A stretch of 64,000 bases of DNA from Gammaproteobacteria bacterium (GTDB lineage Bacteria; Pseudomonadota; Gammaproteobacteria; HK1), in NCBI GenBank assembly GCA_022826505.1, contig JAJDUQ010000009.1, positions 17,242 through 81,241 on the forward strand, in the 5' to 3' direction. Under the pieces are notes generated by a model that was given only the letters and a program-made list of their open reading frames with translations, did not search any database and was not told the origin of the DNA. A program made the position numbers and the translations under genes. Below, piece by piece: positions 1-64,000 of the stretch; positions within the stretch are counted from its first letter, which is position 1, and each line of letters opens with the position of its first letter.

Positions 1-2
1 CG

Positions 3-701
3 GCGAGCGCGGTGCTCGCGGCCGAACGAGGGTTCGACGTGGCGATCAGCTACCGGCGGGACTCCAGTGCCGCGGAGTCGGTCGCCGAGCAGGCGCGGGC
101 CCGAGGTGCTCGTGCGACGACCATTCAGGCCGACATCGCGAGCGAGGACGACGTGGAGCGCATGTTCGCCACGGTCGATTCGGAGCTCGGGACCCTCGCG
201 GTCCTGGTCAACAACGCGGGCACGCTCGACCTCCAGATGCGGCTCGACGAGATGTCCGCCGAACGCATCGAACGCACGTTGCGGGTCAACGTCGTCGGCG
301 TGTTCCTGTGTTGCCGCGCCGCGGTGCGACGCATGTCCACACGCTACGGCGGCACCGGCGGACGCATCGTCAACGTCTCGTCCGCGGCGGCCCGGATGGG
401 CGGCGCGCGCGAGTACGTCGACTACGCGGCATCGAAGGGCGCGGTGGACACGATGACCGTCGGCCTCGCGAACGAAGTGGCGGAGGAAGGGATCCGCGTC
501 AATGCGGTCCGGCCGGGCATCGTCTACACAGAACTCCATGCGCTCGGCGGCGAGCCGGAGCGGGTCGACCGGGTCAAGACCGTGGTGCCGATGAAGCGCG
601 GGGGTCAACCCGTCGAGATCGCCCATGCCATCCTGTGGCTCGCCTCGAACGATTCCTCGTACTGCACCGGCTCGTTCGTGGATGTATCGGGAGGTCGCTG
701 A
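3..701 (+). CDS. SDR-family NAD(P)-dependent oxidoreductase (5' end cut by window edge)
   Basis: NNAG motif, YAASKG catalytic motif, C-terminal CTGSFVDVSGG; open reading continues upstream of the window start. Confidence 0.88.
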   Translation, partial: ASAVLAAERGFDVAISYRRDSSAAESVAEQARARGARATTIQADIASEDDVERMFATVDSELGTLAVLVNNAGTLDLQMRLDEMSAERIERTLRVNVVGVFLCCRAAVRRMSTRYGGTGGRIVNVSSAAARMGGAREYVDYAASKGAVDTMTVGLANEVAEEGIRVNAVRPGIVYTELHALGGEPERVDRVKTVVPMKRGGQPVEIAHAILWLASNDSSYCTGSFVDVSGGR

Positions 702-713
702 GTGGAGCGGAAC

Positions 714-1502
714 ATGACGGACCTGGCCGCGTCGCTGTGCGAGATCGCACGCCGGGCCGGAAGCGAAATCCTCACGGTGTACGGGAGCGAATTCGCCGTC
801 CTCGACAAGTCCGACGGATCGCCGGTCACCGAGGCCGACACACGGGCCGAGCGCGTGATTCTGGACGGCCTCGCCGCGTGCGCGCCGGACGTCGCAGTAG
901 TCGCCGAGGAGTCGTTCTCGGCGGGCAACGTCCCTGATGTCGAAGCTCGACCGTTCTTCCTCGTCGACCCGCTCGACGGCACCAAGGAGTTCATCCGCCG
1001 CACCGACGAGTTCACGGTGAACATCGCGCTCATCGAAGACGGGACGCCCGCCGCCGGAGTGGTCCACGTCCCGGCCCTCGACGAGACGTACTGGACCGCG
1101 GGCGACGGCAAGGCATGGCGCCGCCGCCGCGGCGGGGCCGCCGAGCGGATCGCGTGCCGCAGGCCGGGCAGGCGCCTCGTGGCAATCGCCAGCCGCTCGC
1201 ACCGCAGTGCCGAAACCGATGCCTGGCTCGGACGATTCGACATCACCGAGGTCGTGAGCGCGGGTTCTTCACTGAAATTCTGCCGAATCGCAGAAGGCGT
1301 CGCCGACGTGTATCCGCGACTCGGCACCACGATGGAGTGGGACATCGCGGCCGGCCATGCAATCGTCAATGCGGCTGGCGGCAGCGTCGAAACCCTTGAT
1401 GGCAGTCGGGTCTCCTACGGCAAGCCAGGGTTCGAGAACCCGCATGTCGTCGCCCGCGGACTGCCGCCCGACGCGGAGATCGGCGCCGGCACAAGGAGAT
1501 AG
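714..1502 (+). CDS. cysQ: Inositol monophosphatase / 3'(2'),5'-bisphosphate nucleotidase (CysQ-like)
   Basis: EADTRAE, VVAEES, DPLDGTKEF, EWDIAAGHAI motifs. Confidence 0.85.
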   Translation: MTDLAASLCEIARRAGSEILTVYGSEFAVLDKSDGSPVTEADTRAERVILDGLAACAPDVAVVAEESFSAGNVPDVEARPFFLVDPLDGTKEFIRRTDEFTVNIALIEDGTPAAGVVHVPALDETYWTAGDGKAWRRRRGGAAERIACRRPGRRLVAIASRSHRSAETDAWLGRFDITEVVSAGSSLKFCRIAEGVADVYPRLGTTMEWDIAAGHAIVNAAGGSVETLDGSRVSYGKPGFENPHVVARGLPPDAEIGAGTRR

Positions 1503-1506
1503 CTCA

Positions 1507-2514
1507 ATGTCCGTTCCATCGATACCGTCACGCATGACCGCCATCGAGATTTCCGAGCCCGGCGGCCCGGAGGTGCTCGTTCCGGTCGAGCGCTCCGTGC
1601 CCGAGCCCGGCCCCGGCGAGGTGCTCGTCTCGGTCGAGGCGGCGGGTGTGAACCGACCCGACGTGATGCAGCGCCAGGGGCTCTATCCCCCGCCACCCGG
1701 CGCGTCGGACATTCCCGGACTGGAGATCGCGGGCACCGTCGCCGCGCTCGGCGACGGAGTCGATTCACCGGCCATCGGATCGCGCGTGTGCGCACTCGTC
1801 ACCGGCGGCGGATACGCGGAGTTCTGCACCGCGGCGGCACCACTCTGCCTTCCCGTTCCGGCCGGCCTCGACACGGTCGAAGCGGCGGCGCTTCCGGAGA
1901 CGTTCTTCACGGTCTGGACCAACGTCTTCGATCGCGCCCGCCTCGCCGAGGGGGAGTCGATCCTCGTGCATGGAGGCTCGAGCGGCATCGGCACCACGGC
2001 GATCCAGCTCGCGGCCGCATTCGGCGCGACCGTCCATGTCACCGCGGGTTCGAAGTCGAAGTGCGACGCCTGTCTGGCGCTCGGAGCCCACGCGGCCATC
2101 AACTACCGCGAGGAGGATTTCGTCGAGCGCATCCGCGCACTCACCGGCGGGCGCGGCGTCGACGTGGTGCTCGACATGGTCGCCGGCGACTACCTCGCAC
2201 GAAACCTGAAATGCCTCGCCACCGAAGGACGGCTCGTGATCATCGCGGTGCAGCACGGCCCCAGAGTCGAGAAGCTCAACGTGCTGCCGATCATGCTGAA
2301 TCGCCTGACGGTCACCGGGTCCACGCTGCGCCCTCGCTCCGTCGAACAGAAGGCGGCCATCGCGCACGCGCTCCGAACGCAGGTGTGGCCGTTGATTGCA
2401 GGGGGCACCATCCGCCCCGTCGTGCACGCGAAATTTCCGCTTGCCGACGCGGCGGGCGCCCATCGGCTGATGGAGAGCAGCGAACACGTCGGGAAGATCA
2501 TGCTGGTCGTGTGA
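1507..2514 (+). CDS. NAD(P)H quinone oxidoreductase, zeta-crystallin/PIG3 type
   Basis: GVNRPDVMQRQGLYPPPPGASDIPGLE and VHGGSSGIGTTAIQLA nucleotide-binding motif. Confidence 0.9.
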   Translation: MSVPSIPSRMTAIEISEPGGPEVLVPVERSVPEPGPGEVLVSVEAAGVNRPDVMQRQGLYPPPPGASDIPGLEIAGTVAALGDGVDSPAIGSRVCALVTGGGYAEFCTAAAPLCLPVPAGLDTVEAAALPETFFTVWTNVFDRARLAEGESILVHGGSSGIGTTAIQLAAAFGATVHVTAGSKSKCDACLALGAHAAINYREEDFVERIRALTGGRGVDVVLDMVAGDYLARNLKCLATEGRLVIIAVQHGPRVEKLNVLPIMLNRLTVTGSTLRPRSVEQKAAIAHALRTQVWPLIAGGTIRPVVHAKFPLADAAGAHRLMESSEHVGKIMLVV

Positions 2515-2575
2515 GCGCGCCGCGCATCACCCGGCGGGTGCGTCCTCGCGCTCCGCCGGAGAGTCGGTCACCGGT

Positions 2576-3310
2576 TCAGTAGTATCCCTGGTAGGGGTGC
2601 TGGTGGGTGGCCCGTTGAAAGAGGTTGATGAGGTTCATGAAGTCGTAGACCGGGAGGCCGGTTGCGTCGTGCACCGCTCTCGCATAGGGCGGCATGAGCG
2701 AGCATTCCAGAATGATCGCGCCGAGACGGGGCGAGGCTTCCTGCAACGCGATCGCCTCGTTGACCACCTCGCGTTCGATGACGTCGGTGTCCACGACCTC
2801 GGCCGGATCCTTGAACGCCGCGTGCCAGTGGTCGTTGTCCTGCATCCCTCGGATCACCACTTCTCGCCCGGGCGGGAGGCCGGAGAGCTCGAGCACCCGA
2901 TTGCCGAGCGCGGTCGTGTTGGCGGTGAGCACCCCCAGTGTGCGGTCGCGGCCGAGGAAGGACGAGACGAGGGGAAGCTGAAGGAGGCTCGACAGGAACA
3001 CCGGCACGTCCACCGCCTCCGCCACCAGGTCCTGGAAGTTCATGAAGAAGCCGCAGTCGCTGCTGATGCCCTTGACACCCTGATCCACCAGTTCGCGTGC
3101 CGTCTCGACCACCGCATCGTTCAGTTCCGGATCGCCGACGAACACTCGCGAAGCGCATCCCCCCGGCACCGTGCGGTAGAGGACCGGGTAGTCGTAGCTG
3201 GTGGCGTTGCCGACATCGCCGGGAACGAAGGGCTGGCGCAGATCGAGGAGCAGGATGCCGACGCAGTAGCCGTTGGCGTCGGCGCGCGGACTCGTTCGAT
3301 AGACGGGCAT
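2576..3310 (-). CDS. Aspartate/glutamate racemase superfamily protein, copy 1
   Basis: MPVYRTSP...GILLLDLRQPF; Cys in SSDCGF and LECSLMPPYA contexts; paralog of next gene. Confidence 0.75.
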   Translation of the reverse strand: MPVYRTSPRADANGYCVGILLLDLRQPFVPGDVGNATSYDYPVLYRTVPGGCASRVFVGDPELNDAVVETARELVDQGVKGISSDCGFFMNFQDLVAEAVDVPVFLSSLLQLPLVSSFLGRDRTLGVLTANTTALGNRVLELSGLPPGREVVIRGMQDNDHWHAAFKDPAEVVDTDVIEREVVNEAIALQEASPRLGAIILECSLMPPYARAVHDATGLPVYDFMNLINLFQRATHQHPYQGYY

Positions 3311-3320
3311 CTCGGGACTC

Positions 3321-4055
3321 CTACATGAAACCGTGGTATCGGCGCGGGTTGATCCCGGCCTGCATGAAGTCGATGAGGGAGACGAAATCGAACACTGGTA
3401 CCCCCGCCGCCTGTTGAATCGCGGCGGCATAAAGAGGCATTCGGGAGCATTCGAGCAGTATCGCCCCGAGTGCGGGATTCTCGTGCTTCATCTCGCGCGC
3501 CTTCGCGGCCGTCTCTTCCGTGACGACGTCGGTGTCCATCGTGCCCTTGGGCTCGAGGATGGAGGTGCGGAACTCCGGCTCGTCCTGCATGCCGCGAATG
3601 ACGATGGGGTTGCGGGGCCTGATCCCGGCGCGCTCGAGAAATTCCACGCTCAGGTTGGAGGAGTCTGCGGTCAGCACGCCGATCGGCCGATCAGCGGCGA
3701 GGCTGCGCTCGATGAGCGGCAACTGGAGCAGGCTCGACAGCGCCACCGGCACGTCGACCGCATCCGCCGCCACCTGCTGGTACCGGAGCATGAGGCCGCA
3801 GTCGCTGCCGATGGCGCGCACGCCTTGCCGTGCGAGCTCTCGCACGCCGCCCACTACCGCTTCGGCGTATTCCGGTGCGCCGGCGAGGCACGCGTCAACC
3901 GCGAGTCCGGGCACCGGCCTGAAGATCACCGGGTAGCGGTAGGTGCTGGCGTTGGCGACATCGCCCGGAGGAAAGGGCATGTGCGCATCGAGGAGCAGGA
4001 TACCGACGCTCTGTCCGTAGCTCTCGGCGTTCGGGTTCGTGCGGTAGACCGGCAT
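3321..4055 (-). CDS. Aspartate/glutamate racemase superfamily protein, copy 2
   Basis: MPVYRTNP...GILLLDAHMPF; same architecture as 2576-3310; SDCGL and LECSRMPLYA. Confidence 0.75.
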   Translation of the reverse strand: MPVYRTNPNAESYGQSVGILLLDAHMPFPPGDVANASTYRYPVIFRPVPGLAVDACLAGAPEYAEAVVGGVRELARQGVRAIGSDCGLMLRYQQVAADAVDVPVALSSLLQLPLIERSLAADRPIGVLTADSSNLSVEFLERAGIRPRNPIVIRGMQDEPEFRTSILEPKGTMDTDVVTEETAAKAREMKHENPALGAILLECSRMPLYAAAIQQAAGVPVFDFVSLIDFMQAGINPRRYHGFM

Positions 4056-4219
4056 GTCTCTCTTCCATGCAGCTCGGACTGGCGCCGACGCACGCGACTC
4101 CATCCCCAAGCGGGCATCCCGGGGCGCTCAAATCGTGAACCCTGCGCAGGGTGCCGTCAAACCCGATACACGTCGATGCCGGAGGCAGCAGTCCGGCACG
4201 GCGCTCGGCATCGCCGAAG

Positions 4220-5800
4220 TCACTCGAGCGAGTCGAGTACCGGGCCGAGATCGTCGAGGAGCGCGATGCCAAGCTCCAGGTCGACGCCCATCTCCCGGTC
4301 GTCCTCCCGGAACGCGATGCGCTCGCGCACCATCGCGTGCACCGTCTCCAGCCGCTCGCTCGAACGCAGCGGGCGCAGCAGGTCGATTCCCTGCGCGGCG
4401 GCGACCAGTTCTATGGCGAGCACCATGCGCACGTTCGCGACCACCGTGCGCAGCTTGAGCGCCGCTCCCATGCCCATCGATACATGGTCCTCCTTGTCCG
4501 CCGAGGTAGGAATCGAATCGATCGAGGCGGGATGGCACGCCACCTTGTTCTCCGCCACCAGCGCCGCCGCGGTCACCTGCGCGAGCATGAATCCGGAGTT
4601 CAGGCCCGCGTCGCGCGCGAGGAACGGCGGCAGTCCGGAAAACGCCGTGTTCGTGAGCTTCTCGATCCGCCGTTCACTGATCGAGGCGAGTTCGGCGAGC
4701 CCGATGGCCAGAAAGTCGGCCGCGAACGCCATGGGCTGGCCGTGGAAGTTGCCGCCGGACAGTATCGCCGTGCCGCTGTCTTCCCGGCGGAAGACGAGCG
4801 GGTTGTCGGTGACTGCGTTCATCTCGACCGCGACCTTTGCCTCGACGTCTTCGAGCACGTCACGCACGGCACCGTGCACCTGGGGGGCGCAGCGCACACT
4901 GTACGGATCCTGTATCCGCACGTCGCCCGCGCGATGGGATTCCCGGATTGCGGATCCGCTCATCAGCGACCACAGGTTCGCGGCCGAGGCGCACTGGCCC
5001 CGATACGCGCGCAGTGCGTGCAACCTCGGGTCGAAGGCGGTGTCGGTGCCGCGCAACGCATCGGTCGACAGCGCGGCGACGAGATCCGCTGTGCGCACGA
5101 GACGGCGCGCGTCGAGGCACGACAGGGCGAGCAGCGAGGTCATCGCCTGCGTCCCGTTGATGAGCGCGAGCCCTTCCTTCGGCCCGAGTTCCAGAGGTTC
5201 CAGCCCGGCACGCCGCAGGCCGTCGGCGGCGGTTGCGACCCGGCCGTCGATCCGCACCTTCCCGTATCCGAGCAGCGGTAGCGCCAGATGCGCCAGCGGG
5301 GCGAGATCTCCACTCGCACCGACCGAACCCCGGCTCGGCACCACCGGCAGCACACCGGCGCCGAGGAGGGCGATCAGCGCCTCGACCACCTGCGCCCGCA
5401 CGCCCGAATGTCCGCGTGCCAGGGTGTTCGCGCGCAGGAGCAGCATGCCGCGCACCACGGAATCTTCCAGCGGTTCCCCCAGCCCGGCCGCGTGGCTCAG
5501 AATCAGTCGCCGCTGCAGCTCGGCGATCCGTTCCCCGGCGATGCGGACCCCTGCCAGGTCTCCGAAGCCGGTATTCACTCCGTAGACGGCATCGCCCGTA
5601 TCCAGCGCGCGGCGCACCGCGGCCTCTCCACCTTCGACCGCGGCTCGCGCAGGCGCGGAGAGCGCGCACGACGCGCCCCGACGGGCGACCGCGTCGAACT
5701 CCTCCAGTCCGAGCGATGTGCCGTCGATCAGGACTGGGTTCGGCACGGGACCGGACTCCTTAGTACGCAGCCGCGGTCGACGGACGATCACCGGCGGCAT
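4220..5800 (-). CDS. hutH: Aromatic amino acid ammonia-lyase (histidine ammonia-lyase family, MIO enzyme)
   Basis: SRGSVGASGDLAPLAH MIO motif, GVNTGFGDLA, NFHGQPMAFAADFLAIGLAELASISERR. Confidence 0.88.
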   Translation of the reverse strand: MPPVIVRRPRLRTKESGPVPNPVLIDGTSLGLEEFDAVARRGASCALSAPARAAVEGGEAAVRRALDTGDAVYGVNTGFGDLAGVRIAGERIAELQRRLILSHAAGLGEPLEDSVVRGMLLLRANTLARGHSGVRAQVVEALIALLGAGVLPVVPSRGSVGASGDLAPLAHLALPLLGYGKVRIDGRVATAADGLRRAGLEPLELGPKEGLALINGTQAMTSLLALSCLDARRLVRTADLVAALSTDALRGTDTAFDPRLHALRAYRGQCASAANLWSLMSGSAIRESHRAGDVRIQDPYSVRCAPQVHGAVRDVLEDVEAKVAVEMNAVTDNPLVFRREDSGTAILSGGNFHGQPMAFAADFLAIGLAELASISERRIEKLTNTAFSGLPPFLARDAGLNSGFMLAQVTAAALVAENKVACHPASIDSIPTSADKEDHVSMGMGAALKLRTVVANVRMVLAIELVAAAQGIDLLRPLRSSERLETVHAMVRERIAFREDDREMGVDLELGIALLDDLGPVLDSLE

Positions 5801-6816
5801 CATTCGTCTCGCGGCGAGGCGAAATAGGTAAGCGGCGTTCCGACGCCGCGCTCCTTCGCCTTCTCGTACGCCAGGTGTCCGAGCACGATGTCGCTCACCG
5901 CGAATCCCTTGTGCCAGAACAGGATGCGCTCTTCGTCCGACTCGCGTCCTGGCTTGAGGCCCGCCACGACCTCTCCGATCTCGCCGTAGATGTGCTCGTC
6001 CCTGATCGCCCCCTCCTGGATCATCCCGGCGAACGTTCCGTACTTCGACGTGTGGCACTGGTTCCAGTCGTCGACCACGAACTTGTCAACCGAGAACGGC
6101 AGCGTACGCTCGACCGACAGCACCGCGCCGTAGGCCTGGAGCAGGGCCCCGGGCTTCACCGCGCTGTCGGGCACCAGCACCTCCTCCTCGGTGAGCCGCG
6201 ACGCGTCGATGATGATGTCCGCATCGCGCACCGTGTCGAGGCAGTTGTCCATCACCCGAACCTCCTTCCCGAGGCGCTCGGTCATGATGCGGCAGAAGCG
6301 CTCGCGCGACTCCGGGCGCTTGCTGGTCCCCCTGATCTCGTCGAAGTCGAAGATGTGGTCCATCATCGCCACGTTGTACCAGGACGTGCCGCGAGCACCG
6401 ATATGCCCGAGCACCTTCGAGTCCTTGCGGGCAAGATGCTTCGCGCCCATCGCCGTCACCGCACCGGTGCGCATCCAGGTGATCGCGGTCGAATTGACGA
6501 TCGCGTACGGGGCACCGGTTTCAGGACGGATGAGCAGCAGGGTCGAAAGCTCCGACGGGAGGCCGTGCTCGTGGTTCCGGCTGAAATCCCCGAGCACCTT
6601 GACTCCGACGGAGCGGATCGGACCCACATAGCCCTTGAGGATGTTGAAGATGTTCTGCGGCCAGTCGAGCGGGATGTGGTCCTTCGACGGGAGCAGCACG
6701 TCCTTGCGCCCGTGGGCGTCGAGGCCCATCTCCACCGCGTCGAGCATGTCCTCGAGGCTCAGCTCGAGCGAATCGACATCTTCCTTGGAGAGGAACAGCA
6801 CTTCGATGGCGGACAC
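5800..6816 (-). CDS. Ornithine cyclodeaminase / mu-crystallin family protein
   Basis: GLPSELSTLLLIRPETGAPYAIVNSTAITWMRTGAVTAMGAKHLARKDSKVLGHIGARG. Confidence 0.85.
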   Translation of the reverse strand: MSAIEVLFLSKEDVDSLELSLEDMLDAVEMGLDAHGRKDVLLPSKDHIPLDWPQNIFNILKGYVGPIRSVGVKVLGDFSRNHEHGLPSELSTLLLIRPETGAPYAIVNSTAITWMRTGAVTAMGAKHLARKDSKVLGHIGARGTSWYNVAMMDHIFDFDEIRGTSKRPESRERFCRIMTERLGKEVRVMDNCLDTVRDADIIIDASRLTEEEVLVPDSAVKPGALLQAYGAVLSVERTLPFSVDKFVVDDWNQCHTSKYGTFAGMIQEGAIRDEHIYGEIGEVVAGLKPGRESDEERILFWHKGFAVSDIVLGHLAYEKAKERGVGTPLTYFASPRDE

Positions 6817-7008
6817 GGTTCACGACCCTCCCTGGAGTCCTCCCTGCACGTTCGCCCGATCGTACATGCGGGTGGCTGGTGGCCACGACTGTCGCCCGCG
6901 GCCGGCGGCGCAATCCCGGTCCGTCCCCGTAGCGCGGCGGCAGGACGCCCCCCGAGGATTCGAGCCGACTCGGCGACGCCGGCCCCCGATTCGGAGATGC
7001 CCGAGGCT

Positions 7009-7818
7009 CTATATCAGTTCAGGGTACCCCGACGCGGCCGCGGCGCGCTCCATTTCGAGCAGCGGCTCGTAGGCATCGACCGACGTCACCGAGAGGCCGG
7101 CGATGAGCAGCGCCTCGCGCGTCTGCGCCAGATCGGGCCGCGCGAGCGTGCGCTGCAGCGCACGACGAATCGCGTCGAGGATCGCCTCGGCGCAATCACC
7201 GGCGGTGACGAACGGCAGGCCGGGCATCGGTTCGGTGAAGGCGAGAACTCTGAGCCCGACAAGTGCGGCGGGACGGTACCGGCCGAGCAGCGCCCATGTC
7301 ACGCAATCGACCGAGCAGACGTCGGCGCGACCGTCGCGCACCGCCTCGATGCTCGCGGCGTGGGCGCCGGTTTCGACGGTTTGCGCGAAGAACCACCCGT
7401 CTCGCGCCGACGGCGCGACCGCCGATCGCAACGCGTTGTAGCCGGACTGGGAATTCCGCGAGTTGAATGCACAGACCGCATCGCGCAGCCCACCGAGATC
7501 GGCCGCGCGGTTCGATTCCCGCACCACGATGACACTCGAGTAGCAGAGGCCTTCGCAACCGGGTGCCGCGTAGTGCGGCGTCGCGACCACTCGGAGCGCA
7601 CCGCGAAACGCCGTCGCGACGGGATATCCGCACGACTGCGAGAACAGCAATCCATCCGGTCGCCACGCGTCGTGGTGGTCGGGCACGCGTTCGAGCGCAT
7701 CCGGCGCCTCGGAGATCCCCTCGGCGCGCAACTCGACGGCGACGGCGCTCCAGAACCTGTCCGTCCATTGCCTGGCCTCGAACAGGTCGTACATCGGCAG
7801 GCTCGCGCGCAATGCCAT
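7009..7818 (-). CDS. PhnD/SsuA/transferrin-like substrate-binding protein
   Basis: SLPMYDL start, CYSSVIVVRES, FNSRNSQSGYNALR, VETGAHAASIEAVRDGRADVCSVDCVTWALL pattern. Confidence 0.8.
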   Translation of the reverse strand: MALRASLPMYDLFEARQWTDRFWSAVAVELRAEGISEAPDALERVPDHHDAWRPDGLLFSQSCGYPVATAFRGALRVVATPHYAAPGCEGLCYSSVIVVRESNRAADLGGLRDAVCAFNSRNSQSGYNALRSAVAPSARDGWFFAQTVETGAHAASIEAVRDGRADVCSVDCVTWALLGRYRPAALVGLRVLAFTEPMPGLPFVTAGDCAEAILDAIRRALQRTLARPDLAQTREALLIAGLSVTSVDAYEPLLEMERAAAASGYPELI

Positions 7819-8429
7819 GCCTCCCTCCTCAACCGCCCGTCGCCTGACCACCGAAGCGGTGTCGCACGCACCGATTCGCGCGACGGCTGCGGGCGAGTTT
7901 CGATGTCGACCGGGCCAATGACATTCGAGCCGGCCGGGCTCGCCGGAGTGCGGAAGTGTACGGAGTCCGACCCTGCCGCGGCGAGCGACCCGGTCGTGCG
8001 TCGAAAGCGGGTGCCACCGCTGTCAGGGAGACGCGTCGGCATCGACGTCTCGACATTCGGGGACTTCCGGGCAAACGGGCAATTGCCTGTCCTTCCATCC
8101 GATGCGGCGTCCGACTTGCGAGGACATCGCCCACCCCCGGAGCGCGGCGGTACCCGCGGTCCCGTTCCGGGGCGGATTCCCGAGCGGCGATCCCGCGCCT
8201 CACGCTCGACGCGGTGATCGCCGCGGGGGCGGGGAACGCTCCGTGCCTGCGACGCCGTGCTCGTTCGCACTGGAAGTTGCCGACGCGAGTACCCACAATG
8301 CCGGGCAAGGGTTGCGGTGGCACCTGCACACCCGATCTCCTGTGCCGAAAGGCGGCGAGACTGTCTCGAGGGCACCGGGCGCATCGCCGGCGATCGTCGC
8401 AGCCCCGGCCATCGGAAGGAGTGGACTTG

Positions 8430-9362
8430 ATGTTCGTCTTCATCCTCAAGCGCTTCGGTCAGATGCTCCTCATCATGCTGGTCGTGTCGGTGCTCCTTTT
8501 CCTGTTGCTCGAAATCAACGTCGAAAGCGTCGCCACCAAGGTCCTGGGCCAGTACTCGACCCAGGAACAGCGCGAGATCTGGCTGCACAAGCACGGGTAC
8601 TACGACCCGGTCCACGAGCGCTACGGGCGCTGGCTGTGGGGCTTCGTGACCGGCGACCTCGGTGAGTCGGCCCGCTTCAAGAAGCCGATCAACGATTTCA
8701 TGTGGGACCGGCTGTGGAACACCGCGATCCTCGCCTTCTGGGCGATGGTGTTCATCGTGCCGCTCTCGCTCGTTCTCGGCATCCTTTCGGGAATGAAGGA
8801 AGGCTCGTACCTCGACCGGACAATCTCCGTGACCAGTATCGTCACCACGTCGGTACCGGAGTTCGCGAGCGCACCGTTGCTCGCTGCGATCTTCGTCTTC
8901 GGACTGGCGTGGTTGCCGGGCACCAGCAGCATGATCGGCGGCTTCGACTGGAAGCAGCTCGTGCTCCCGGTGGCGGTGCTCGTCATCTACGACTTCGGCT
9001 ATGTCGCGAGGATGACCCGGGCCTCGATGGCCGAGGTCATGACCACGCACTACATCCGCACCGCGGTGCTCAAGGGGCTGCCGTACCGCTCGGTGATTCT
9101 CAAGCATGCTCTGCGCAACGCCCTGATCGCGCCGTTCACGGTCATCATGCTCCAGATTCCATGGCTGCTCTCCGGGGTCATCGTGGTCGAGTTCTTCTTT
9201 GCCTACAAGGGGTTCGGAGCGCTGCTGCTGGAGGCGTCGCTGAACCAGGACATTCTGCTCATCGAGGCCGCGTCGATGGTGGCGGTGTTCGTGGTGGTCG
9301 CCACCCAGACCATCTCGGATATCGGCTACACCTGGCTGAATCCGCGAATTCGGTTTACCTGA
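8430..9362 (+). CDS. ABC transporter permease, dipeptide/oligopeptide type (DppB-like)
   Basis: N-terminal KRFGQMLLIMLVVSVLLFLLLEI; YDFGYVARMTRASMAEVM EAA-loop; multiple TM segments. Confidence 0.88.
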   Translation: MFVFILKRFGQMLLIMLVVSVLLFLLLEINVESVATKVLGQYSTQEQREIWLHKHGYYDPVHERYGRWLWGFVTGDLGESARFKKPINDFMWDRLWNTAILAFWAMVFIVPLSLVLGILSGMKEGSYLDRTISVTSIVTTSVPEFASAPLLAAIFVFGLAWLPGTSSMIGGFDWKQLVLPVAVLVIYDFGYVARMTRASMAEVMTTHYIRTAVLKGLPYRSVILKHALRNALIAPFTVIMLQIPWLLSGVIVVEFFFAYKGFGALLLEASLNQDILLIEAASMVAVFVVVATQTISDIGYTWLNPRIRFT

Positions 9363-9372
9363 GGAGCGAGAG

Positions 9373-10275
9373 GTGGCCACGACCGCAACAGTTTCCGCTC
9401 CCGGCTACGGCTCCGCCCTGATGAACGCCGTCCGGTCGTTCGCGCTGCTGCGCGAGAGCGTGGTCGGCATGGCCGGTACCGCGCTCGTGCTTTTCTGGGC
9501 GACCCTGGCCATCGGCGCTCCGCTCTTCGCGCCGTGCGACCCCAACGCGACGCTGCAGGCATTCGCCAGGCCCGGCACGCCGATCCCCATCGCCGGCGCC
9601 TGCTGGACCGATACGTTCGTCCTGGGCGCGGACAACATCGGGCGGGACATTCTCTCGCGCGTCGTGTGGGGGGCACGCACGGTACTGACGTGGGCGCCGA
9701 TTGCGGCGGTGTGCGCCTATGCGGTGGGGATCGTGCTCGGGCTCGCGGCCGGGTACTACCGCGGCTGGATCGACGACCTGCTCTCCGGCTTCGCGAACAT
9801 CATCCTCGCCTTTCCGGTGCTGGTCCTCTACATCCTGATCATCGCCACCATCGGCGCTTCCCCGCTGAACATCGTGTTCGCGGTCACATTTGCGACGGGG
9901 CCGCTGGTGATGCGCATCGTGCGCGGCCTGGTGCTCGACCTGCGCAACCGCGAGTATGTCGCGGCAGCCGAGACCCGCGGCGAGTCGGCCTGGCGCATCA
10001 TGTTCGTCGAGATCCTGCCGAACGCTCGGGGCCCGCTGATCGTCGATGGATGCCTGCGGCTCGGGTACGTCATCATCACGATCGGCGTACTCGGATTCCT
10101 CGGCCTCGGGCTGCCGCCGCCGGATCCGGACTGGGGCGGCATGATCAACGAAACGCGTCAGATGGCGCTCGCCTTTCCGCACATGACGGTGTTCCCGTGC
10201 CTGGCCATCTCGTCGCTGATTCTCGGTTTCAACCTGATGGCGGACGGGCTGCGCGAGATTTCACTTCGCGACTGA
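9373..10275 (+). CDS. ABC transporter permease, dipeptide/oligopeptide type (DppC-like)
   Basis: LGADNIGRDILSRVVWGARTVL; EYVAAAETRGESAWRIMFVEILPNARGPLIV EAA-loop. Confidence 0.9.
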   Translation: MATTATVSAPGYGSALMNAVRSFALLRESVVGMAGTALVLFWATLAIGAPLFAPCDPNATLQAFARPGTPIPIAGACWTDTFVLGADNIGRDILSRVVWGARTVLTWAPIAAVCAYAVGIVLGLAAGYYRGWIDDLLSGFANIILAFPVLVLYILIIATIGASPLNIVFAVTFATGPLVMRIVRGLVLDLRNREYVAAAETRGESAWRIMFVEILPNARGPLIVDGCLRLGYVIITIGVLGFLGLGLPPPDPDWGGMINETRQMALAFPHMTVFPCLAISSLILGFNLMADGLREISLRD

Positions 10276-10366
10276 CCGAGGTGGGTTCGCAGACCCCGGA
10301 CACTCCCACCGGACCCGGACCACCGACGTTCGCGTCCCCGAAGAGCGGCATCTGGAGGAAGGACCC

Positions 10367-12508
10367 ATGGCGATGACTTTCGACGAGAACGCTCCGGTCC
10401 TCGAAATTGCCGGCCTGAACCTCTCGTACTGGACGCGGGCCGGGGAAATTCCGGCCGTGATCGACTTTTCGCTCACCGTGCACAAGGGCGAGAGCATCGG
10501 GCTGGTGGGAGAGTCCGGCTGCGGGAAGTCGACGGTGGCGATGGCCATCATGCAGTACATGGGCAACAACGGCACCATCAAGAGCGGGAGCATCAAGTTC
10601 AAGGGGGTGGAGTTGACGGACCTCTCTCCCGACGAACTGCGCAAGCTGCGTGGCTCGCACATCTCGATGATCTACCAGGAACCCTTTGCCGCGCTCAATC
10701 CGAGCCTGACGCTGGGGACCCAGCTCAAGGAAGTGCCGATGACCCACGACGGCATCTCCGACGCCGGAGCCCACGACCGCGCGCTGCAGGTGCTCGCCGA
10801 CGTGCGGCTCCCCGACCCGCACCGTGTGATGGCGGCCTACCCGCACCAGATTTCGGGGGGGCAGCAGCAGCGCGTGGTGATCGCGATGGCGCTGCTCTCC
10901 AATCCGTCGCTGCTGCTGCTCGATGAGCCGACGACCGCCCTCGACGTCACCGTGGAAGCCGGCATCACCAAGCTGATCACCGACATCAGCGACAAGTACG
11001 GCACTTCGCAGATCTACATCTCGCACAACCTCGGCCTCATCCTGGGAGTGTGCGACCGGGTGTTCGTGATGTACTCGGGCGAGGTCGTCGAGGAAGGCAC
11101 CATCAACTCGCTGTTCACGTGGCCGAAGCACCCCTACACCCACGGGCTGTTCGGCTGCATCCCCCTGCCGACCGCGGACAAGAACGCGGCCCCGCTCAAG
11201 CCCATCGCCGGCCAGCTTCCTCTTCCGCACGAACGTCCGCAGGGATGCAATTTCGGTCCTCGCTGCGACTTCTTCCAGGACGGGCGCTGCGACGCGAAGG
11301 ATGTGTCGATGGAGTCGGTGCCGGGCCCGACGACAGGCAACCACCTCGTGCGCTGCGTGCGGTGGCGCGAAATCGACCATGCCCTCGATGACGCGCACGG
11401 CGAAGCGACGGAACCGATGGAGATCGGCGACGACGTCCTCACGATCGAGAACATGCAGAAGTACTACGAGGTACACGACCGCTCGATCAGGTCGCTCCTT
11501 TCGGGCCGGAGCGTGATGTACGTCAGGGCGAACGAGCGGATCAGCTTCGACGCCAGGCGCGGGGAGACGGTTGCCATCGTCGGAGAGTCCGGCTGTGGGA
11601 AGTCGACGTTTGCGAAGGTGCTCATGGGGCTGGAGACCGCAACCGACGGAGAGATCCACCACGACGGCAACGAGATATCGAGAATTCCGGTTCGGGAGCG
11701 CTCGCCGCGGCAAATCGGCTCGCTGCAGATGGTGTTCCAGAACCCGTTCGACACGCTCAACCCGAGTCACACCGTCGGTACCCAGATCGGACGAGTCATC
11801 AGGAAGTTCGGTGTCGAGACGGACAAGGCCAGGATCCGGCAACGGGTGCTCGAGCTGCTCGACATCGTCAAGCTGCCGCGCGACTTCTACGCCCGGCGAC
11901 CACGCCAGCTCTCGGGTGGGCAGAAGCAGCGTATCGGCATCGCCCGCGCGTTCGCCGGGAATCCCTCGATGGTGATCGCCGACGAGCCGGTGTCGGCGCT
12001 GGACGTGTCGGTGGCGGCGGCGGTGACGGAGCTCCTGATGGAAATCCAGCGCGAGCACAAGACGACGCTGCTCTTCATCAGCCACGACCTGAGCGTGGTG
12101 CGCTACCTCTCCGACCGGATCGTGGTGATGTACCTCGGCCAGATCATGGAGCGGGGCGCCACCGAGGCCATCTTCGCCCCGCCCTACCATCCGTATACCG
12201 AGGCTCTGCTCTGCGCGGTGCCGATTGCCGACCCCGAGGTCACCAAGCGGGAGATCGTTCTCGAAGGCAACCTGCCGAGCGCGTTGAACCCGCCGCACGG
12301 ATGCCCGTTCAGCACCCGCTGTCCGCGAAAGGTCGGGAAGATCTGCGACGAGGAGCGTCCACCGATGCAATTGGCCTCGGAGACCCACGCGATTGCCTGC
12401 CACATCCCGCTCGAAGAGCTGAAGCGGGTCGAGCCGGTCATCGTCGTGCCGGGCCGGGAAGAGCGATTGCACGCATCCCGACGGACACCGGAGATCCCGG
12501 TACCGTAG
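10367..12508 (+). CDS. Fused dipeptide ABC transporter ATP-binding protein (DppD-DppF fusion)
   Basis: Two Walker A (GESGCGKSTVA, GESGCGKSTFA), two ABC signatures (ISGGQQQRV, LSGGQKQRI), two Cys-rich oligopeptide-ABC tails. Confidence 0.92.
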   Translation: MAMTFDENAPVLEIAGLNLSYWTRAGEIPAVIDFSLTVHKGESIGLVGESGCGKSTVAMAIMQYMGNNGTIKSGSIKFKGVELTDLSPDELRKLRGSHISMIYQEPFAALNPSLTLGTQLKEVPMTHDGISDAGAHDRALQVLADVRLPDPHRVMAAYPHQISGGQQQRVVIAMALLSNPSLLLLDEPTTALDVTVEAGITKLITDISDKYGTSQIYISHNLGLILGVCDRVFVMYSGEVVEEGTINSLFTWPKHPYTHGLFGCIPLPTADKNAAPLKPIAGQLPLPHERPQGCNFGPRCDFFQDGRCDAKDVSMESVPGPTTGNHLVRCVRWREIDHALDDAHGEATEPMEIGDDVLTIENMQKYYEVHDRSIRSLLSGRSVMYVRANERISFDARRGETVAIVGESGCGKSTFAKVLMGLETATDGEIHHDGNEISRIPVRERSPRQIGSLQMVFQNPFDTLNPSHTVGTQIGRVIRKFGVETDKARIRQRVLELLDIVKLPRDFYARRPRQLSGGQKQRIGIARAFAGNPSMVIADEPVSALDVSVAAAVTELLMEIQREHKTTLLFISHDLSVVRYLSDRIVVMYLGQIMERGATEAIFAPPYHPYTEALLCAVPIADPEVTKREIVLEGNLPSALNPPHGCPFSTRCPRKVGKICDEERPPMQLASETHAIACHIPLEELKRVEPVIVVPGREERLHASRRTPEIPVP

Positions 12509-12697
12509 ATCGATGCGGTGCGACCGGTCTCTGAAGTCACGGTGAAGCGGCACACCCGGGACGCGGTCGGTGCGTGGCGCGAAGCGACCCTCGGACACCT
12601 GCTCGACCTCGCACGGAGCCGGTCGGCGTGCCGGCCGTCGTCGGAGTCGGAGCGTTCTACGGGCACCGGTCGGATGCCGGGCCTATGCTAAACTCCC

Positions 12698-12715
12698 GCC
12701 CCGATTTTTCGGGGC
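12698..12715 (+). promoter_or_regulatory. Perfect 7-bp hairpin GCCCCGA-TTTT-TCGGGGC in leader of hypothetical gene
   Basis: Direct reading; lies between TATGCTAAA-like -10 and the 12734 start codon. Confidence 0.4.
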
Positions 12716-12733
12716 TCCAGGGAGAACTCGCAC

Positions 12734-13147
12734 GTGAGCGATCGGCACGCCGGCCAGCGAATCGACGAGATCAGCGCCGATCTCGACAATCTCCACCGCG
12801 AGGACGTGTTCAGCGACATGCGGCTCGCGACGATCCGAAGACTGCAGCCGATCAAGCACGACGGCAGCCACGATCCTTCGCGCCCCACCACGTACATCGC
12901 GGAGACCACGATCGTCTCGCAGCTCGGACCAATTCCAGTCCAGTCCCCTGTCGAGGCGGATTCCCTGCAGGATGCATTTTCGAAGTTCCCCGAGGCAATC
13001 AAGGCGGCGGTGGAACGGCTGAGCGAGCGCGCCCAGGAGATGCGCCGGGAGGAGGCATCGCGAATCGTGGTGCCCGGAACCATGCCGCCGGATCTCGGCG
13101 GCGGGCGGCCCGGCGGTGGCGGCGGAGGACTCATCTTCGACCGCTGA
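12734..13147 (+). CDS. Hypothetical protein with Gly-rich tail
   Basis: Complete ORF, acidic/alpha-helical composition, leader hairpin upstream. Confidence 0.65.
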   Translation: MSDRHAGQRIDEISADLDNLHREDVFSDMRLATIRRLQPIKHDGSHDPSRPTTYIAETTIVSQLGPIPVQSPVEADSLQDAFSKFPEAIKAAVERLSERAQEMRREEASRIVVPGTMPPDLGGGRPGGGGGGLIFDR

Positions 13148-13150
13148 GGA

Positions 13151-14707
13151 TTACTGCTCGAGCGGGACCTCCCCCGCATCGATGGCGCGCTTGCGCTTCG
13201 CGACGTATTCGCGCAGTGCCTCGTCCACCCCCGGATCGATGGGCGGCGGCTCGTACTCCGCAAGCAGTTGCTTCCAGATTGCGTTTGCCCGCGTGGCCGC
13301 GGAGTGCGCGCCGGATTCGTGCCAGGTCTCGAAGTTGCGCCAGTCCGACACGATCGGCTTGTAGAAGACGTCTTCGTACCGCGAAAGCGTGTGCGTCGCT
13401 CCGAAGAAGTGGCCACCCGGCTGCACCTCGGCAATCGCGTCGACGGCCAGGGTGTCGTCGTCCACCACCACCGGTTCCAGGTACTCGGCCAGGAGCTGGC
13501 ACATTTCCGCGTCAATCACGAGCTTCTCGTACGAAGCGGTCAGCCCGCCTTCGAGCCAGCCAGCGGCGTGGTTGACGATGTTGGTATGCGCCATCACCGA
13601 AGCCCATAGCGACATCTCGCTCTCGTACGCGGCCTGGGCGTCGACCGCATTCGACGCGTTCGTGCTGCTCGCCCGATACGGCACCCGGTAACGACGCGCG
13701 AGCTGAGCGCCGGCCTGCGTCGCCTTCGCGTACTCGGGAGTCCCGAATGCCGGAGCGCCGCTCTTCATGTCCACGTTGGAGGTGAATCCCCCGTAGGCCA
13801 CGGGGGTTCCCGGTCGCACGATCTGGCACAGCACCATCCCCGCCAGCGCCTCGGCGTTCTGCAGGGTGAGCGCCCCGGCGATGGTGGTCGGAGCCATCGC
13901 ACCGAGCAGCGTGAACGGGGTCACGATGACCGGCTGTCCGACCGAGGCGAGCTCGATCATCCCGTCCGACATGTTCGCATCGAGCTGGCGCGGAGAGTTC
14001 GTGTTGATGTTGCCGCTGACGATCGGCTGTGCCGCAAGCTCATCGCGCGTCACTCCGTGAGCGATGCACGCCATCTCCACCGCGTCGTGCGCACGGTAGC
14101 CACCGAGCAGCGACGCGCCCCAGACCTTGTCGTGCAGGGTGATCGCGGCGTAGTACATGTCCAGGTGGCGGGTCGGAGCGGGCAGGTCCAGCGGCGCGAG
14201 AGGCGCAGAGCCACCGAAATGAATGATGTCGAACGAGTACGACAGCTTCATGAAGTTGCGGAAGTCCTCGTAGTCCCCGGCCCTGCGCCCGCGGTCGAGG
14301 TCGGAGACGAACGACGGCCCGCCCACCAGTCCGAAGTTGATGACGTTGCCGCCGAAGTCGAGGGACTTTGCGGGATTGCGCGCCTTCACCGAGTACGACG
14401 GCGGCGCCTTCGCCATGTATTGCGCGATCATCTCCGGATCGAAGCGGACCATCTCGGTGTCCTCGTCCGCCTTCGCACCGGCTCGCGCATAGAGCGCCCG
14501 CGCCTTCGGACTGAGCACCTTCATCCCGATGTCGCGAAGCACCCGCAGCGATGCCTCGTGGATCGCCTCGAGCTGATCCTCGCCGAGGACCCGGGTCGGG
14601 GGATGCGGGTTGCGAACGGTACGCCACGGCAAACGCTGGACTTCGACCGAGGCGCTACGGCGCTCACGCCGATGTCTGCGTGTGCGCCGTCGTGCGGATG
14701 CGGACAT
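13151..14707 (-). CDS. Trimethylamine methyltransferase (MttB) family protein, non-pyrrolysine type
   Basis: MttB-like LVGGPSFVSDLDRGRRAGDYEDFRNFMKL...; no in-frame TAG. Confidence 0.85.
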   Translation of the reverse strand: MSASARRRTRRHRRERRSASVEVQRLPWRTVRNPHPPTRVLGEDQLEAIHEASLRVLRDIGMKVLSPKARALYARAGAKADEDTEMVRFDPEMIAQYMAKAPPSYSVKARNPAKSLDFGGNVINFGLVGGPSFVSDLDRGRRAGDYEDFRNFMKLSYSFDIIHFGGSAPLAPLDLPAPTRHLDMYYAAITLHDKVWGASLLGGYRAHDAVEMACIAHGVTRDELAAQPIVSGNINTNSPRQLDANMSDGMIELASVGQPVIVTPFTLLGAMAPTTIAGALTLQNAEALAGMVLCQIVRPGTPVAYGGFTSNVDMKSGAPAFGTPEYAKATQAGAQLARRYRVPYRASSTNASNAVDAQAAYESEMSLWASVMAHTNIVNHAAGWLEGGLTASYEKLVIDAEMCQLLAEYLEPVVVDDDTLAVDAIAEVQPGGHFFGATHTLSRYEDVFYKPIVSDWRNFETWHESGAHSAATRANAIWKQLLAEYEPPPIDPGVDEALREYVAKRKRAIDAGEVPLEQ

Positions 14708-15971
14708 CGGATGAAAGGACTCCGTGAAGGGAGCCGGAAGGAGACGATCGCGCCGCGAGCGTGTCAAGCGGCTCGCTGATCGGCCATACGAAGCACGCAT
14801 GGCCGGGCTGGCCGACCCACGCCATGAAACGTCCTCTGTCGCGGAGCGGCATTCCCCGGAAGCACGAGTGCATCTTCACGACAAGGCTCCCAGCCGCTCG
14901 CAGATATCGGACAGGGCGTGCACCGGGCGAAGGCTCGAAGTCATCCGGACCGCTGGGATGTCTCCCCTCGGTCCTCGCACCCCCGTGATGCGGTCGCTAG
15001 ACTTCCGGCCACCGAACCCGCTTCAACCCCGGAGACCACCATGCAGATCGACACCGACGCCGGGACCGTCGAATGCCCTTCGAAGTCGCCCCGGCAACCC
15101 GCCTCGCCGGCGCCGGAGTTCCCCGGTTGCCGGCCGGTGACCATCACGCGCGAGGACATCGCCGCCTGGGAAGGCCGCTTCGAGTACTGGGACGGCGACA
15201 CCGAGACCGCCTGGGTCGTCTCCGAGCCCACCAGCGCCACCCACGAGCAACCGGGTGCGCGTCTGGCGGGCTTGAGCCACGTCATCGCCGGGGTGCGCGG
15301 CGCGCCCATCGAGTGCTACGGCACCATGGACCTGCTGCTGCGCGACAAGCGCGGCGAGAAGCGACGCATCATGCAGGCGGATCAGTCGGTCTACCTGCAT
15401 CCCTGGCGGGTCCGGCTCCCGACCGATGCGATGGAGATCGGCCGGCACGATCGCCCCGACGTGGTGCTGGAGGTGGACCACACCACCGACGTGCGTCGTG
15501 GGAAGCTGGGGCTGTACGAGAGTTGGGGCTTCCCCGAGGTGTGGGTGGACGTGCCGGAGGCGGGCTATGCGGTGAGGCGTCCCGCCGGCCTGTCGCCGGG
15601 GTTGACAATCCACCGGCTGGAACGCGGCGGCTATGTGACCGCTGCGCACAGCCGCGCGTTTCCGGGCTGGAGCGCAGCCGAAATCCACACCGCGCTGAAC
15701 GAGGAGATGCTGTCGGAGGAGACCAGCCGGGTGCTGCGGCGTGTGGGCAGGGCGCTGGGGACGCGGGAAGGCACGAGTCCCGACGATACGCCGTGGCTGC
15801 GCATGGAGCGCCGGGAATCACGGGCCGAAGGTGAACGGGCATTGCTGGTTCGCCAGGCGGAGCGGCGGTTCGGGGCTGGGACGGCGGAGCGACTGTCCAC
15901 GCTGCTCCTTCGCATCGAAGGTCCGGATCAACTTGCCGAGGTAAGCGACTGGATCGTCGACTGCGCCACGG

Positions 15972-18245
<2,274 letters not shown>

Positions 18246-18319
18246 CCGGGGCGGTCCGGCGCCGCAGCGTCGCGACACGCCGAAGTTCGAACGACCTCGA
18301 TAGCACGGGAGGCAAGGAC

Positions 18320-19600
18320 ATGCGGCGAGTACGAGAGCTGTTCACGAATCGGCCGATCTTCTCGTGGGCACTGTACGACTGGGCGAACTCCGTGTTCGCC
18401 ACCACGATCATCGCGGGATTCTTTCCGGTCTTCTTCAAGCAGTACTGGAGCTCGGGCGCGGATGCGGTCACCAGCACCGCCCAGCTCGGGTTCGCGAACT
18501 CCATCGGAAGCGCGTTCATCCTGATCGCGGCGCCGATCCTGGGCGCGATCGCGGACGGCGGGGCGTCGCGCAAGAAGTACCTGGGCTTCTTCACGGCGCT
18601 CGGAATCGCAGCGTCGGCGGGACTGTGGTTCGTCGGGGAAGGGGATTGGTCGACGGCCGCCACCGTGTACGTCCTCGCCTCGGTCGGATTCTCCGGCGCC
18701 ATCGTCTTCTACGACGCGCTGATCGTGTCCGTGAGTCCACCCGCCCGGTACGACGAGGTTTCGGCCTTCGGCTACTCCCTCGGCTACATCGGAGGCGGCC
18801 TGCTCTTCGCCGTGAACGTCGCGATGACCCTTTCGCCGGCCACGTTCGGGCTGACCGGCGCGGCCGAGGCGGTGCGCCTGTCCTTCCTGACGGTGGCCGC
18901 GTGGTGGCTCGTCTTCTCCATCCCCCTGTTCCGGCACGTGCCGGAGCCGCCTCGTATCGACTCCTCAGCCTCAGCCTCAGCCTCCGCGACCGCGACCGGG
19001 CTCCGGTCGCTCGCGAAGACGCTGCGCGAGTACCGGGCCCACCGCATGGCGGGCCTCTTCCTCCTCGCCTACTTCTTCTACATCGACGGGGTCCACACCA
19101 TCATCCGCATGGCGGTGGACTACGGACTTTCTCTGGGTTTTCCGTCCGACAGCCTCATCGTCGCACTTCTCATCGTGCAGTTCGTGGGGTTTCCCGCCGC
19201 GCTGGTGTTCGGGCTCGTGGCCGCGCGGGTCGGTCCCAAGCCGACCCTCTACTTCGGGGTGGTGGTGTATGTCGCGGTCACGGTGTGGGCGTACTTCATG
19301 ACCACGGTCACCGAGTTCTACGTCCTGGCGGTGGTGGTGGGCCTCGTGCAGGGCGGCGTGCAGGCAATCTCTCGCTCGCTCTACGCGCGCTACGTACCGG
19401 CCGAGCAGAGCGGAGAGTTCTTCGGGTTCTTCAACATGATCGGCCGATTCGCGGCGATCATCGGACCGTCCCTGGTGGCGGTGACCGGCCTCCTCACCGG
19501 CAGCTCCCGGCTCGGAATCCTCTCGGTCATCATCGTGCTCGTCATCGGGATGGTGCTCCTGACCTTCGTGCGGGAACGGGAGCCGGAGCCGGCTGTCTGA
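18320..19600 (+). CDS. MFS transporter, UMF1/Atg22-like
   Basis: FSWALYDWANSVFATTI start; 12-TM pattern; ALVFGLVAARVGPKPTL. Confidence 0.88.
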   Translation: MRRVRELFTNRPIFSWALYDWANSVFATTIIAGFFPVFFKQYWSSGADAVTSTAQLGFANSIGSAFILIAAPILGAIADGGASRKKYLGFFTALGIAASAGLWFVGEGDWSTAATVYVLASVGFSGAIVFYDALIVSVSPPARYDEVSAFGYSLGYIGGGLLFAVNVAMTLSPATFGLTGAAEAVRLSFLTVAAWWLVFSIPLFRHVPEPPRIDSSASASASATATGLRSLAKTLREYRAHRMAGLFLLAYFFYIDGVHTIIRMAVDYGLSLGFPSDSLIVALLIVQFVGFPAALVFGLVAARVGPKPTLYFGVVVYVAVTVWAYFMTTVTEFYVLAVVVGLVQGGVQAISRSLYARYVPAEQSGEFFGFFNMIGRFAAIIGPSLVAVTGLLTGSSRLGILSVIIVLVIGMVLLTFVREREPEPAV

Positions 19601-19653
19601 CACTTCAAGGAACCGATCGCCCCCGGATGGATCCGGGACAAGGAGCACCGGCA

Positions 19654-20241
19654 ATGAACAAACCGCAACGAATCATCGCTGCCGCGGCGACGATGCTGCT
19701 CGCCATCACCCTCGCCGGGTGCAAGCCGTCGACCAATCTCGTCAGGCCGTGCTGCTACAAGGGAGATGTCGCGCTCACGCATCTCGCGGACACGAATCTC
19801 GTTCTCGAGGGCGGAGCCACCGTCGCGTTCGGGGACATCTTCCCGGACTTCAGTGCGGACTCCGATTCGTTTGCACGCGTCTATCCGTTCGAGAAGGCGG
19901 ACATTGGACTGGTCACCTTCGCTTCGCTGCGCGAAGTTCTGCCGAGGTACGACGCGAACGACGATCGCATCCTGGAGGAGCCCGAGCTCACCGCGCTCTA
20001 TGTCAAGGAGGCGGCACGCGGACTGGGCTACGCGGTGGTTCGCATCGAACCGAGCGGTGTCAGCGGAGCGATTGCGACATCCCGGGCAGATGTCTCCGGC
20101 CTGGTGCGCTTCGTCGAACGCCATGTGCACGAGATGGCGAAACCGCAGCAGCGCATCTTCCGGGACCTGTACTGGCTGGGGATCGAAGTCGATACGCTGC
20201 CTCACTTCTTCACCGACGAGGTCGACGGACTCGGAGTCTGA
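19654..20241 (+). CDS. Lipoprotein with EF-hand-like loop
   Basis: Lipobox LAGC after hydrophobic signal; DANDDRILEEPE EF-hand-like 12-mer. Confidence 0.75.
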   Translation: MNKPQRIIAAAATMLLAITLAGCKPSTNLVRPCCYKGDVALTHLADTNLVLEGGATVAFGDIFPDFSADSDSFARVYPFEKADIGLVTFASLREVLPRYDANDDRILEEPELTALYVKEAARGLGYAVVRIEPSGVSGAIATSRADVSGLVRFVERHVHEMAKPQQRIFRDLYWLGIEVDTLPHFFTDEVDGLGV

Positions 20242-20827
20242 TGCAGAGGCGACTCGCGTTCCGCCGACGGCAACCGAAGAAGCAGCGCTCGTCGGCCCGG
20301 GCGGCAACCGCCGGACGTGTCGGCGGATCGGGACGCGCTGTCGCGACGAGTCGAGACGGACGCTCGAATTCGGTGCTCGTGGAGTGTACGTCCCATTTTT
20401 GAGGCTGTACGTTTCCCGTCGCGGAATGTGCTTGGGATCGAGGGCATCCTGTCCGTTGTCGACAACATAGGGTGTGGTAGTTGGGCACGTCCGGAACTGC
20501 GGGAGCCGCGGGTGGGCAACTGCCCGTGGCCACCCGGCCAATCTCCGGGAGCATCGCCGCGGACATTTGGATAAAAAAGATGCGAAAAATAAGAACAAAA
20601 TTCGGAAAAAGGGAGGCATTATGCGGCTGGTGCGTAAAGCGCAAGGTGATTCGCCGCCCGGGAGGGGCAGGCTCGCACGAACCAGGTCCGCAGTGGAGGG
20701 GTGTCGGCGTGCCCGGGACGGGCGGCGACGAGCGCCGGAGCGCGGGCGGGAGTCAGCGCAGTGAGTGGTGCGTCTTCCAATCGACCAATGACCTGAACGA
20801 CTTTCTCCGAACAAGCGCAAGAGGTGC

Positions 20828-22231
20828 ATGATGGATCGGCTCAATTCACTCATCGACTCCGTGAACGCTTTCGCATGGGGACCGCCCATGCTCGGGATGC
20901 TCGGCGTCACAGGCGTTCTCCTGACCCTTGGGCTCGTGTTCATGCCGTGGCGGAAGGTCGGTTACGGCTTCCGACTGTTGTTCGACAAGGGCGGCTCGGT
21001 CGGCGAGGGCGAGGTCAAGCCCTTCAACGCGCTGATGACGGCGCTGTCGGCGACCGTCGGCACGGGGAACATCGCCGGCGTGGCGACGGCCATCGCGCTC
21101 GGCGGACCGGGTGCCATCTTCTACATGTGGCTCATCGCGCTGTTCGGCATGGCGACGAAGTACGCCGAGGCGGTCTGCGCGGTGACCTATCGGGAGAAGG
21201 ACGCGAACGGCAAGTACGTCGGCGGACCGATGTACTACCTGCGCAACGGCGTCGGCGAGTTCGCGCCGGAACTCGGGAAGTACCTCGGGCTCGCCTTCGC
21301 GATCTTCGGTGCGGTGGCGGCGTTCGGGATCGGGAACGCGGTGCAGGTCAACTCGATGGCGGTGGCTCTCGGAAGCAGTTTCAGTGTGCCGACATGGATC
21401 ACCGGCGTCGTGGTTGCCGCGCTCGTGGCCTTCGTCATCATCGGCGGGATCCGTCGCATTGGCGATGTCGCGGGGAAGCTTGTGCCGGCGATGATCGTGC
21501 TGTACCTCGGCGCGGCGCTGCTCATCATCATCGTCAACATCTCCGAGGTGCCGGCGGCATTCAGTCTCATCTTCACCCATGCGTTCACGCCGGCGGCGGC
21601 GACGGGCGGATTCGCCGGGGCGGCGGTGGCCGCGGCCATTCGCTTCGGTGTCGCGCGCGGGGTCTTCTCGAACGAGTCGGGGTTGGGCTCGGCCGCCATC
21701 GCGCATGCGGCGGCGCAGACGAACAGCCCGGTGCGCCAGGGCATCATCGCCATGCTCGGCACGTTCATCGACACCCTCGTGGTGTGCACGATGACGGCGC
21801 TGGTCATTCTCACCTCCGGAGCCTGGACGATGACCGGCGCGGACGGTGGCGGGTTGACCGGCGCGGTACTCACCTCGACCGGCTTCCAGACTTCGATTCC
21901 CGGAGGCCAGTACATCGTCACCATTGCGCTGGCGGTGTTCGCGTTCACCACCATCCTGGGGTGGTCGTACTACGGCGAGCGATGCTGGCAGTATCTGTTC
22001 AGCGAACGGAGTCTCGTGTTCTACCGGGCGTTGTGGGTGCTGGCGGCACTGTCGTTCGCCAACGTGAAGGTGGACCTCGTGTGGAATCTCTCGGACACGC
22101 TCAACGGGCTGATGGCGGTGCCGAACCTCATCGGGCTGCTGCTGCTCGCGCCGATGGTGTTCCGCGTGACACGAAGGTATTTCGATGAACGAGGGGAGCC
22201 ATTGTCTCGGTTGTCGCCGTCCAACCGGTAG
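20828..22231 (+). CDS. Sodium:alanine/glycine symporter family (AGCS)
   Basis: NALMTALSATVGTGNIAGVATAIALGGPGAIFYMW; GVFSNESGLGSAAIAHAAAQT. Confidence 0.92.
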   Translation: MMDRLNSLIDSVNAFAWGPPMLGMLGVTGVLLTLGLVFMPWRKVGYGFRLLFDKGGSVGEGEVKPFNALMTALSATVGTGNIAGVATAIALGGPGAIFYMWLIALFGMATKYAEAVCAVTYREKDANGKYVGGPMYYLRNGVGEFAPELGKYLGLAFAIFGAVAAFGIGNAVQVNSMAVALGSSFSVPTWITGVVVAALVAFVIIGGIRRIGDVAGKLVPAMIVLYLGAALLIIIVNISEVPAAFSLIFTHAFTPAAATGGFAGAAVAAAIRFGVARGVFSNESGLGSAAIAHAAAQTNSPVRQGIIAMLGTFIDTLVVCTMTALVILTSGAWTMTGADGGGLTGAVLTSTGFQTSIPGGQYIVTIALAVFAFTTILGWSYYGERCWQYLFSERSLVFYRALWVLAALSFANVKVDLVWNLSDTLNGLMAVPNLIGLLLLAPMVFRVTRRYFDERGEPLSRLSPSNR

Positions 22232-22407
22232 TCGGCGGCTGGACGGAGGAACGACTGAGTGTCGTGTGTTGGTGAGGCATGGCCGGGATGGGTGGGGACT
22301 CGCAGATCTCCCGGCCTGCACCGACGCAAGGTCCTGCGCGTCGGGAGGCTCACGAGTCCGCTCGCCCGGGATCCCGAGGCCCCACTTGCCTGCGGCCCCT
22401 GCACTTT

Positions 22408-22640
22408 CCGTAAGTGGGCCCTCCGCTTGAGAAGCACGGCCAGAGGGGTCGGCATCATCGTGAACGCCGGATGCTCGCCCACCTCACCGCCGCCGCGTAC
22501 CGGCCCCAGCTCGAAGTTCCGGCACAGCATCGCAAGGACCGTTCGGATCTGAAGCAGCGCAAGGCTGCGCCCGAGGCAAAGACCCGGTCCCCCTCCGAAC
22601 GGAACGAAGGCGCGCCGATCGGGCACTTGGCGTCCTTCCT
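22408..22640 (-). pseudogene. Cytochrome P450 C-terminal fragment (heme-binding region only)
   Basis: RAFVPFGGGPGLCLGRSLALLQIRTVLAMLCRNFEL = FxxGxxxCxG motif, no N-terminal P450 domain adjacent. Confidence 0.85.
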
Positions 22641-23115
22641 CCGGCGCGACGCAAGCCTCGATGACGTCCTCCACGCCCTGGCGCTCCGCGGCGCCGTAGC
22701 CGAGATACGGGTGCGCGGGGATGGCGACCTTGCGCGCGAAGACCGCCTGGCCGCCGAGGCAGAAGACGAGCGCGCGGGCCTCGCGCGGGACGATGGTGCC
22801 GCCGAGCTGGTGGATGCGGGCGTAGACGAGCGAGGAGCCCCACACCGCGGTGTCGGCGCTGCTCTCGATGGAGTCGGCGAGCCCGCCGTCGCGGTTCAGC
22901 ATCGGCTGCGTGCTCTCGTAGGCCGGGTGCCGCTCGGGCCAGTCGGTGCCGTCCGGTGCGGGGCCGCCCTCGACGATGCGCTCGAGAGTCGCCTCCTCGC
23001 CGGCGCCGGCGATGGCGTCCATCGGCGGCGCGAGGTCCGCCTTCGCCAGGCGGCGCAGCGCACGGCCGAGCTCGGCGAGCTCACGCGCGTCGATGGCGAC
23101 CGACACCCCGGCCAT
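22640..23115 (-). CDS. Mu-like phage virion morphogenesis protein (gpG-like), C-terminus replaced by P450 fragment
   Basis: HPAYESTQPMLNRDGGLADSIESSAD, WGSSLVYARIHQLGGTI, AIPAHPYLGYGAAERQGVEDVI. Confidence 0.75.
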
Positions 23116-23118
23116 CGC

Positions 23119-23568
23119 TCAGAGCACCCCGGTGAGGTCGGAGCGCCGGTAGCGCCGCGCGGGCGCCACCAGCACGGCCTTGCCCTGGCGCGTGCGGGGG
23201 TTCTCCCGCCCGTCGCCGTCATCGTCGCCGTCGCCGATGTGGAGCTTGCCCATGGCGATGGCCTCGACGCACTTCCACGCGGCCTCCGCACGGCGCGTGA
23301 TCTGCTCGTTGTCCGTCGCCGGGTCGGTGAGCTCGTCGTGCACGATGCGCGCCACCGCGCGCGAGAGGAACGCCGGCACGTCGCCGAGCGGGATGTCGTA
23401 GGTGCCGCGCAGCCGCGCGTCTACGCGCTCGCTCACCGCGTCGATGGCGGTCGCGACCGTGGGTGCGTGCCAGCGCGCCGCGTCGTCGGGGTCGGGCGCT
23501 GCGGCGGTGAGGAACGCATCGCCGACGATGGCGGCGACGTCCTCGGGGGTGACGTAGCGGGTCGCCAC
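23119..23568 (-). CDS. Mu-like phage gp36 family protein (DUF1320), GTG start
   Basis: ATRYVTPEDVAAIVG...AIDAVSERVDARLRGTYDIPL...ARIVHDELTD. Confidence 0.8.
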   Translation of the reverse strand: MATRYVTPEDVAAIVGDAFLTAAAPDPDDAARWHAPTVATAIDAVSERVDARLRGTYDIPLGDVPAFLSRAVARIVHDELTDPATDNEQITRRAEAAWKCVEAIAMGKLHIGDGDDDGDGRENPRTRQGKAVLVAPARRYRRSDLTGVL

Positions 23569-23581
23569 CGGACAGCCTCCG

Positions 23582-23677
23582 TCAGCCCTTGCGGCGGCGG
23601 CGCGGTGCGGGCTTCGGGGCAACCGAGCCTGGACCGCGCTCGGTATTCAGGCTCGTGGTTGGGGGTCTGTGTGTCAT
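23582..23677 (-). CDS. Small phage-type ORF, 31 aa (MTHRPPTTSLNTERGPGSVAPKPAPRRRRKG)
   Basis: Manual translation; immediately precedes gp36-like gene on the same strand. Confidence 0.4.
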   Translation of the reverse strand: MTHRPPTTSLNTERGPGSVAPKPAPRRRRKG

Positions 23678-23917
23678 GGGTCCGGTCGGTGGTCGCGTCA
23701 GCACGGGTGGGTTGTGCGGATGGCGCTAATCTAGCGCGGGCGCGCCGGGGCGATTGCTGCAATTTGACGCGGGGGCAAAATGCGGTTCGAATGGCGCTTG
23801 ACGGGCCGTTGAACCACGAAACGGAGCCTCTCATCGACGTGGCATGAATTCGGGCGGTATGGGGTGCCGCCGGCGGACCGTCACCGGGCCGCGCCGCCTT
23901 CGGGGGGCGCGGCCCGC

Positions 23918-24300
23918 CTACCTCGGGTGATAGGAGATGACGACGAGGCGCCCGTCCGGGTCGCGCGCGACGACCAAGCGCCGTCCCCGCTCGTCGTCGT
24001 CGTACACCCAGCGCCTGTCCCCCTGCCGCACCGGCGCCACCGTCTCGAGGATGACCTGGACGTCGGCCCACCAGGCGACCGGCACGGTGCGCTTCGCGCT
24101 CGGGCGCTTCTGCCCCGGCCCGTGCCGGCGCCACTGCTTGTCCGCGACGGTCTCGGGGAGGTAGAGCAGCGCGCGCGGTTTCGGCGACGGCGCACAGCCG
24201 CTCGGGCACGACCGCGACCGGGGTCGCGTCGACGAGCCCCGGGCGCGCCTCGCGCGGCGGCGGGCGCGGCCGGGTCAGGAACCAGCGAAAGTCCGGACCC
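23918..24300 (-). pseudogene. Frameshifted phage-type gene fragment; not in the supplied ORF track as a single reading frame
   Basis: GPDFRWFLTRPRPPP...LVDATPVAVVPERLCAVAETA (one frame), then ALLYLPETVADKQWRRHGPGQKRPSAKRTVPVAWWADVQVILETVAPVRQGDRRWVYDDDERGRRLVVARDPDGRLVVISYHPR* (another frame); shift in the (GC)n run near 24168-24177. Confidence 0.6.
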
Positions 24301-24346
24301 GCGACGCGACGAGCGAGGCGCCGCTCACGTCGCACGGAAGCCTCAA
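24275..24346 (-). pseudogene. hicA: Truncated HicA-type toxin start (TTG start overlapping hicB stop)
   Basis: (M)RLPCDVSGASLVAS matches the usual HicA N-terminus, then sequence departs and stops. Confidence 0.6.
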
Positions 24347-24561
24347 GCCACGAGCACCTCGTCGCGCACGTAGTGCAGCCGGATGAGGCGCGGGCGCTCC
24401 ATGACGTCGTCGAAGTAGCAGTCCACCGCTTCCTTGACGTTACGCCGGAGCTCGTCGAGCGTATCGCCTTGCGTGTGGATGCCGAAGCCGAGCGCGCTGG
24501 CCGAATACCCGCCGTCGATCTCGTCTTCGCTGACCTCGAAGATGATTTCCGTCCCGGACAT
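24343..24561 (-). CDS. hicB: HicB-family antitoxin-like protein
   Basis: FEVSEDEIDGGYSASALGFGIHTQGDTLDELRRNVKEAVDCYFDD. Confidence 0.8.
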   Translation of the reverse strand: MSGTEIIFEVSEDEIDGGYSASALGFGIHTQGDTLDELRRNVKEAVDCYFDDVMERPRLIRLHYVRDEVLVA

Positions 24562-24625
24562 CGCTCGCTCCGTTCGGCTTCGCCTGTGCTGCGCGGATTC
24601 TACGGCGTTCGGCGCAGGGCCGAAC

Positions 24626-24900
24626 CTACTTCATGCCGCGGTGCGCGTCGAACCGATTCCCGGCTGGATTGACACGCCCGGGCGGTATGCGCATCCGGCG
24701 CGCGATGCGGAGGCGGCGGCCCGCGCCGTCTTTCGCGGCCGCCGGGAGGATGAGGGTGAAGCGGGTGCCCATCCCCGGTCCGGCGCTCCCGGCCCGGATG
24801 CGGCCCCCGTGCGCTTCGACCAGCCCCTTGCAGAGGACGAGGCTCAGGCCGAACCCGGCGTCCTCGCGGTCGCGCGTCCCGCCGCCGTTGCGCGAACGTC
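24626..24900 (-). pseudogene. Sensor histidine kinase C-terminal fragment (HATPase_c G2 box)
   Basis: Manual translation: DREDAGFGLSLVLCKGLVEAHGGRIRAGSAGPGMGTRFTLILPAA...*; no upstream kinase core. Confidence 0.75.
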
Positions 24901-24945
24901 CATGCCTGTCGCTCTCGGCCTTAAAGTCCGAAAAACACCCGGTAA

Positions 24946-24988
24946 GCAGGCATCCTGCCCCCGCAATCGAGGGCGGGACGCCCTCGAT
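24946..24988. repeat. REP-like tandem palindromes: GCAGG-CAT-CCTGC and ATCGAGGGCG-GGA-CGCCCTCGAT
   Basis: Perfect inverted repeats read directly. Confidence 0.6.
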
Positions 24989-25050
24989 CCCAGAGTCGCC
25001 ACAAATGGGACGTACGCCCGCGCTCGAGCCGCCTGTTGCGGCGTATGGCG

Positions 25051-26208
25051 TCAGGGTGAATCGGTTCGATTCGCAAGCTCTTCCGTCACCGTGCGCTGCC
25101 AGTGCTGCAGAGCCGGCTCGTTGCGACCGTAGACGACTTCGGTCTGCGCGTTGGCGCGGAACCCCGACTGAATGCCCTCCCCGGTCGGGAAGTCCTCGTC
25201 TTCCACCGTACGAAGCACGAGCTCGAGATTCCGGTCCCAGTGCCCGCGCGCGCTATCGGTTTCGGCGGGTTCCGGCGTGTAGAAGTCCAGGTGAATGACG
25301 CTCGAATCCGGCCGATTCGCGTCGGGGAAGACTCGCCAGATCTCGGCATGATCGCCCTGCATCACGAGGACGGTGCTCGGGAACAGCACGTAGATGATCA
25401 CGGTGTGAGTGACCAGGTTCCAATCGGCCTTCGGGCAACCCCTCAGCTCGGTGATCGTGCGGCGCGCGAAGACTTCCCGAAGGTGCGGGCCGAACGGCTC
25501 GAACAGACTGAGGTTCGGAAAGAAGATGGGATGGACCGTGTGCGGATGCAGCACCGCGAAGTGATACGACTCCAGGAACGTGTCGATGACCATCTTCCAG
25601 TTCATGCGCCGCACCAACGTGCTCCGCGCGTAGTGCACGTAATTCTCGAAGCCGTACGACGCAAGCTCCGAGCCGAGGCCGGCCAGAAACGGGTCGGGTT
25701 CGAGTGGGATGGACGGGTCGAGTGCCGACCAGAGCATGCCACCGTACTCGCGCGCCGGTAGCTCGACGAGATTCCGCACGGAGAGATCGACCCCCGCGAA
25801 GCTCTCGCGGCCCGGCACCCCCACCAGGCGTCCGTGACAGTCGTAGGTCCATCCGTGATACGGACACGCGAACTTCGTCCTGCCCGAGCCTTGACCGGAA
25901 GCCACCCGGGAACCGCGATGACGGCATACGTTCAGGAACGAACGGAAGCGCCCATCATGGTCGCGCGCGAGCAGCACCGGGACACCCGTCTCGTCGTCGG
26001 TCGCGTAGCTGCCCGGCTCCGGCAGGCGGCAGGAAAGCCCGAAGTACTGGGGCGTGCGACGAATCATCGACCATTCGCGCTCGAGTCGGTCCCGGTCCGT
26101 GTAGACGTCGACGCGGTTCCGCATCACGTTCTCGGCGAGTGCCGTCGTTCCCGCATCGAGATGCCCCAGGAGTTCCCTGACGAGCGCGACTTGGGTGGTG
26201 TGCTGCAT
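25051..26208 (-). CDS. Rieske-type aromatic ring-hydroxylating oxygenase alpha subunit
   Basis: CRHRGSRV...CPYHGWTYD Rieske motif; mononuclear-iron region ESYHFAVLHPHTVHP. Confidence 0.9.
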   Translation of the reverse strand: MQHTTQVALVRELLGHLDAGTTALAENVMRNRVDVYTDRDRLEREWSMIRRTPQYFGLSCRLPEPGSYATDDETGVPVLLARDHDGRFRSFLNVCRHRGSRVASGQGSGRTKFACPYHGWTYDCHGRLVGVPGRESFAGVDLSVRNLVELPAREYGGMLWSALDPSIPLEPDPFLAGLGSELASYGFENYVHYARSTLVRRMNWKMVIDTFLESYHFAVLHPHTVHPIFFPNLSLFEPFGPHLREVFARRTITELRGCPKADWNLVTHTVIIYVLFPSTVLVMQGDHAEIWRVFPDANRPDSSVIHLDFYTPEPAETDSARGHWDRNLELVLRTVEDEDFPTGEGIQSGFRANAQTEVVYGRNEPALQHWQRTVTEELANRTDSP

Positions 26209-26353
26209 TCGTTGAACTCCCGATGCCGAGTCCAGCTCCCGGCATTCCAACACGAGCGCCGGCGCGACTCAAAGCTGCGAACCGGAGCGGGATCGTGATT
26301 CGCGCCAATGGCCGGCGAAGACCGCAGTGCCGCTCCGCACGCAGCCCGGCCGT

Positions 26354-27826
26354 TCAGTCCCGCGGTGCCTCGGCCGTGATCTCTCGAGCCGTCTCGACGA
26401 TTCGCGCCCACGCCGCCTCGACGTGCTCGCGGCGGGTGGCGGGACTCCCGATGGCGAGACGAAGCACCAGGCGCTCGTCGAGCCTGGTGTGGGTGAGGTA
26501 GAGCGCACCGGACCGGTTGAGCCGATCCATCAGTGTCTGGTTGAACGAGTCGTCCGCCCGGTGGCGCAAGCACACGAGTCCGACCGCAACCGGCGCCGCC
26601 AGCTCGAATTCATCGCTCTCCTGCACCTGCGCCGCGAACCAGTCGGCGAGCGCGACGCTGCGGCGAACATGGGCTCGCAAGCCCTCCGCACCGTAGTGGC
26701 GGATGACGAACCAGAGCTTGAGGGCACGGAACCGGCGCCCGAGCGGTACGTGCCAGTCCCGGTAGTCGATGACCTCGCCCGACTCGGTGGCGCGGTTGCG
26801 CAGGTACTCCGGAAGGACGCTCAGCGCGTTGATCAGCGCCGCGCGATCCGCCACCCAGAAGCAGTTGCAGTCGAAGTTCGTGAGCAACCACTTGTGGGGA
26901 TTGAAGGTGTAACTGTCCGCATGCTCGATCCCGTCGTTGAGTCCACGATGCTCCGGACAGATGGCCGCGCTGCCCGCGTGGGCGGCGTCGACGTGCAGCC
27001 AGATGCCCTCGCGCCGGCAGACTTCTCCAATCGCGCGGACCGGATCCACGGCGCCCGACGACGTGGTGCCGATCGTCGCGCACACCATGGCCGGCGTCGC
27101 GCCGGCCGCGCGATCCGCCGCGATCGCCGACTCGAGTACATCGACCCGCATGGCATGACCGACGTCGGCGTCGACGAGCCGCAGGTTGTCGCGACCGAGG
27201 CCCGCGATCTTCACCGCCTTCTCGATAGAGGAGTGCGCATGGCGCGAGGTGTAAACGGTCAGTCGCGAGCCGCCTCCGGCTTCCGCGCCGAACCCGACGC
27301 CATGCTCGTTCGCCGCGCCGGCGCTTGCGCGTTCGCGGGCCGCGAGCAGCGCCGCCAGTGCGCTGCTCGAGGCAGTGTCCTGGATGACTCCGCCGCCCGC
27401 CCCGGAGGAACGAAACCGGTCGGGCAGATCGAGCAGGTCGACGAGCCAGTCCAGCACGTGCGTCTCGAGCTCGGTGCAGGCGGGGCTGGTCGCCCACAGC
27501 ATGCCCTGGACCCCGAGTCCGGAGGAGAGAAGGTCCCCGAGAATTGCCGGACCCGAGGCGTTTGCAGGGAAATACGCGAAAAAATTCGGCGATTGCCAGT
27601 GGGTGATGCCGGGCATGACGATCTCGTCGATATCGCGAAGCACGTCGGTGAACGGTTCGCCGTGCTCGGGCGCGGCCTGCGCCAACCTCGCCCGCACCGA
27701 CCCCGGCGCCGCCTGCGAGAGCACCGGATAGTTCTCGACCTCCTCCATGTAACGGGCGATGCGCTCGATGAGCGCATGGCCGGATCGCCGGAATTCGTCG
27801 GATGTCATGTGCGCGGGGTCGTTCAT
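26354..27826 (-). CDS. Pyridoxal-dependent decarboxylase (aromatic-L-amino-acid decarboxylase-like)
   Basis: HVDAAHAGSAAICPEHR, NPHKWLLTNFDC PLP-lysine motif. Confidence 0.9.
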   Translation of the reverse strand: MNDPAHMTSDEFRRSGHALIERIARYMEEVENYPVLSQAAPGSVRARLAQAAPEHGEPFTDVLRDIDEIVMPGITHWQSPNFFAYFPANASGPAILGDLLSSGLGVQGMLWATSPACTELETHVLDWLVDLLDLPDRFRSSGAGGGVIQDTASSSALAALLAARERASAGAANEHGVGFGAEAGGGSRLTVYTSRHAHSSIEKAVKIAGLGRDNLRLVDADVGHAMRVDVLESAIAADRAAGATPAMVCATIGTTSSGAVDPVRAIGEVCRREGIWLHVDAAHAGSAAICPEHRGLNDGIEHADSYTFNPHKWLLTNFDCNCFWVADRAALINALSVLPEYLRNRATESGEVIDYRDWHVPLGRRFRALKLWFVIRHYGAEGLRAHVRRSVALADWFAAQVQESDEFELAAPVAVGLVCLRHRADDSFNQTLMDRLNRSGALYLTHTRLDERLVLRLAIGSPATRREHVEAAWARIVETAREITAEAPRD

Positions 27827-27897
27827 GCCGAAGTCCCGTTCGTAGGGTGCAGGGGTACAATTCGGGCCGATGGTACCCGCCCCGCTCGGAGCCGACG

Positions 27898-28404
27898 ATG
27901 TCCGATACCGAACTGAAGACTCGAATCGAGCGCGTCAGGACACGGCTCGATGCCGAGCCCGCGAAGGCGTTGCGAATCGTTCGCGCCCGGAGTCGGCAGC
28001 GGTCCGGGTTCGAGAGCGATGCGCAGGCCGGCGAGTGCCGCATGGTTCTGGACCAGACGCCGGCACTTGGCGGCACGGCCCGCGGACCGCGACCCGGCGA
28101 AGTGGTATTGATGGCACTCGCATCGTGTCAGGAGCACACGTATCGGGTTCATGCGGCGTTGCTGGGAATTCCGCTCGACGACATCAATGTCGAGCTCGAG
28201 GGTGTGGTGGACGGCCGCGGATTCCTGGGCGTCGACGGCGTCACGCCCGGGTTCAGCGAGGTGCGGGGTACCGTCACCATCAGGAGCACCGCGAGCGAGA
28301 CCGAACTCGATCGTCTGCGAGAAGCCGTCGAGCGGCACTGCCCGGTGCTCGACGACCTGCGCCGTCCGGTGCCGGTCACCCTCGAGTTGCGCAACGGGGA
28401 CTGA
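27898..28404 (+). CDS. OsmC family protein
   Basis: GPRPGEVVLMALASCQEHTYRVHAALLGIPLDDINVELEG. Confidence 0.88.
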   Translation: MSDTELKTRIERVRTRLDAEPAKALRIVRARSRQRSGFESDAQAGECRMVLDQTPALGGTARGPRPGEVVLMALASCQEHTYRVHAALLGIPLDDINVELEGVVDGRGFLGVDGVTPGFSEVRGTVTIRSTASETELDRLREAVERHCPVLDDLRRPVPVTLELRNGD

Positions 28405-28606
28405 CCGACTCCCTCATGCGGCGGGCCCGCCCGCGGCGTGCCGGTCGATTTCGAGCGGCATCATCACCCCGATCCGGAGCAGCACCAAATCGATCCGGTG
28501 GTGCCGGTGAGGCAGGCAGTGGTCGTACCGATGTGAGCTGCCGTCGAGCGGAATCTTGTACCGCAAGAATGTGTATAGTGACCAGGATCTCCGCAATTCC
28601 CTGCTT

Positions 28607-30721
28607 ATGGACGATTCAAGACCGCGGTCCGGGCTGGACGCCCTGTTCGATCCTCGCTCCGTTGCCGTCATCGGCGCCACCGACGACCCGAACCGTATCG
28701 GCGGGCGGCCGCTACGCTACCTCAAGGAATCCGGGTTCCAGGGCGAGCTGTGGCCCGTCAACCCGCGTCACGATCAGGTGCAGGGACTCGAGGCATGGTC
28801 CGACATTGGGGAAGTGCCCGGCACAATCGATGTCGCCATCGTGGCGGTGCCGGCCTCGCGGACGCTCCGGGCGGTCGAGGCATGCGCCGAGCGTGGCGTG
28901 GGCGCGGCGGTGGTGTTCACGTCGGGCTTTGCCGAGACGGACGCGGTCGGCGTGGCCCGTCAGCGGCGCATGGGGGAAATCGCGCGGTCGAGCGGGATGC
29001 GCATCCTGGGTCCCAACTGCCTCGGCGTGTACAACGCCGCGACCGGATTCTTCGCGACATTCGCCACTACGCTCGACTTCTACCGACCCATGCCGAGTCC
29101 GGTCGCCATCGTCAGTCAGAGCGGTGCGTACGGTTCGCACCTCGCGATGCTCGCACGGCGGCGGCGCATCGAAGTCGGACTGTGGGTAACCACCGGCAAC
29201 GAGTGCGATGTGACGGTATCCGAGTGCATCGCATGGATGGCCGGACGCCCGGAAATCGAAGTCGTGGCGGCCTACGCGGAGGGGGTGCAGGACGGCAGTG
29301 CCCTGCTCGCCTCTCTGGATGCCGCGAGGGCGCACCGAAAGCGGGTGTTCTTCACCAAGACGGGACGCTCCGAGGCCGGCGCCGAGGCGGTGCGATCGCA
29401 TACCGCCGCGCTCGCCGGCGTCGATGCGGTCTTCGACTCGATGCTCGCGCAAGCCGGCATCGTTCGCACCTACGACACCGAGGAGATGCTCGACGCGGCG
29501 TACGCCGCAAGCTTCGGCGTCCTGCCCTCGAACCGACGCGTCGGATTCCTGACAGTTTCGGGAGGGGCCGGCGTGATGATGGTCGACGAAGCCGCCGTAC
29601 AGGGGCTCGAGGTCCCCCCGATGCCCGATGCGGCTCAACGTCGCCTGAAGGAACTGCTCTCCTTCTGCACGCCGCGCAACCCCGTCGACATCACCGCACA
29701 GGTGTTCAACGCACCCCATCTCGTCGGCACGTTCCTCGATACGATGCTCGACGAGGGCGACTACGCCGCCATCGTGATCTTCTTCACGTACGCAGCGTCG
29801 GTCGAGTTCATGGCGAAGCCCACCCTGGACGCGGTGGCCGGCGTTCGCGAACGTCATCCGGACCGGTTGATCGTGATGGCGATGATCGGCGCCGACGAAG
29901 CGGTGGCCCGTTACGAGGCACTGAACGTGCCGGTATTCGAGGATCCGGTGCGGGCAGTGCGTACGGTGTCGGCCCTCGTCAGGGCCCGGGAAGGCCTGGC
30001 GCGCGGACCGGGAGCAGGTGCGCACACCGGCGTTCACCCATCGGGGAGGTCGTACACCGGCGGCCGGCTCGACGAGCACGAGGCGCTCGAGCTGCTCGCA
30101 TCGTGGGGGATCCCGGCGGTGCAGGCGCGTGTCGCCCCGAGTGCCACGGAGGCCGGACATGCCGCCATGACGATTGGCTCTCCGGTTGCGATGAAGATTC
30201 TCTCCCCCGACATCGACCACAAGACCGAGGCGGGCGGGGTCGCCCTCGACGTCGCGGCGGAGAATGCCGCGCGCGAGCACGACGCACTCGTCGCCCGCGC
30301 AGCCTCATACGATGCAAGTGCCGAAATTCGGGGCACGCTCGTCGCACCGATGGTAAGCGGGGTCGAATGCATCCTCGGGATGCGGCGCGATCCGGCATTC
30401 GGTCCGGTGGTGATGGTGGGCTCGGGCGGTATCCTGGCGGAGACGATTGACGATGTCTCGTTCCGCAAAGCCCCCATCGACCGTGCGGAGGCGAGTCGCA
30501 TGATCGCCGAACTCGCGGTTGGTGGTGTCCTCGAAGGCGTGCGCGGCCGCCCGCGGTGCGACATCGACGCACTCGCCCGTGCCGTCGCTGCCCTCTCCCG
30601 CTTCGCGGCCGCCAATGCGGACACGGTGGAGAGCGTCGACGTGAATCCGTTCGTCGTCCTGCCTGAAGGCGAGGGCGGCATGGCCCTCGATGCGCTGATC
30701 GTCGGGCGGACCACACCGTGA
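28607..30721 (+). CDS. Acetate--CoA ligase (ADP-forming) / acyl-CoA synthetase-like, CoA-binding plus ATP-grasp
   Basis: FDPRSVAVIGATDDPNRIGGRPLRYL; HKTEAGGVALDV; SGVECILGMRRDPAFGPVVMVGSGG. Confidence 0.88.
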   Translation: MDDSRPRSGLDALFDPRSVAVIGATDDPNRIGGRPLRYLKESGFQGELWPVNPRHDQVQGLEAWSDIGEVPGTIDVAIVAVPASRTLRAVEACAERGVGAAVVFTSGFAETDAVGVARQRRMGEIARSSGMRILGPNCLGVYNAATGFFATFATTLDFYRPMPSPVAIVSQSGAYGSHLAMLARRRRIEVGLWVTTGNECDVTVSECIAWMAGRPEIEVVAAYAEGVQDGSALLASLDAARAHRKRVFFTKTGRSEAGAEAVRSHTAALAGVDAVFDSMLAQAGIVRTYDTEEMLDAAYAASFGVLPSNRRVGFLTVSGGAGVMMVDEAAVQGLEVPPMPDAAQRRLKELLSFCTPRNPVDITAQVFNAPHLVGTFLDTMLDEGDYAAIVIFFTYAASVEFMAKPTLDAVAGVRERHPDRLIVMAMIGADEAVARYEALNVPVFEDPVRAVRTVSALVRAREGLARGPGAGAHTGVHPSGRSYTGGRLDEHEALELLASWGIPAVQARVAPSATEAGHAAMTIGSPVAMKILSPDIDHKTEAGGVALDVAAENAAREHDALVARAASYDASAEIRGTLVAPMVSGVECILGMRRDPAFGPVVMVGSGGILAETIDDVSFRKAPIDRAEASRMIAELAVGGVLEGVRGRPRCDIDALARAVAALSRFAAANADTVESVDVNPFVVLPEGEGGMALDALIVGRTTP

Positions 30722-30761
30722 GCGACAGGCCGGCCCGCGGCCCTGCAACATCGCTCGCAGT

Positions 30762-31709
30762 TCAGCCGCCGACCACCCGATCCACGTAGTAGCTCGCGGT
30801 CATCAGGTCCAGATGACCGCCCCCTCCGTTCTTGAACAAGGTGATGTCGTCCGCCGTGCGCGGGCTCGGCAGGCCGATTCGGCAGAGTTCGAACAGGTCC
30901 CCCTCGATCCGATCCGCACTGAATCGCCCTTCCCTGATCGGCTCGAGGAGATCACCGCAAATTCCGACGGTGGTCTCTCTCGCATCCACGAACACCCGCG
31001 CGCGCTCGAACGTTTCCGTATCGGCTTCGCGCATCTCGGGCTTGTATCCGCCGACAAGGTCCAGATGCTGGCCCGGCCGCAGCCAGGCGCCGAGCACCAG
31101 CGGCGCCTCGGCCGCGGTCGCCGCGGTGATGATGTCGGCATCGCGGCACGCGGCCTCGATGTCCGTGCTCGCATGGAACGTGACGCCGTCCACCGGAGCC
31201 GCGGCGGCGAGCTCCTCTGCCTTGGCATGGGTTCGGTTCCAGATCGTCACGCGCTCGATGGACGGCCGCACCGAGCAGTGCGCGCGGATCAGATGCGGGG
31301 CCTGCGCGCCGGCTCCGATCATGCACAGCGACCGGGAGTCCTCCCGGGCCAGGAACCGGGTGCCGAGTGCTGAGTCGGCGGCCGTCTTCCAGTACGTGAG
31401 TTCGGTGCCGTCGAGGCTCGCGAGCGGCCTGCCGTTCCCGCCGTCGAAGAGCATGTACACCGCCTGAATGGACGGAAGCTCTCCGCCGGCATTGGTTGGA
31501 AACACGGTGATCAGCTTGACCCCAATCTGCCTGGTGCGCTGCCATGCGGCGCGAATGAGCAGAGTGTCGGTGCCGTCCGCCGCGGACGGCTGGGTGATGA
31601 GCAGGTCGTCCATCGCATCGATGGTGTCGAGATGACTGCTCCGCAGCCATTCGACAAGGTCGGGATAGCTCGTGACCGCCTGCATTCGGCCAGCATCGAT
31701 GATGTTCAT
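30762..31709 (-). CDS. Ornithine cyclodeaminase family protein
   Basis: GTELTYWKTAADSALGTRFLAREDSRSLCMIGAGAQAPHLIRAH. Confidence 0.87.
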   Translation of the reverse strand: MNIIDAGRMQAVTSYPDLVEWLRSSHLDTIDAMDDLLITQPSAADGTDTLLIRAAWQRTRQIGVKLITVFPTNAGGELPSIQAVYMLFDGGNGRPLASLDGTELTYWKTAADSALGTRFLAREDSRSLCMIGAGAQAPHLIRAHCSVRPSIERVTIWNRTHAKAEELAAAAPVDGVTFHASTDIEAACRDADIITAATAAEAPLVLGAWLRPGQHLDLVGGYKPEMREADTETFERARVFVDARETTVGICGDLLEPIREGRFSADRIEGDLFELCRIGLPSPRTADDITLFKNGGGGHLDLMTASYYVDRVVGG

Positions 31710-31832
31710 GGGCGACTCCCCGTACCGGGTCGATGAAACGAAAAGCGGCGGCGCCGAGTTCCGGCGCCGCCGCGCATCATGCCATGCGAATCCTTCTCCC
31801 GGCGTATGCCGCCACCCGGCCGCACGTCGACC

Positions 31833-32636
31833 TCAGGCGGGACTCCCCGCCGCCGCATCGACCCGAACGCGGGTCCTTACCCTCGGGGTCTTCGCGCTCC
31901 TGCGCATGTCGGTCTTCACGTACTTGGTCGAATACCCGTTGAACAGATGCCCGAGCAAGCCGCGATCGAGATCGGACGTGCCGAACAGCCAGTCCGCGAT
32001 CGGGAAGGTGAGGTTCATGTTGCGTTCCATCATGATGGACTGGTTGTGGTGCGCGGTGTGGTGGCGCCGCAACGTGTTCACGAGCGGGCACCAGCGCACG
32101 AACCGGTTCTCGTCGATGTGGCAGCAGAAGTGCATGAACTCGTAGATGAGATAGATGCTGGTCGTGGTGGTGATGAGGAGCCAGCCCACGTTCGGCGAGA
32201 TGAGCCAACCGGCAATCAACGCCGGAGGTGTCGAAATCAGGATGAACACGACGAGCGCGTAGGGAGGAAACACCGTCACCCGCCAGTCATGGTGGTCGGC
32301 GAAGCGCATCTCGTCGTCGGTGAAGAACTGGTGGTGCATGAGCATGTGGCGCGTGTAGATGGCGCGAAATCCCTTCCACTTCCGTGGGCGGTGCATCACC
32401 TGGGCATGGATCCACCACTCGAAGATGTTGCTCGCCAGGAACACCACGGGGACCGCAAGCCACTCCCACCACTGCACGCTCTGGAGGTGGGAGAGATAAA
32501 CGAACAGCGCGCAGAAGCCAATGGTGTAGATGATCGCCACGTGCAGATAACCGTTGTACCAGGCTGCGATGCGTTCCCGGTAGACCTGACGGTAGGTCCG
32601 CTGGCGATCGTTCATCGGTGAGGTGGTGAGCTCCAT
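31833..32636 (-). CDS. Sterol desaturase / fatty acid hydroxylase family protein
   Basis: His boxes HMLMHHQFF, HTAHH; TM segments. Confidence 0.85.
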   Translation of the reverse strand: MELTTSPMNDRQRTYRQVYRERIAAWYNGYLHVAIIYTIGFCALFVYLSHLQSVQWWEWLAVPVVFLASNIFEWWIHAQVMHRPRKWKGFRAIYTRHMLMHHQFFTDDEMRFADHHDWRVTVFPPYALVVFILISTPPALIAGWLISPNVGWLLITTTTSIYLIYEFMHFCCHIDENRFVRWCPLVNTLRRHHTAHHNQSIMMERNMNLTFPIADWLFGTSDLDRGLLGHLFNGYSTKYVKTDMRRSAKTPRVRTRVRVDAAAGSPA

Positions 32637-32683
32637 GGTGGTACCTCCTGCTTCCCGGACCCGGGCGTCAGCCGTATCGCTTC

Positions 32684-32704
32684 TGATATCTTAGTCATAT
32701 ATCA
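32684..32704. promoter_or_regulatory. Inverted repeat TGATAT-N9-ATATCA, possible operator upstream of hydroxylase gene
   Basis: Direct reading; between hydroxylase start and GntR gene. Confidence 0.35.
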
Positions 32705-32882
32705 ATGTTGCTGCAAGCGTCGTCAGGCGTGGTGCGGCTCCCGAGTCCGGGTCCGAGTCGGTCGGTGCCGGGTTTCCGCGGCCGGGGGAGCATGACTGCT
32801 GGAGACGGTCGATCCACCAACCCGGTCCCGACGTCGCGGTGCGCGAATTTCTTCTCGATTCCGGAGATGACACGGCCGCAAG

Positions 32883-33599
32883 TCACCAGTCCACCGCTGC
32901 TCGGGTGATCGATTCGATGTAGTCGAGCAAGGCATCGCTGGCCGCCGCCGCCGCAGGCCCGTCGCCCGACGCAATCGCGACGGCAATGTGGGCGTGCAGC
33001 CTCGCAATCATCGACAAGTCGCCGGCCTGGCGGTGGTGCATGAACCAGAACCGCCGCGACAGGCCCGCCATCAGCGAGATCGCCTCTGCTGCGAACTCGT
33101 TTCGGTTCGTCTGGCTGACCAGCACGTTGAACTCGTGGTCGAGACGCATGAAGCCGATGTCGTCTCCCGCCTCGGCGCTCTCGCGCATCGCACGAGCGAC
33201 CGTCTCGAAGCGCATCCGTTCCTCATCCGTCGCTCGCGACGCGGCCGACCGCGCCATCAGTCGCTCCAGCTCCCGGCGCACCTCCAGCATGCGGAGCTGC
33301 TTCTTGACGTTGAACTCCGAGACCAGCACGCCGCGTCGCGGCAGCACCGTGACCAGCCCTTCGCGGGCGAGGCGCTGCAACGCTTCGCGCACCGGAGTGC
33401 GCCCGATCCCGAGCGTCTCCGACAGGGCTCCCTCGGAGAGCACCTCGCCGGGCTCGAGTCGAAGCGTGCATATCATCTCCTCGAGCGCGACGTACGCACG
33501 GTCGGTGAGGCTGCGATCCGATTCCTTGCGCGGTTCGGCACCGGTACTCGGCTCCACGGCGTTCAAGCGAATCTCCAATCGTTGGGGGGCGATCGGCAA
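32883..33599 (-). CDS. GntR-family transcriptional regulator (FadR/FCD type)
   Basis: LRLEPGEVLSEGALSETLGIGRTPVREALQRLAREGLVTVLPRRGVLV wHTH. Confidence 0.9.
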   Translation of the reverse strand: MPIAPQRLEIRLNAVEPSTGAEPRKESDRSLTDRAYVALEEMICTLRLEPGEVLSEGALSETLGIGRTPVREALQRLAREGLVTVLPRRGVLVSEFNVKKQLRMLEVRRELERLMARSAASRATDEERMRFETVARAMRESAEAGDDIGFMRLDHEFNVLVSQTNRNEFAAEAISLMAGLSRRFWFMHHRQAGDLSMIARLHAHIAVAIASGDGPAAAAASDALLDYIESITRAAVDW

Positions 33600-33803
33600 T
33601 GGGCGCGTGTCGGCGTTCGTCTTGCGATCTTTCCGGCGGCGGCGAACATGCTAGTGGCATGTCGGCCGTATCACAAACGTGCATCATGTTGCCCTTGAAC
33701 GGGGCAGATACGTGGCGTGCGGGCCGATCCGGCCCGCGGCTGGCGCGCGGGAACGTACGAATCTACGATAGGCGGTGTTCAGGCCCCGCCCGGGAGCAAC
33801 ACC

Positions 33804-34103
33804 ATGAAGACGTACGCCGGGGATCGGACAATCGACGGGATCATCGTGACCGTCGACGACGCGCCGCTCGACGAGAGACTCGACATTCGGCGGTACAGCG
33901 AGAACGGTTTCGAGTGGACCTACGATGGCGCCGAGTCGCGCCAGCTCGCACTCGCGATTCTCGCCGACCATCTCGACGATGCGGACCACGCCCTTTCGCT
34001 GGTCGACCCGTTCACGACCGAGGTGGTCGCGAACTTCGACAACACCTGGGAGATGACGAGCGACGACGTGGCGCAAGCCATCGAAGCGCTTGAATCCACT
34101 TGA
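33804..34103 (+). CDS. Hypothetical protein, DUF6166-like
   Basis: MKTYAGDRTIDG...GFEWTYDGAESRQLALAILADHL. Confidence 0.6.
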   Translation: MKTYAGDRTIDGIIVTVDDAPLDERLDIRRYSENGFEWTYDGAESRQLALAILADHLDDADHALSLVDPFTTEVVANFDNTWEMTSDDVAQAIEALEST

Positions 34104-34123
34104 CGCCTCGGAGAGACCTGGCG

Positions 34124-34318
34124 ATGCCCAACCACTACAAGATTCTTGTCTCCGTACTTGCCATCGCAGTGTGCACCGCGGTGTTCTGGTTCGATACGAG
34201 TTCCGGGATCACGCGCTGGGTGACCCTCGCCCTCGGCCCCATGATGGCCGGCGCGATCTGGGTCCTGCCCGAGGCGAAGGCGAAGGAAATTCGCAAGGAA
34301 GTGGCCAACCGGCGCTGA
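34124..34318 (+). CDS. Small membrane protein, hypothetical
   Basis: Two hydrophobic segments; follows 33804 gene. Confidence 0.55.
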   Translation: MPNHYKILVSVLAIAVCTAVFWFDTSSGITRWVTLALGPMMAGAIWVLPEAKAKEIRKEVANRR

Positions 34319-34478
34319 CGCTGTCCGGCGGAACGAACCCATCCGGGCAACCGCCCGAAGAGACTGCTTGGCAGTCCAGAACCGTTCGGGGCCTGCCGTC
34401 CTCCATTCGAGCCCGTTCGACTGCCGGCGGAACCGACTCTGCGGGAGTTCGGGGGCCTTCCCGGAATCTCTCCGAAAT

Positions 34479-35831
34479 CTAGTCGCGGAACCTGAGCATC
34501 TGCTCCGGCAGCCACAACGCCAGGTCGGGCCATAGCATGACCACCGCGAGCGCGATGATCTCGAGCACGATGAACGGCAAGACGCCCCTGTACATGTGCC
34601 CGAGCCGGATCTCCGGCGGAGAAATGCCGCGCAGGTAGAAGATGGCCGGAGCCATCGGTGGTGTGAGGTAGCTCGTCTGGATGACGATGAGAAAGAGGAT
34701 GCAGAACCAGCTCTTCACCTCGGACGGCTCGAGATCGTAGAAGGAGAACCCTTCGATGATCGGCATCGCGATCGGAATGATGATCAGGATGATCGAGATG
34801 AGATCCAGCACGAACCCGGCGATGAAGGCGAGCATGAGGAGCAGGGCCATCGTCGCCCATCCGGACAACCCGGCGGATTCGACGAGATTCTGCGTGGTAA
34901 CCAGCCCGCCCGCGATGGTGAACACCGTCGCGAAGATGTTCCCTGCGAGCAGGATCATCAGGATCATCGCGGTGACGAGCAGCGTCTTGACCAGGGCTTC
35001 CTTCAGCACGCCGAGGCTGAAATTGCGATAGAGGATGACCATGATGATCGAACCGAGAGCGCCCATCGCGGCAGCCTCGGTCGGCGTTGCCCAGCCGAGG
35101 AGAATGGTGCCGAGCACTGCGAAGATGAGAATGACCGGCGGCACCAGGGCGACAGCGGTGATGACCAACTTGCGGGCCAGGGGCGGATCGTTCTCGTCGG
35201 GGGGCAACCGACGTCCGTCCTCGGGGCGCACGATGCAACGGCCCAGGATGTAGAGAATGTAGAGCAATGCCAGCAGGAGGCCCGGGAACAGCATCCCCAT
35301 GAACAGCCCACCGACGTCCACGTCTGCCACCGGTCCCAGGATGACCACCACCACCGACGGCGGAATGATCGTTCCGAGCGATCCGCCGGCGCAGATGGTG
35401 CCGGAGATGAGCCCCTTGTCGTAGGCGTAGCGCAGCATCACCGGAATTGCGAGCAAGCCGACCACCGACTCCGTCGCACCCACCACACCGCTCGCGGCCG
35501 CGAAGATCACGCACAGGATGACGGTACCGACTGCCAAGCCGCCGGGCAGACGCCGCGTCCAAAGGTGGATCGCCTCGAACAGGCGCTCCGCGATCCCCGA
35601 GCGCTCCATCAGCGAGCCCATGAAGATGAACAGCGGCACCGCACCGAGCACGTAGGCCGCCGCCACCTCGTCGATCTTCTGCGCGAAGACGTTGACCGCC
35701 ATCGGGGAGAAGTTGAACCGCAGCGCCCCGAAGACGAAGGCGACCGAAAGCAGCGAGAACGCCACCGGAAACCCCATGAAGATCATCACCATGAGGGCCG
35801 GGAACATCCACAGGGCGAGTTCCGCGCTCAT
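34479..35831 (-). CDS. dctM: TRAP transporter large permease (DctM-like)
   Basis: Polytopic; GFPVAFSLL, GSLMERSGIAERLF, GTIIPPSVVVVI. Confidence 0.92.
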   Translation of the reverse strand: MSAELALWMFPALMVMIFMGFPVAFSLLSVAFVFGALRFNFSPMAVNVFAQKIDEVAAAYVLGAVPLFIFMGSLMERSGIAERLFEAIHLWTRRLPGGLAVGTVILCVIFAAASGVVGATESVVGLLAIPVMLRYAYDKGLISGTICAGGSLGTIIPPSVVVVILGPVADVDVGGLFMGMLFPGLLLALLYILYILGRCIVRPEDGRRLPPDENDPPLARKLVITAVALVPPVILIFAVLGTILLGWATPTEAAAMGALGSIIMVILYRNFSLGVLKEALVKTLLVTAMILMILLAGNIFATVFTIAGGLVTTQNLVESAGLSGWATMALLLMLAFIAGFVLDLISIILIIIPIAMPIIEGFSFYDLEPSEVKSWFCILFLIVIQTSYLTPPMAPAIFYLRGISPPEIRLGHMYRGVLPFIVLEIIALAVVMLWPDLALWLPEQMLRFRD

Positions 35832-36565
35832 CGCAGGCCCTCCACCGGCGGCGGCGCGGGTGGCTGGCGGCCGGCCAGGATCATGATGGCCCGAACGATC
35901 TGCACCACGGTCTGCATGAACAGCAGCACGATGCCGATGACGAGGCTGAACTTGAACGGCCAGATGATGGGATTCCAGGCCGACTCACCCGAGGTCTCGT
36001 CCACGCGGTAGGCCTCGGAGAAGTAATCCCACAGACCCCAGGTCAGCCACAGCAGCATCGGGACGAGGAACACGTAGCCGACGAGGTCGATCACCTGACG
36101 CTTCTTCAGGCTCACGTGGTCGTAGACGAAGTCGACCCGGATGTGGCGCCCCATCTGCATGCAGTAGGCAAGACCGAACATGAAGCTCGTGCCCATCAGC
36201 ATGTAGGCCATCTCGAACGCCCATTTGGTGGGAGCAGCAAAGAAGTAGCGGGATACGACCTCATAGACCATGGCGATGATGAGCGCCGAGATGATGAACG
36301 CGCCAATGTAGCCGAACAGGCGCGTGAACCACTCCACGCTCCGGATGAAAGGCACGGGGCTCAGGCGCTTCAGCGACCCCGCGACACCGACGACGACGGT
36401 CGCCAGCGCGCCGATGAGAAAGAGGCAGAACAGGAACTCGAAGATGCTCGACCCGGGCGCTTCCGCGACCCGCCGGAAGAACTGCCCGGAGTTCAGGAAG
36501 TAGCCTTCCCAGTTGAGCGCCAGCAGCTTGCCGATCAATTCGAAGAACTTGCCGAGGGTCTCCAT
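35828..36565 (-). CDS. dctQ: TRAP transporter small permease (DctQ-like)
   Basis: Overlaps dctM; four TM; YEVVSRYFFAAPTKWAFEMAYMLMG. Confidence 0.9.
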   Translation of the reverse strand: METLGKFFELIGKLLALNWEGYFLNSGQFFRRVAEAPGSSIFEFLFCLFLIGALATVVVGVAGSLKRLSPVPFIRSVEWFTRLFGYIGAFIISALIIAMVYEVVSRYFFAAPTKWAFEMAYMLMGTSFMFGLAYCMQMGRHIRVDFVYDHVSLKKRQVIDLVGYVFLVPMLLWLTWGLWDYFSEAYRVDETSGESAWNPIIWPFKFSLVIGIVLLFMQTVVQIVRAIMILAGRQPPAPPPVEGLR

Positions 36566-36677
36566 GGCGTCACCGGATGCTCAGGTCCGTCGAGCTCTGG
36601 AACGAAAACCGGGGACGCCGGTCCGGCGTCCCCGGTGCGTGGCGGCTACGTTGCGCCGATCCTGTCCGATTGGCGGC

Positions 36678-37739
36678 TCAGTCCACGCCGAGCGGGAACA
36701 GGAACTGGCTCTTCCAGTGTGCTCTGATCTTGCTCTGGAACGCACGGCGATGGTCGAGCGCCTTCTTGAACCACTCGTTTTCCGCCGCCTGCTGATCCGA
36801 CCAGTCCGCCGCCGCCTTGTTCGCAGCCGCGATGAACTCGGACGAGAGCTGCAGGAACTCGTTCCCGTGCGCGCGCATCTCCGCCACCGCGCCGATGTCG
36901 TTGTAGGGATAGCGTGTGTAGGAATCCAGCGCCATCACCTTCCCGGCCATCCTGAGGACCTCGCGCTGCTGATCGGTGAGACCGTTCCAGGCGTCCATGT
37001 TGAACACGCACTCCTGGACCGCGGCCGGCTGGTGGATGCCCGGGGTGATGATGTACTTGGCGATCTTGTGGAAGCCCGACGGGAAATTGACCGACGGCGA
37101 GCTCCACTCGGTGGCGTCGATGACCCCGCGCTCCAGCGCCGGATACACTTCAGCGCCGGGCAGGATGACGGTGGAGGCCCCGAGGTTGCCCGCGATCTCC
37201 GCCCAGGCACCTGCGGTACGCATCTTCAGGCCCTGGAAGTCGTCCAGCGTCTCGATCTTCTTCTTCGAGTGCAGGAAGACCTCGGTCGGGAAGATGCCGC
37301 AGGGAATCGACGCGACGCCGAACTCACCGCTGCGGTACTCGAACTGCAACTCGGCCCCGCCGTCCTGGAAGAGCCACATGAGCGTCTCCTCCGGCTGCAG
37401 GCCGCCGGCCATGCCGGCAAAGATCACTGTCGCCTTGTCGATGCCCCAGTCGTACCCCATCCACGTGTGTCCGGTCTGGGCGACGTTCGACTTCACCGTG
37501 TCGGAGACCTTGAGCGCCTTGCCGAGCGTGCCGCCCGGAAATACCTGGATCTTGATATCGCCGTTGGTCAGGGTCTCGACCGTGCGGGCAAATCCCTCGG
37601 CGTCCTGCTTCAGGAACGGGCCGCCGCCCCAGGCCGTGGCCATGCTCCACTGCTGCGCCGTCATGCCGGCCATCGGCGCGGCCGCCAGTGCGGCACCGAG
37701 AGCACCGCCGACGACCCACTTCTTGGCATGTTTCATCAT
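36678..37739 (-). CDS. dctP: TRAP transporter substrate-binding protein (DctP-like)
   Basis: Signal peptide; WSMATAWGGGPFLKQDAEGFARTVETLTNGDIKIQVFPGGTLG; DATEWSSPSVNFPSGFHK. Confidence 0.92.
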   Translation of the reverse strand: MMKHAKKWVVGGALGAALAAAPMAGMTAQQWSMATAWGGGPFLKQDAEGFARTVETLTNGDIKIQVFPGGTLGKALKVSDTVKSNVAQTGHTWMGYDWGIDKATVIFAGMAGGLQPEETLMWLFQDGGAELQFEYRSGEFGVASIPCGIFPTEVFLHSKKKIETLDDFQGLKMRTAGAWAEIAGNLGASTVILPGAEVYPALERGVIDATEWSSPSVNFPSGFHKIAKYIITPGIHQPAAVQECVFNMDAWNGLTDQQREVLRMAGKVMALDSYTRYPYNDIGAVAEMRAHGNEFLQLSSEFIAAANKAAADWSDQQAAENEWFKKALDHRRAFQSKIRAHWKSQFLFPLGVD

Positions 37740-38181
37740 GTTGGAACTCCTCCTGAGACGTTGTGCGTTTTGCGGCATGCCGCAAGTTGCCGGGGGCATC
37801 CGTATCGCGCCGAACGAACGCCAAAGGCGCCGAACACGCTGCGACGGGTGACGCAATTCGGTCGTGCAGACAGTGACGACTCCCCCGGAATCACCGTCAC
37901 GGGGAGCGCATCATACAAAAATTCAGTCCTGGTAGGTGATCGGATACATCGGCCGGACCCCTGGAAACACACCCTTTCCTCCAGCACGTCGACATCCGCC
38001 ACGACCGGCAAGCCGTGATCCGGCGTCACGATGTGACGCGATTCGAATTCCATCGCCGATCCCGAATTGGCGCCCGATCGTGCGCGTCGCTACTGTAGCA
38101 GGCGGCAATTCCGCACCACCCGCCAGAATTCCGTTACGGCAACGGACCCGGCAGCGAATCACACACGACGAGGGGATCCGG

Positions 38182-38370
38182 ATGGCAGGCGCAAAAGTGA
38201 AGGTGCCCTATGAAGTCATGGCCGACCAGCACGCGATGTTGCAGACCATCGCCGAGCGATACTCCCTGCCGGATGCGTCGAAGGCGCTGCGCTGTCTGCT
38301 CGACTACGCCGCCACCGACGGCGACTGGGAGGAGATCTTCGCCAGGGTACGCTGCCGGCGTTGCGGCTGA
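38182..38370 (+). CDS. Small hypothetical protein (62 aa)
   Basis: KVPYEVMADQHAMLQTIAERYSLPDASKALRCLLDYAA, helix-rich with CRRCG tail. Confidence 0.5.
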   Translation: MAGAKVKVPYEVMADQHAMLQTIAERYSLPDASKALRCLLDYAATDGDWEEIFARVRCRRCG

Positions 38371-38543
38371 GGTTCCGGGTCGGACTGCGGCTGCACCACG
38401 GCTCCGATTCGGATCCGCGTCACACTGCGTCGACAACCGCCCCCGGTACCCCACGCCTTGGCCATGAGGGGATGGCGGCAGTCGGAGTGACGCCACGCGA
38501 GAGGCCGGCCCGACCGGCGCCGACGGTGGTTCCGAGTCGACCC

Positions 38544-39602
38544 TCAACCGGCACCGAGCGGATCGCCCTCGTGCATCCCGGCGGTTTGCGCGGCGACGGT
38601 GGCGAGCTGGTCCTCGTCCCAGGCCTCCTCCTGCTGGAGTGCGAAGATCGAGGTATAGCCGCCGGACCAGTCCGGTGGCACCTGACACGGACGCGGGTCG
38701 TGCCGCGCGTAGCGGGCCGGCTTGCCGCGCACGCAGAGGCCCGAGTACGGGGTCCCGAGCGGATTGAACGTGTAGGGGAATGCGTCCGCCGAGGAAAAGG
38801 TATTCAGCAGGAGCGGCCGGCCGATATCCGCGGTATTGGGCTTCGAGCCGTGGATGGTGCGGCAGTTGTGTATGGTCACCGAGCCGGCGGGACCGGTGAG
38901 GTAAGCCGCGCGGTCGAGATCGACCCGTTCGAGATCCGCGTCCGAGATGCACCCGACCCACTGGTCCTTGTCGTTGTACTCGTCGAACAGCTCGCCCAGG
39001 TGGCTGCCGGGGATGACCCCGAGCGGCCCCTGCTCCGATCCGACGTCGTAGAGATAGGTTCCCACCGTCAGCGGGCTGTAGTTGGTGTGTGGCCAGAACT
39101 GGATGTCCTGGTGCCAGCGCACCTCCTCCCCGCCCTGCGCCCACTTGAAGTTGAGCTTCGAGTGGTGGAACTTGACGTCGGGACCGACGAGATCGGCAAC
39201 GACGTCCCCGATGATGGACTCCGACGCGAACGCCCAGTACCGCTCGTCGACGATCACCGGGCTGGAGAGCCGGCGCAGACGCGGCGCCTGCGCCGAGTGG
39301 CCCGGCTCCAGGTCGAACACCGCATCGGAGACCGAGACCGCCCGACTCCTGTCGATCCACTCGTCGGTGACGGCACGCATCCGTTCCACCCACTCGTCGG
39401 GGACGATCGACTCCAGCAGCAGATAGCCGTTCTCGAAGTAGAACTCCCGTTGCTCGTAGCTCAGCACCCGAGGGGGCTGGCTTCGCACTCGTTCGACATC
39501 CACGGCGTACTCTCCCTCGCGCGTCTCGAACCGGCGGGTCGAATCGCCCGTCCCGCACCCCGGACCCCGCACGCGATCAGTGCCCGTGCATCCGGGTAGC
39601 AT
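38544..39602 (-). CDS. Phytanoyl-CoA dioxygenase (PhyH) family, copy A
   Basis: FENGYLLLESIVP, RWHQDIQFWPHTNYSPLTVGTYL, IHNCRTIHGSKPN. Confidence 0.88.
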   Translation of the reverse strand: MLPGCTGTDRVRGPGCGTGDSTRRFETREGEYAVDVERVRSQPPRVLSYEQREFYFENGYLLLESIVPDEWVERMRAVTDEWIDRSRAVSVSDAVFDLEPGHSAQAPRLRRLSSPVIVDERYWAFASESIIGDVVADLVGPDVKFHHSKLNFKWAQGGEEVRWHQDIQFWPHTNYSPLTVGTYLYDVGSEQGPLGVIPGSHLGELFDEYNDKDQWVGCISDADLERVDLDRAAYLTGPAGSVTIHNCRTIHGSKPNTADIGRPLLLNTFSSADAFPYTFNPLGTPYSGLCVRGKPARYARHDPRPCQVPPDWSGGYTSIFALQQEEAWDEDQLATVAAQTAGMHEGDPLGAG

Positions 39603-39680
39603 ATCAATTGTGTACCACCTGCACCGCCCCTAGAATGTTCGCCGACGACACCATCGAAGAACGACTCGGGGGAGCCGACC

Positions 39681-40559
39681 ATGTCCATGGCCGCACTCGC
39701 GCACGAAGGCATCACCGTCTCCAAGCTCCATCCTCACGTCGGAGCCGAGATCATCGGAGTCGATCTCCGCCACCCCCTCGACGAGATGAGCTTCGAGATC
39801 ATCCGCGAAGCGTGGAATCAGCACACGGTGCTCGTGCTGCGCGACCAGCGCATCGACGACGAGCAGCAGGTCGAGTTCGCGAGCCGGTTCGGTACGCTCG
39901 AAGAGACGACGTTCACCGTGGCGGCCGACAACCCCTACATCTACAAGCTCTCGAACGTCGACGACGAGGGGAACGTCCTCCCCGTCGGCTCGAAGAAGCG
40001 CCTGTTTCTCGACGTCAATGCCCGCTGGCACACCGACAGCTCGTTCCGGCCGATTCCCGCCCTGGGCTCGATACTTTCCGCACGCAAGGTGCCTGCGAAG
40101 GAGCATGGCGACACCGCGTTCGCATCGATGCGGGTCGGGTGGGAGACCCTGCCGGACGAGAGAAAGCGTGCGCTGGAAGGACTCGTGGCGGTCCACGACT
40201 ACAGCTACTCGGTCGGGCTGTTCGGCGACAAGCTGATCCCGAAGAGCGAGATGGACTCGGTTCCGCCGGTGCGCCATCCGCTCGTGCGCACCCATCCCCC
40301 GACCGGCCTCGGGAGCCTCTTCGTCAGCGGTCACATCGAACGCATCGATGGGATGCCCGTGGAGGAAGGCCGGGCCCTCGTGGCCGAACTCATCGAGTGG
40401 TGCACCCGACCCGAGTACGTCTACCGCCACCGCTGGCGTCAGCATGACCTGGTGATGTGGGACAACCGGTGCGCGCTGCATCGCGCGACCGCCATCCCCG
40501 CCACCGAGCCGCGTCTGATGCACCGCGCGACCATCGCCGGCGAGGGTCCCGTCGCCTAG
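39681..40559 (+). CDS. TauD/TfdA-type Fe(II)/2OG dioxygenase
   Basis: GAEIIGVDLRHPL, WHTDSSFRPIPALGSIL, WDNRCALHRAT. Confidence 0.9.
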   Translation: MSMAALAHEGITVSKLHPHVGAEIIGVDLRHPLDEMSFEIIREAWNQHTVLVLRDQRIDDEQQVEFASRFGTLEETTFTVAADNPYIYKLSNVDDEGNVLPVGSKKRLFLDVNARWHTDSSFRPIPALGSILSARKVPAKEHGDTAFASMRVGWETLPDERKRALEGLVAVHDYSYSVGLFGDKLIPKSEMDSVPPVRHPLVRTHPPTGLGSLFVSGHIERIDGMPVEEGRALVAELIEWCTRPEYVYRHRWRQHDLVMWDNRCALHRATAIPATEPRLMHRATIAGEGPVA

Positions 40560-40649
40560 AGGTGCGGCGTCGACATCGTCACCGAATCGGGCGCATGCGA
40601 TTCCGCCGTCCGTCCTCGTCTCGTCAACTGTTGCGACTCCCGGCCAGCC

Positions 40650-41552
40650 ATGCACCCCGAAGACGTTCTCACCTGCCCCGCCGTACGCCTGAGCGACACC
40701 GAGCGCCGTTCCTACTTCACCAACGGCTATCTCGCACTGGGCGGCGCCATTTCCCGAAACTGGATCGCACGGTTGCGAGACGCCACCCGCGAGATTGTCG
40801 AGCGCAGCCGCGACGTCGTCGAGGACGACGGCGCCTACGTCCTCGAGGAAGGGCACTGCGCCGAGTCACCCCGGCTGCATCGACTGATGAGCCCCGAAGC
40901 GCATCACCCCGCGTTCTGGGAGTTCATCGCGAGCGAGGAGATGACCGCGCTCGCTGCCGACGTGGTCGGGCCGGACGTCAAGTTCCACCACGCCAAGCTC
41001 AACTTCAAGTCCGGCCGGGGAAGCCGGGGGTTCAGGTGGCATCAGGACATCCCCGCCTGGCCCCACACCGACTACAGCCCGGTCACCGTCGGGGTCTACA
41101 CCGAAGGTTGCAGCCCGGATCAGGGGCCGCTCGCGATGGTGCGCGGCTCCAACCACGGCGCCCTGTACACGCAATACGACCATCACGGCAACTACGCAGT
41201 GTCCTGTCGCGAGGAGGACATCGAGTGGGTGCGCGACGACATGGTCGACGCGCCGACCGGAGGCCCGGGTACCGTGGTGCTGCTGCACTGCCGAACCATC
41301 CACGGCTCGCGCACCAACCGCTCCGACGCTCCACGACCGCTGTTGCTCGCGGTGTACTCGAGCGCCGACTCCTTCGCCTACACCTCGGCCCCCATCGACG
41401 GACCGTATCGGGGCACCGTCGTGCGCGGTCAGCCGGCACGCTACGCCTCCTTCGACACCCGCCCGTGCGAACTGCCCCCCGACTGGGCGCGTGCCGGCTA
41501 CGCCGGACCGTGGGAGCTGCAGAAGAACGCCGCGGCCACTGGCGGCAACTGA
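40650..41552 (+). CDS. PhyH family dioxygenase, copy B
   Basis: FTNGYLALGG, RWHQDIPAWPHTDYSPVTVGVY, LLHCRTIHGSRTN; close paralog of copy A. Confidence 0.88.
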   Translation: MHPEDVLTCPAVRLSDTERRSYFTNGYLALGGAISRNWIARLRDATREIVERSRDVVEDDGAYVLEEGHCAESPRLHRLMSPEAHHPAFWEFIASEEMTALAADVVGPDVKFHHAKLNFKSGRGSRGFRWHQDIPAWPHTDYSPVTVGVYTEGCSPDQGPLAMVRGSNHGALYTQYDHHGNYAVSCREEDIEWVRDDMVDAPTGGPGTVVLLHCRTIHGSRTNRSDAPRPLLLAVYSSADSFAYTSAPIDGPYRGTVVRGQPARYASFDTRPCELPPDWARAGYAGPWELQKNAAATGGN

Positions 41553-41966
41553 CGGCCACAGCGATCATCGGGAGTCGCCCACCGGGCACCGCGGGACGAA
41601 ATCACCAGGCCGGGCAAGTCTCGCACTTTCAATCGACCGTGCGCACCGACCAGCCGAGTCAGTCGTGCACGATCACGCCCCGGGCGTTCACTCCCCTCTC
41701 CAGTGAGAACGGTTCGGTTTCTCGACACCACGGCTGGCCGACCGCTCGGGCCGCGCGTTCGAACCGCTTGTTCTCGATCGCGCGAACATGTGGGCACATG
41801 ACGCGAGGGTACGGGCAAGGTGGTGGGCAACGCGCCGGCGGAGCAGGACTCCGGAATGTGCGAATCGGGCCGGTCCGGCTCGGGCACGGAATCCGGCGAC
41901 GTCGCGTTGCCAGCGATTCGGACTCGAAATAGGATGCACCTCGAGCGTTGCCACGGGAGACGACCG

Positions 41967-42833
41967 ATGACGAAGCGGCTCGATGAGACCGCGATCCGCA
42001 ACTACCGAGACGCCGGGTTCCACTCGCCGCTCGGGGTGCTGTCGGGCGCCGAGGCGCAAGCGATTCGCAATGCACTGGAAGCGGTGGAGGCGGAACAGGG
42101 CCCGGTGTTCAGCGAGAACCGCACCCGGGCCGGTGCCGCGTTCCAGGGCTCGTACCGCTACAAGAGCCATCTGCTGTTCAAGTGGCTCGCGGACGTCATT
42201 CGACACCCTGCCATCCTGGACGCGGTCGAGGATCTGATCGGCCCCGACATCCTGTGCTGGACCACCCACTGGTTCGTCAAGGAGGCGCGCTCGCCGCAGT
42301 ACGTGTCGTGGCACCAGGACAGCAACTACTGGGGCGTCGAGACCGACGACCTGGTGAGCGTGTGGCTCGCGGTGTCGGAGTCGACGGTGGAGAGCGGCTG
42401 CGTGCGCCTTCTTCCCGGCAGTCACAAGACGCCGGCGATGGAGCACGTCGACACCTGGGCCGAGCACAACATGCTCACCCGGGGACAGACCATCGAGGGG
42501 GTGGACGAATCGCTGGCTGTCGATCTGGAACTCGCCCCGGGCGAGGTGGCGCTCTTCGACTATCGCCTCGCACACGCGTCGCATCCCAACCGCAGCGGCG
42601 ATCGCCGCATCGGTATCGGTCTGCGCTACATTCCGCCAACCGCACGCCAGGTCCGGCACGAGTGGGACTCCGCGACACTGGTACGCGGGACCGACAGGTA
42701 CGGCCATTTCGAGCTGGAACCCGTTCCGGCGCGGGATTTCGACCCGGTCGCGGTCGAGATGTATCGCCGCAGCGACGAAGCCCAGCGCGGTGTGTACTAC
42801 CAGGGGGCGGAGGTTGGCGGAGCGGCGGGGTAG
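41967..42833 (+). CDS. PhyH family dioxygenase, copy C
   Basis: SWHQDSNYWGVETDDLVSVWLAV, GCVRLLPGSH, FDYRLAHASHPN. Confidence 0.88.
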   Translation: MTKRLDETAIRNYRDAGFHSPLGVLSGAEAQAIRNALEAVEAEQGPVFSENRTRAGAAFQGSYRYKSHLLFKWLADVIRHPAILDAVEDLIGPDILCWTTHWFVKEARSPQYVSWHQDSNYWGVETDDLVSVWLAVSESTVESGCVRLLPGSHKTPAMEHVDTWAEHNMLTRGQTIEGVDESLAVDLELAPGEVALFDYRLAHASHPNRSGDRRIGIGLRYIPPTARQVRHEWDSATLVRGTDRYGHFELEPVPARDFDPVAVEMYRRSDEAQRGVYYQGAEVGGAAG

Positions 42834-43143
42834 TGGACTCGACGGGTCGCGCGAGACATCCGCGCAATCGGCACCACGGTGCCCCGAAGGGATCGACTCG
42901 CCCGAATCCATGCGACGGATCGCGCCACCACTTGCGCGTCATCGGCGAACGGGTGCGCGAGAGACATGTGCTCGAGAATCAACGAATCCCCGGTCTTGCG
43001 GGCATGACCGGACTTGCATTGGAGGTGCCTCGCCCTCCAGGCTCGCGCCCCCCGAAATCGGGGAACGAGAAACCGTGCCGCCTTGACCGAACTCGAACGG
43101 GCGGTAACTTCGCAGGACTCCAGATGCGTGTTCGGAGCGACTC

Positions 43144-44316
43144 ATGGTCCGTCTGACAGATCTTCACCCCGACGATCGAGCGCACCTCGCCGGCAAGCAT
43201 CTCCCGCGGTTCGACCCGCCGGCGTACACCGCGGCCCTGCCGCTCGCACGGTCACGGTTCGCGCTCGTCACCACCGCCGGCCTCCACGTGCGCGGCGATC
43301 GCCTGTTCGACATCACGAGCGCCGAGTACCGCACCATCGGACGCGAGACCGCGGGCGGCGACATCGTCATGAGCCATGCGTCGGTCAACTTCGACCGAAC
43401 CGCATTCGCAGAAGACGTCAATGTCGTGTTTCCCATCGATCGATTTCGCGAGCTGGAGGCATCCGGGGCGATCGGTTCGATGGCGGACCTCCACTACTCG
43501 TTCATGGGTGCCTATCTGGAGCCGGCCGACTACGCGCCGAGCGCCCGCGAACTCGCTTCGCTGCTGCGCGGCGATGGCGTCGATTCGGTCTTCCTCACCC
43601 CGGTGTGACCGAACTGCACGCGCGCCGTGAGCGCGCTGTCGCACTTTCTGGAAACCGAAGGACTGTCGACCACCGGCATCAGCCTCGTGCGCCATCACAC
43701 CGAGGAGATGGCCCCGCCACGCGCGCTCTGGGTGCCATTCCCACTCGGCCGACCACTCGGCGCGGCCGGCGACGCGGCGTTTCAGCACCGGGTCATCGCC
43801 GCCGCGCTCGCACTTCTCGGCAGGACCGAGGGACCGGTGCTCGAAGACTACGCGGAGCCGGCGCCGGACGTTGGCTCGAACGAGCCATGGTCCTGCCCCG
43901 TTCGGTTTGCGCGTGTGACGGACGAGACCGACATCGGCGCCGCGGCTCGGGCCGAACTTGCCGGACTCGTCACGTGGCACGACCTCGCGACTCGGCGACG
44001 CGGCCGAACCATGGCCGACACGTCCGGCCTGACAATCGAGCAGTGCCTCGAGCTGGTCGTCGACGTGTGCGAGTCGGGCCGAACGGATGACGTCCGCACG
44101 CTCAAGGCGGCGGTCGACGATCTCGAGACGTACTACCGCGAAGCGGTCACCGCCAGACCGGGAACTCCGCCGCTCGGAGCCGTCGACACGATTCTCTGGA
44201 ATGATTCAGCACTCGGTCGACTCCTGCGGCACCTCGGCGCTCGTGGTGCGAGGAGCGACGATTCGGCCTTGAGGTTCTTCACGAGCAACGGGCTGGTCCC
44301 GAGGCAGTTCCGGTAG
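43144..44316 (+). CDS. Glycine/sarcosine/betaine/D-proline reductase selenoprotein B (GrdB/PrdB)-like protein, candidate selenoprotein with in-frame TGA at 43606-43608
   Basis: ORF track splits it into 43144-43608 and 43627-44316; both are in the same frame; junction reads ...DGVDSVFLTPV-(TGA)-PNCTRAVSALSHFLETEGLSTTGISLVRHHTEEMAPPRALWVPFPLGRPLG, a UxxC redox motif. Confidence 0.82.
43609..43643 (+). promoter_or_regulatory. Candidate bacterial SECIS hairpin downstream of TGA
   Basis: GCGCGC(43620-43625)-CGTGA-GCGCGC(43631-43636), further pairing A618-T639 and C619-G638 with one bulge; loop starts 17 nt after the TGA. Confidence 0.6.
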
Positions 44317-44431
44317 CGCGGACTCGAACCTTCGGCAAGGCAGAAGACGCACCGCCCGCGCCCGATGCGCACGGTTGATGTCTATACTCCGCAGCGTCGG
44401 GCCGGGTCGGCCCATGCGTTCGGAGACTGTG

Positions 44432-46150
44432 ATGTCGGTCGTGCCCGTCACCCGTGGTCATCAGCATGTCGTCAGCGCGGGCCATGAACTCGCGGCGCTC
44501 GCCGCGTTCGAGGCCCTGGACAACGGCGGCAACGCCATCGACGCAGGCGTCGCCGCAATCCTGACCCTGGGGGTAGTGTACAGCGATCAGGTGAGCATCG
44601 CCGGGGTGGCCCCGATGATCATTCGCCTCGCGGAGACGGGCGAGGTGGTCACGATTGCCGGCGTCGGGGGCTGGCCGCGCGCGCTCGATCCCGATGCGTA
44701 CATCGCGCGCCACCAGGGCGTCATCCCGCTCGGGTTGCGGCGCACCGTGGTGCCGGCGGCCCCCGATGCGTGCCTCCAGGCACTGGAGCGATGGGGCACG
44801 ATGGCGTTCCGCGACGTCGCGGCGCGCGCAGTGCGCTACGCATCCGGAGGCTTCGCCCGCCACCCGGTCATGCTCGACTACGTGCGCCGGTACGCCGACG
44901 ACATGCGGCACTGGCCGCAAAACGTCGATATCTGGATGCCGAACGGCGAGGTGCCGGCACCCGGCGACAAGCTCGTCCAGGCCGACCTCGGCCGCGCCCT
45001 GCAATTCCTCTGCGACGAGGAACGCGCGGCCGGTGGCGACCGCATGGCCGGACTCGCGGCGGTGCGTCGGGCGTTCTACCGGGGCGACATCGCAAGCCGG
45101 ATCCTTGCGCATCAGAGGGAACACGACGGTCTGCTCGCGGCCGAGGACCTGGAATCGTTCCGATGCCGGGTCGTGCCCTCGGTGGCGCGCCGCTTCCGCT
45201 TCGACGGCGAGGAGGTGGAGGTCCATACCTGCGGCGCGTGGTGTCAGGGTCCGTTCCTGCTCGAAGCGCTCTCGATCGCGGAAGCAGCCGGCGTTCGAGA
45301 CCTCGAGTACGGATCGGATGCCTATCTCCATGCGATTGCCGAAACTCTCAAACTCACGTTCGCCGATCGGGAAGGCTACCTCGGCGACCCGGACTTCGTG
45401 GACGTGCCGCTCGATACGCTCGTCGGCGCGGCGTACGCCGCCGAGCGGCAAAGGGCAATCGACCCGTGGAACGCGTCTCCGGGGATGCCGCTTCCCGGCC
45501 GCATCCCCGGCCATGCCGCATACGTGCCCGCGATTGCCGGGGCCGAGGAGCCGCTCGGGCCTCCGCCCGATACGTCCATCGTCTGCGTCATCGACGGCGA
45601 GGGAAACGGGCTCTGCTCCACCCCGTCGGACACGGCCTGGGATACCCCGGTGGTACCGGAAACCGGATTCGCGGTGTCGTCGCGCGGTGCCCAGTCGTGG
45701 GCGGTGCACGGCCACCCGTCCTGCGTCGCACCCGGCAAGCGTCCGCGCCTCACCCCCAACCCCTGCTTCGTCCTGTCTCCGGGGAACTGGATCATGCCGT
45801 TCGGTACCCCCGGCGGAGACACCCAGATTCAGGCGAACCTGCAGTCGCTCCTGAACCACCTGGCCTTCGGCATGGACCTCCAGGACGCGGTCGAGGCGCC
45901 GCGCCTGGTGACCCACAGCCATCCCGACACCTTCGCGCCCCACACCGCCCGTCCCGGACTGGTGACCCTCGAAGGACGGATCGACGCGTCGACATGCGAC
46001 CGGCTTGCCGCGCGTGGACACCGCATCGAACGTCTCGACGACTGGACGCACTGGACAGGCGGGGTGTGTGCGGTCCGCAAGGACCTGGGGACCGGTGAGA
46101 TCGAAGCGGCGGCGGACCCCAGACGCTGGAGCCGTGCGATGGGCTGGTGA
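44432..46150 (+). CDS. Gamma-glutamyltransferase family protein
   Basis: GGNAIDAGVAAILTLGVVYSDQVSIAG, PPDTSIVCVIDGEGNGLCSTPSD, FGTPGGDTQIQANLQSLLN. Confidence 0.88.
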   Translation: MSVVPVTRGHQHVVSAGHELAALAAFEALDNGGNAIDAGVAAILTLGVVYSDQVSIAGVAPMIIRLAETGEVVTIAGVGGWPRALDPDAYIARHQGVIPLGLRRTVVPAAPDACLQALERWGTMAFRDVAARAVRYASGGFARHPVMLDYVRRYADDMRHWPQNVDIWMPNGEVPAPGDKLVQADLGRALQFLCDEERAAGGDRMAGLAAVRRAFYRGDIASRILAHQREHDGLLAAEDLESFRCRVVPSVARRFRFDGEEVEVHTCGAWCQGPFLLEALSIAEAAGVRDLEYGSDAYLHAIAETLKLTFADREGYLGDPDFVDVPLDTLVGAAYAAERQRAIDPWNASPGMPLPGRIPGHAAYVPAIAGAEEPLGPPPDTSIVCVIDGEGNGLCSTPSDTAWDTPVVPETGFAVSSRGAQSWAVHGHPSCVAPGKRPRLTPNPCFVLSPGNWIMPFGTPGGDTQIQANLQSLLNHLAFGMDLQDAVEAPRLVTHSHPDTFAPHTARPGLVTLEGRIDASTCDRLAARGHRIERLDDWTHWTGGVCAVRKDLGTGEIEAAADPRRWSRAMGW

Positions 46151-46461
46151 CGCGGTCGCGTCACCTCCAGGCGTATCTTCGCGCATCCATTTGGAAACAG
46201 CCGTGGGAGATTCCCGGGCAGTTCCAGAACCCGAACACGAAGCCGCTGGACGCTGCTTCGCGGGCGGAATTCGCGTATGGTCCCCGTCGGGACCGCGCCG
46301 CGGCGGCGCGTGATGCCACGGAGACGAATTCTACTCGAGTCGTGACATCCGGACGCCGGCCCACGCGGGACATTGGGACGAAGATGAAGGCGTGCGCCGG
46401 ACCGGCGATGTGATGCCTGGCGGCCGGTCCGGTCCGTGCTTCCGCATTGGAGGAGTGAGAC

Positions 46462-47385
46462 ATGGGCAAGGCGAAGAAGGCCAAGACAGCCAAGGACAAG
46501 TCCGGGCGAACGGCAGGCGCGAAGGCAGGGCGGGCGTCCGCAGCCGCCAATACCGCAGCGGCGAGCCGGAACGCCGGTGCCGAAGCGACCGCCCCCCCGA
46601 AGAAGATCGAGAACAAGCGCTACGAGAAGGAGCTGTTCAGGCTCCAGGTCGAGCTTGTGACGATGGTCGAGTGGATCAAGCACCAGGGGCTCAAGGTGGT
46701 GGTCATCTTCGAGGGCCGCGACGCGGCCGGCAAGGGCGGCGTCATCAAGCGCATCACCCAGCATCTGAGCCCGCGCATCTGCCGGGTCGTCGCGCTACCG
46801 GCACCGACCGAGCGCGAGCAGACGCAGTGGTACTTCCAGCGCTACGTGTCGCACCTGCCCGCCGCCGGCGAGATGACCCTGTTCGATCGGAGCTGGTACA
46901 ACCGGGCCGGGGTCGAACGGGTCATGGGCTTCTGCACGGACGAGGAGTACCGCGAGTTCCTGCGCACGTGCCCGGAGTTCGAGCGCATGCTGGTGCGGTC
47001 CGGCATCAAGGTGATCAAGTACTGGTTCTCCGTCTCCGACGAGGAGCAGGAGAAGCGCTTCCAGAGCCGTCTCACCCTGAAGCACAAGCGGTGGAAGCTG
47101 AGCCCGATGGATCTTGAATCACGGCGGCGCTGGGCCGACTACTCCCGGGCGAAGGACGAGATGTTCGCGCACACCGACATCAAGCAGGCGCCGTGGTACG
47201 TCGTCGACGCGGACGTGAAGAAGCACGCGCGTCTGAACTGCATCAGTCACCTGCTGAGCCTGTTCCCGTACGAGGACCTGACGCCGGAGTCGATCGAGCT
47301 CCCGCAACGCACCGACGCCGGCGCGTACGTGCGTCCGCCGATCAGCGACCAGACGTTCGTCCCTCCGGCTTACCCTGGAGAGTAA
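46462..47385 (+). CDS. ppk2: Polyphosphate kinase 2 family protein
   Basis: IFEGRDAAGKGGVIKRI, PTEREQTQWYFQRYV, LFDRSWYNRAGVERVMGF; Lys/Ala-rich N-terminal extension. Confidence 0.93.
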   Translation: MGKAKKAKTAKDKSGRTAGAKAGRASAAANTAAASRNAGAEATAPPKKIENKRYEKELFRLQVELVTMVEWIKHQGLKVVVIFEGRDAAGKGGVIKRITQHLSPRICRVVALPAPTEREQTQWYFQRYVSHLPAAGEMTLFDRSWYNRAGVERVMGFCTDEEYREFLRTCPEFERMLVRSGIKVIKYWFSVSDEEQEKRFQSRLTLKHKRWKLSPMDLESRRRWADYSRAKDEMFAHTDIKQAPWYVVDADVKKHARLNCISHLLSLFPYEDLTPESIELPQRTDAGAYVRPPISDQTFVPPAYPGE

Positions 47386-47554
47386 CGGGCGCATCGGCGT
47401 TCGGCCGGGGCCGTATGGATTCCCGCGTGCGCCGGAGACGCAGGGGGGCGGTCCGGGTTGCGCCGCGCGGGCTGTCGCTCCCGCGAAAGCCATCCATGGG
47501 TCGCGAAGAAGGGCGACCGGTATCCGACCGATCACCGGCGGGGGACGGAGCCGG

Positions 47555-48919
47555 TCAGTCCGGCGCACAGGTCCGGAAGCCCCCGAAGACGTCGCGGCGG
47601 TCCGGGCCGAAGAAGTTCCGGTACAGCCCGGTCACCATGCGCGATCGGGTCGTCCACGCCCCGCCGCGCAGCACCCGGGTGTGGCCGAACAGCGTCTGCG
47701 AGTACTCCTTGTAGGCGTCCGGGGTGAAGCCGGGATAGGGACAGAACGCGTCCGCGCACCACTCCCAGACGTTGCCGAGCATCTGGCGGCAGCCGAAGGC
47801 GCTGTCGCCGTTCGGCAGCGCCGCGACGTCGACACACCCCGGCGAGCGGCCGTCGAGGTTGGTGCGCGAAGGGTCGGCGGCGTCTCCGCCCCACGGATAA
47901 CGCCGCTTCGTCTCCGATAGGCATCCGCCGCCCGCGGCCGGCTCGCCGAGGGCGGCCACCTCCCATTCGCGCTCGCGAGGCAGACGCCGGCCGGCCCACC
48001 GGCACCACGCATTCGCCTCGAACCAGTTGACGTGAACGACAGGGCGGTGCGGGGCGAGCGCTTGCGTCTCGTCGAATTCCCGGACGAGCCAACCGCCCTC
48101 GCCGTCGCGCTCCCAGTACACGGGATGCTCCGCCTGCACCGACTCGCGCCACCGCCACCCCGCGTCGTTCCAGTGCTCGCGGCGCGCGTAGCCGCCGTCG
48201 TCCACGAACTCGGCAAACTCGGAGTTGGTCACCGGTGCCCGGGCGATGCGAAACGGACGCACCTCGACCGGGTGGCACCACTTCTCGTTGTCGAACACGA
48301 ACGGCGCGTCGCCGGGGGCGCCGAGGAGGAACGCCCCGCCCGGCACGGATGCGTCGCCGGGCAGTGCGCCCGCGTCGGCGTCCGCCGGCGGACCGAGGTC
48401 GCGCGCGACCGCGAACCCCGGCCGCGGATAGCCGAGTGTCTGGCGCGTCCATGCGAACGCCTCGTCGTGCATGTCCTCGTGGAACGCGGTGAACTGGTAG
48501 AGGTAGCTGTCCACCGCGCTCGCGAGTCCGGTTCCGAGCCGTTCGAGCATGCGGTCATGGACGCGCTGCATGTACGCGAGGGTCTCCGCTCGCGACGGCA
48601 GGGGGAGGTCCCAGCGCCGGTCGTGGTGGATCGCGATGGAGTCGTAGAGCGCGTGACCGTCGTCGAGCAGTGGTGCTTCGCCGTACACCCGCTGCAGGAT
48701 GAAATGCTCGTGGAACCACGCGACGTGCCCAATCTCCCAACGCATCGGGTTGACGATGCGCAACCGCGGCCCCATGAGCTGTTCGTCGGTGAGGTCGTCG
48801 ACGAGTTCTCGGGTACGCTTGCGGGCATCGCGGATGTACGCTTCCAGCGTCGCCGAACCGACCTCCTCGACCGGGGGGATGCCGGCCGGGACGACGACCG
48901 GGGAATTGCCGATGACCAA
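47555..48919 (-). CDS. senA: EgtB/SUMF1-type iron-dependent synthase; candidate selenoneine synthase SenA
   Basis: DinB-like HVAWFHEHFIL, FTAFHEDMHDEAF; FGE-type domain ...GNVWEWCADAFCPYPGFTP...LRGGAW; divergent neighbour of SenB-type glycosyltransferase. Confidence 0.78.
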   Translation of the reverse strand: MVIGNSPVVVPAGIPPVEEVGSATLEAYIRDARKRTRELVDDLTDEQLMGPRLRIVNPMRWEIGHVAWFHEHFILQRVYGEAPLLDDGHALYDSIAIHHDRRWDLPLPSRAETLAYMQRVHDRMLERLGTGLASAVDSYLYQFTAFHEDMHDEAFAWTRQTLGYPRPGFAVARDLGPPADADAGALPGDASVPGGAFLLGAPGDAPFVFDNEKWCHPVEVRPFRIARAPVTNSEFAEFVDDGGYARREHWNDAGWRWRESVQAEHPVYWERDGEGGWLVREFDETQALAPHRPVVHVNWFEANAWCRWAGRRLPREREWEVAALGEPAAGGGCLSETKRRYPWGGDAADPSRTNLDGRSPGCVDVAALPNGDSAFGCRQMLGNVWEWCADAFCPYPGFTPDAYKEYSQTLFGHTRVLRGGAWTTRSRMVTGLYRNFFGPDRRDVFGGFRTCAPD

Positions 48920-48958
48920 GACGTGGATCCTCGCCGGGAGACGGCGCTGAACATTAGC

Positions 48959-49933
48959 GTGATCACGCCGGCCGCGAAACGCTCGCTCAGCGGCAATCGG
49001 GCCACGGCGGTGCGTTGGGCTCGAATTCTGACGCGTCTAGGGCATTCGGTCACCGTCGCGGAAGCTTGGCCGGGCGCCGAGGGAGGCGGTGGAAGCCGGT
49101 CGCGGAGCCCCGACCTCCTGATTGCGATTCACGCGTGGAGGAGCGCGGACTCCGTCGCCGCGTTTCGGGCTCGGCATCCGTCCCGGCCGATCGTGGTTCT
49201 GATGTCCGGCACCGACATCTACCGATTCCAGCACAGCCACCGGGAGACGACGACCGCATCGATGTCGACCGCGGATCGGCTCGTCGGCCTGCACGATGCC
49301 GTGGCCGACGACCTGCCGCGGCAGTACCGCTCGAAGCTCCGGATCATCCACCAGTCGGCGCTGCCCCTGCGTACTCCCCGCATGCCCGTGGGCCGCACCT
49401 TCGACGTCTGCGTGATCGGACATCTGCGCGCCGAGAAGGACCCGTTTCGGGCCGCTCGCGCCGCGCGTCTCGCACCGGCCGCATCGAACCTTCGCGTCAT
49501 CCATCTCGGAAAGCCGCACGACGCAGACCACGAACGGGACGCACGGGTGGAGATGGCGGCCAACCCTCGCTACGTCTGGCGTGGCGAAGTGCCGCGCTGG
49601 CAGGTCCGGCGCACCTTCGCACGCTGCCGCGCGATGGTGATGAGCTCACTCATGGAAGGCGGCGCGAACGTCGTCTCGGAGGCGGTGGTGGCGGGAGTCC
49701 CGGTCATCGCATCCGACATTCCCGGGAATGTCGGACTGCTCGGCCCCGACCACCCCGCGCTCTACCCGCCCGGCGACACCGAAGCACTCCGCGCCCTGCT
49801 CCACCGCGCCGAGACCGAGCCCGGCTTCCTCCACACGGTGCGTGCGCACGGCGATGCGCGGCGCCACCGGTTCGAGCCGGAACGCGAACACGCGGCCTGG
49901 GCCGCGCTGCTCTTCGAACTGGTGACTTCCTGA
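48959..49933 (+). CDS. senB: Glycosyltransferase of the former TIGR04348 type; candidate selenosugar synthase SenB (GTG or upstream CTG start)
   Basis: ISVITPAAKRSLSGNRATAVRWARILTRLGHSVTV signature; VVSEAVVAGVPVIASDIPGNVGLLG donor region. Confidence 0.8.
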   Translation: MITPAAKRSLSGNRATAVRWARILTRLGHSVTVAEAWPGAEGGGGSRSRSPDLLIAIHAWRSADSVAAFRARHPSRPIVVLMSGTDIYRFQHSHRETTTASMSTADRLVGLHDAVADDLPRQYRSKLRIIHQSALPLRTPRMPVGRTFDVCVIGHLRAEKDPFRAARAARLAPAASNLRVIHLGKPHDADHERDARVEMAANPRYVWRGEVPRWQVRRTFARCRAMVMSSLMEGGANVVSEAVVAGVPVIASDIPGNVGLLGPDHPALYPPGDTEALRALLHRAETEPGFLHTVRAHGDARRHRFEPEREHAAWAALLFELVTS

Positions 49934-50112
49934 CGGTCATACGGACCAACGCCAGGTGCCCGGTCGAGTCTCGTGCACGGGAGCCGCGTCCGCGATTCCG
50001 GCCGACTCTCCGAAACTCGCCCCACCGGGAGCGAGACCCTCGGGACCCGCGTGGTCGTCGAGTTCGAGTCGCGGCGGTGTCGGTCGTTGCGGGCCCACGA
50101 CGCCGACGAGTC

Positions 50113-50772
50113 TCATTCGGACCCGTCGACCTCCAGTACGGGGGGCGGACAGTCCAGGTGGTCGATCCAGGCGACCATCACCAGCAGAGGCTCCTTGCCG
50201 GTGCGCGTGGCATGGCCCTGATCGCTGGCGTGAAACAGCCATTCTCCGGGCATGCGGGTGCGCCACGGCTCTCCGTCTCGCCGCCATTGCGCCGTCCCGG
50301 AAATGACGTGGTAGAGCTCCGGTGCCTTGTGACGGTGCAGCGGATAGAAGATTCCAGGGGCCTGCAACGTGAACGCAACGAGTACGTGCGAGTTCGCGAA
50401 CGGCGCCTGGTAACCCTCTCTGGGCGACGGACCCGGCATCGACAACATGGTGGTTGTGTAGCCGGTAGCCAGATCGTCCGCACCTTCTCCGCGCTGGTAC
50501 GGCGCGATCCATCGCAGGTGCGGAGATGCCGAAGCCAGCGCGCCCGCGAGCATCCGTTCGCGAGATGTGGTCGCCGCCCGCACCGCGGCATCGAAACAGC
50601 CCGCAACCACCGACGTGGTCGCGGGCTCGACCGCCCCCGCGCTCGGAGGAAACGGCCGGCTCATCAGATCGTCAAGGATGCTTGTTTCCGGGCATCGGGA
50701 TGCGTCGGACCGAGCTGCGTATCGGACCGCGGTGCGGGTGGCCGACAGCAGCAATTCAATCGGGGAAGGCAT
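50113..50772 (-). CDS. Cupin, dimethylsulfoniopropionate (DMSP) lyase-like
   Basis: PLHRHKAPELYHVISGTAQWRRDGEPWRTRMPGEWLFHASDQGHATRTGKEPLL metal-binding cupin motif. Confidence 0.7.
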   Translation of the reverse strand: MPSPIELLLSATRTAVRYAARSDASRCPETSILDDLMSRPFPPSAGAVEPATTSVVAGCFDAAVRAATTSRERMLAGALASASPHLRWIAPYQRGEGADDLATGYTTTMLSMPGPSPREGYQAPFANSHVLVAFTLQAPGIFYPLHRHKAPELYHVISGTAQWRRDGEPWRTRMPGEWLFHASDQGHATRTGKEPLLVMVAWIDHLDCPPPVLEVDGSE

Positions 50773-50843
50773 GTGTGAGCGGTTCCGGTATCGCGACAGT
50801 TTCCCGAGCTGAAATCATAGCCAAGATTTGACCGCGCGTTGCG

Positions 50844-50863
50844 GGATATTCCACCGAATATCC
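50844..50863. promoter_or_regulatory. Perfect inverted repeat GGATATTC-CACC-GAATATCC upstream of the cupin gene
   Basis: Direct reading. Confidence 0.4.
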
Positions 50864-51125
50864 GCACAGGAGCAGAGAAATCGGCGACGATTTCCGGGCC
50901 GTCGACCCCTTGACCTGCAACGGCTCCGGCCGTGCGCTGTGGCCGCGCGGCCTCCGGCTCCGCCCCGTCTTGCGCGCACCAGGGAAGCTCCGGCGCATCT
51001 GCGAATGGGTGCCGGACGACGACTCGTCGGCCACGGTCCGCCGAGATTCGGCTCCCGCCAGCGTCGGCCCGGGAGCGCCGGCAGTCATGGGGAGCAGCGC
51101 CCGCAGGCGGGAAGCACGTATTCCC

Positions 51126-53477
51126 TCAATGCTGCACGGTGATCGGTTCCAGGGCGTTGCTGCGCGGGAGCACGCGACCGATCAGCGAAGTTTGCGCGTA
51201 CCCGAGTGAACGCAACTCCTCGACACAGGCGTGTGATTCGCGGTCCGGGACGGACGCCAGCAGACCGCCCGCAGTCTGCGGATCGAACAGCAGCGGCCAG
51301 CGCGGATCGGCGGCGGCTCCGTCGACGTTGCGTACCGCCCGGCGCAGGCGCAGGTTCTGGGGCTGCAGAGAGCTCGTGATGCCGGCCGCAATGGTGTCGA
51401 GGGCGCCGGGAAGCGAAGGGATCGTGCGGAGGTCGAGTTCCACGTCGACATCGGAGGCGCGCACCATCTCGACCAGATGACCGAGAAGCCCGAATCCGGT
51501 CACGTCGGTACAGGCACTCGCGCCGCGGCGATGCAGGCACAGCGCCCCGGCACGATTGGACTGCAGCATCATTGCGAGCGCCGCCGCGATCCAGGTGCCG
51601 CGGGCCTTGTGCCGCATGTCGGCGGCGAAGAGCGTGCCGGTCCCGAGCGGTTTGGTGACGAGCAGGCGATCGCCTGGACGCATTCCCCCCTTTCGCAGGA
51701 TTCCGTCGCGGTCGATCAGACCGCTCACCGAGAAGCCGAGCGCCAGCTCCGCCCCTTCGCTGGTATGACCTCCCACGAGCGCGCAGCCGGCCTCGCGCAG
51801 CACTTCCGTCGCGCCGGTCATCATCTGCCACAGCGTATCCTCGACCTGTGACTCGATTCCGTAGGGCAGGGTCGCGATGGCGAGCGCGGTCTGCGGCTCG
51901 CCCCCCATTGCGAAGATGTCCCCGAGACTGTGGTTGGCGGCAACGCGGCCGAACAGATAGGGGTCGTCGATCATCGCGCGAAACGAATCGACGGTGTGGA
52001 CCGTCACCTTGCCCGGCGGCGTCTCCACCACCGCCGCGTCGTCAGGGTCCGCGAGCCCGATGAGCACGTCGCGCCGCGCGACCGGTCTGATGTCGTTCAT
52101 CACCCGCGCCAGCACCGTCGCACCAACCTTCGCACCGCAGCCACCGCAGCGCATGGCGATGGCCGAGAGCTCCTTGACCGCATCGTCGCCGGCGACGCCG
52201 CTCGGGAGCTCGATCCTCGAGTCGTCCACCATGTCGGGAAGATCGGAGAACTTGCGCATGAACCGGCGATCGATCCAGTCCTTCCATCTCCACACCCAGT
52301 CTCCCTCGAACACGAGCGCTCCGCCTCGGGTCGCGACCGCGTTGCGATCACCGGTGCTGATCAGGCTCAGATAGCGGCGCTGCGGCACGAACGGCTTCAG
52401 CGAGAGGCCGCGCAGCGCCCGGCGCAGGTTCTTCTCGAGCGCGGGACCTTGTCTGACCGCGAAGACCCCGGCCTTCTCGCGAGGATGCTCCAGCACCGAG
52501 GCGCAGTCCCCAGCCGCGAAGACGCCGGGATGAGAGGTGGATTCGAGCGTCGGGTGAACGGCGGCAAAGCCGTCGTCGTCGGTGGCGAGGCCGGAGGTGG
52601 CAAGCCACGGCTGGGCACCGGCCGCGGTGACCCAGAGCACCTCGTCGAGCTCGTGCATCGCGCCGTCCCCGGTGTGCAGGACGCAGGGATAGCCGGTCCC
52701 GTATCCGATCCCGTCTCCAGCGCCCGCCTCCGTGCCTCCGGTAAGGCCGGCGGCATGCAGCGCACCCGGAGTGACGCGGTCGACCCACCCGCCGAGATGG
52801 ACCCGCACATCGCGCTCGGCCAGCACGCGGGTGAATGCGTCGCGCACCCGGGGGGGCTTGCGGGGCAGTACCTTCTCGCTGCCCGTGAACAGCTCGAAGC
52901 TCAACCGGTCGGGGTTGCCGCCGGCCGCTTGCAGCCGGGTACGCAGTCCGTGTCGCATGGCGAGCACCATCTCCACGCCACCGGCCCCCGCCCCGACCAC
53001 TCCGATCCTCACCCGAGCCTCGCTGGCGAGCACCCGTTCGACGAGCGCATTCCAGCGCGCGACGAAGTTTCCGATCGGCTTGACCGGCACCACCACGCCG
53101 CTGGCTCCGGGCACCGCGTCGGTGAGCGGCGCCGAGCCGATGTCGATCGAGAGCACGTCATAGGGGACCGGCGGGCGATTGCGGCAGATGACGGTGCGTT
53201 CGACTGGATCCAGTCCGACCACCTCGTCGTGGTAGAAGCGGGCGCTGGCGAAACGGGCCAGGGGGCCGAGGTCGATGTGAATCTCGTCGTGGGTGTAGTG
53301 TCCGGCGACATGGCCCGGCAGCATTCCGGAGTACGGCGTCTCGATGTCCCTGCAGATGAGCGTGATCCGCACACCCGGCACCGGCTTCATTCCGAAGCGC
53401 TTGAGCACGATGACGTGGCTGTGACCACCCCCGGCGAGCACGAGATCCTTGACGATTGGTGGCGATCCGGCGTTCAC
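51126..53477 (-). CDS. selD: NDH2-like FAD oxidoreductase fused to selenide, water dikinase (SelD); candidate SenC/SelD function
   Basis: N-terminal GGGHSHVIVLKRFGMKP...GVVGAGAGGVEMVLAMRHGL, FAAGDCASV; C-terminal MRCGGCGAKVGATVL, TVDSFRAMIDDPYLFGRVAANHSLGDIFAMGG, VGGHTSEGAEL, TDVTGFGLLGHLVEM, FDPQTAGGLLASV. Confidence 0.92.
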   Translation of the reverse strand: MNAGSPPIVKDLVLAGGGHSHVIVLKRFGMKPVPGVRITLICRDIETPYSGMLPGHVAGHYTHDEIHIDLGPLARFASARFYHDEVVGLDPVERTVICRNRPPVPYDVLSIDIGSAPLTDAVPGASGVVVPVKPIGNFVARWNALVERVLASEARVRIGVVGAGAGGVEMVLAMRHGLRTRLQAAGGNPDRLSFELFTGSEKVLPRKPPRVRDAFTRVLAERDVRVHLGGWVDRVTPGALHAAGLTGGTEAGAGDGIGYGTGYPCVLHTGDGAMHELDEVLWVTAAGAQPWLATSGLATDDDGFAAVHPTLESTSHPGVFAAGDCASVLEHPREKAGVFAVRQGPALEKNLRRALRGLSLKPFVPQRRYLSLISTGDRNAVATRGGALVFEGDWVWRWKDWIDRRFMRKFSDLPDMVDDSRIELPSGVAGDDAVKELSAIAMRCGGCGAKVGATVLARVMNDIRPVARRDVLIGLADPDDAAVVETPPGKVTVHTVDSFRAMIDDPYLFGRVAANHSLGDIFAMGGEPQTALAIATLPYGIESQVEDTLWQMMTGATEVLREAGCALVGGHTSEGAELALGFSVSGLIDRDGILRKGGMRPGDRLLVTKPLGTGTLFAADMRHKARGTWIAAALAMMLQSNRAGALCLHRRGASACTDVTGFGLLGHLVEMVRASDVDVELDLRTIPSLPGALDTIAAGITSSLQPQNLRLRRAVRNVDGAAADPRWPLLFDPQTAGGLLASVPDRESHACVEELRSLGYAQTSLIGRVLPRSNALEPITVQH

Positions 53478-53814
53478 GGCATCCTCCCTGACGCCTCGAT
53501 GTACGGCGGAACCGCTCGGGACGAGGCCTTCCGGTCAACGGCGTGGCGGTCGGCCACCAACGGTGCCTCGAGAGACTTCGGAGCTACTCGCAATGGCGCG
53601 CGGAGGGCAAACGGGGTGACATCGGCTTCGGGGCCGAGCCGCTCGACGCCGGTCGACGGCGCCCCCGTACGCTCGGCTCGAACCTCCGCGTGTGCAGCAT
53701 CGGAAAAAAAGTTGGCTGCATGGCTTCCAAGCATACCGGAGATCGCCTTATGGTGACGGCATCGAAGGTGTCCGACCCACGGGCGAGGATGCCGCTGAAC
53801 CGAAGAGGGAATTC

Positions 53815-54606
53815 ATGAGCTACGAGTTCATCGACGTATCGACGTCCGGTCACGTCACCACCGTGACCATCAATCGCCCGCAGGTGATGAATGCCCTGCA
53901 TCCCCATGCGGCCAGGGAGATGGACGATGCGTTCAATGTCTTTCAGGAAGATGACGATCAGTGGGTGGCGATCCTGACCGGGGCCGGCGACAGGGCGTTC
54001 TGCGCCGGCAACGACCTCAAGTTCCAGGCCGAGCACGGCCCGGAACGGGTACGCGAGCTTCGCCGCGGGATCGACGGCGGTTTCGGCGGACTGACGCGTC
54101 GCGTCGACTGCTACAAGCCGATCATCGCGGCCGTGAACGGGATCGCGCTCGGCGGAGGGTTCGAGATCGTGCTCTCCTGCGACATCGTCGTCGCTGCCGA
54201 CCACGCGTCGTTCGGGCTGCCCGAACCCGGGGTCGGCCTGATGGCGGCGGCCGGGGGCGTGCATCGATTGCCCCGGTACCTCCCCTGGCAGGCCGCGATG
54301 GCGGTCATCCTGGCCGGCAAGCGGCTTTCCGCCGCCGAGGCGCAATCCTTCGGAATCGTCAGCGAGGTGGTGCCCGGCGATGCGCTGATGGACGCGGCCC
54401 GGCGTTGGGCCGGAGAGATTCTCAAGGGCGCCCCCCTTTCGGTGCGGGCGTCGAAGGAAGCGGCGCTCATGGGCATGGGCATGCCGCTCGAGCGCGCGCT
54501 GGATTCGGTGTTTCCGGTCGCGCAGCACATGTACGACTCGGAGGATCTCGTGGAAGGCCCGCGTGCGTTCGCGGAAAAGCGGCCGCCGCGCTGGAAGGGG
54601 CGATGA
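53815..54606 (+). CDS. Enoyl-CoA hydratase/isomerase family protein
   Basis: AGDRAFCAGNDLK, AAVNGIALGGGFEIVLSCDIVVAADHASFGLPE. Confidence 0.92.
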   Translation: MSYEFIDVSTSGHVTTVTINRPQVMNALHPHAAREMDDAFNVFQEDDDQWVAILTGAGDRAFCAGNDLKFQAEHGPERVRELRRGIDGGFGGLTRRVDCYKPIIAAVNGIALGGGFEIVLSCDIVVAADHASFGLPEPGVGLMAAAGGVHRLPRYLPWQAAMAVILAGKRLSAAEAQSFGIVSEVVPGDALMDAARRWAGEILKGAPLSVRASKEAALMGMGMPLERALDSVFPVAQHMYDSEDLVEGPRAFAEKRPPRWKGR

Positions 54607-54721
54607 CGGGAAAGTTCGATTGCGGGGGTGCCCCCGCATACGAATCGAACCGCAGGCGCACTCGAGCATCGCTGAACGACACGCGCTCCCCGGCGAGCGC
54701 TTCGACAACGGAGTTGCAACC

Positions 54722-55618
54722 ATGTCCGACGGAATCGTTTTCATCGACGGCGAGTACATGCACCCGCGAGACGCCACGATGTCCATCTTCGACACCGGGT
54801 TCGTCTGGGGCGACTGCGTGTACGACGTCACGTCCACCTGGAACGGCTGGTTCTTCATGCTGGACGAGCACCTCGAACGCTTCCAGCGATCATGCGAAGG
54901 CTTCCGGCTCGAGAACCCCTACTCGTTCGAGGAGATGCGGCGCATCTGCGCCGAATGCGTCGATCGCTCGGGGCTCTCGAACTCGTACGTGAAGATGCAG
55001 ATCACTCGCGGAGTCCCTCCGCACGGAGTCCGGGACCCGCGCGGTCTGACCCCCAGCGTCGTGGTGTACGCCGTTCCCTACGTGTGGATCTGGGGCGAGG
55101 ACAAGTGCCGCAACGGCGTGAGCCTCCACGTGAGCAGCGTCGAGCGCGTGTCGTCCCGGGCCATCGACCAGCGCTTCAAGAACTACAACCGGGCCGACCT
55201 CGTGCAGGCGCGCCTCGAGGCCTACGACAACGGATGCGACGACGCCATCCTGACCGGCGCCGACGGCTTCCTCACGGAGGGGCCGGGCTACAACTTCTTC
55301 ATCGTCAGGGATGGCACCGTGGCGAGCCCCGACTACAACGTGCTGGAGGGGATCACGCGGCGGGCGGTGCGCGAGATCTGCGAACGCGAAGGAATCCCGT
55401 TCGAGTTGCGCGAGATCCGTCCCGAGGAGCTTTCCGAAGCGAGCGAGGTGTTCACCAGCACCACCGCGGGCGGTGTGATGCCGGTGACCGGAATCAACGG
55501 CACGCCCGTCGGCAACGGTCATGCCGGAATCGTCACGAGCCGCATCCAGTCGACCTACTGGAGCGAGCGCGAGGCAGGCTGGCATGGAGTCAGGGCCGGG
55601 GACATCCTCGCGAGCTGA
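54722..55618 (+). CDS. Class IV aminotransferase (BCAT / D-amino-acid transaminase-like)
   Basis: GFVWGDCVYDVT, RFKNYNRADLVQARLEAYDNGCDDAILTGADGFLTEGPGYNFFIV. Confidence 0.9.
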   Translation: MSDGIVFIDGEYMHPRDATMSIFDTGFVWGDCVYDVTSTWNGWFFMLDEHLERFQRSCEGFRLENPYSFEEMRRICAECVDRSGLSNSYVKMQITRGVPPHGVRDPRGLTPSVVVYAVPYVWIWGEDKCRNGVSLHVSSVERVSSRAIDQRFKNYNRADLVQARLEAYDNGCDDAILTGADGFLTEGPGYNFFIVRDGTVASPDYNVLEGITRRAVREICEREGIPFELREIRPEELSEASEVFTSTTAGGVMPVTGINGTPVGNGHAGIVTSRIQSTYWSEREAGWHGVRAGDILAS

Positions 55619-55704
55619 GGCCCGGGCCGCACTTCGTCTGGCGCAGCTTCGAAATTCCTCCCGGCACAGCGGCCGTCGTATCTTTCATTCCAGTATTTCG
55701 TTTT

Positions 55705-56304
55705 CTACTCGACCGCGTCGTGCGCGGTCGGTGAATTCGTTTCCATGGCGGCCATCCGCTGATCGACCTGAGGCCATAGACGTGAAGTAGCGACGAACTC
55801 CTCGCTGGCATGCATACCGCGAAGAGGCCGGGAAAATGCGACAAGGTCGCCGTCTCCCACGGCCGCACTCTCTCGGAAATGGCTCCAATACTCCTGCAGT
55901 CTTGCCGCTTCAATACCGTCTGCAATCTGAACACCCCGTCCCTCGAAGACGTTGGCGCTCCCGGAGTTGGAGCCGGTCTCTCGCCGGGCCAATATAGCAA
56001 TACGCACATCGCCCGCCATGGTTGCGGCGAGTACATCGTTTATGCTGTCCTCTGATATTTGGGAAATGGGATAGCCGAACAGAGGAATAAGCTCGTAATT
56101 CGGATTCCGATTGACGAAGACAGATCCCGCCCAGAGAAGCTTGTTGAGAACGGTCGCACGCTCGACTTCGATAGGATGATCGACAGAAAACCGAACCTCA
56201 GAGTTCGTATCGCCAGAATTGTCCGCAGCAGACTGGGCGATGGCCTGCACGGCCCAGAAAAACACCATCGACAGGACGTATGCTCGCGCCGACCGTCGTT
56301 TCAT
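55705..56304 (-). CDS. Hypothetical exported protein
   Basis: N-terminal signal-like hydrophobic segment; lower GC than surroundings. Confidence 0.6.
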   Translation of the reverse strand: MKRRSARAYVLSMVFFWAVQAIAQSAADNSGDTNSEVRFSVDHPIEVERATVLNKLLWAGSVFVNRNPNYELIPLFGYPISQISEDSINDVLAATMAGDVRIAILARRETGSNSGSANVFEGRGVQIADGIEAARLQEYWSHFRESAAVGDGDLVAFSRPLRGMHASEEFVATSRLWPQVDQRMAAMETNSPTAHDAVE

Positions 56305-56324
56305 CTACCATCACCTCGACTACT

Positions 56325-56756
56325 TCATGGAAATGCGAATTGCAGAACATTCAACGCAATAGTGGGAAAAATCAGACCCCAAAAGAAGAATGTCAATGGT
56401 TGCCCACGAGCAAAGCTCTTGGCTATGCAAATCCACATCGATATAGCTATGATTGCTAGAGGTATCCACAGAAAGTCAGTCCAATATGCCGGCAATTCGT
56501 TAAATGTTGTCTCGACATCGGAAGAAGATCTTTCGTTAGTAGTCCTGTTCTCGGGATCTTTCTGTTTGGTACTTTGCACTCCATGCGAGAATCCATACAC
56601 GCACCAAACAATCAGTCCAGCTCCCGTCGCGAGATATTTCGTTGTTACAGAAGCTACTGGATTACCATCTTTGGGTAGAATTCGGCAGGTAATTCTGTCC
56701 AGAATTGTTGCGAATGCCTCGCGTACGTATTTTGATGCTTGGTAGCTCTCGTCCAT
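56325..56756 (-). CDS. Hypothetical membrane protein
   Basis: Three to four hydrophobic segments; adjacent, same strand as 55705 gene. Confidence 0.6.
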   Translation of the reverse strand: MDESYQASKYVREAFATILDRITCRILPKDGNPVASVTTKYLATGAGLIVWCVYGFSHGVQSTKQKDPENRTTNERSSSDVETTFNELPAYWTDFLWIPLAIIAISMWICIAKSFARGQPLTFFFWGLIFPTIALNVLQFAFP

Positions 56757-57350
56757 CGTCGCATTCTCTTCACATTTCGAACCGGCTCCAGATCGCCGGG
56801 TCTTCCGAGGTCCGTTCGAATTAACCGATCGGTCCAGATTGCGATCTGTACGGGCTCGTCAAGCTGATGCTCGTGACAGAGCGAGATTCGGGAAAGCCGG
56901 CGGGATACAGACAGAGGCCGGCAATGTACGGCTCGTGGCCGGAATCCATGCCTGACTCGAACAAAAGGCACCTAAACCCGTGCAACAGTGCGAGGCCGCA
57001 GGCACCCACCACCTCGATTGAATATTTCGATTCGTTGAGCCAGTCGACTAACGAGGCCATTGTCACCAAGTCACTCCATTACCTGTGAACTCTAGCATGA
57101 GTTGGACCGGAAGGTGTTTCAGATGTTCGGGCGCGGCCACCGGAGAACATGAGGACCGCCACATCGTGAGAATGCGGTAATGCGGCATCACCTTGTGCCG
57201 GCCCACGCGCGGGCCATCCGTCCCACCTCGTCGCATCCAATCACGACTCATCCCCGGATTTGCCGCTCGGTTCAGGCCAGCTCGTACGGTCCACTCGCCG
57301 CCCTGCGCTCGCGATCTCCCGGAGTCGTGACCCGTGACGCCACTACACCC

Positions 57351-58088
57351 TCAGCCGCGTGAATTGAATCCGTAGAAGGGTACGCGGCGTTCGGCATCCA
57401 GATAGCCTTCGTAGAACCGCCTCACGTACGGCAGCACCTCGCGGCTGAGCCGCCTGCGCCGAATCTCGTCCTCGCTCGCCGGACCTGCCAGTGATCCGGC
57501 GAGCTCCTCAAGTGCCGCAGCCTTGTCTACGCGAGTGTAGCGACCGTCGCGGAAGATCTCCTCTCCGCCGACGATCACCGACTTGACGCCCGACGCCTTG
57601 GCGCGGTGCACGACCGCGTCGACCACCGACACGTCGAAGTCGAGGTCGAGGAACGGGTAGGCGATGTCGCGCCAGCTCATCACCGCCAGATCCGCGGCCC
57701 GGCCGACCTCGAGCTTCCCGATGGTGTCTCCGAACGGCGTGGTATGGGCACCGTTCTCGGTTGCCATCCGCAGCACCTGCTGCGACGTCGGCACGACGTC
57801 GCCGAATCCCGGCTCGCGGTGCAGCTTGAGCACCATCCGCATCTCCTGAAGCATGTCGCGATCGTCGTTGATTCCGGCTTCGTCGATGCCGAGGGCGACG
57901 TTCACGCCGCGGGCCTCGAGCCGATTGACGGGGGCGATGCCGCTCCTGAGACGCAGGTTCGAGCTTGCGTTGTGGCAGACGTGGGTCCCGGTCTCGGCCA
58001 GGATCTCGATCTCCTCCTCGGTCAGCCAGGTGCCGTGGCGGAGCGTCATCAGCGGCCCGAGCATCTCCTGGCTCCGAATGTAGTCCAC
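57351..58088 (-). pseudogene. Amidohydrolase (ATZ/TRZ-like) C-terminal fragment, 5' part replaced by integrase DNA
   Basis: ETGTHVCHNASSNLRLRSGIAPV, LGIDEAGINDD, GKLEVGRAADLAVMSW; homology stops near 58088. Confidence 0.8.
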
Positions 58089-58089
58089 A

Positions 58090-58505
58090 GCGAGGTGCTC
58101 ACCCTTCGCTGGTCCGACTACCGCGCCGGGCGGCTGTTCCTGCGCGATTCGAAGTCCGGGCCGCGGACGGTGTGGCTGTCGGGGGCGGCGAGGGACATGC
58201 TCGACGCCATCGAGCGCGGGGGCGCATGGGACTTCCCCGCACGGCGCGGCCACGGACCGGCAGGCCCAATGTGGCTGCGTCACTTCTGGCGCCGGGTCCG
58301 CATCGAGGCGGGTCTTCCCGATGTGCGCCTGCATGACCTGCGCCATGCGCACGCCACCTTCGCACTGAGGCAGGGCGAGAGCATCCTCGCCATCGCCCGG
58401 CTGCTCGGTCACCGCACCCCGGTCACCACGCTGAAGTACACCCACTTGGCGGACTCGATGGTGCGCGAGGCGACCGAGACTGTCGCCGCGGCGTTGGGGG
58501 GCTGA
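58090..58505 (+). pseudogene. Tyrosine recombinase C-terminal fragment
   Basis: SEVLTLRWSDYRAGRLFLRDSKSGPRTVWLS...VRLHDLRHAHATFALRQGESILAIARLLGHRTPVTTLKYTHLADS; N-terminal domain absent. Confidence 0.82.
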
Positions 58506-58508
58506 CCA

Positions 58509-59474
58509 ATGGCCGGCAAGATGCGCATGCGCCTCACCGATGCGGCCATCGCCCGCCTTCGCCCTGATACGCGCGAGTACACGGTCTGGGACACCCGCAC
58601 TCCCGGCCTCGGGGTACGGGTGCGTCCCTCCGGCGGGAAGAGCTTCGTCCTGCTCCACAAGACCGATGGCCGGTCGCGGCGCACCTCGCTCGGCGCCGCC
58701 GCCGCGCGAAGCGTCGACGCGGTGCGCAGGGAGTGCCACGCCGCCATCGCCGAGGGCGCGCCCGACGCAGCGGCGAGACCCGAGGCGCCTCTCTTTCGCG
58801 ACTTCGTCGCCGGACCCTGGGCCGACGCCCACTTCCCGAAGTACAAGCCCTCGACACGAAAGCAGGCCCGCGCCATCGAACCGAACCGGCGCACCCCCCT
58901 CACGCGCTTCCTCTCGCGCGAGGAGGTCTACCGACTCCACCGTGCGCTCGACCGCAACGCGGGCCGCTCGGTATCCGCCCGCCAGCAGGCCGACATCGTC
59001 CGCCTGCTCCTCCTCACCGGATGCCGCAGGAACGAAGTCCTCGCGCTTCGCTGGGCCGAGGTCCACCCCAACGCCCTCGCCCTCGCCGATTCGAAGACCG
59101 GGCCGCGCAAGGTCCCGCTCAACGCGAAGGCGCAGGCGGTCCTCGCGCGCCAGCCCCGGGGCGGGAGCTTCTTCGTCTTCCCCTCCCCACGCGACAGCAC
59201 CCGACCGAGGACCTCCGACCTCACCTTGTGGGACACGGTACGCCGCGAGGCCGGCCTCGAGGATGTGCGCCTGCACACCACGGTCGCGAGCCATGCGGTG
59301 ATGAACGGCGTCCCGGTGCCCGTCGTCTCGCGGTTGCTCGGTCACGCCAACGTACAGATGACGCTGCGCTATGCGCACTTGACCGACCGGGACAGCGAGG
59401 CTGCCGCCGAGCGGGTGGGTGCGCAGATGGCGCAGGTGATGGCGCTCGGACGCCGGCTCAACCCGGAAGAGTGA
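58509..59474 (+). pseudogene. Tyrosine recombinase with internal deletions (catalytic DLRH motif missing)
   Basis: VWDTRTPGLGVRVRPSGGKSFVLLHKTDGRSRR N-term; LHTTVASHAVMNGVPVPVVSRLLGHANVQMTLRYAHLTD lacks the usual LHDLRHTVASHA. Confidence 0.75.
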
Positions 59475-59539
59475 AATGATCCAACCGGCACGCTCACCTC
59501 GTCCCTGCGTTCGGGACCGCGCTCGTGTGAAGACCCAAA

Positions 59540-59930
59540 GCCGCCCCGGGCAGTCGGGAACGGCGGAGCGCGCTGCATGAGCGGTAGGGGAATCGTCGCT
59601 GGCGAAGTCGGCGGAGGAGTCCGCACAGGTGCGGGCACCGGAGCACGGCGCGGTGCGGAGCGAAGTGCGCGAAGCGCTCCACAGGAGCGCGCGCACGAGT
59701 GGAGACACGGGCGCTGCGGTTCCTGCACGGCGCAGTGCCGGAGCCGGTGCGAAGCGCAGACGGCACCGGCGAGGCACGGGGTGGTGAGCGGAACGAAGTC
59801 GAGGCGAGCCGCCGGGCAAGGAGCGCGCAGCGACCGCAGGGAGCGGGCACGCGAGGGATACCCGCCCAAGGACCGAAACCACGCAGCGGGCTCGGCAGGG
59901 TGGCCCGGTCGCGACCCGCCCAACACCATT
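59540..59930. ncRNA. Candidate structured RNA: successive perfect hairpins downstream of integrase
   Basis: GCGGA-GGAG-TCCGC 59611-59624; GCACCG-N10-CGGTGC 59635-59656; GTGCGC-gaa-GCGCTCC-ACA-GGAGCGC-GCGCAC 59665-59696; GTGCC-gga-GCCGGTGC-N12-GCACCGGC-ga-GGCAC 59735-59777. Confidence 0.5.
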
Positions 59931-60195
59931 CCATGGTCCGGCACAAGCGTATCCATCATCGGCGCCATCGGAATCTGCATCACCAACCCCGACACCGCTT
60001 GCACTATCGCCATCACCACCACCGGCACCGGCATTACCGGAATCGTCGTCGCCACTATCGCTGTCATCATCGTCGGCAACTTCGGCATCACCTTCAGCGC
60101 GAGCGTGGAACGCGGGACCACCGTGAAGGCGGAGGAAGGATGGCCGGCGAGGCGTAGTTGGTAGTACCGTAGCTCCGGGCTTCGTCGACGATACG

Positions 60196-61218
60196 GTGTC
60201 TCGAGACATGATCCACGGCTCCGGCGCCGGGCCGCCGACCGAAGAGGTCGTCCTGTCGGTTCAGGGTCTGCGGACCTGGTTCGACACGCCGAACGGTGTG
60301 GTCAAGGCCGTCGACGACGTGAGCTTCGAGCTTCGCCGCGGCGATGTCCTCGCGATCGTGGGCGAGTCGGGGTCGGGGAAGAGCGTCACCGCGCAGTCGC
60401 TCATGAAGCTCGTCTCCCGGCCGCCCGGCCGCTATGCGGGCGGTGCGGTGCGGATGGACGGCGAGGATCTGCTGTCGCTCGGCGAACGGTCGCTCGAAGA
60501 GATCCGGGGCAAGCGGATCTCGATGATCTTCCAGAGCCCGCGCGCCGTGCTCAATCCGTCGTTCACGGTGTCGGCCCAGATGGTCGAGACCGTGAGACGC
60601 CACGACCCCGCGGTCTCGAAGGAGGAGGCGCGGACGCGCGCCCTCGCCCTGCTTCGCGCCGTGGACTTCCCCGACCCGATCCGCGTTGCCGCCTGCTATC
60701 CGCACCAGATGAGCGGGGGCATGTGCCAGCGCGTCGGCATCGCCCTCTCCCTCGCGTGCGAGCCGCAGGTGCTGATCGCGGACGAGCCGACCACGGCGCT
60801 CGACGTGCTGGTTCAGTCCACCATCCTCCTCCTCCTCAAGCGCACCTATCTCGCGCAGGGCATCCCCATCGTGCTCATTACCCACGACTTCGGCGTCGTG
60901 CGGGCGATCGCCACGCGCGTCATCGTGATGTACGCGGGAAAGATCCAGGAGGAAGGACCGGTGGACGCGGTGCTGGCCGAGCCTCGGCACCCCTATACCC
61001 GCGTGCTCATCGACTCCGTTCCCAGGGCCGGACACGCGGAGCAGCGGTTGTTCCAGATAGAAGGGCAGCCTCCGGACCTGTCGCGCCTCCCCCCTGGATG
61101 CAGCTTCGCCGAGCGTTGCGCGTTCGTGACCGCGAGATGCCGGGCCGAAGCGCCGGCCCTTCGCCGGTCCTCGAACGGCTCGCTGGTTCGCTGTCACCTC
61201 GTCGCCCCCGAAGGTTGA
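60196..61218 (+). CDS. Dipeptide ABC transporter ATP-binding protein (DppD-like)
   Basis: [28 protein letters not shown]-terminal Cys cluster CSFAERCAF. Confidence 0.9.
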
Positions 61219-61228
61219 CGCGACGACG

Positions 61229-62281
61229 ATGGCTGCGCCTCTCATCGAAGTACGGGGCCTGTGCAAGCGCTTCCCCATCCGTGAAGGGCTGCTCGTTCGC
61301 AGGACGACCGGCGAGGTCGTGGCGGTCGACGACGTGAGCTTCGACATTCCGGCCGGCGCCACCCTCGGCTGCGTCGGGGGCTCCGGCTCCGGCAAGTCCA
61401 CGCTCGGTCGCCTGATCCTGAATCTGATTGCACCCGATTCCGGCTCGGTGCGCCTCGACGGCGCCGAGCTCGTCGGACTGACCCCGGCCGAGATGAGGCC
61501 CCACCGGCGCGACATGCAGATTGTCTTTCAGGACCCGCTCCACTCGCTGAACCCCCGGAGAACGGTGGCCGAGAACATCGCCCGCCCCCTCCTGAACTTC
61601 GACGAGGCGTCGCCGCGCGCTGCGGCGCGGGTGCGCGAGCTCCTCGACATCGTCGGGCTCGAGCCGGCTCACGCGAACCGGTATCCGCACGAATTCAGCG
61701 GTGGCCAGTGCCAGCGCATCGCGATCGCGCGAGCGCTCGCGCTCAATCCGCGGTTCCTGTTTCTCGACGAGCCGGTCTCGGCCCTCGACGTCTCCATCCA
61801 GGCGCAGATCCTCAATCTGCTGAAGGACCTGCAGGCGGCCTTCGATCTGACCTACCTGTTCGTGGCCCACGATCTCGAGATCGTCCGGTACTTCTCCGAC
61901 CGGATGATCGTCCTCCATCACGGGCGCATCGTCGAAACGGGCGAGAGCGAAGCGGTCTACCGCAACGCGAGGCATCCCTACTCCCGGACTCTTCTCGAAT
62001 CGGTCCTGAGCATCGACGGCGACGATTCCTGGGAGCGGGCGGCGGCGCGGATGGGGGCGCTGGCCGGCGACGAGGATCGGGAGCGCGCGCTGCGCGCCGC
62101 CGCCTCGGCGCGCGAGGGATGCATCCATGCCGAAAGCTGCGCGGAGGTGTTCGCGCCCTGCCGCGGCACGCGGCCGCCGCTGCGGGAGGTCGAGCCCGGG
62201 CACGCCGTCGCCTGCCATCTCTTCGACTCCGGCGGAGCGAGCCCCGGCGCCGACCCGCCGGCAGGCGCCGCGCCGGATTAG
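61229..62281 (+). CDS. Dipeptide ABC transporter ATP-binding protein (DppF-like)
   Basis: GGSGSGKSTLGRLIL, FSGGQCQRIAIARAL, EPVSALDVSIQAQILNLL. Confidence 0.9.
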   Translation: MAAPLIEVRGLCKRFPIREGLLVRRTTGEVVAVDDVSFDIPAGATLGCVGGSGSGKSTLGRLILNLIAPDSGSVRLDGAELVGLTPAEMRPHRRDMQIVFQDPLHSLNPRRTVAENIARPLLNFDEASPRAAARVRELLDIVGLEPAHANRYPHEFSGGQCQRIAIARALALNPRFLFLDEPVSALDVSIQAQILNLLKDLQAAFDLTYLFVAHDLEIVRYFSDRMIVLHHGRIVETGESEAVYRNARHPYSRTLLESVLSIDGDDSWERAAARMGALAGDEDRERALRAAASAREGCIHAESCAEVFAPCRGTRPPLREVEPGHAVACHLFDSGGASPGADPPAGAAPD

Positions 62282-62327
62282 GCGAGACCGGACGGAGCGC
62301 GTCGGGCTCCGGATCGCCGGCGCCGAA

Positions 62328-63845
62328 TCAGGGGGTCATGGGCCCCGCCCATCGTTGCAGACCGACGTTGCGCGCGGCCGCGCGGAGGTACATCTCCCGG
62401 TAGTAGGGGTGGAGCTCCGCAGCCGCCGCGGCCGTCACGGCGAGCTCGCGCCGATGTTCGGGAACGAGCGCTCGCACCTCCCGCTTCAGGGCCTCCTCGT
62501 CGACGGTGAGGACTCGCCCGTTCCTGGCGACGACCCGGCCGGCGACCATGGTCATCACCACCGAAGAGCCGTTCTCGCAGAAGACGAGCTGCCGGCGCAG
62601 ATCGTTGAGCGGAGTGAACGCGATGGTGTCGAGGTCGACCAGGATGATGTCGGCCTCCCGGCCGGGAGTGAGAGCGCCGACCCGTCCGTCGAGCCCCATG
62701 CCGCGCGCCCCGCCTCGGGTCAGGCACCACAGAAGCTCCGGCGCGGTCGGCCAGTTCCGGTACTCGGGATCGGTGACCTTGTGGATGAGCCCCGCCGCCT
62801 TGGCCACGCCCCACATGTTGGCGGTGTCGTCGACCGAGGCCTCGTCGGTGCCGAGGCAGATGGGAACGCCCGCCGACCGGAGCCGCCGGAACGGCATGAT
62901 GCCGCTCCCGATCTTCTGATTGCTGACGGGGTTGTGGGCGACGGTGCAGCCCGAGGCGGCGAGGATCTCGATGTCCTCGTCGTCGACCCAGATGGCGTGG
63001 ATCACCATCATCCGCGGGGTCAGGACGCCGGCGTCGCGCACGTAGCGAACGAGCGACTTCCCGTGCTTCTCCTCGCCGAGGACCCGTTGCAGCCTGGTTT
63101 CGAGGATGTGGACGTCGTAAGGAATGCTGTGCCGTTCGCTGAGCTCCGAAAGGGCCTGCAGGTACTCGATCGTGACGCGCTGGGGCGCCGAGCAGGAGAC
63201 GGCCGTACCGAGCCGACCGTCGCAGGCTCCGTTCCAGCGCTCGATGAACCCGGTGTAGAGCTCGGTCAGCTCCTCGGTCGTCTGCCGGGGCGTCTCGTCC
63301 ATGCGCCGGCGGATGGCCTCCGGGAGGATGTCGCGAAGAAAGGGGTACTTCTCGTACTCCACCACATTGGGCTGGTCGATGGTCACCACCGCGCGCATGC
63401 CGCTGTCGACGTACGCCTTCATCAGCCCGTCGATGGCCTCGGAGGTCGCGCGCGGGTTGTAGAAGGCGTCGTCGTGAACGGCGGTCACGCCGAGCTTCAG
63501 CATCTCGACCGCGCCCAGCATGGTGCGCACGAAATTGAGATGCGGCGAAGGCGGCTCGTCGCTGAAGGGCGGGACCTCGTAGAGCATGAAGATCTCGAGC
63601 GGGGCATCGTCGGTCGCGCCCTTGAGGAAGTTGCCGGGCGAGTGGAAGTGGCCGTTGACGAGTCCCGGCATGGCAAGCAGATTGTCGGCTTCGATGACCT
63701 CGAGATCCTGCGCTTCGTTCGCCAGGTCGAGGTCCGGCCCGAGGTCGACGATCCGGGTGCCTCGAACGAGGATGTCCGCCCGCGGGTACTCCGTGTCGTC
63801 GTCGTCCATCGTGAGGACGCGGGCGTTTCGTATCAGGATTGACAT
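62328..63845 (-). CDS. Amidohydrolase family protein (ATZ/TRZ-like)
   Basis: GLVNGHFHSPGNFLKG metal-binding HxH, VAHNPVSNQKIGSGIMPF, LGTDEASVDDTANM, PGREADIILVDL. Confidence 0.9.
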   Translation of the reverse strand: MSILIRNARVLTMDDDDTEYPRADILVRGTRIVDLGPDLDLANEAQDLEVIEADNLLAMPGLVNGHFHSPGNFLKGATDDAPLEIFMLYEVPPFSDEPPSPHLNFVRTMLGAVEMLKLGVTAVHDDAFYNPRATSEAIDGLMKAYVDSGMRAVVTIDQPNVVEYEKYPFLRDILPEAIRRRMDETPRQTTEELTELYTGFIERWNGACDGRLGTAVSCSAPQRVTIEYLQALSELSERHSIPYDVHILETRLQRVLGEEKHGKSLVRYVRDAGVLTPRMMVIHAIWVDDEDIEILAASGCTVAHNPVSNQKIGSGIMPFRRLRSAGVPICLGTDEASVDDTANMWGVAKAAGLIHKVTDPEYRNWPTAPELLWCLTRGGARGMGLDGRVGALTPGREADIILVDLDTIAFTPLNDLRRQLVFCENGSSVVMTMVAGRVVARNGRVLTVDEEALKREVRALVPEHRRELAVTAAAAAELHPYYREMYLRAAARNVGLQRWAGPMTP

Positions 63846-63865
63846 GGTTGCCTCGATCACCTAAC

Positions 63866-64000
63866 CCATCTTTATCATGCTCTGCACGAATATTCTAATT
63901 TTCAGGGGGTTACGGCGTTTGAGAAGTGTGTGTGGCACTACAAACGCATCTTGGGGGGTGCTACACGATGGTCTTGCGGATGCCTCCGGGTTCGGGGTCG
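63866..64000 (-). mobile_element. Possible edge of an insertion sequence; minus-strand ORF ending ...DPEPGGIRKTIV* enters from beyond the window
   Basis: AT-rich non-coding stretch next to a short ORF tail; IS1634-like appearance only by general impression. Confidence 0.2.

What the first reader, a model, noticed from the sequence alone, without database searches (positions are those of the whole stretch)
43144..44316. Split ORF is a probable UGA-recoded selenoprotein of the GrdB/PrdB type
Seen: 43144-43608 ends in TGA (43606-43608), and the same frame stays open to 44316. The protein continues across the TGA as ...DGVDSVFLTPV-U-PNC-TRAVSALSHFLETEGLSTTGISLVRHHTEEMAPPRALWVPFPLGRPLG. The TGA sits exactly where a UxxC redox motif would be. 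Established: the glycine/sarcosine/betaine and D-proline reductase B-type family uses Sec in a UxxC motif. Standard gene callers would report two hypothetical proteins, as the ORF track did.
Basis: partly seen in the sequence, partly recalled or inferred. Interest (0 to 1): 0.9.

Follow-up and report, generated by a model that had tools for sequence, protein, structure and literature searches.

The report
Selenoprotein with unknown extra domain
What looks like two genes is one gene for a selenium-containing redox protein, in which a 'stop' codon is read as selenocysteine; the protein type has been known from ocean bacteria since 2005, but this version carries an extra, uncharacterised domain.

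Summary
The finding is real. 43144-44316 is one 390-aa gene with TGA (43606-43608) at codon 155, best read as selenocysteine in a U-P-N-C motif. Of 26 homologous copies from Gammaproteobacteria, 22 have TGA and 4 have TGC (Cys) at this column. A bacterial SECIS hairpin (43620-43636) follows; it meets all four published criteria and its stem covaries across homologs. The genome has tRNA-Sec, selB and selA in one cluster, and its only selD is in this window. In 24 genomes checked, selB is present in 13 of 13 with TGA copies and 0 of 11 others. Codons beyond the TGA are under purifying selection (dN/dS 0.15-0.23). The protein belongs to the GrdB/PrdB superfamily (Pfam GRDB) but not to the D-proline or glycine reductase B subunits: it scores 98 bits against PrdB's cut-off of 300, lacks GrdB's third Cys, and no PrdA or GrdA was found. 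PrdB-like UxxC selenoproteins were already abundant in the 2005 and 2008 ocean surveys, so the kind is known. New here: a monophyletic long subfamily with a ~165-aa C-terminal helical domain of no known family or fold. Substrate and the extra domain's role are unknown.

The parts
43144..44316 (+). Complete selenoprotein gene, 390 residues plus TAG stop; GrdB/PrdB superfamily, long subfamily
   Evidence: Read-through translation; 77% identical full-length copy in G002 and 43-49% in others; dN/dS 0.21 before, 0.15 just after and 0.23 far after the TGA
43134..43137 (+). GGAG, Shine-Dalgarno-like, 6 nt before the ATG (inference)
   Evidence: Sequence; no comparable GGAG lies before the GTG of the downstream ORF at 43627
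43606..43608 (+). TGA read as selenocysteine, residue 155
   Evidence: 22 of 26 homologous copies have TGA and 4 have TGC at this column
43606..43617 (+). U-P-N-C redox motif (U155, C158)
   Evidence: U/C155, P156 and C158 invariant in 20 aligned homologs
43620..43636 (+). bSECIS upper stem-loop: 6-bp stem, loop CGUGA at 43626-43630, 17 nt after the TGA; weaker lower stem 43616-43617 with 43639-43640
   Evidence: Folding and synonymous-codon null; covariation across 16 distinct sequences
43237..43818 (+). GrdB/PrdB-like domain, about residues 32-225
   Evidence: Pfam PF07355 38.4 bits, cut-off 22; TIGR04483 residues 26-225
43819..44313 (+). C-terminal domain (residues 226-390), predicted six-helix, specific to the long subfamily
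   Evidence: Alignments A1 and A3; model pLDDT 83.6; no Pfam, PDB-sequence or significant fold match
44375..46150 (+). Gamma-glutamyltransferase family gene, conserved next neighbour within the genus
   Evidence: PF01019 323 bits; also next to the homolog in G002 (85% identical) and to the remnant in G003 (81%)
51126..53477 (-). selD (Cys form) fused behind an FAD/NAD oxidoreductase; the only selD over cut-off in the genome
   Evidence: TIGR00476 298.7 bits, cut-off 125; whole-genome search

Best explanation
One gene encodes a UGA-recoded selenoprotein of the GrdB/PrdB superfamily. SelB carrying Sec-tRNA(Sec) binds the hairpin just after the UGA and inserts selenocysteine at residue 155, so the ribosome continues to 44316 (shown by sequence and comparative evidence, not by experiment). 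The product most likely uses U155 as an attacking selenol and C158 as the resolving thiol, in a selenenyl-sulfide redox cycle on a small substrate (inferred from the UxxC motif and from known GrdB/PrdB). It probably works without the pyruvoyl and acetyl-transfer partners of Stickland reductases; the C-terminal helical domain may supply the substrate pocket, an interaction surface or oligomerisation (inferred).
For: Homology continues across the TGA, with a 77% identical full-length copy in G002. The column is U in 22 copies and Cys in 4. A bSECIS fits the published model: 5-nt loop, G at loop position 2, 17-nt spacing, -15.9 kcal/mol (criteria in PMC13188914). Stem covariation gives 29 two-sided cells against 11.1 in shuffles, 0 of 500 as high, and collapses when slid. 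tRNA-Sec, selB and selA lie on C70 and selD in the window. SelB is over cut-off in 13 of 13 genomes with TGA copies and 0 of 11 others. Purifying selection beyond the TGA. In G280 a long copy lies 0.8 kb before selA-selB, in G375 2.3 kb before selA.
Against: No protein-level evidence. The source assembly is a MAG with 7.4% estimated contamination, and selABC lies on another contig than the window. Individual SECIS folds are only modestly better than a synonymous-codon null (mean z -1.57). Catalysis, substrate and the role of the C-terminal domain are not shown.
Confidence: 0.95

Rival explanations
1. The TGA is a true stop: either two separate proteins, or a pseudogene broken by a nonsense mutation or sequencing error.
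For: Standard ORF calling gives two ORFs; long open extensions are common by chance here (22 of 157); a truncated copy does exist in G003.
Against: The same TGA recurs in 21 other homologous copies in a range of genomes; dN/dS is 0.15-0.23 beyond it; selB presence tracks TGA presence; the second ORF starts inside the SECIS loop (GTG 43627), within the conserved domain.
Confidence: 0.02
2. It is a genuine D-proline reductase PrdB or glycine/sarcosine/betaine reductase GrdB subunit.
For: Pfam GRDB over its gathering score; best NCBIfam hit is PrdB; UxxC motif.
Against: 97.9 bits against the 300-bit PrdB cut-off and 45-56 bits against the GrdB-type models; residue 161 is Ala, so there is no UxxCxxC; no PrdA or GrdA in 8 carrier genomes (though no control genome held the family to prove the search's power); extra C-terminal domain.
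Confidence: 0.03
3. UGA is read as another amino acid (for example Trp) or by leaky readthrough rather than as Sec.
For: Not excluded by the open frame alone.
Against: The column alternates with Cys, never Trp; a SECIS hairpin and complete Sec machinery are present; neighbouring genes end normally.
Confidence: 0.01

Closest known systems
PrdB-like UxxC selenoproteins of the Sargasso Sea and GOS surveys (PMC1088965: 42 sequences; PMC2398784: 235 sequences)
   Same: Same Pfam family, UxxC motif, bSECIS behind the UGA, Cys homologs exist
   Different: The surveys give no sign, in the text read here, of a C-terminal extension; the short UPVCHQ form found in these same genomes (about 290-310 aa) is probably the surveyed type (inference)
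D-proline reductase PrdB (TIGR04483)
   Same: Homologous over residues 26-225, UxxC at the active site
   Different: 98 bits vs 300-bit cut-off, no PrdA found, about 150 residues longer at the C-terminus
Glycine/sarcosine/betaine reductase GrdB, GrdF, GrdH (PF07355, TIGR01917/01918)
   Same: Homologous to the C-terminal part of the Pfam model (positions 221-345 of 347); UxxC
   Different: Lacks the N-terminal two thirds of the model and the third Cys of UxxCxxC; no GrdA found

Membership tests
Bacterial selenoprotein (Sec-decoded gene) | In-frame UGA with U/C exchange among homologs | tested here: met
   22 TGA and 4 TGC copies
Bacterial selenoprotein (Sec-decoded gene) | bSECIS: 3-9 nt loop, 4-16 bp upper stem, G in first two loop positions, 16-37 nt spacing, MFE <= -7.5 (PMC13188914) | tested here: met
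   5-nt loop CGUGA, 6-bp stem, G at position 2, 17 nt, -15.9 kcal/mol; covariation
Bacterial selenoprotein (Sec-decoded gene) | Genome carries tRNA-Sec, selA, selB, selD | tested here: met
   contig caveat: the assembly has 7.4% estimated contamination
Bacterial selenoprotein (Sec-decoded gene) | Selenium in the protein | not testable with these tools
   Needs labelling or mass spectrometry
GRDB superfamily (PF07355) | Score over Pfam gathering threshold | tested here: met
   38.4 bits vs 22
D-proline reductase PrdB (TIGR04483) | Equivalog score over 300 bits | tested here: not met
   97.9 bits
D-proline reductase PrdB (TIGR04483) | PrdA partner in the genome | tested here: inconclusive
   No match in 8 carrier genomes, but no control genome holds PrdA, so the search's power is unproven
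Glycine reductase GrdB | UxxCxxC motif | tested here: not met
   UPNCTRA: residue 161 is Ala, and Ala in all long copies aligned
Glycine reductase GrdB | GrdA partner in the genome | tested here: inconclusive
   No match in 8 genomes, no positive control rang

The most novel reading that the evidence does not exclude
The long subfamily is a distinct selenoenzyme class: a GrdB/PrdB-type redox core fused to a new helical domain, acting in aerobic or host-associated Gammaproteobacteria on a substrate unrelated to Stickland fermentation, without PrdA or GrdA.
Probability: 0.35. Interest if true: 0.6.

Novelty: new variant of a known kind. Interest (0 to 1): 0.36.

Why it matters
Annotation pipelines split such genes at the UGA, so the protein and its extra domain stay invisible. 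PrdB-like selenoproteins are among the commonest in ocean metagenomes, yet no reaction has been assigned to them in the literature read here. A subfamily with a separate domain and up to three paralogs per genome gives a concrete protein to purify and assay.

Tried and rejected
(1) Selenoneine link: SenA and SenB (over cut-off) and SelD lie 3-10 kb downstream, suggesting a shared selenium pathway. Rejected as a conserved association: of 24 other genomes only G007 and G008 have SenA over cut-off, G007 has no PrdB-like match, and G002, which has the closest copy of this gene, has no SenA. (2) PDB sequence search with the family profile: only one insignificant de novo design hit. (3) Foldseek with the full model: nothing at E <= 0.001; the best hits are B12-binding photocobilins at E 2.5e-3 with TM 0.26, too weak to use. 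Foldseek and Pfam with the C-terminal domain: nothing. (4) Search for the C-terminal domain on its own in 399 genomes of the phylum: found only in this genome's three long proteins. (5) Scan of genome contigs found only the G002 record, an uncultured Gammaproteobacteria MAG. (6) Rfam at gathering threshold: nothing in the window. (8) Invariant Cys251 (WxCP) looked like a possible third redox Cys, but the G280 and G375 copies lack it.

Full report
Observation. Reading the single in-frame TGA as Sec, window 43144-44316 gives one 390-residue protein with U155 in ...VFLTPV-U-PNC-TRAVSAL.... Ordinary ORF calling splits it at the TGA. Open continuation alone proves little at 67% GC: 22 of 157 TGA-ended open stretches of at least 150 codons continue for at least 200 codons.

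Family. Residues 32-152 match Pfam GRDB (38.4 bits, gathering score 22). Residues 26-225, across the TGA, match the PrdB model TIGR04483 at 97.9 bits, far below its 300-bit equivalog cut-off; the GrdB, GrdF and GrdH models score 45-56 bits. So it belongs to the superfamily, but not to any of the named reductases.

The TGA column. Homologs were collected from whole genomes and read through. Of 26 distinct copies, counting the window's, 22 have TGA at this column and 4 have TGC; none has another residue. A further copy in G003 is truncated and lacks the column. The window's genome G000 holds four such genes, each with one TGA. U/C155, P156 and C158 are invariant in the 20-sequence alignment.

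Translation beyond the TGA. Against the G002 copy (77% identical over residues 1-390), dN/dS is 0.21 for codons 1-154, 0.15 for codons 156-226 and 0.23 for the C-terminal part; synonymous divergence is lowest just after the TGA (0.31 vs 0.46 and 1.00), as expected if an RNA element lies there.

SECIS. The 42 nt after the TGA fold into a hairpin with a 6-bp stem at 43620-43636 and the loop CGUGA, 17 nt after the TGA, at -15.9 kcal/mol. The published bSECIS model requires a 3-9 nt loop, a 4-16 bp stem, a G in the first two loop positions, 16-37 nt spacing and MFE of at most -7.5 (PMC13188914); all four are met. Against synonymous-codon randomisations the mean z is -1.57 for the 22 TGA copies and 0.01 for the 4 Cys copies. 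On 16 distinct sequences the stem shows 29 two-sided changes that keep a pair, against 11.1 in shuffles (0 of 500 as high), and the signal collapses when the partner is slid by 1-3 columns. RNAalifold, unprompted, finds the same stem, five of its eight pairs with compensatory changes.

Machinery. G000 has tRNA-Sec (73.6 bits; ARAGORN agrees), selB and selA side by side on contig C70. Its only selD over cut-off is in this window, fused behind an oxidoreductase domain. Among 24 other genomes, SelB over cut-off is found in all 13 that hold TGA copies and in none of the 11 that hold only a Cys copy or none. These genomes are related, so this is a consistent pattern and not 24 independent trials. 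In G280 a long copy lies 0.8 kb before selA-selB, and in G375 2.3 kb before selA.

Two subfamilies. A tree of the shared domain puts the 10 long proteins (390-433 aa; one start codon uncertain) in one clade with 100/100 support, apart from the short UPVCHQ type, which includes the four Cys forms. The long proteins share a C-terminal domain (window residues ~226-390) with no Pfam family, no PDB sequence relative, no significant fold match, and no occurrence outside the long proteins in 399 genomes of the phylum. AlphaFold2 predicts it as six helices (pLDDT 83.6) after an alpha/beta core (full model pLDDT 80.7, pTM 0.70).

How it most likely works. Sec insertion by SelB and the SECIS is well supported by comparison. 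That U155 and C158 form a selenenyl-sulfide redox pair is inferred from the motif and from known GrdB/PrdB chemistry. That the protein works without PrdA or GrdA is inferred from their absence in 8 carrier genomes, with the caveat that no control genome contained those families. Substrate is unknown. Within the genus the next gene is a gamma-glutamyltransferase; other neighbours differ between genomes.

Novelty. PrdB-like UxxC selenoproteins were reported as abundant in the Sargasso Sea (42 sequences, PMC1088965) and the Global Ocean Sampling data (235 sequences, PMC2398784). The recoding is therefore a new member of a known kind; the long subfamily with its unassigned domain makes it a new variant. 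I found no paper describing that domain, but only part of the literature is held.

Noticed in passing
window 47555-48919 (-), 48959-49933 (+), 51126-53477 (-): Selenoneine biosynthesis genes: SenA (491.6 bits, cut-off 420) and SenB (382.8 bits, cut-off 300), divergent, about 1-2 kb from a fused SelD, which could serve as SenC. The genome thus appears to use selenium for both selenoproteins and selenoneine.
   Followed up: partly
window 51126-53477 (-): SelD fused behind a pyridine-nucleotide-disulfide oxidoreductase; it matches both selD (over cut-off) and the 'fusion_not_SelD' model (476 bits, under its 700 cut-off). As the genome's only selD it suggests that some fusion proteins of this type are real SelDs.
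   Followed up: partly
window 38544-42833: Three PhyH-type and one TauD-type dioxygenase genes in a row before the selenoprotein gene.
   Followed up: no
window 50113-50772 (-): Cupin protein matching Pfam DMSP_lyase (81 bits).
   Followed up: no
L061 (G003:C1), about 3136927-3137538: Truncated copy of the long selenoprotein (residues 187-390 only) next to an intact gamma-glutamyltransferase: probably a remnant gene.
   Followed up: partly
L063 (G000:C19): A long paralog near a GcvT-like protein related to TMAO/DMSP demethylases, a PhyH-like dioxygenase and a possible glutathione S-transferase.
   Followed up: no
L064 (G000:C70) 14523-16640 (-): SelB in this genus is about 706-749 aa and matches its model in two pieces, suggesting an insertion or a diverged middle region.
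   Followed up: no
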